Shown in pieces: positions 1 through 13,246 of a stretch of DNA of 13,246 nucleotides. Made by a program: the position numbers and the translations under genes. Numbering within the stretch: the stretch's first letter is position 1; every line of letters begins with the position of its first letter. The notes beneath the pieces are model-generated. The model saw only the letters and a program-made list of their open reading frames with translations. It ran no database searches and was not told the origin of the DNA. The DNA is taken from contig JAJXXM010000024.1 of NCBI GenBank assembly GCA_021781095.1, forward strand, positions 1 to 13,246. The letters are read 5' to 3'. Source of the stretch: a bacterium. GTDB taxonomy: Bacteria > Eremiobacterota > Eremiobacteria > Baltobacterales > Baltobacteraceae.

Positions 1-1
1 T

Positions 2-2137
2 CTCGAGAGCGGGCGCGCGAAGATCGATGCCGTCCTGCCGATGGCGATCGAGCATGGCGCCGCGGTCGTCGCGCTGACCATCGACGAGGCGGGCATGGCG
101 AAGACCGCGCAACGCAAGGCCGAGGTGGCGCGACGCATCTACGATATCGTCGTCGGCGAATATGGATTGAAACCCGGGGCGTTGATCTTAGACGACCTTA
201 CCTTTACGCTCGCGACCGGCGATGCCGAGTATATCGATTCGGCGCGCGAAACGATCGACGGCATTCGTGCGATCAAGGCGGCGCTTCCCGGCGTGCTCAC
301 CTCGTTGGGCGTCAGCAACGTATCGTTCGGCCTGAAGCCGGCCGCCAGAGCGGCGCTGAATTCCGTTTTTCTCCATCATTGCGTCGAAGCCGGTCTCGAC
401 CTCGCGCTCGTGCATCCCAAAGAGATCACGCCGTATGCGGAACTCGATGCCGAAGAACGCGAGGCTTGCGACGATCTCGTTTTCAATCGACGCCCCGACG
501 CGCTCGCGCGCTTTATCGAACGCTACGAGCATGCCGTCGTTCGTGCCGACGGCGATGCAGCGAGCGACGACGACGATTCGCCCGCCGAGGCGCGCATCCA
601 TCAGGCGATTCTCCGTCGTAAGAAGGACGGCATCGAAGCGATGCTCGACGAGGTGTTGCAGCGTCGAACCCCCGTTGAGGTGCTCAACGAAGTGCTGTTG
701 CCGGCGATGAAAGAGGTCGGCGACCGCTTCGGGGCCGGCGAACTCATCCTTCCCTTCGTCCTCCAGTCCGCAGAGGTGATGAAACGCGCGGTCGCTCACG
801 TCGAACAATTCCTCGAACGTCGCGACGGCAGCACGAAAGGCACGGTCGTGCTCGCGACGGTCTTCGGCGACGTACACGACATCGGGAAGAATCTCGTCAA
901 TACGATTCTTTCGAATAACGGGTATACCGTCCACGATCTCGGCAAACAGGTGCCGATGAACGTCATTCTCGAGAAGGCGAGCGAGGTCAACGCCGATGCA
1001 ATCGGCCTCTCCGCGTTGTTAGTTTCGACGAGCAAGCAAATGCCGATTTGCGTGCAAGAACAAGACGCCCGCGCGTTGGAGTTTCCGGTCATCGTCGGCG
1101 GAGCCGCGATCAACCGCGATTTCGGGCGACGGATCGCCCTGCTCGACGATGGCCGACGCACCTTCGAACCCGGCGTGTTCTACGCGAAGGATGCGTTCGA
1201 GGGGCTCGATATCATGGACGTGTTGACCGGGGAGCCGGAACGGCGGCGCGATTTTGTCGAGCGTGTGAAAAACGAGGCGCTCAAGGCGCAAGAAAAAGTG
1301 CGGGAGCTCACCCAGCCCTCCGGCGACCTTCGCATATCGAGCGTTAAAAGCGTTCTTGTCGAACCACCGCAAGCGCCCTTCCTCGGTGCGCGGAGCATCG
1401 ATGCGATCGACGTTCGCGAACTATGGGAATGCTTCGATCTCAAATCGCTCTACCGTCTCTCGTGGGGCGCGAGCAATCAGAAGGGCGAAGCGTTCGAAGA
1501 AACGGTACGCGAAGAATTCGAACCGCGGCTCGCTCGCTTTCGTGCCGAGGCCGAGCGTGGTGGAATTCTCCACCCACGCGTCGTCTACGGATATTTTCCA
1601 GCCGCCGGCATTGGGAACGAGATTCTGTTCTTCGATCCCAATGATCCGACGCGCGAAATCGCCCGCATGACGTTTGCGCGCCAGGTCGGCGGGGAGCATC
1701 TATCGCTCGCCGATTATCTTCGCGAGCCGGTCTCCGGTGCCGCCTCCGATATCATCGCACTTCAGGTGGTGACGGTCGGTGCCGAGGTCGGCGATGAAAT
1801 CGAAAGGCTGCACGCACGCGGCGACTTTAGCGAATCGTATTTCTTGCACGGCTTTTCGGTTCAGTCCGCAGAGGCGCTCGCGGAGTGGGGCCACCGTCGC
1901 ATTCGCCGCGAACTCGGCTTGGCGCCCGAGCGAGGCAAACGCTATTCGTGGGGCTACGGCGCCTGTCCGGATCTCTCGCAGCACGAGACCGCCTTCGCGC
2001 TGTTGGGCGCCGAGGAAGCGATTGGGGTCCGCCTCACCGAGAGTTTTCAAATCGTCCCCGAGCAGTCCACCGCAGCGCTCGTGATCCATCATCCCAACGC
2101 GAGTTATTTTAACGCGGCGGCGACGATCGAACGCTGA
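2..2137 (+). CDS. metH: Cobalamin-dependent methionine synthase, C-terminal part (5' end outside window)
   Basis: This enzyme transfers the methyl group of 5-methyltetrahydrofolate via cobalamin to homocysteine, giving methionine in the cytoplasm. The frame is open to the window edge, so the gene is 5'-truncated; the homocysteine domain and most of the pterin domain lie upstream. Numbering from the internal Met codon at 41, the end of the pterin-binding barrel covers about 1-165, with the family motif TIDEAGMAKT near residue 13. A helical cobalamin cap follows at about 185-262, then a B12 Rossmann domain at about 265-400. That domain carries the base-off motif DVHDIG (277-282, axial His279 at bases 875-877), SxL (324-326) and GG (353-354). 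The reactivation domain spans about 440-695 with the AdoMet motif RxxxGY (634-639) and CPDLSQHET after it. All key residues seen are intact. It is followed by 67 bases and then a polysaccharide gene, with no obvious functional link. Confidence 0.97.
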   Translation, partial: LESGRAKIDAVLPMAIEHGAAVVALTIDEAGMAKTAQRKAEVARRIYDIVVGEYGLKPGALILDDLTFTLATGDAEYIDSARETIDGIRAIKAALPGVLTSLGVSNVSFGLKPAARAALNSVFLHHCVEAGLDLALVHPKEITPYAELDAEEREACDDLVFNRRPDALARFIERYEHAVVRADGDAASDDDDSPAEARIHQAILRRKKDGIEAMLDEVLQRRTPVEVLNEVLLPAMKEVGDRFGAGELILPFVLQSAEVMKRAVAHVEQFLERRDGSTKGTVVLATVFGDVHDIGKNLVNTILSNNGYTVHDLGKQVPMNVILEKASEVNADAIGLSALLVSTSKQMPICVQEQDARALEFPVIVGGAAINRDFGRRIALLDDGRRTFEPGVFYAKDAFEGLDIMDVLTGEPERRRDFVERVKNEALKAQEKVRELTQPSGDLRISSVKSVLVEPPQAPFLGARSIDAIDVRELWECFDLKSLYRLSWGASNQKGEAFEETVREEFEPRLARFRAEAERGGILHPRVVYGYFPAAGIGNEILFFDPNDPTREIARMTFARQVGGEHLSLADYLREPVSGAASDIIALQVVTVGAEVGDEIERLHARGDFSESYFLHGFSVQSAEALAEWGHRRIRRELGLAPERGKRYSWGYGACPDLSQHETAFALLGAEEAIGVRLTESFQIVPEQSTAALVIHHPNASYFNAAATIER

Positions 2138-2204
2138 AACGCGAGCGGCAGGGTTTCCTCCTCGGGCCGCTAAGGAACGGCGTACTTGGTCGATAGGAGA
2201 AACT
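2138..2204 (+). other. Short intergenic spacer with weak inverted repeat
   Basis: This 67-base gap separates metH from the nucleotide-sugar dehydrogenase. It contains AGCGGC (2144-2149) and GCCGCT (2166-2171), a 6-bp stem with a 16-base loop and no T-run. That makes it a poor terminator candidate. I see no convincing -35/-10 pair. Either metH transcription reads through, or a promoter lies inside metH. Confidence 0.3.
2195..2199 (+). promoter_or_regulatory. Ribosome binding site for the nucleotide-sugar dehydrogenase
   Basis: AGGAG ends five bases before the ATG at 2205. This is a good Shine-Dalgarno match and the best ribosome binding site at the head of the polysaccharide cassette, which supports 2205 as the start. 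Confidence 0.75.
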
Positions 2205-3662
2205 ATGGGAAAGCGCGCTGACGGTCTCTCTGTATCGAGACCGCTCTCAATACACGTTGATGAGCTCGTTCGGCGTCTCACCACGAGGACCGCCACGATC
2301 GGCATCATCGGTCTCGGCTACGTCGGTCTTCCGCTCGCAGTCGAGTTCGCTTCGGTTTTTCCCAAGGTACTCGGATTCGATATCAACCCCGAGCGCGTCG
2401 TTTTGCTGAACTCCGGCCGCTCGCATATTCGCGACGTTCCCGAGGAACGCGTCACCGAGTTGGTCGGGAACGAACGCTTTGAATGCAGTAGCGATTTTTC
2501 TCGGCTCGCGGAATGTGACGCGGTCGTTATTTGCGTCCCAACGCCGTTGGGCATTGGGAATCTTCCCGATCTCACGTGCATTTTCGACGCTGCGGAGCAG
2601 GTCGCCGGGGCGCTCCGACCCGGCCAACTCGTGGTGTTAGAATCGACGACCTATCCCGGCACGACCGAAGAGGCGCTGGTCCCCATTCTCGAACGATCGA
2701 ACCTCCGCTTGGACCGCGATTTCCTTGCCGCGTTCTCGCCGGAGCGCATCGATCCGGGGCGCGACCTCCCGCTGCGCCGGATCCCGAAAGTCATCGGGGG
2801 TTGCAGCGAGCGCTCCACCGCCGCCGCGCGCGTGTTGTACGATGCGATATTCGAAGAGACGCATGTCGTGTCGTCGGCACGCGCCGCCGAGACGGTAAAG
2901 CTCCTGGAAAATACCTTTCGCCTCGTGAATATCGGCTTCATCAACGAATTCGCACGGCTCTGCCGACAGCTCAACATCGACAGCGGTGAAGTGATCGCCG
3001 CCGCCTCGACGAAGCCGTTTGGTTTCATGCCGTTTCAGCCTGGTCCCGGCGTCGGCGGCCATTGTATTCCGCTCGATCCGCACTACCTCGCGTGGGAGTC
3101 GAAGCGACAGGGCTTTACGTCGCGATTTATCGAGCTCGCAGAGGACGTAAACTCGCAGATGCCCGGATACGTCGTCGACCTGATCGCCGCCGCCCTCAAC
3201 GAGTCGCGAAAATCGTTGCGGGATGCACGCATTCTCGTCATCGGCGTTGCGTATAAGAAAAATATCGACGATACGCGGCGCAGCCCCGCCGTCGCGGTCA
3301 TCGACCGCTTGCGCATGCGGGGCGCCGTCGTCTCCTATCACGATCCCTACGTCGCCGAACTCAACGGGCGGCATAACGATTGGCCGGAATGGCGTCCGCG
3401 CGTGATCGTACCCTACGAACGTCGTTCGAGCGACCGATCGAACGGAGCGGATTCGTTGCGGAGGCGCCGAGTCGACACGCTCGAGAGCGTGCCGCTCGAT
3501 CCCTCGCACGTCGCACGAGCGGATTGCGTCGTCATCCTCACCGATCACGATGCCGTCGACTACCACACGATTCTCGAGAACGCTTCGTTAATCGTCGATA
3601 CGCGCCAGGTGATCACTCCCGAGCGGGCGGCGGCAACCTCGGCGACGGTATTCGCCCTATGA
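2205..3662 (+). CDS. UDP-glucose/GDP-mannose dehydrogenase family nucleotide-sugar 6-dehydrogenase
   Basis: This is probably an NAD-dependent enzyme that oxidises C6 of a UDP-sugar (UDP-GlcNAc, UDP-Glc or similar) to a uronic acid, in two steps through a cysteine thiohemiacetal. In its 485 residues the N-terminal Rossmann motif GLGYVG lies at 36-41. The central helix segment ETVKLLEN (229-236) precedes the catalytic loop GVGGHCIPLDP, with catalytic Cys287. The C-terminal UDP-binding half shows KKNIDDTRRSP (351-361). The GVGGHCIP form resembles WbpA/TviB-type UDP-HexNAc dehydrogenases, but the substrate cannot be fixed by eye. About 30 Arg-rich residues around 395-425 look inserted relative to the usual C-terminal domain, and a roughly 28-residue leader precedes the Rossmann fold. 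The ATG is backed by AGGAG. The stop overlaps the next start (ATGA), so the pair is likely translationally coupled. Confidence 0.93.
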   Translation: MGKRADGLSVSRPLSIHVDELVRRLTTRTATIGIIGLGYVGLPLAVEFASVFPKVLGFDINPERVVLLNSGRSHIRDVPEERVTELVGNERFECSSDFSRLAECDAVVICVPTPLGIGNLPDLTCIFDAAEQVAGALRPGQLVVLESTTYPGTTEEALVPILERSNLRLDRDFLAAFSPERIDPGRDLPLRRIPKVIGGCSERSTAAARVLYDAIFEETHVVSSARAAETVKLLENTFRLVNIGFINEFARLCRQLNIDSGEVIAAASTKPFGFMPFQPGPGVGGHCIPLDPHYLAWESKRQGFTSRFIELAEDVNSQMPGYVVDLIAAALNESRKSLRDARILVIGVAYKKNIDDTRRSPAVAVIDRLRMRGAVVSYHDPYVAELNGRHNDWPEWRPRVIVPYERRSSDRSNGADSLRRRRVDTLESVPLDPSHVARADCVVILTDHDAVDYHTILENASLIVDTRQVITPERAAATSATVFAL

Positions 3663-4633
3663 AGGTGCTCGTAACGGGAGGCGCGGGCTTTATCGGCTCG
3701 CATCTCTGCGACGCGTTACTCGACGCAGGCCACGAAATCGTCGCGCTCGACGATCTCTCGACCGGGAATCTCGCCAATCTTACCGGGGCGCTCGCGCGTC
3801 GCGGCAGTCGATTCGTCCAAGGCGATATTCGCGATGCACTGGTCGTAGAACGTGCGATGGACGGCTGCGATGCCGTCGTGCACCTGGCCGCGCGGATCGG
3901 CCTGCGAATTATCGTTGAGAGCCCCTTCGACACGCTCGACGTCAACGCGCGCGGCACCGAGAGCGTCGTACAAGCCGCGCTAAAACGAAAGACCCCGATC
4001 GTTATCGCATCGACCTCCGAGGTGTACGGGCACTCGACGAAGATTCCGTCGAACGAAGGGGACCCGATTTGCTTCGGATCGCCAACCGTCGGGCGATGGA
4101 GCTACGCCTGCGCGAAAGCCTACGACGAATTTTATTCGCTCGCCTTGCAGCGCGAACGCGCGCTCCCGGTCGTGGTCGTGCGCCTTTTCAATACCGTCGG
4201 GGCGAGGCAGAGCGGGCGTTACGGCATGGTCGTGCCCCGTCTCACCGCCCAGGCGCTCGCCGGAGAGCCGTTGACGGTCTACGGCGACGGAACGCAGACG
4301 CGCTGCTTTTGTTCGGTCCACGACGTCACCGATGCATTCATGTCGATCTTGCACGATATCGGTACGCTCGCCGGTGAGGTGCTCAATATCGGTAACCCGC
4401 GCGAAATGACCATTCTGGATCTCGCGAAACGCATCGTCGAACGAACCGCATCGAGATCGACCATCGAATTCGTTCCTTTCTCGCTCGCGTATCCGCAGGG
4501 CTTCGAAGAGATCATGCGCCGGGTTCCGGATATTACCAAGGCGCGGCGCGCCATCGCCTTCGAACCGAAGGTGGGGCTCGACGAGATTCTCGATGACGTC
4601 ATCGCGGGGATTCGCGCCCCGTCTCGCCGATGA
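3659..4633 (+). CDS. NAD-dependent epimerase/dehydratase (extended SDR) acting on a nucleotide sugar
   Basis: This 324-residue protein is an extended short-chain dehydrogenase. The NAD-binding motif GGAGFIGSH sits at 7-15, STSEVYG at 118-124 supplies the catalytic Ser/Thr region, and the active-site pair Tyr149-x3-Lys153 is in SYACAK. RLFNTVG (175-181) and the substrate-loop segment YGDGTQTRCF (208-217) are typical of UDP-sugar 4-epimerases and UDP-glucuronate decarboxylase/dTDP-glucose dehydratase relatives. It probably converts the product of the upstream dehydrogenase, or a parallel nucleotide sugar; epimerase, decarboxylase and dehydratase remain possible. The start is the ATG at 3659, which overlaps the upstream stop as ATGA and begins exactly at the Rossmann strand. 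The open frame continues upstream to 3380, but that part lies inside the dehydrogenase gene and has no family character. Its stop again overlaps the next ATG. Confidence 0.92.
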   Translation: MKVLVTGGAGFIGSHLCDALLDAGHEIVALDDLSTGNLANLTGALARRGSRFVQGDIRDALVVERAMDGCDAVVHLAARIGLRIIVESPFDTLDVNARGTESVVQAALKRKTPIVIASTSEVYGHSTKIPSNEGDPICFGSPTVGRWSYACAKAYDEFYSLALQRERALPVVVVRLFNTVGARQSGRYGMVVPRLTAQALAGEPLTVYGDGTQTRCFCSVHDVTDAFMSILHDIGTLAGEVLNIGNPREMTILDLAKRIVERTASRSTIEFVPFSLAYPQGFEEIMRRVPDITKARRAIAFEPKVGLDEILDDVIAGIRAPSRR

Positions 4634-5415
4634 AACGCCGGCTCGTGCTTGCGACGGTCGCGCTCGCCGTGACGATTCCGGGGCACGTCGCCGCGCGCTG
4701 CGCTCTGCCGCCGCCTCCGACGCAACGCGTCGTTCTCCAAGAAGGAGCGTCGGCGGCAACGTTAACGAAGGGGCGCGGAAACTGGAGCGGTGCGTCGGTC
4801 CTCGTCGTCGCCCGCGACGGCAATAAACGATCGGCGTACGTTCGCGCTGCCGACGACGTGCGATTCGGAGAGGACGATAACGAGTACGAGGCGGGAACCT
4901 ATCTTGCGGTGACGCCGCACGTCATTGCCGACCTCATCGGCTCGTTTAGCCCACAACACAACGTGCTCCCCGCATCGAGCGCTCAGGGCGATCTCGATCT
5001 GCGGGCCGGAGGCGGATATGGCTACCAGGCCGGGTATGCCACTCGACAATACACGTCGGTAGGAGCCTCCATCGAGCACGTCGGCATGGACCGCTATTTT
5101 CGCGACCTTCGCCTGGCGGGCACGATCACGTTCGCTCGGTTGAGCAACGTGCCGGGGATCGCGCTCTCCGAGGGAGTTTCGATGGCGCGCTATCTGCCAT
5201 GCGACACCGAAAATTTCGCACTTTCGACCGGACGCGACGTGGAGAACGTCGGTTTCGGAACTCCCCCCGCCGTCTATCATAGCCTGTCGTTTTCTCTGGG
5301 CGACACGCATCGGTTGTCGTCGCGCATTGGATTGGCGATCGCCATGGGTTGGTATGGTTTGACCGGCGCCTACGATCGCCTCGAGGTACGCGTTGCACTT
5401 CGCGAGCGCCTCTGA
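4630..5415 (+). CDS. YaiO-family outer-membrane beta-barrel protein
   Basis: The 261-residue protein begins with a signal peptide: KRR at 2-4, a hydrophobic core at about 5-17, and a likely signal peptidase I site after Ala22 (V-A-A). After a Pro-rich stretch (26-30), residues from about 50 to the end alternate polar and hydrophobic positions with many Gly, Tyr and aromatic residues, as in barrel strands. They match the YaiO family pattern from memory: EYEAGTYLAVTPH (85-97), an RAGGGYGYQAGY segment (125-136), GASIEHVGMDRYF (145-157), and a closing strand ending in LEVRVALRERL. E. coli YaiO is an outer-membrane protein of about this length with poorly known function. The ATG overlaps the upstream stop (ATGA) without a clear ribosome binding site, suggesting coupling. 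Its place between sugar-nucleotide enzymes and a processive-type glycosyltransferase suggests a role in polysaccharide passage or anchoring; this is inference. Confidence 0.8.
   Translation: MKRRLVLATVALAVTIPGHVAARCALPPPPTQRVVLQEGASAATLTKGRGNWSGASVLVVARDGNKRSAYVRAADDVRFGEDDNEYEAGTYLAVTPHVIADLIGSFSPQHNVLPASSAQGDLDLRAGGGYGYQAGYATRQYTSVGASIEHVGMDRYFRDLRLAGTITFARLSNVPGIALSEGVSMARYLPCDTENFALSTGRDVENVGFGTPPAVYHSLSFSLGDTHRLSSRIGLAIAMGWYGLTGAYDRLEVRVALRERL
5383..5386 (+). promoter_or_regulatory. Ribosome binding site deciding the TTG start at 5393
   Basis: GAGG lies six bases before TTG 5393, inside the end of the YaiO-family gene. The next in-frame ATG (5462) has no such site before it and would remove about half of the membrane anchor. 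The TTG start is therefore preferred. Confidence 0.6.
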
Positions 5416-6538
5416 ACCACTATTATGGCTCATCGAGGTAAGCGTTCTTTTCTCCTCGATCATGACCGCCGCGTTGATCGTTGCGTTCGTCTTTATTCGG
5501 ACGCGCAATTCGTTCGCTCGACGGCGGCAGAATATTCTGACGCAGCGATGGCGTTCGATTTTTAAAACGGCCTATACGGGCGAGGCGCTCCCCGAGGTTC
5601 TTCCTCGTGTCGGTCGCCGCGATTGGTTTACCGTGATCGCGCTTTTTTCGCAGTTCCATCAACTGCGCGATAAAGATCGCGACCGCGCTCGTGAAGTGCT
5701 GCCCAAACTCGATGCGATCGCGTACGCTATCGAGCTCGATCGACACGCGCTCTACTGGCTCGGCCGCGGGGACGATGCGGAGAAAATCCTCGCGTTGACG
5801 GCGCTCGGGCAGCTGCGCGATCCCGCGGCGCTCGACGACGCCATTCGTCTCTCCGCCGACGAAGGCGCGGAACTCTCCCGCGCCGCCGCACAGTGTGCGC
5901 TGCGCATCGATCCGCGCTTTACCGACGGCGTCCTCGAATTAGTGCGCGACCGCGACGACTGGGTTCGCTCGCGCGTCGAGGGCATGCTCAAGGAGATCGA
6001 TCGCATCGATCTCGACGAGGCGTTGCGCGCGGCGATCGCGACCGCCGATGAAGCGGGCCGGCGTCGGCTTCTCGATTTCGTCCGGTTCTGTTCCCCATCG
6101 CCGGCGCGCGCGGTCTGTAAACGCGTGCTCGAAGAGTCTGAGGAGAGCGAGACGATTGCGGCGGCGCTTCGCTCCCTCGCCCCGTTGGCCTCGGAGGAAG
6201 ACCGCGCGCTCGCACTGCGGTACTGCGCCCACGAGTCACCAATCGTGCTCCTCTCGGCGTTGCGCGTGCTGAGGAAATGCGTCCGGTACGACGATCGCGA
6301 AACGCTCCTCCGGTTGGCATCGCACCGAGACTATTGGGTTCGCTTACGTGCCGCCGAGGCGATCGTGGAACTGTACGGAGAGAGCGGATTGCTCGAAGAT
6401 TTCCTCGTCGAGGTGAAAGACCGCTACGCGCGGGATGCGATAACGCAGGCGATCGCGGAGCGAAAAATGATGGCGCAGCGTTCGCCGACGCGCGACCGCC
6501 GAGCGGCATCGCAGGGAGCACCGGAGGCGCGGTTGTGA
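5393..6538 (+). CDS. Membrane-anchored HEAT-repeat protein
   Basis: This protein of 381 residues has one N-terminal membrane segment at about 9-35, followed by a strongly basic stretch, RTRNSFARRRQ (36-46). The positive-inside rule puts the rest in the cytoplasm. Residues about 70-355 are helical with HEAT/PBS-lyase-like repeats, recognisable by LALTALGQLRDPAALDDAI (133-151), DDWVRSRVEGML (188-199), IVLLSALRVLRK (284-295) and DYWVRLRAAEAIVELYG (313-329). Such alpha-solenoids bind other proteins. No catalytic motif is visible. The start is TTG 5393, which overlaps the preceding gene by 23 bases and has GAGG six bases upstream; it is needed to give a full membrane segment. The stop overlaps the glycosyltransferase GTG start, so the two proteins are likely made together and may form a complex. 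The C-terminal 25 residues look disordered and basic. Confidence 0.85.
   Translation: MHFASASEPLLWLIEVSVLFSSIMTAALIVAFVFIRTRNSFARRRQNILTQRWRSIFKTAYTGEALPEVLPRVGRRDWFTVIALFSQFHQLRDKDRDRAREVLPKLDAIAYAIELDRHALYWLGRGDDAEKILALTALGQLRDPAALDDAIRLSADEGAELSRAAAQCALRIDPRFTDGVLELVRDRDDWVRSRVEGMLKEIDRIDLDEALRAAIATADEAGRRRLLDFVRFCSPSPARAVCKRVLEESEESETIAAALRSLAPLASEEDRALALRYCAHESPIVLLSALRVLRKCVRYDDRETLLRLASHRDYWVRLRAAEAIVELYGESGLLEDFLVEVKDRYARDAITQAIAERKMMAQRSPTRDRRAASQGAPEARL
6523..6527 (+). promoter_or_regulatory. Ribosome binding site deciding the GTG start at 6535
   Basis: GGAGG, a strong Shine-Dalgarno match, lies seven bases before GTG 6535 and within the end of the HEAT-repeat gene. The in-frame ATG at 6559 has no comparable site, so GTG 6535 is the chosen start. 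Confidence 0.7.
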
Positions 6539-7971
6539 GCGTATACGGGCATCAAGCCATGGACGGAGCGGTGGCGATCATCGAAACCGTATTGTTTGTC
6601 TATTTTTTAATTATCAACGGTTACTATGCATTTACCGGGGGCGTGGCGTTGCTCCGCCTACCAAGTTTCGTAAAAATGCATCTCGCCGATCCGGTGCGCC
6701 GTTCGAATTCGACACTCGACCGCCCGGTCACCATGCTGGTGCCCGCGTTCAACGAGCGCGAGATCATCGTCACCTCGGTTCGATCGATGTTGGCGCTCGA
6801 ATACGTCAATTTCGAGATCGTCGTCGTTAACGACGGCTCTACCGACGACACGCTCGAACGGCTGCACGAAGCCTTCGATCTCGAACCCTACGAAGGGATC
6901 TATCGCGTCGAACTCCCTACCGAAGAGGTTCGCGAAGTCTATCAATCCCGTCTCCATCCCGAATTGCGCGTCATCGACAAAGCGAACGGCGGGAAGGGCG
7001 ACGCGCTCAATGCCGGCATCAATCTTTCGCGGTATCCGCTACTCTTTACGGCCGATGCGGATTCCTACTATCACCGACAGACGCTGCAATGGATGGTCGA
7101 GCCCTTCCAGCGCGATCCGCGAACGGTGGTCGTCGGTGGAGCGGTCGCCGTCGGAAACGCCTCGACGCCGGTCGACGATAAGCCCTTCGAACCCTCGCTT
7201 CCAAAAAATATGATGCAGCTCTTCCAGGTGCTCGAGTATTTGCGCGCCTTCCTGGCCACGCGGATGGGCTTCGCGCCGTTCAACGCCCTCGGCATCGTTT
7301 CGGGGGCCTGCGGACTCTGGCGGCGCGACATTCTCATCTCGTGCGAGGGCTTTCGCACCGATACGATTTGGGAAGATATGGAGATGACGCTTCGCGTTCA
7401 TAATTATTGTATCAATACGGGGCGCCCGTATCGGATCGCTTTTTCACCGTTTCCGGTCTGTTGGACCGACGTCCCGGCATCGCCGAAGGTGCTCTACAAC
7501 CAACGCAAGGGCTGGCACCGCCACCTCTCCGAGTGCGTCGTCATTCACCGGAAACTCCTCTTCGGCAACGGCGGAATCTTTAGTTGGGTGACGATGCCCT
7601 ATCTGGTGTTTTTCGAATGGCTCGCTCCGGTGGTGGTGATCGGCGGCGTCATTTTTTCGCTCGTCATGGCGGTACTCGGGTATCTGGACTGGCGGACGCA
7701 ATGGTGGTTGCTCGCCCTCGTGTTCGTGTTGGCAATGTTCGGGTCGATCATCAGCATTCTGCTCGACGAGATATCGTTCACCGCGTATCGGCTCAGCCAA
7801 GTGTGGGTGTTGTTCGCAGCGGCACTCCTGGAAAATTTTGGTTATCGGCAGTTCGTCATGGTCGCGAATCTCTCGGGACTCCTCGCCTGGCTCTTCCGTC
7901 GGCCGATCCGAGGGAATACCAAATATCCCGGGCTCTTCGTCGCACCTTGGGTTCCCAAGAACCGCGACTGA
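6535..7971 (+). CDS. Membrane-embedded family 2 glycosyltransferase (PgaC/cellulose-synthase-like)
   Basis: This is an inner-membrane transferase that probably polymerises a sugar from a UDP-sugar and may extrude the chain, as PgaC, hyaluronan synthase and BcsA do. Its 478 residues start with a membrane segment (about 11-40). The cytoplasmic GT-A domain follows with VPAFNE (69-74), VVVNDGSTDDT (96-106), KGDALNAG (154-161), the DxD motif Asp174/Asp176, and the proposed catalytic acidic motif WEDMEM (279-284). The processivity motif is QRKGW (323-327), where most relatives have QxxRW; the usual Arg is Gly326. Three or four further membrane segments lie at about 355-382, 388-410, 418-435 and 440-455. 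GTG 6535 overlaps the HEAT gene stop and has GGAGG seven bases upstream. The frame stays open back to 6277, but that part lies within the HEAT gene. The polymer made is unknown. Confidence 0.92.
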   Translation: MSVYGHQAMDGAVAIIETVLFVYFLIINGYYAFTGGVALLRLPSFVKMHLADPVRRSNSTLDRPVTMLVPAFNEREIIVTSVRSMLALEYVNFEIVVVNDGSTDDTLERLHEAFDLEPYEGIYRVELPTEEVREVYQSRLHPELRVIDKANGGKGDALNAGINLSRYPLLFTADADSYYHRQTLQWMVEPFQRDPRTVVVGGAVAVGNASTPVDDKPFEPSLPKNMMQLFQVLEYLRAFLATRMGFAPFNALGIVSGACGLWRRDILISCEGFRTDTIWEDMEMTLRVHNYCINTGRPYRIAFSPFPVCWTDVPASPKVLYNQRKGWHRHLSECVVIHRKLLFGNGGIFSWVTMPYLVFFEWLAPVVVIGGVIFSLVMAVLGYLDWRTQWWLLALVFVLAMFGSIISILLDEISFTAYRLSQVWVLFAAALLENFGYRQFVMVANLSGLLAWLFRRPIRGNTKYPGLFVAPWVPKNRD

Positions 7972-7993
7972 ACGAGCGAAAGCAGGAAGGGGC

Positions 7994-8010
7994 GGTCCGT
8001 TAGGCGGACC
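7994..8010 (+). terminator. Perfect 6-bp hairpin between glycosyltransferase and cyclase-like gene (possible weak terminator)
   Basis: GGTCCG (7994-7999) and CGGACC (8005-8010) pair perfectly around a five-base loop, 23 bases after the glycosyltransferase stop. Only two T residues follow directly, so it is not a classical intrinsic terminator. It could be a weak or attenuating stop at the end of the polysaccharide cassette, or an mRNA-stabilising hairpin. I see no clear promoter in the remaining 36 bases before the next gene. Confidence 0.35.
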
Positions 8011-8033
8011 TTACACCTCGTCTTCCGTGAATT

Positions 8034-8038
8034 GGAGG
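8034..8038 (+). promoter_or_regulatory. Ribosome binding site deciding the ATG start at 8047
   Basis: GGAGG lies eight bases before ATG 8047. It overlaps a possible upstream TTG start at 8032, which would itself have no binding site. ATG 8047 is therefore the start. Confidence 0.8.
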
Positions 8039-8046
8039 TTCCGAGC

Positions 8047-9081
8047 ATGTCCCTGACTCCTCGTGGATTGCTGACTGCACTCATCGCCGTGCTTCGTTTT
8101 CTTTTGGGCCTCATCGTTTGGGTCGCTTCGGTGACGCTGCTCGGCCTCTTCGCGCTCGAGTTTGTGCACGCGCCGCGCCTCGAAACGACGGCGCTCGTTC
8201 GGCTCGCACATCGCCTCGCGGACGCCGATATTCGCATGGTGTCGCGGTGGTTCGGGCTCTCGTGGCCGAGCGCCGGACGCATCAATTACGCCCCGTTGGG
8301 AATCGCGGTCGCGGTTTGGATCGCGAAAGGCATTCTCGATTCGGTTTTGCAACGGCTCGATTATATCGTCCGGCGGACCTTTAAAGCGTCATCGCGCAGC
8401 GGACTGAGCGCTCCTCGTGCCGACGGCGCCGACGGCGCGCTCTCGATGCGTAAGCTCGATGCGGAATCCGAGCACCACCGCGGCATCTTGTTAAAGCGAT
8501 ATCGTGAGATCGAAGGCGCCCTGAAATCCTCATCGCGCAAGCCCTGTACGTTTCTTTCGATCGATATCGTGGGATCGACGAAGATGAAGGTCGGCGAGCG
8601 GCCGACCGCCGTCGCGGCAACCTTTCAGGCCTATGAAGAGATGGTTCGCAATACGTTCGATGCCTACAGCGTTTGGAAGCAGACCTGGACCCCCGACGGA
8701 GTCATGGCCTGCTTCCTCGACCGCGATCTCGGCGTCTCGGCCGGGCAGCGCGTCCTCGCGGAGCTCGAGCGATTCAACCGCGATGAGAATCAGTTGCGCA
8801 CGCCCATCGAGGTGCGTTGCGGGCTCAATGACGGCGACGTCGTGATCTTCGAAGATAGTCAACTCGAGAAGGTCGCCGATCACGCCATCGACGTCGCCGG
8901 ACACATGCAAAAACACGCGAATATCAACGCGCTTTGGCTGAGCACCGAGGTCTTCGAACGGCTCGAAAATAAGGCCGGATTCGTGCCCGTCGAGGCCGAG
9001 GTCGACGGCTTTTCGGTCGTCGAATGGACGCCGATGGCCGAAGCGGTGGGAGCGCCAGGGGAGAGCGACCGTCCGGGCTAA
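8047..9081 (+). CDS. Membrane protein with degenerate class III nucleotidyl cyclase-like domain
   Basis: In 344 residues there are two membrane segments (about 12-38 and 82-98), then a basic stretch (QRLDYIVRRTFK, 102-113) that places the rest in the cytoplasm. A linker at about 114-160 follows, then a cyclase homology domain at about 165-328. The first metal-binding motif is SIDIVGST with Asp173. A second Asp, Asp217 in TPDG, lies 44 residues later, the canonical spacing. Other expected residues are changed: the KTxGD segment reads TWTPD (213-217), and the transition-state pattern NxAxR reads DVAGH (282-286). It may bind a nucleotide without cyclising it, act as a regulatory partner, or belong to a divergent active subfamily. 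It ends ten bases before the transporter operon and follows the polysaccharide cassette after a hairpin, so its partner system is unclear. Confidence 0.82.
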   Translation: MSLTPRGLLTALIAVLRFLLGLIVWVASVTLLGLFALEFVHAPRLETTALVRLAHRLADADIRMVSRWFGLSWPSAGRINYAPLGIAVAVWIAKGILDSVLQRLDYIVRRTFKASSRSGLSAPRADGADGALSMRKLDAESEHHRGILLKRYREIEGALKSSSRKPCTFLSIDIVGSTKMKVGERPTAVAATFQAYEEMVRNTFDAYSVWKQTWTPDGVMACFLDRDLGVSAGQRVLAELERFNRDENQLRTPIEVRCGLNDGDVVIFEDSQLEKVADHAIDVAGHMQKHANINALWLSTEVFERLENKAGFVPVEAEVDGFSVVEWTPMAEAVGAPGESDRPG

Positions 9082-9091
9082 TCCGTCGGGC

Positions 9092-10312
9092 ATGAGATCG
9101 CCTCGCACCGCCGCTCTTGCGGCCATTCTTTTGCTCGCCTCACCCTTGGCCGCTTGCTCGAGCGGCCCGGCGCCGGCTTCCACCACGATCGGGATCGGCG
9201 TCGACCTGCCGCTCTCGGGCGCAGACGCCTCCGTCGGCACTAGCACGCTCGACGGAATCAAGCTCGCCGTTGCGCGCGCGAACGCCCAGGGCGTTCCCGG
9301 CGGATTCACGTTTGCCGTGCAGGCGCTCGACGACACGCAGCAGGGCGTTCACAACCCCCAGCAGGGAGCGAGCAACGTGCGCACCCTCATCGCCGACGAT
9401 AGCGTGTTGGCGATTATCGGCCCCTATAACTCGAACGTCGCCGCGGCGGAGATTCCCATTACCAATCAAGCGGGAATCGTGCAGATCAGTCCCTCGGCAG
9501 TCAGCGATGGGCTAACGTTAGGCAAGGACGCGGCGATGTTGCGCCGCGCAAATCCCGGCGTCAATACGTTTTTTCGCGTCTGTACGACCGATTCGCGGCA
9601 GGGCTCGGCCGCGGCGCGTTTCGCACTCGATCTCAAACTGAAGCGCGCGTATATCGTCGACGATAACGAAACCTACGGGCTCGATCTCGCCAACGTGTTC
9701 GCGCGCGATTTTACCAAGCTCGGCGGTACGGTCCTCGGGCGCGACCACATCGCTCCCGACACGCAAGATTTCAAGGCGCTCCTTTTGAAAATCAAGGGAT
9801 ACAAGCCCGATTTTATTTTCTTCGGTGGTACGACGAGTACCGGCGGAGGTTTGCTGCGGCGCCAGATGTTCGACGTCGGCATGGGTAAGCTCGCGTTCAT
9901 GGGCGGCGACGGCATCCCCGACATCGCCGAAGTTGCGAAGAAACGCGCTGACGGGACCTATTACACCGTCGCCGCGCCGAATGCCGATCTCCTGCCCGCG
10001 GCGAAGCGTTTCGTCGCCGCCTACAAGGCCAAATTCGGCAGCGACGTCGGCCCATATAGCGCGAATGCGTACGCGGCGACGCAGGTCGCGATCTCGGCGA
10101 TCGAACAGGCGATCGAAGCGAACGGAAAAAAGATGCCGACCCGGGCCGAGGTGCTGGCCAAAATGCCGCGTAACGCCAAGAACGAAGTGCTCACCCCGAT
10201 CGGACCGATCTCTTTCGATAAGAACGGCGACGTCCGCAAACCCGTGATTTCGCTCTACGCAATACGCAACGGTCGTTCGTCGTTCATCGAGCAGCTCAAC
10301 TTAAGCGAATAG
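9092..10312 (+). CDS. livK: Branched-chain amino-acid-type ABC transporter substrate-binding lipoprotein
   Basis: This is the periplasmic binding component of a HAAT-family importer, delivering an amino acid, short amide, urea or similar ligand to the membrane complex. The 406-residue protein has a lipoprotein signal: basic N-terminus, hydrophobic core at about 7-16 and lipobox LAAC with lipidated Cys22. The mature part is a two-lobe type I periplasmic binding fold (Peripla_BP_6). The first strand motif IGIGVDLPLSG (33-43) is followed by DGIKLAVARAN, the ligand-lobe loop IIGPYNSN (110-117) and ISPSAVSD (129-136). The second lobe begins near RAYIVDDNETYGLDLA, and FIFFGGTTS is a typical hinge-side strand. 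The ligand cannot be named; relatives bind Leu/Ile/Val, urea, short amides or aromatic acids. No Shine-Dalgarno is visible before ATG 9092. The stop lies four bases before the permease TTG. Confidence 0.9.
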   Translation: MRSPRTAALAAILLLASPLAACSSGPAPASTTIGIGVDLPLSGADASVGTSTLDGIKLAVARANAQGVPGGFTFAVQALDDTQQGVHNPQQGASNVRTLIADDSVLAIIGPYNSNVAAAEIPITNQAGIVQISPSAVSDGLTLGKDAAMLRRANPGVNTFFRVCTTDSRQGSAAARFALDLKLKRAYIVDDNETYGLDLANVFARDFTKLGGTVLGRDHIAPDTQDFKALLLKIKGYKPDFIFFGGTTSTGGGLLRRQMFDVGMGKLAFMGGDGIPDIAEVAKKRADGTYYTVAAPNADLLPAAKRFVAAYKAKFGSDVGPYSANAYAATQVAISAIEQAIEANGKKMPTRAEVLAKMPRNAKNEVLTPIGPISFDKNGDVRKPVISLYAIRNGRSSFIEQLNLSE

Positions 10313-10316
10313 CCGC

Positions 10317-11228
10317 TTGCACGAGTTTCTCGCTCAACTTGCCAACGGCGTCGAGCTCGGCGCGATCTATGCCTTGATCGCGCTCGGCTACACGCTGGTC
10401 TACGGTATTCTCGAGCTCATCAACTTCGCTCACGGCGACGTCTATACGTTCGGCTCCTTCGTCGCGCTCGGCATCCTGGTGGGGCTGCGCGCGGCGGGCG
10501 TCTTGCACGGCGCGGGCCTCGTGCTTGGAATCGCCGCGGCGCTGATCGCCGCGATTCTTGCAAGCGCACTTCTGAACGCCGGGATCGAACGGCTCGCCTA
10601 CCGCCGGCTACGAAAGGCACCGCGGCTCGCACCGTTGATCACCGCAATCGGCGTTTCGTTCATGCTCGAAAACCTCATCGAGCTCTGGCAGGGCTCCGCC
10701 CCGGTTCCATTCCCCAACGTCATTCCGAACCCACAGCTGCAGATCGGCGCGCTCGAGATCGGCGTCCAACAGATCGTCGTCGTCGCGCTGGCTATCGTGA
10801 CGATGATCGCGCTTCATCTTTTCGTACAGCGCAGTAAACTCGGTAAGGCGATGCGCGCGGTCGCGCAGGATCGCGATGCGGCTTCGTTGGTCGGGATTAA
10901 CGTCGATCGAACGATCGCGATGACGTTCCTTATCGCCGGTGCGCTCGCGGGGGTCGCGGGCTTCGTCGGCGGCGTGTCGTTCGGTTCGGCATGGTTCCTC
11001 AACGGCTTCGGCGCCGGTCTGCGCGCGTTTACCGCCGCGGTTCTCGGAGGTATCGGCAATATCGCCGGCGCGATGCTCGGCGGATTCCTCATCGGCATGC
11101 TCGAGTCGTTTTCCACGTGGTTGATCGGCGGACAGTGGAGTAACGTCGCCGTATTCTCGGTCTTAATCCTCGTATTGGTCTTCCGCCCGAGCGGGCTGCT
11201 CGGAGAGACGTTGCCGGAGAAAGTGTGA
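10317..11228 (+). CDS. livH: Branched-chain amino-acid ABC transporter permease LivH
   Basis: This is one of two inner-membrane permease subunits of the importer. Its 303 residues are very hydrophobic, with about eight membrane segments. Family motifs are GAIYALIALGYTLVYGI (15-31), INFAHGD (35-41), and the cytoplasmic coupling loop SKLGKAMRAVAQDRDAA (173-189), which contacts the ATPase. GGIGNIAGAMLGG (244-256) and the C-terminal FRPSGLLGE are also typical. The start must be TTG 10317, because an in-frame TAA lies at 10302-10304 and the LivH fold begins directly after; no strong ribosome binding site is visible, so reinitiation after the binding-protein stop is likely. Its TGA overlaps the GTG start of livM. 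Length matches the family. Confidence 0.94.
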   Translation: MHEFLAQLANGVELGAIYALIALGYTLVYGILELINFAHGDVYTFGSFVALGILVGLRAAGVLHGAGLVLGIAAALIAAILASALLNAGIERLAYRRLRKAPRLAPLITAIGVSFMLENLIELWQGSAPVPFPNVIPNPQLQIGALEIGVQQIVVVALAIVTMIALHLFVQRSKLGKAMRAVAQDRDAASLVGINVDRTIAMTFLIAGALAGVAGFVGGVSFGSAWFLNGFGAGLRAFTAAVLGGIGNIAGAMLGGFLIGMLESFSTWLIGGQWSNVAVFSVLILVLVFRPSGLLGETLPEKV

Positions 11229-12301
11229 TTTACACCTACGCGCTCGTCGCCATCGCGGCGTGCGTTGCGATCGAACGTTTCCACAATCGGCGCGCAAAGA
11301 CGGCGATCGTGCTGCTGCTTGCCGCATTCCTCGCCATCGCTCCCCGCTTTTACGGAAACGATGCCGTTTTTAGCGTGCTCGCCGATGCCGCCGTCTACGT
11401 CATGCTCGCCCTCGGCCTCAATATCGTCGTCGGTTTCGCCGGGCTGCTCGATCTCGGGTATGCGGCATTCTTCGCAATCGGCGCCTATACGTACGGCATG
11501 CTCGCCAGCCCGCAGTTCGGTCTCCACCTGCCGTTTTGGGCGCTGCTCTTTCTCGCCGCGGCGCTCGCCGCACTCTTCGGTGCGCTCCTAGGTGCGCCGA
11601 CGCTCCGCCTTCACGGGGACTATCTCGCGATCGTCACCCTCGGATTCGGCGAAATCGTGCCGCAGATTTTCCAAAATCTTACGAAATACACCGGCGGCCC
11701 CAATGGCATCGCCGCGCTCGACGTGCCGACGTTTTTCGGGCATTCGTTCGGAGCCTCGGTCATGCCCTATTATTATATCGCGCTATTCGGCATCGCCGCG
11801 GCGCTCTGGCTCTCCCGGAACCTCCGCGAGAGCCGCCTGGGGCGGGCGTGGATGGCGATACGCGAGGACGAACTCGCGGCGAAGCATGCGGGCATCGACA
11901 TCCTGCGTTCGAAGCTTGCGGCGTTCGCGATCGGCGCGTCGTTCTCTGGTATCGGCGGCGTTCTCTTCGCAGCGAAGCTCGCGCTCGTCTCGCCGGATCT
12001 CTTTGGCTTCCAAGTGAGCGTGCTCATCGTGTCGATGTTGGTGCTGGGCGGCATGGGCAACATCGTCGGCGTCGTCGTCGGCAGCTTGCTGTTGACGATC
12101 GTGAACTCGGCTTTGCTCCCGCAGATCAATTCATTGGTCGACGCGACGTTTCATACGACGATCGATCTTTCGAATCTCCACTTTCTCATTTACGGTGCGA
12201 TTCTCGTCGGAATCATGCTCTTTCGTCCGGAAGGACTGCTGCCCAATCGCGAGCGGCGGGCGGAGTTGCACCACGCGGGCGAAGCGGCGGCCGACGCATG
12301 A
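11225..12301 (+). CDS. livM: Branched-chain amino-acid ABC transporter permease LivM
   Basis: This is the second permease subunit, pairing with LivH. Of its 358 residues about 30-335 hold the membrane segments. Family motifs are GLNIVVGFAGLLDLGYAAFFAIGAY (in 64-88), LRLHGDYLAIVTLGFGEI (127-144), TGGPNGI (156-162), and the ATPase-coupling loop SRLGRAWMAIREDELAAKHAG (203-223). GGMGNIVG (275-282) and FRPEGLLP (333-340) close the conserved part. GTG 11225 overlaps the livH stop as GTGA, and GGAGA at 11216-11220 lies four bases upstream. The first membrane segment follows an unusually early hydrophobic stretch at residues 5-14, so the exact N-terminal topology is uncertain. The TGA overlaps the ATG of livG. 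Confidence 0.94.
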   Translation: MIYTYALVAIAACVAIERFHNRRAKTAIVLLLAAFLAIAPRFYGNDAVFSVLADAAVYVMLALGLNIVVGFAGLLDLGYAAFFAIGAYTYGMLASPQFGLHLPFWALLFLAAALAALFGALLGAPTLRLHGDYLAIVTLGFGEIVPQIFQNLTKYTGGPNGIAALDVPTFFGHSFGASVMPYYYIALFGIAAALWLSRNLRESRLGRAWMAIREDELAAKHAGIDILRSKLAAFAIGASFSGIGGVLFAAKLALVSPDLFGFQVSVLIVSMLVLGGMGNIVGVVVGSLLLTIVNSALLPQINSLVDATFHTTIDLSNLHFLIYGAILVGIMLFRPEGLLPNRERRAELHHAGEAAADA

Positions 12302-13059
12302 GCTTGCTCGCCCTTTCCGGAGTGGGGAAACGCTTCGGTGCGCTGGCGGCACTCGCCAACGTGAGCTTTGAGGTCGACGAAGGAGCGATCTTCGGCATCA
12401 TCGGCCCCAACGGAGCTGGAAAATCGACGCTCTTCAATCTCTTGACGGCGATTTACCGATTCGACGAGGGAAATATTTCGGTCGGCGGCGTTTCGATCGC
12501 GGGGCTCACCACGCAACGTATCGCACGCCTCGGCGTCGCGCGAACCTTCCAGAACCTTCGCCTATTCGGCAACGCCTCGGCACTCGCGAACGTGATGGTC
12601 GGCGAGCACCTGATTCTCGAGTCGACGATCTTCGATTCGCTCTTCAATACCGGCAAGGAGCGACGCGAACGTACCGAAGCGGAGCGACGCGCGCGCGAGC
12701 TCTTGCGCTTCGTCGGCATAACGGGGGTCGAAGAGCAATTCGCGCGCAACCTGCCGTACGGTACGCAGCGCCGCCTCGAGATCGCTCGGGCACTGGCGGC
12801 GCGCCCGCGATTGCTGCTGCTCGACGAGCCTGCCGCGGGGCTCAACCCATCGGAAAAGCACGAACTCATAGCGTTGATCCGTGCGATTCGAGAAGCCGGC
12901 ACGACGGTGCTCTTGATCGAGCACGACATGGGCCTCGTGATGAATCTGTGCGAGCGTATCGTCGTCCTCGACTATGGCGAAATGATCGCCGAGGGGGCGC
13001 CGCAGGAGATTCGCGAGCACCCTCGCGTGATCGAGGCGTATTTGGGCGCGCCGGCATGA
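12298..13059 (+). CDS. livG: Branched-chain amino-acid ABC transporter ATP-binding protein LivG
   Basis: This is one of two cytoplasmic ATPases driving the importer. The 253-residue protein has Walker [10 protein letters not shown] (36-44), Q-loop Gln85 in RTFQNLRLF, and the signature [10 protein letters not shown] (152-161), a variant of the common LSYGQQRRLE. Walker B is [13 protein letters not shown] (172-184) with Glu177 as catalytic base, and the H-loop His209 is in LLIEHDM. The extended helical part and the NPxE segment after Walker B are typical of LivG. The start is ATG 12298, overlapping the livM stop (ATGA) and beginning exactly at the ATPase fold. The frame is open further upstream, to 11536, only within livM. 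Confidence 0.95.
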
Positions 13060-13246
13060 AGACGTTGCTCGAACTCCGCTCGCTGGAAGTCCGCTACGGC
13101 GGTATCGTCGCGCTACGCGGCATCGATCTGCGCGTGGAGGAAGGGGAGATCGTCGCGCTGCTCGGCGCCAACGGTGCGGGCAAGACGACGACGCTTCGAG
13201 CGATCTCGGGTTTGTTGCCGATTCGTTCGGGCGAGGTAGATCGGAA
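13056..13246 (+). CDS. livF: Branched-chain amino-acid ABC transporter ATP-binding protein LivF, N-terminal part (cut by window end)
   Basis: The ATG at 13056 overlaps the livG stop (ATGA), and 63 complete codons remain before the window ends. The translation reads as an ABC ATPase: [16 protein letters not shown] (10-25), then [20 protein letters not shown], with Walker [10 protein letters not shown] at 37-45, then [12 protein letters not shown] (50-61). The short leader and GANGAGKTT form are typical of LivF rather than LivG. With livG it would form the ATPase heterodimer of the importer. The rest lies outside the window. Confidence 0.93.

Follow-up and report, generated by a model that had tools for sequence, protein, structure and literature searches.

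What does a bacterium build with two nucleotide-sugar enzymes, a YaiO-family barrel, a HEAT protein and a GT2 glycosyltransferase encoded in five overlapping genes? In the 13,246-nt stretch of DNA analysed here (the window), five open reading frames on the forward strand (2205-3662, 3659-4633, 4630-5415, 5393-6538 and 6535-7971) encode, in this order, a UDP-sugar dehydrogenase, an SDR enzyme, the YaiO barrel, a membrane-anchored HEAT protein and the GT2. Successive genes overlap by 4, 4, 23 and 4 bases, and the order and coupling given in a preliminary description of this DNA are thus confirmed. We believe that the module is likely to be a synthase-dependent exopolysaccharide line, with the HEAT protein as partner of the GT2 and YaiO as the exit.

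The five-gene arrangement is conserved beyond chance. The HEAT protein is present in 14 of the 149 genomes of the phylum searched and in all 14 the five genes occur in the identical order, down to 46% identity of the GT2, across about seven lineages and despite differing flanking genes; 14 of the 15 loci, the window counted, share one and the same pattern of overlaps. This co-occurrence bears out the preliminary description, which had proposed a conserved module of the surface-polysaccharide type. All five genes are under purifying selection, with dN/dS values of 0.03-0.14 relative to three relatives (Nei-Gojobori). Dehydrogenases and SDR enzymes serve many pathways, and the type-B loci of this phylum lack the dehydrogenase, the SDR enzyme and YaiO, as would be expected if the five genes were merely co-transcribed neighbours with no joint function. 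However, given the conserved order, which recurs on a gammaproteobacterial plasmid, we consider that reading highly improbable. In one genome (G097) the HEAT gene is a short open reading frame of 227 aa, and at locus L103 the LbH-like and deacetylase-like assignments fall under the Pfam cut-offs.

The first two enzymes would supply the sugar donor. The UDP-sugar 6-dehydrogenase (2205..3662), which would oxidise a UDP-sugar at C6, carries the motif GGHCIPLDP and belongs to the general subfamily TIGR03026 (390 bits, cut-off 190). Its nearest solved relatives are UDP-ManNAcA dehydrogenase, NDP-GalNAcA dehydrogenase and CalS8, and it scores higher on the UDP-ManNAc dehydrogenase and TviB models than on UDP-glucose models; it reached no NCBIfam equivalog cut-off for a named substrate (best 259.9 of 750 bits). 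The extended SDR enzyme of the epimerase/decarboxylase type (3659..4633) contains TSEVYG, YxxxK and TRCF and matches Epimerase PF01370 at 179 bits (cut-off 20.9). Its best solved match is the UDP-glucuronate decarboxylase UXS1 (159 bits), and it misses the NCBIfam equivalog cut-offs for LegB (166 of 475 bits), PRK11908 (129 of 294) and GalE (127 of 262). Judged by sequence, it is as likely to be a decarboxylase as an epimerase, and by either reaction would turn the oxidised UDP-sugar into the donor. The Vi antigen (TviB/TviC), UDP-Xyl and UDP-XylNAc pathways likewise combine a UDP-sugar 6-dehydrogenase with a subsequent SDR enzyme, although the module's enzymes reach no equivalog cut-off of these pathways.

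The GT2 (6535..7971, GTG start) matches PF00535 at 85.9 bits (cut-off 23.3) as well as PF13641, and has three hydrophobic segments above the threshold used. It had been described as PgaC-like. PgaC/IcaA is its best-scoring named NCBIfam model, but with 113.5 of the 422.3 bits of the equivalog TIGR03937, membership of a separate HEAT-linked clade and the loss of the arginine of QxxRW, the motif of processive GT2s, that name is not supported; the cut-offs of other polymer-synthase models are missed too. The window protein keeps DAD, ED and Q..W and reads QRKGW at the QxxRW position; in 15 of 15 type-A GT2s the arginine is replaced by G, L or S, which makes their processivity less sure. The arginine is kept in the 16 other clade members aligned (Devosia, with a broken frame, was omitted). 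Its loss in type A and the missed cut-offs could mean that the GT2 is no polymerase and attaches one sugar or a few to a lipid or another envelope glycan, in which case YaiO would serve in the outer membrane as the product's receptor, enzyme or anchor and the HEAT protein as a scaffold; that the window module has neither a periplasmic bridge nor a PgaB-like enzyme would agree with this. In contrast, the top rank of the PgaC/IcaA model, the arginine in the rest of the clade, the porin-type barrel and the TPR-fused barrels of PgaA/BcsC layout in relatives all argue against this, and we regard decoration as rather unlikely. For an exopolysaccharide line, the points on the other side include the replaced arginine, five diderm relatives without YaiO, a Deinococcus locus with a TPR protein but no YaiO match, a window module with no periplasmic TPR or lipoprotein bridge, the reversed topology charges in Deinococcus and Legionella, and the lack of a HEAT-GT2 fusion among the homologues listed.

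We defined the HEAT-linked clade as those GT2s that are similar over their full length with scores above a gap and have a HEAT gene immediately upstream, and the window GT2 falls within it. The HEAT gene lies immediately upstream for 20 of 20 GT2 matches above 170 bits in the phylum and for 14 of the 14 best plasmid records (12 loci opened, two judged by feature name; among the 60 records listed of 135), and at none of ten lower-scoring annotated GT2 loci, where six of the unnamed neighbours included no HEAT protein by Pfam (H16, having no gene table, was excluded from these controls). Mesorhizobium and Legionella GT2 queries recovered the identical 14 plasmid records; for the former the next records scored at most 155 bits, and for the latter none followed at its limit. 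These records span haloarchaea, Bacillota, Deinococcota, Bacteroidota, Alpha- and Gammaproteobacteria, with the Emticicia HEAT protein scoring 25.0 bits in Pfam, under the cut-off of 27.7. One clade member retrieves no fewer than 7,994 database proteins at E up to 1e-3, a count based on GT2 similarity irrespective of HEAT neighbours, and no HEAT-GT2 fusion occurs among the 120 homologues listed of the 7,994. The distances among HEAT proteins correlate with those among the GT2s (rho 0.70, with 21 of 32 HEAT proteins kept), for which shared descent alone may suffice. Single-domain response regulators are encoded near the HEAT-GT2 pair in 7 of 12 plasmid lineages and beside five of five type-B loci of this phylum. 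The linkage points to the HEAT protein as the dedicated cytoplasmic partner of a large GT2 clade.

The HEAT protein (5393..6538) matches HEAT_2 (PF13646) at 38.5 bits (cut-off 27.7), and its model (pLDDT 91.8) is an alpha-superhelix of helical repeats that retrieved generic HEAT/ARM folds only from the PDB. Its single N-terminal TM helix is preceded by no positive and two negative charges and followed by five positive and no negative ones, so that, by the positive-inside rule, the superhelix is predicted to face the cytoplasm. Positive charges are more numerous after than before the helix in 25 of 32 HEAT proteins, equal in two and fewer in two, and three have no N-terminal TM helix; the charges are reversed in the Deinococcus and Legionella proteins. 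Type-B and plasmid HEAT proteins are 12-20% identical in the alignment, and the window HEAT alignment matches the G037 protein weakly (E 0.002, probability 13.5); since sequence homology is unclear, their placement relies on gene position, the HEAT profile and the TM helix. The preliminary description had suggested that the barrel and the HEAT protein may make up a machine for export or attachment, which as a trans-envelope assembly would have the HEAT protein in the periplasm, and the two genes are indeed adjacent, with an overlap of 23 bases at 14 of the 15 loci and of 17 at the remaining one. The charge distribution argues against this, as do HEAT-GT2 pairs without YaiO in haloarchaea, Bacillota and the five diderm relatives, and we think such a machine very unlikely. 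The available part of PMC12419801 mentions neither YaiO nor a GT2.

How, then, would the polymer leave the cell? The protein at 4630..5415 scores 73.1 bits on TIGR04390 (cut-off 32) and 38.8 bits on PF19413 (cut-off 23.9), and its assignment to YaiO therefore stands. The model (pLDDT 91.8) is a barrel of the porin type with 14 predicted strands and an N-terminal helix resembling a signal sequence; Foldseek aligned it with the PgaA barrel 4y25 at TM 0.58, a structure absent from the 50 matches of a second structural listing. Direct comparison by hhalign of the window alignment with E. coli YaiO alone gave nothing significant, so that this kinship rests on the TIGR04390 and PF19413 models. The claim that the module lacks the usual TPR porin needs revision: the YaiO barrel is itself fused to TPR repeats in Mesorhizobium, Erythrobacter and Bacteroides, and for this reason YaiO is most likely the outer-membrane porin, in the window without a TPR part. 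The Bacteroides assignment rests on Pfam (44.3 bits; 6.3 bits on our custom model). Since the custom model drew in part on the proteins of Legionella, Mesorhizobium, Emticicia and Erythrobacter, what it can confirm is limited to Devosia and to the absences. YaiO or TPR-YaiO lies beside HEAT-GT2 in six of the seven plasmid lineages that we take to be diderm and in none of the five from archaea and Bacillota; the Deinococcus locus encodes a TPR protein and gave no YaiO match. A strict rule placing YaiO in every diderm was rejected, as five diderm HEAT-GT2 relatives (G028, G029, G030, G036 and G037) had Omp85 and no genome match to YaiO. Of the 20 genomes searched for Omp85, 19 had it, including 13 of the 14 of type A. 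Searched against plasmids by tblastn, the window YaiO gave no match and that of G026 a single irrelevant one in Lactiplantibacillus (E 0.7). In E. coli, YaiO is annotated only as an outer-membrane protein; that it repeatedly accompanies membrane GT2s, and in the position of the porin is fused to TPR repeats, suggests a role in polysaccharide exit that can be tested. In the available part of PMC7383365, YaiO models are described as deformed.

Known systems offer partial parallels. PgaABCD and IcaADBC, which make poly-beta-1,6-GlcNAc, combine an inner-membrane GT2 with a partner protein, as does the module, and PgaABCD likewise adds an outer-membrane barrel. In contrast to these systems, the module has a HEAT protein instead of PgaD, a TPR-less YaiO instead of PgaA, no PgaB-type deacetylase, its own UDP-sugar enzymes and a GT2 far under the PgaC cut-off; no PgaA, PgaB or PgaD was found among its five proteins by Pfam or NCBIfam. 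Cellulose (Bcs) secretion shares the logic of a GT2 and an outer-membrane barrel, with TPR-barrels in several HEAT-linked loci, whereas the same models recognise neither a PilZ domain nor BcsB or BcsC in the window module. The statement in the preliminary description that yaiO lies in the same region as yaiP in E. coli K-12 proved correct: the row is yaiS-yaiP-yaiX-yaiO, and it is intact on an E. coli plasmid. There too a YaiO barrel lies beside a GT2, YaiP (26% identity to that of the window), but YaiP is outside the HEAT-linked clade, and a PIG-L deacetylase and an acetyltransferase take the place of the HEAT protein and UDP-sugar enzymes. Closest in layout is the plasmid of Legionella adelaidensis, on which dehydrogenase, SDR enzyme, YaiO, HEAT protein and GT2 follow in the module's order; its GT2 is 26% identical to that of the window and carries QRDRW, its dehydrogenase is without the GGHCIPLDP motif and a second SDR gene follows. 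A literature search found no description of the HEAT-GT2/YaiO module and no paper joining 'HEAT repeat' with 'YaiO'.

Based on these observations, we propose that the GT2 would add sugars at the cytosolic face of the inner membrane and move the chain across it. The HEAT protein, held in that membrane by one helix with its body in the cytoplasm, would act as an assembly or switch subunit of the GT2, in some lineages probably under response regulator control, and YaiO would form the outer-membrane exit. The genes with their order, overlaps and conservation, the linkage of HEAT and GT2 and the family of each protein are observed, whereas it is inferred that a polymer is made, that the HEAT protein touches the GT2 directly, that YaiO serves as the export route and what the sugar is. 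More tentatively, HEAT-GT2 might be a general and switchable synthase of polysaccharides, shared by bacteria and archaea, in which a membrane-fixed cytoplasmic HEAT superhelix holds and gates the GT2, phosphorylation of response regulators drives it where these are encoded next to the pair, and YaiO or TPR-YaiO is an add-on exit in many diderms. Such a switch would be a protein-based counterpart to c-di-GMP/PilZ control. The annotations seen name HEAT-linked GT2s merely as generic glycosyltransferases, and the pair, extending from haloarchaea to Legionella, may be a widespread machine overlooked so far.

The promoter scan of 1900-9200, in itself uninformative, gave no sigma-70-like site. Downstream of the GT2, a membrane protein with a cyclase-like domain (8050..9081, forward strand) is a possible sixth member by its neighbourhood conservation. 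It has no Pfam match, and its adenylate cyclase match in the PDB is only at E 0.33. A homologue comes after the GT2 in G001-G009, and in four further genomes one is located no more than 5 kb from other YaiO clusters.

The module of the window consists of five plus-strand ORFs whose successive overlaps are 4, 4, 23, and 4 bases. Curated models assign them, in order, to a nucleotide-sugar dehydrogenase (2205-3662), an extended SDR (3659-4633), a YaiO barrel (4630-5415) that exceeds both family cut-offs, a HEAT protein (5393-6538), and a GT2 (6535-7971). This module is real and widely conserved, and its general kind, synthase-dependent polysaccharide secretion, is already known. In the literature searched, outside which most subscription papers lie, we found no description of the HEAT-GT2 core pair and no paper in which 'HEAT repeat' and 'YaiO' occur together. 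A MetH-like gene (41-2137) lies upstream and a Liv-type branched-chain amino-acid ABC transporter (9092-13059) downstream, both named by eye; these neighbours were matched in close relatives only, and not in genomes G009, G075, G069, G026, and G097. The organism groups with Candidatus Eremiobacterota, a name borne by three of the ten genome loci that the HEAT alignment recovered. One HEAT relative and one YaiO relative carry the label 'mine drainage metagenome'.

When 149 genomes of the phylum were searched with a HEAT alignment, 17 gave matches, 14 of them strong (E below 1e-25) and three weak. In all 14 strong-match genomes, YaiO is directly upstream and GT2 directly downstream of HEAT, and the SDR and dehydrogenase genes precede this trio, the dehydrogenase of G010 being interrupted. 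As eight of the 14 are closely related to the window (GT2 91-99%), these type A loci represent about seven independent lineages. The overlap pattern 4/4/23/4 recurs in 14 of the 15 loci, the window counted; the exception, G026, has 4/4/17/4, with CTG at the GT2 junction. HEAT starts at an invariant TTG, a choice that the coding of the YaiO end may in part force, and dN/dS of the module genes is 0.03-0.14. Directly before the module of G075 is a second YaiO-like gene (locus L091, 5125-5934).

A GT2 34-39% identical to that of the window is encoded in G028, G029, G030, G036, G037, and G139, each time with a HEAT gene directly upstream (Pfam 53-104 bits). In the first five of these genomes (type B), HEAT and GT2 overlap by 4 bases, a single-domain response regulator precedes HEAT (PF00072, 72-107 bits), Omp85 is present, and no YaiO match was found in the whole genome. 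The GT2 of G139 has a broken reading frame and is followed by a TPR protein.

On plasmids, a tblastn search with the window GT2 matched 135 of 72,556 records; among the best 60 of these, the top 14 score at least 184 bits and the remaining 46 at most 126 bits. All of the top 14 have HEAT directly upstream of GT2 by annotation or Pfam, 12 being examined as loci and two further Mesorhizobium plasmids judged by the HEAT gene name under the match; the Emticicia HEAT, at 25.0 bits, is slightly below the Pfam cut-off of 27.7. The same 14 records were returned by Mesorhizobium and Legionella GT2 queries. Ten lower-scoring GT2 control loci have no annotated HEAT neighbour, and Pfam finds no HEAT in six unnamed neighbours within them; since PLSDB gene tables are incomplete, these negatives are not proof for each locus. 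The carriers are archaea (Halosolutus, Haloarcula, Salinirubellus), Bacillota (Paenibacillus, Planococcus), Deinococcus radiophilus, Bacteroidota (Emticicia, Bacteroides finegoldii), Alphaproteobacteria (Mesorhizobium, Devosia, Erythrobacter), and the gammaproteobacterium Legionella adelaidensis, whose plasmid holds the five genes in the order of the window. In seven of the 12 plasmid lineages, a response regulator precedes the module with at most one small gene in between; none of the 15 type A loci (the mapped ones and the window) has one there. In loci L123 and L131, HEAT-GT2 is preceded by CotH kinase, polyphosphate polymerase-domain, and DUF4956 genes on the Planococcus plasmid and by two large unannotated ORFs on that of Paenibacillus. 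The Devosia locus (L130, 3272-7368), with broken YaiO and GT2 frames, reflects either a decaying copy or sequencing errors.

In the GT2, D100, DAD 174-176, E280/D281, Q323, R324, and W327 (window numbering) are fully or almost fully conserved. The Arg of QxxRW, the motif of processive GT2s, is retained in the 16 other GT2s aligned and replaced by Gly, Leu, or Ser in all 15 type A GT2s, where an invariant Trp-His-Arg-His follows; residues 323-330 of the window GT2 read QRKGWHRH. This replacement is the chief reason why classic processivity of the type A GT2 is doubtful, and QRKGWHRH may mark a different acceptor or product in this subclade. Among the donor enzymes, the dehydrogenase is closer to UDP-HexNAc-type than to UDP-glucose dehydrogenases, with CalS8 close too, and the SDR carries the motifs TSEVYG, YxxxK, and TRCF and has UXS1 as its best solved match. 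A UDP-HexNAc uronate, UDP-XylNAc, UDP-Xyl, and UDP-GlcA are candidate donors.

The window HEAT protein has a single TM helix (residues 17-35), with no positive and two negative charges before it and five positive charges after it. Because positive charges follow the helix, the superhelix should, from its sequence, lie on the cytoplasmic side. Positive charges are more numerous after the first helix than before it in 25 of 32 HEAT proteins, equal in two (G097, Haloarcula), and fewer in two (Deinococcus, Legionella), while three (Halosolutus, Devosia, Emticicia) lack an N-terminal TM helix as annotated. A cytoplasmic HEAT fits both the carriers without an outer membrane and the adjoining cytosolic response regulators. 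HEAT and GT2 distances are correlated (rho 0.70; 0/2000 permutations), as expected of partners, yet shared descent would also produce this.

As part of the cluster, YaiO or TPR-YaiO is found in six of the seven diderm plasmid lineages: Mesorhizobium, Erythrobacter, Emticicia, Bacteroides, Legionella, and, in broken frames, Devosia; the exception, Deinococcus, has a TPR protein. No YaiO match was found in the five archaeal and Bacillota plasmid stretches. The barrel is fused with TPR repeats in Mesorhizobium, Erythrobacter, and Bacteroides, matching the layout of PgaA and BcsC, in which TPR repeats are joined to a barrel. The window YaiO is predicted to form a 14-strand barrel, nearest in structure to FadL/TodX-type channels, Omp33, OmpG, and CymA; the PgaA barrel was paired with it at TM 0.58 (Foldseek). 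In E. coli, yaiO is last in the row yaiS-yaiP-yaiX-yaiO; yaiX is split by IS2 in K-12, whereas an E. coli plasmid (L142, 2741-5938) has an intact row of PIG-L, GT2, acetyltransferase, and YaiO. Within the phylum, 11 of the 16 HEAT-less YaiO loci fetched contain a GT2-like ORF (21-46 bits; Pfam check in L103 only). YaiO thus accompanies membrane GT2s in several settings. The HEAT-less clusters include L095, L097-L102, L104-L106, and L103 (2640-8340), the last with a 260-aa unknown protein, a GT2, LbH-like and deacetylase-like proteins (both assignments below cut-offs), and YaiO, a set that recalls yaiS-yaiP-yaiX-yaiO.

Downstream of GT2, window positions 8050-9081 encode a membrane protein with, by eye, a class III cyclase-like domain. 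The usual catalytic Asn/Arg of such cyclases are not obvious in it. This gene follows GT2 in G001-G009, and in G071, G090, G098, and G099 a HEAT-less YaiO cluster is at most 5 kb away from it, so that 13 of its 15 strong-match genomes link it to YaiO-GT2 clusters of the two types; in G072 and G075 it is unlinked. It is a possible sixth member of the module, and its product may be a control protein common to both cluster types.
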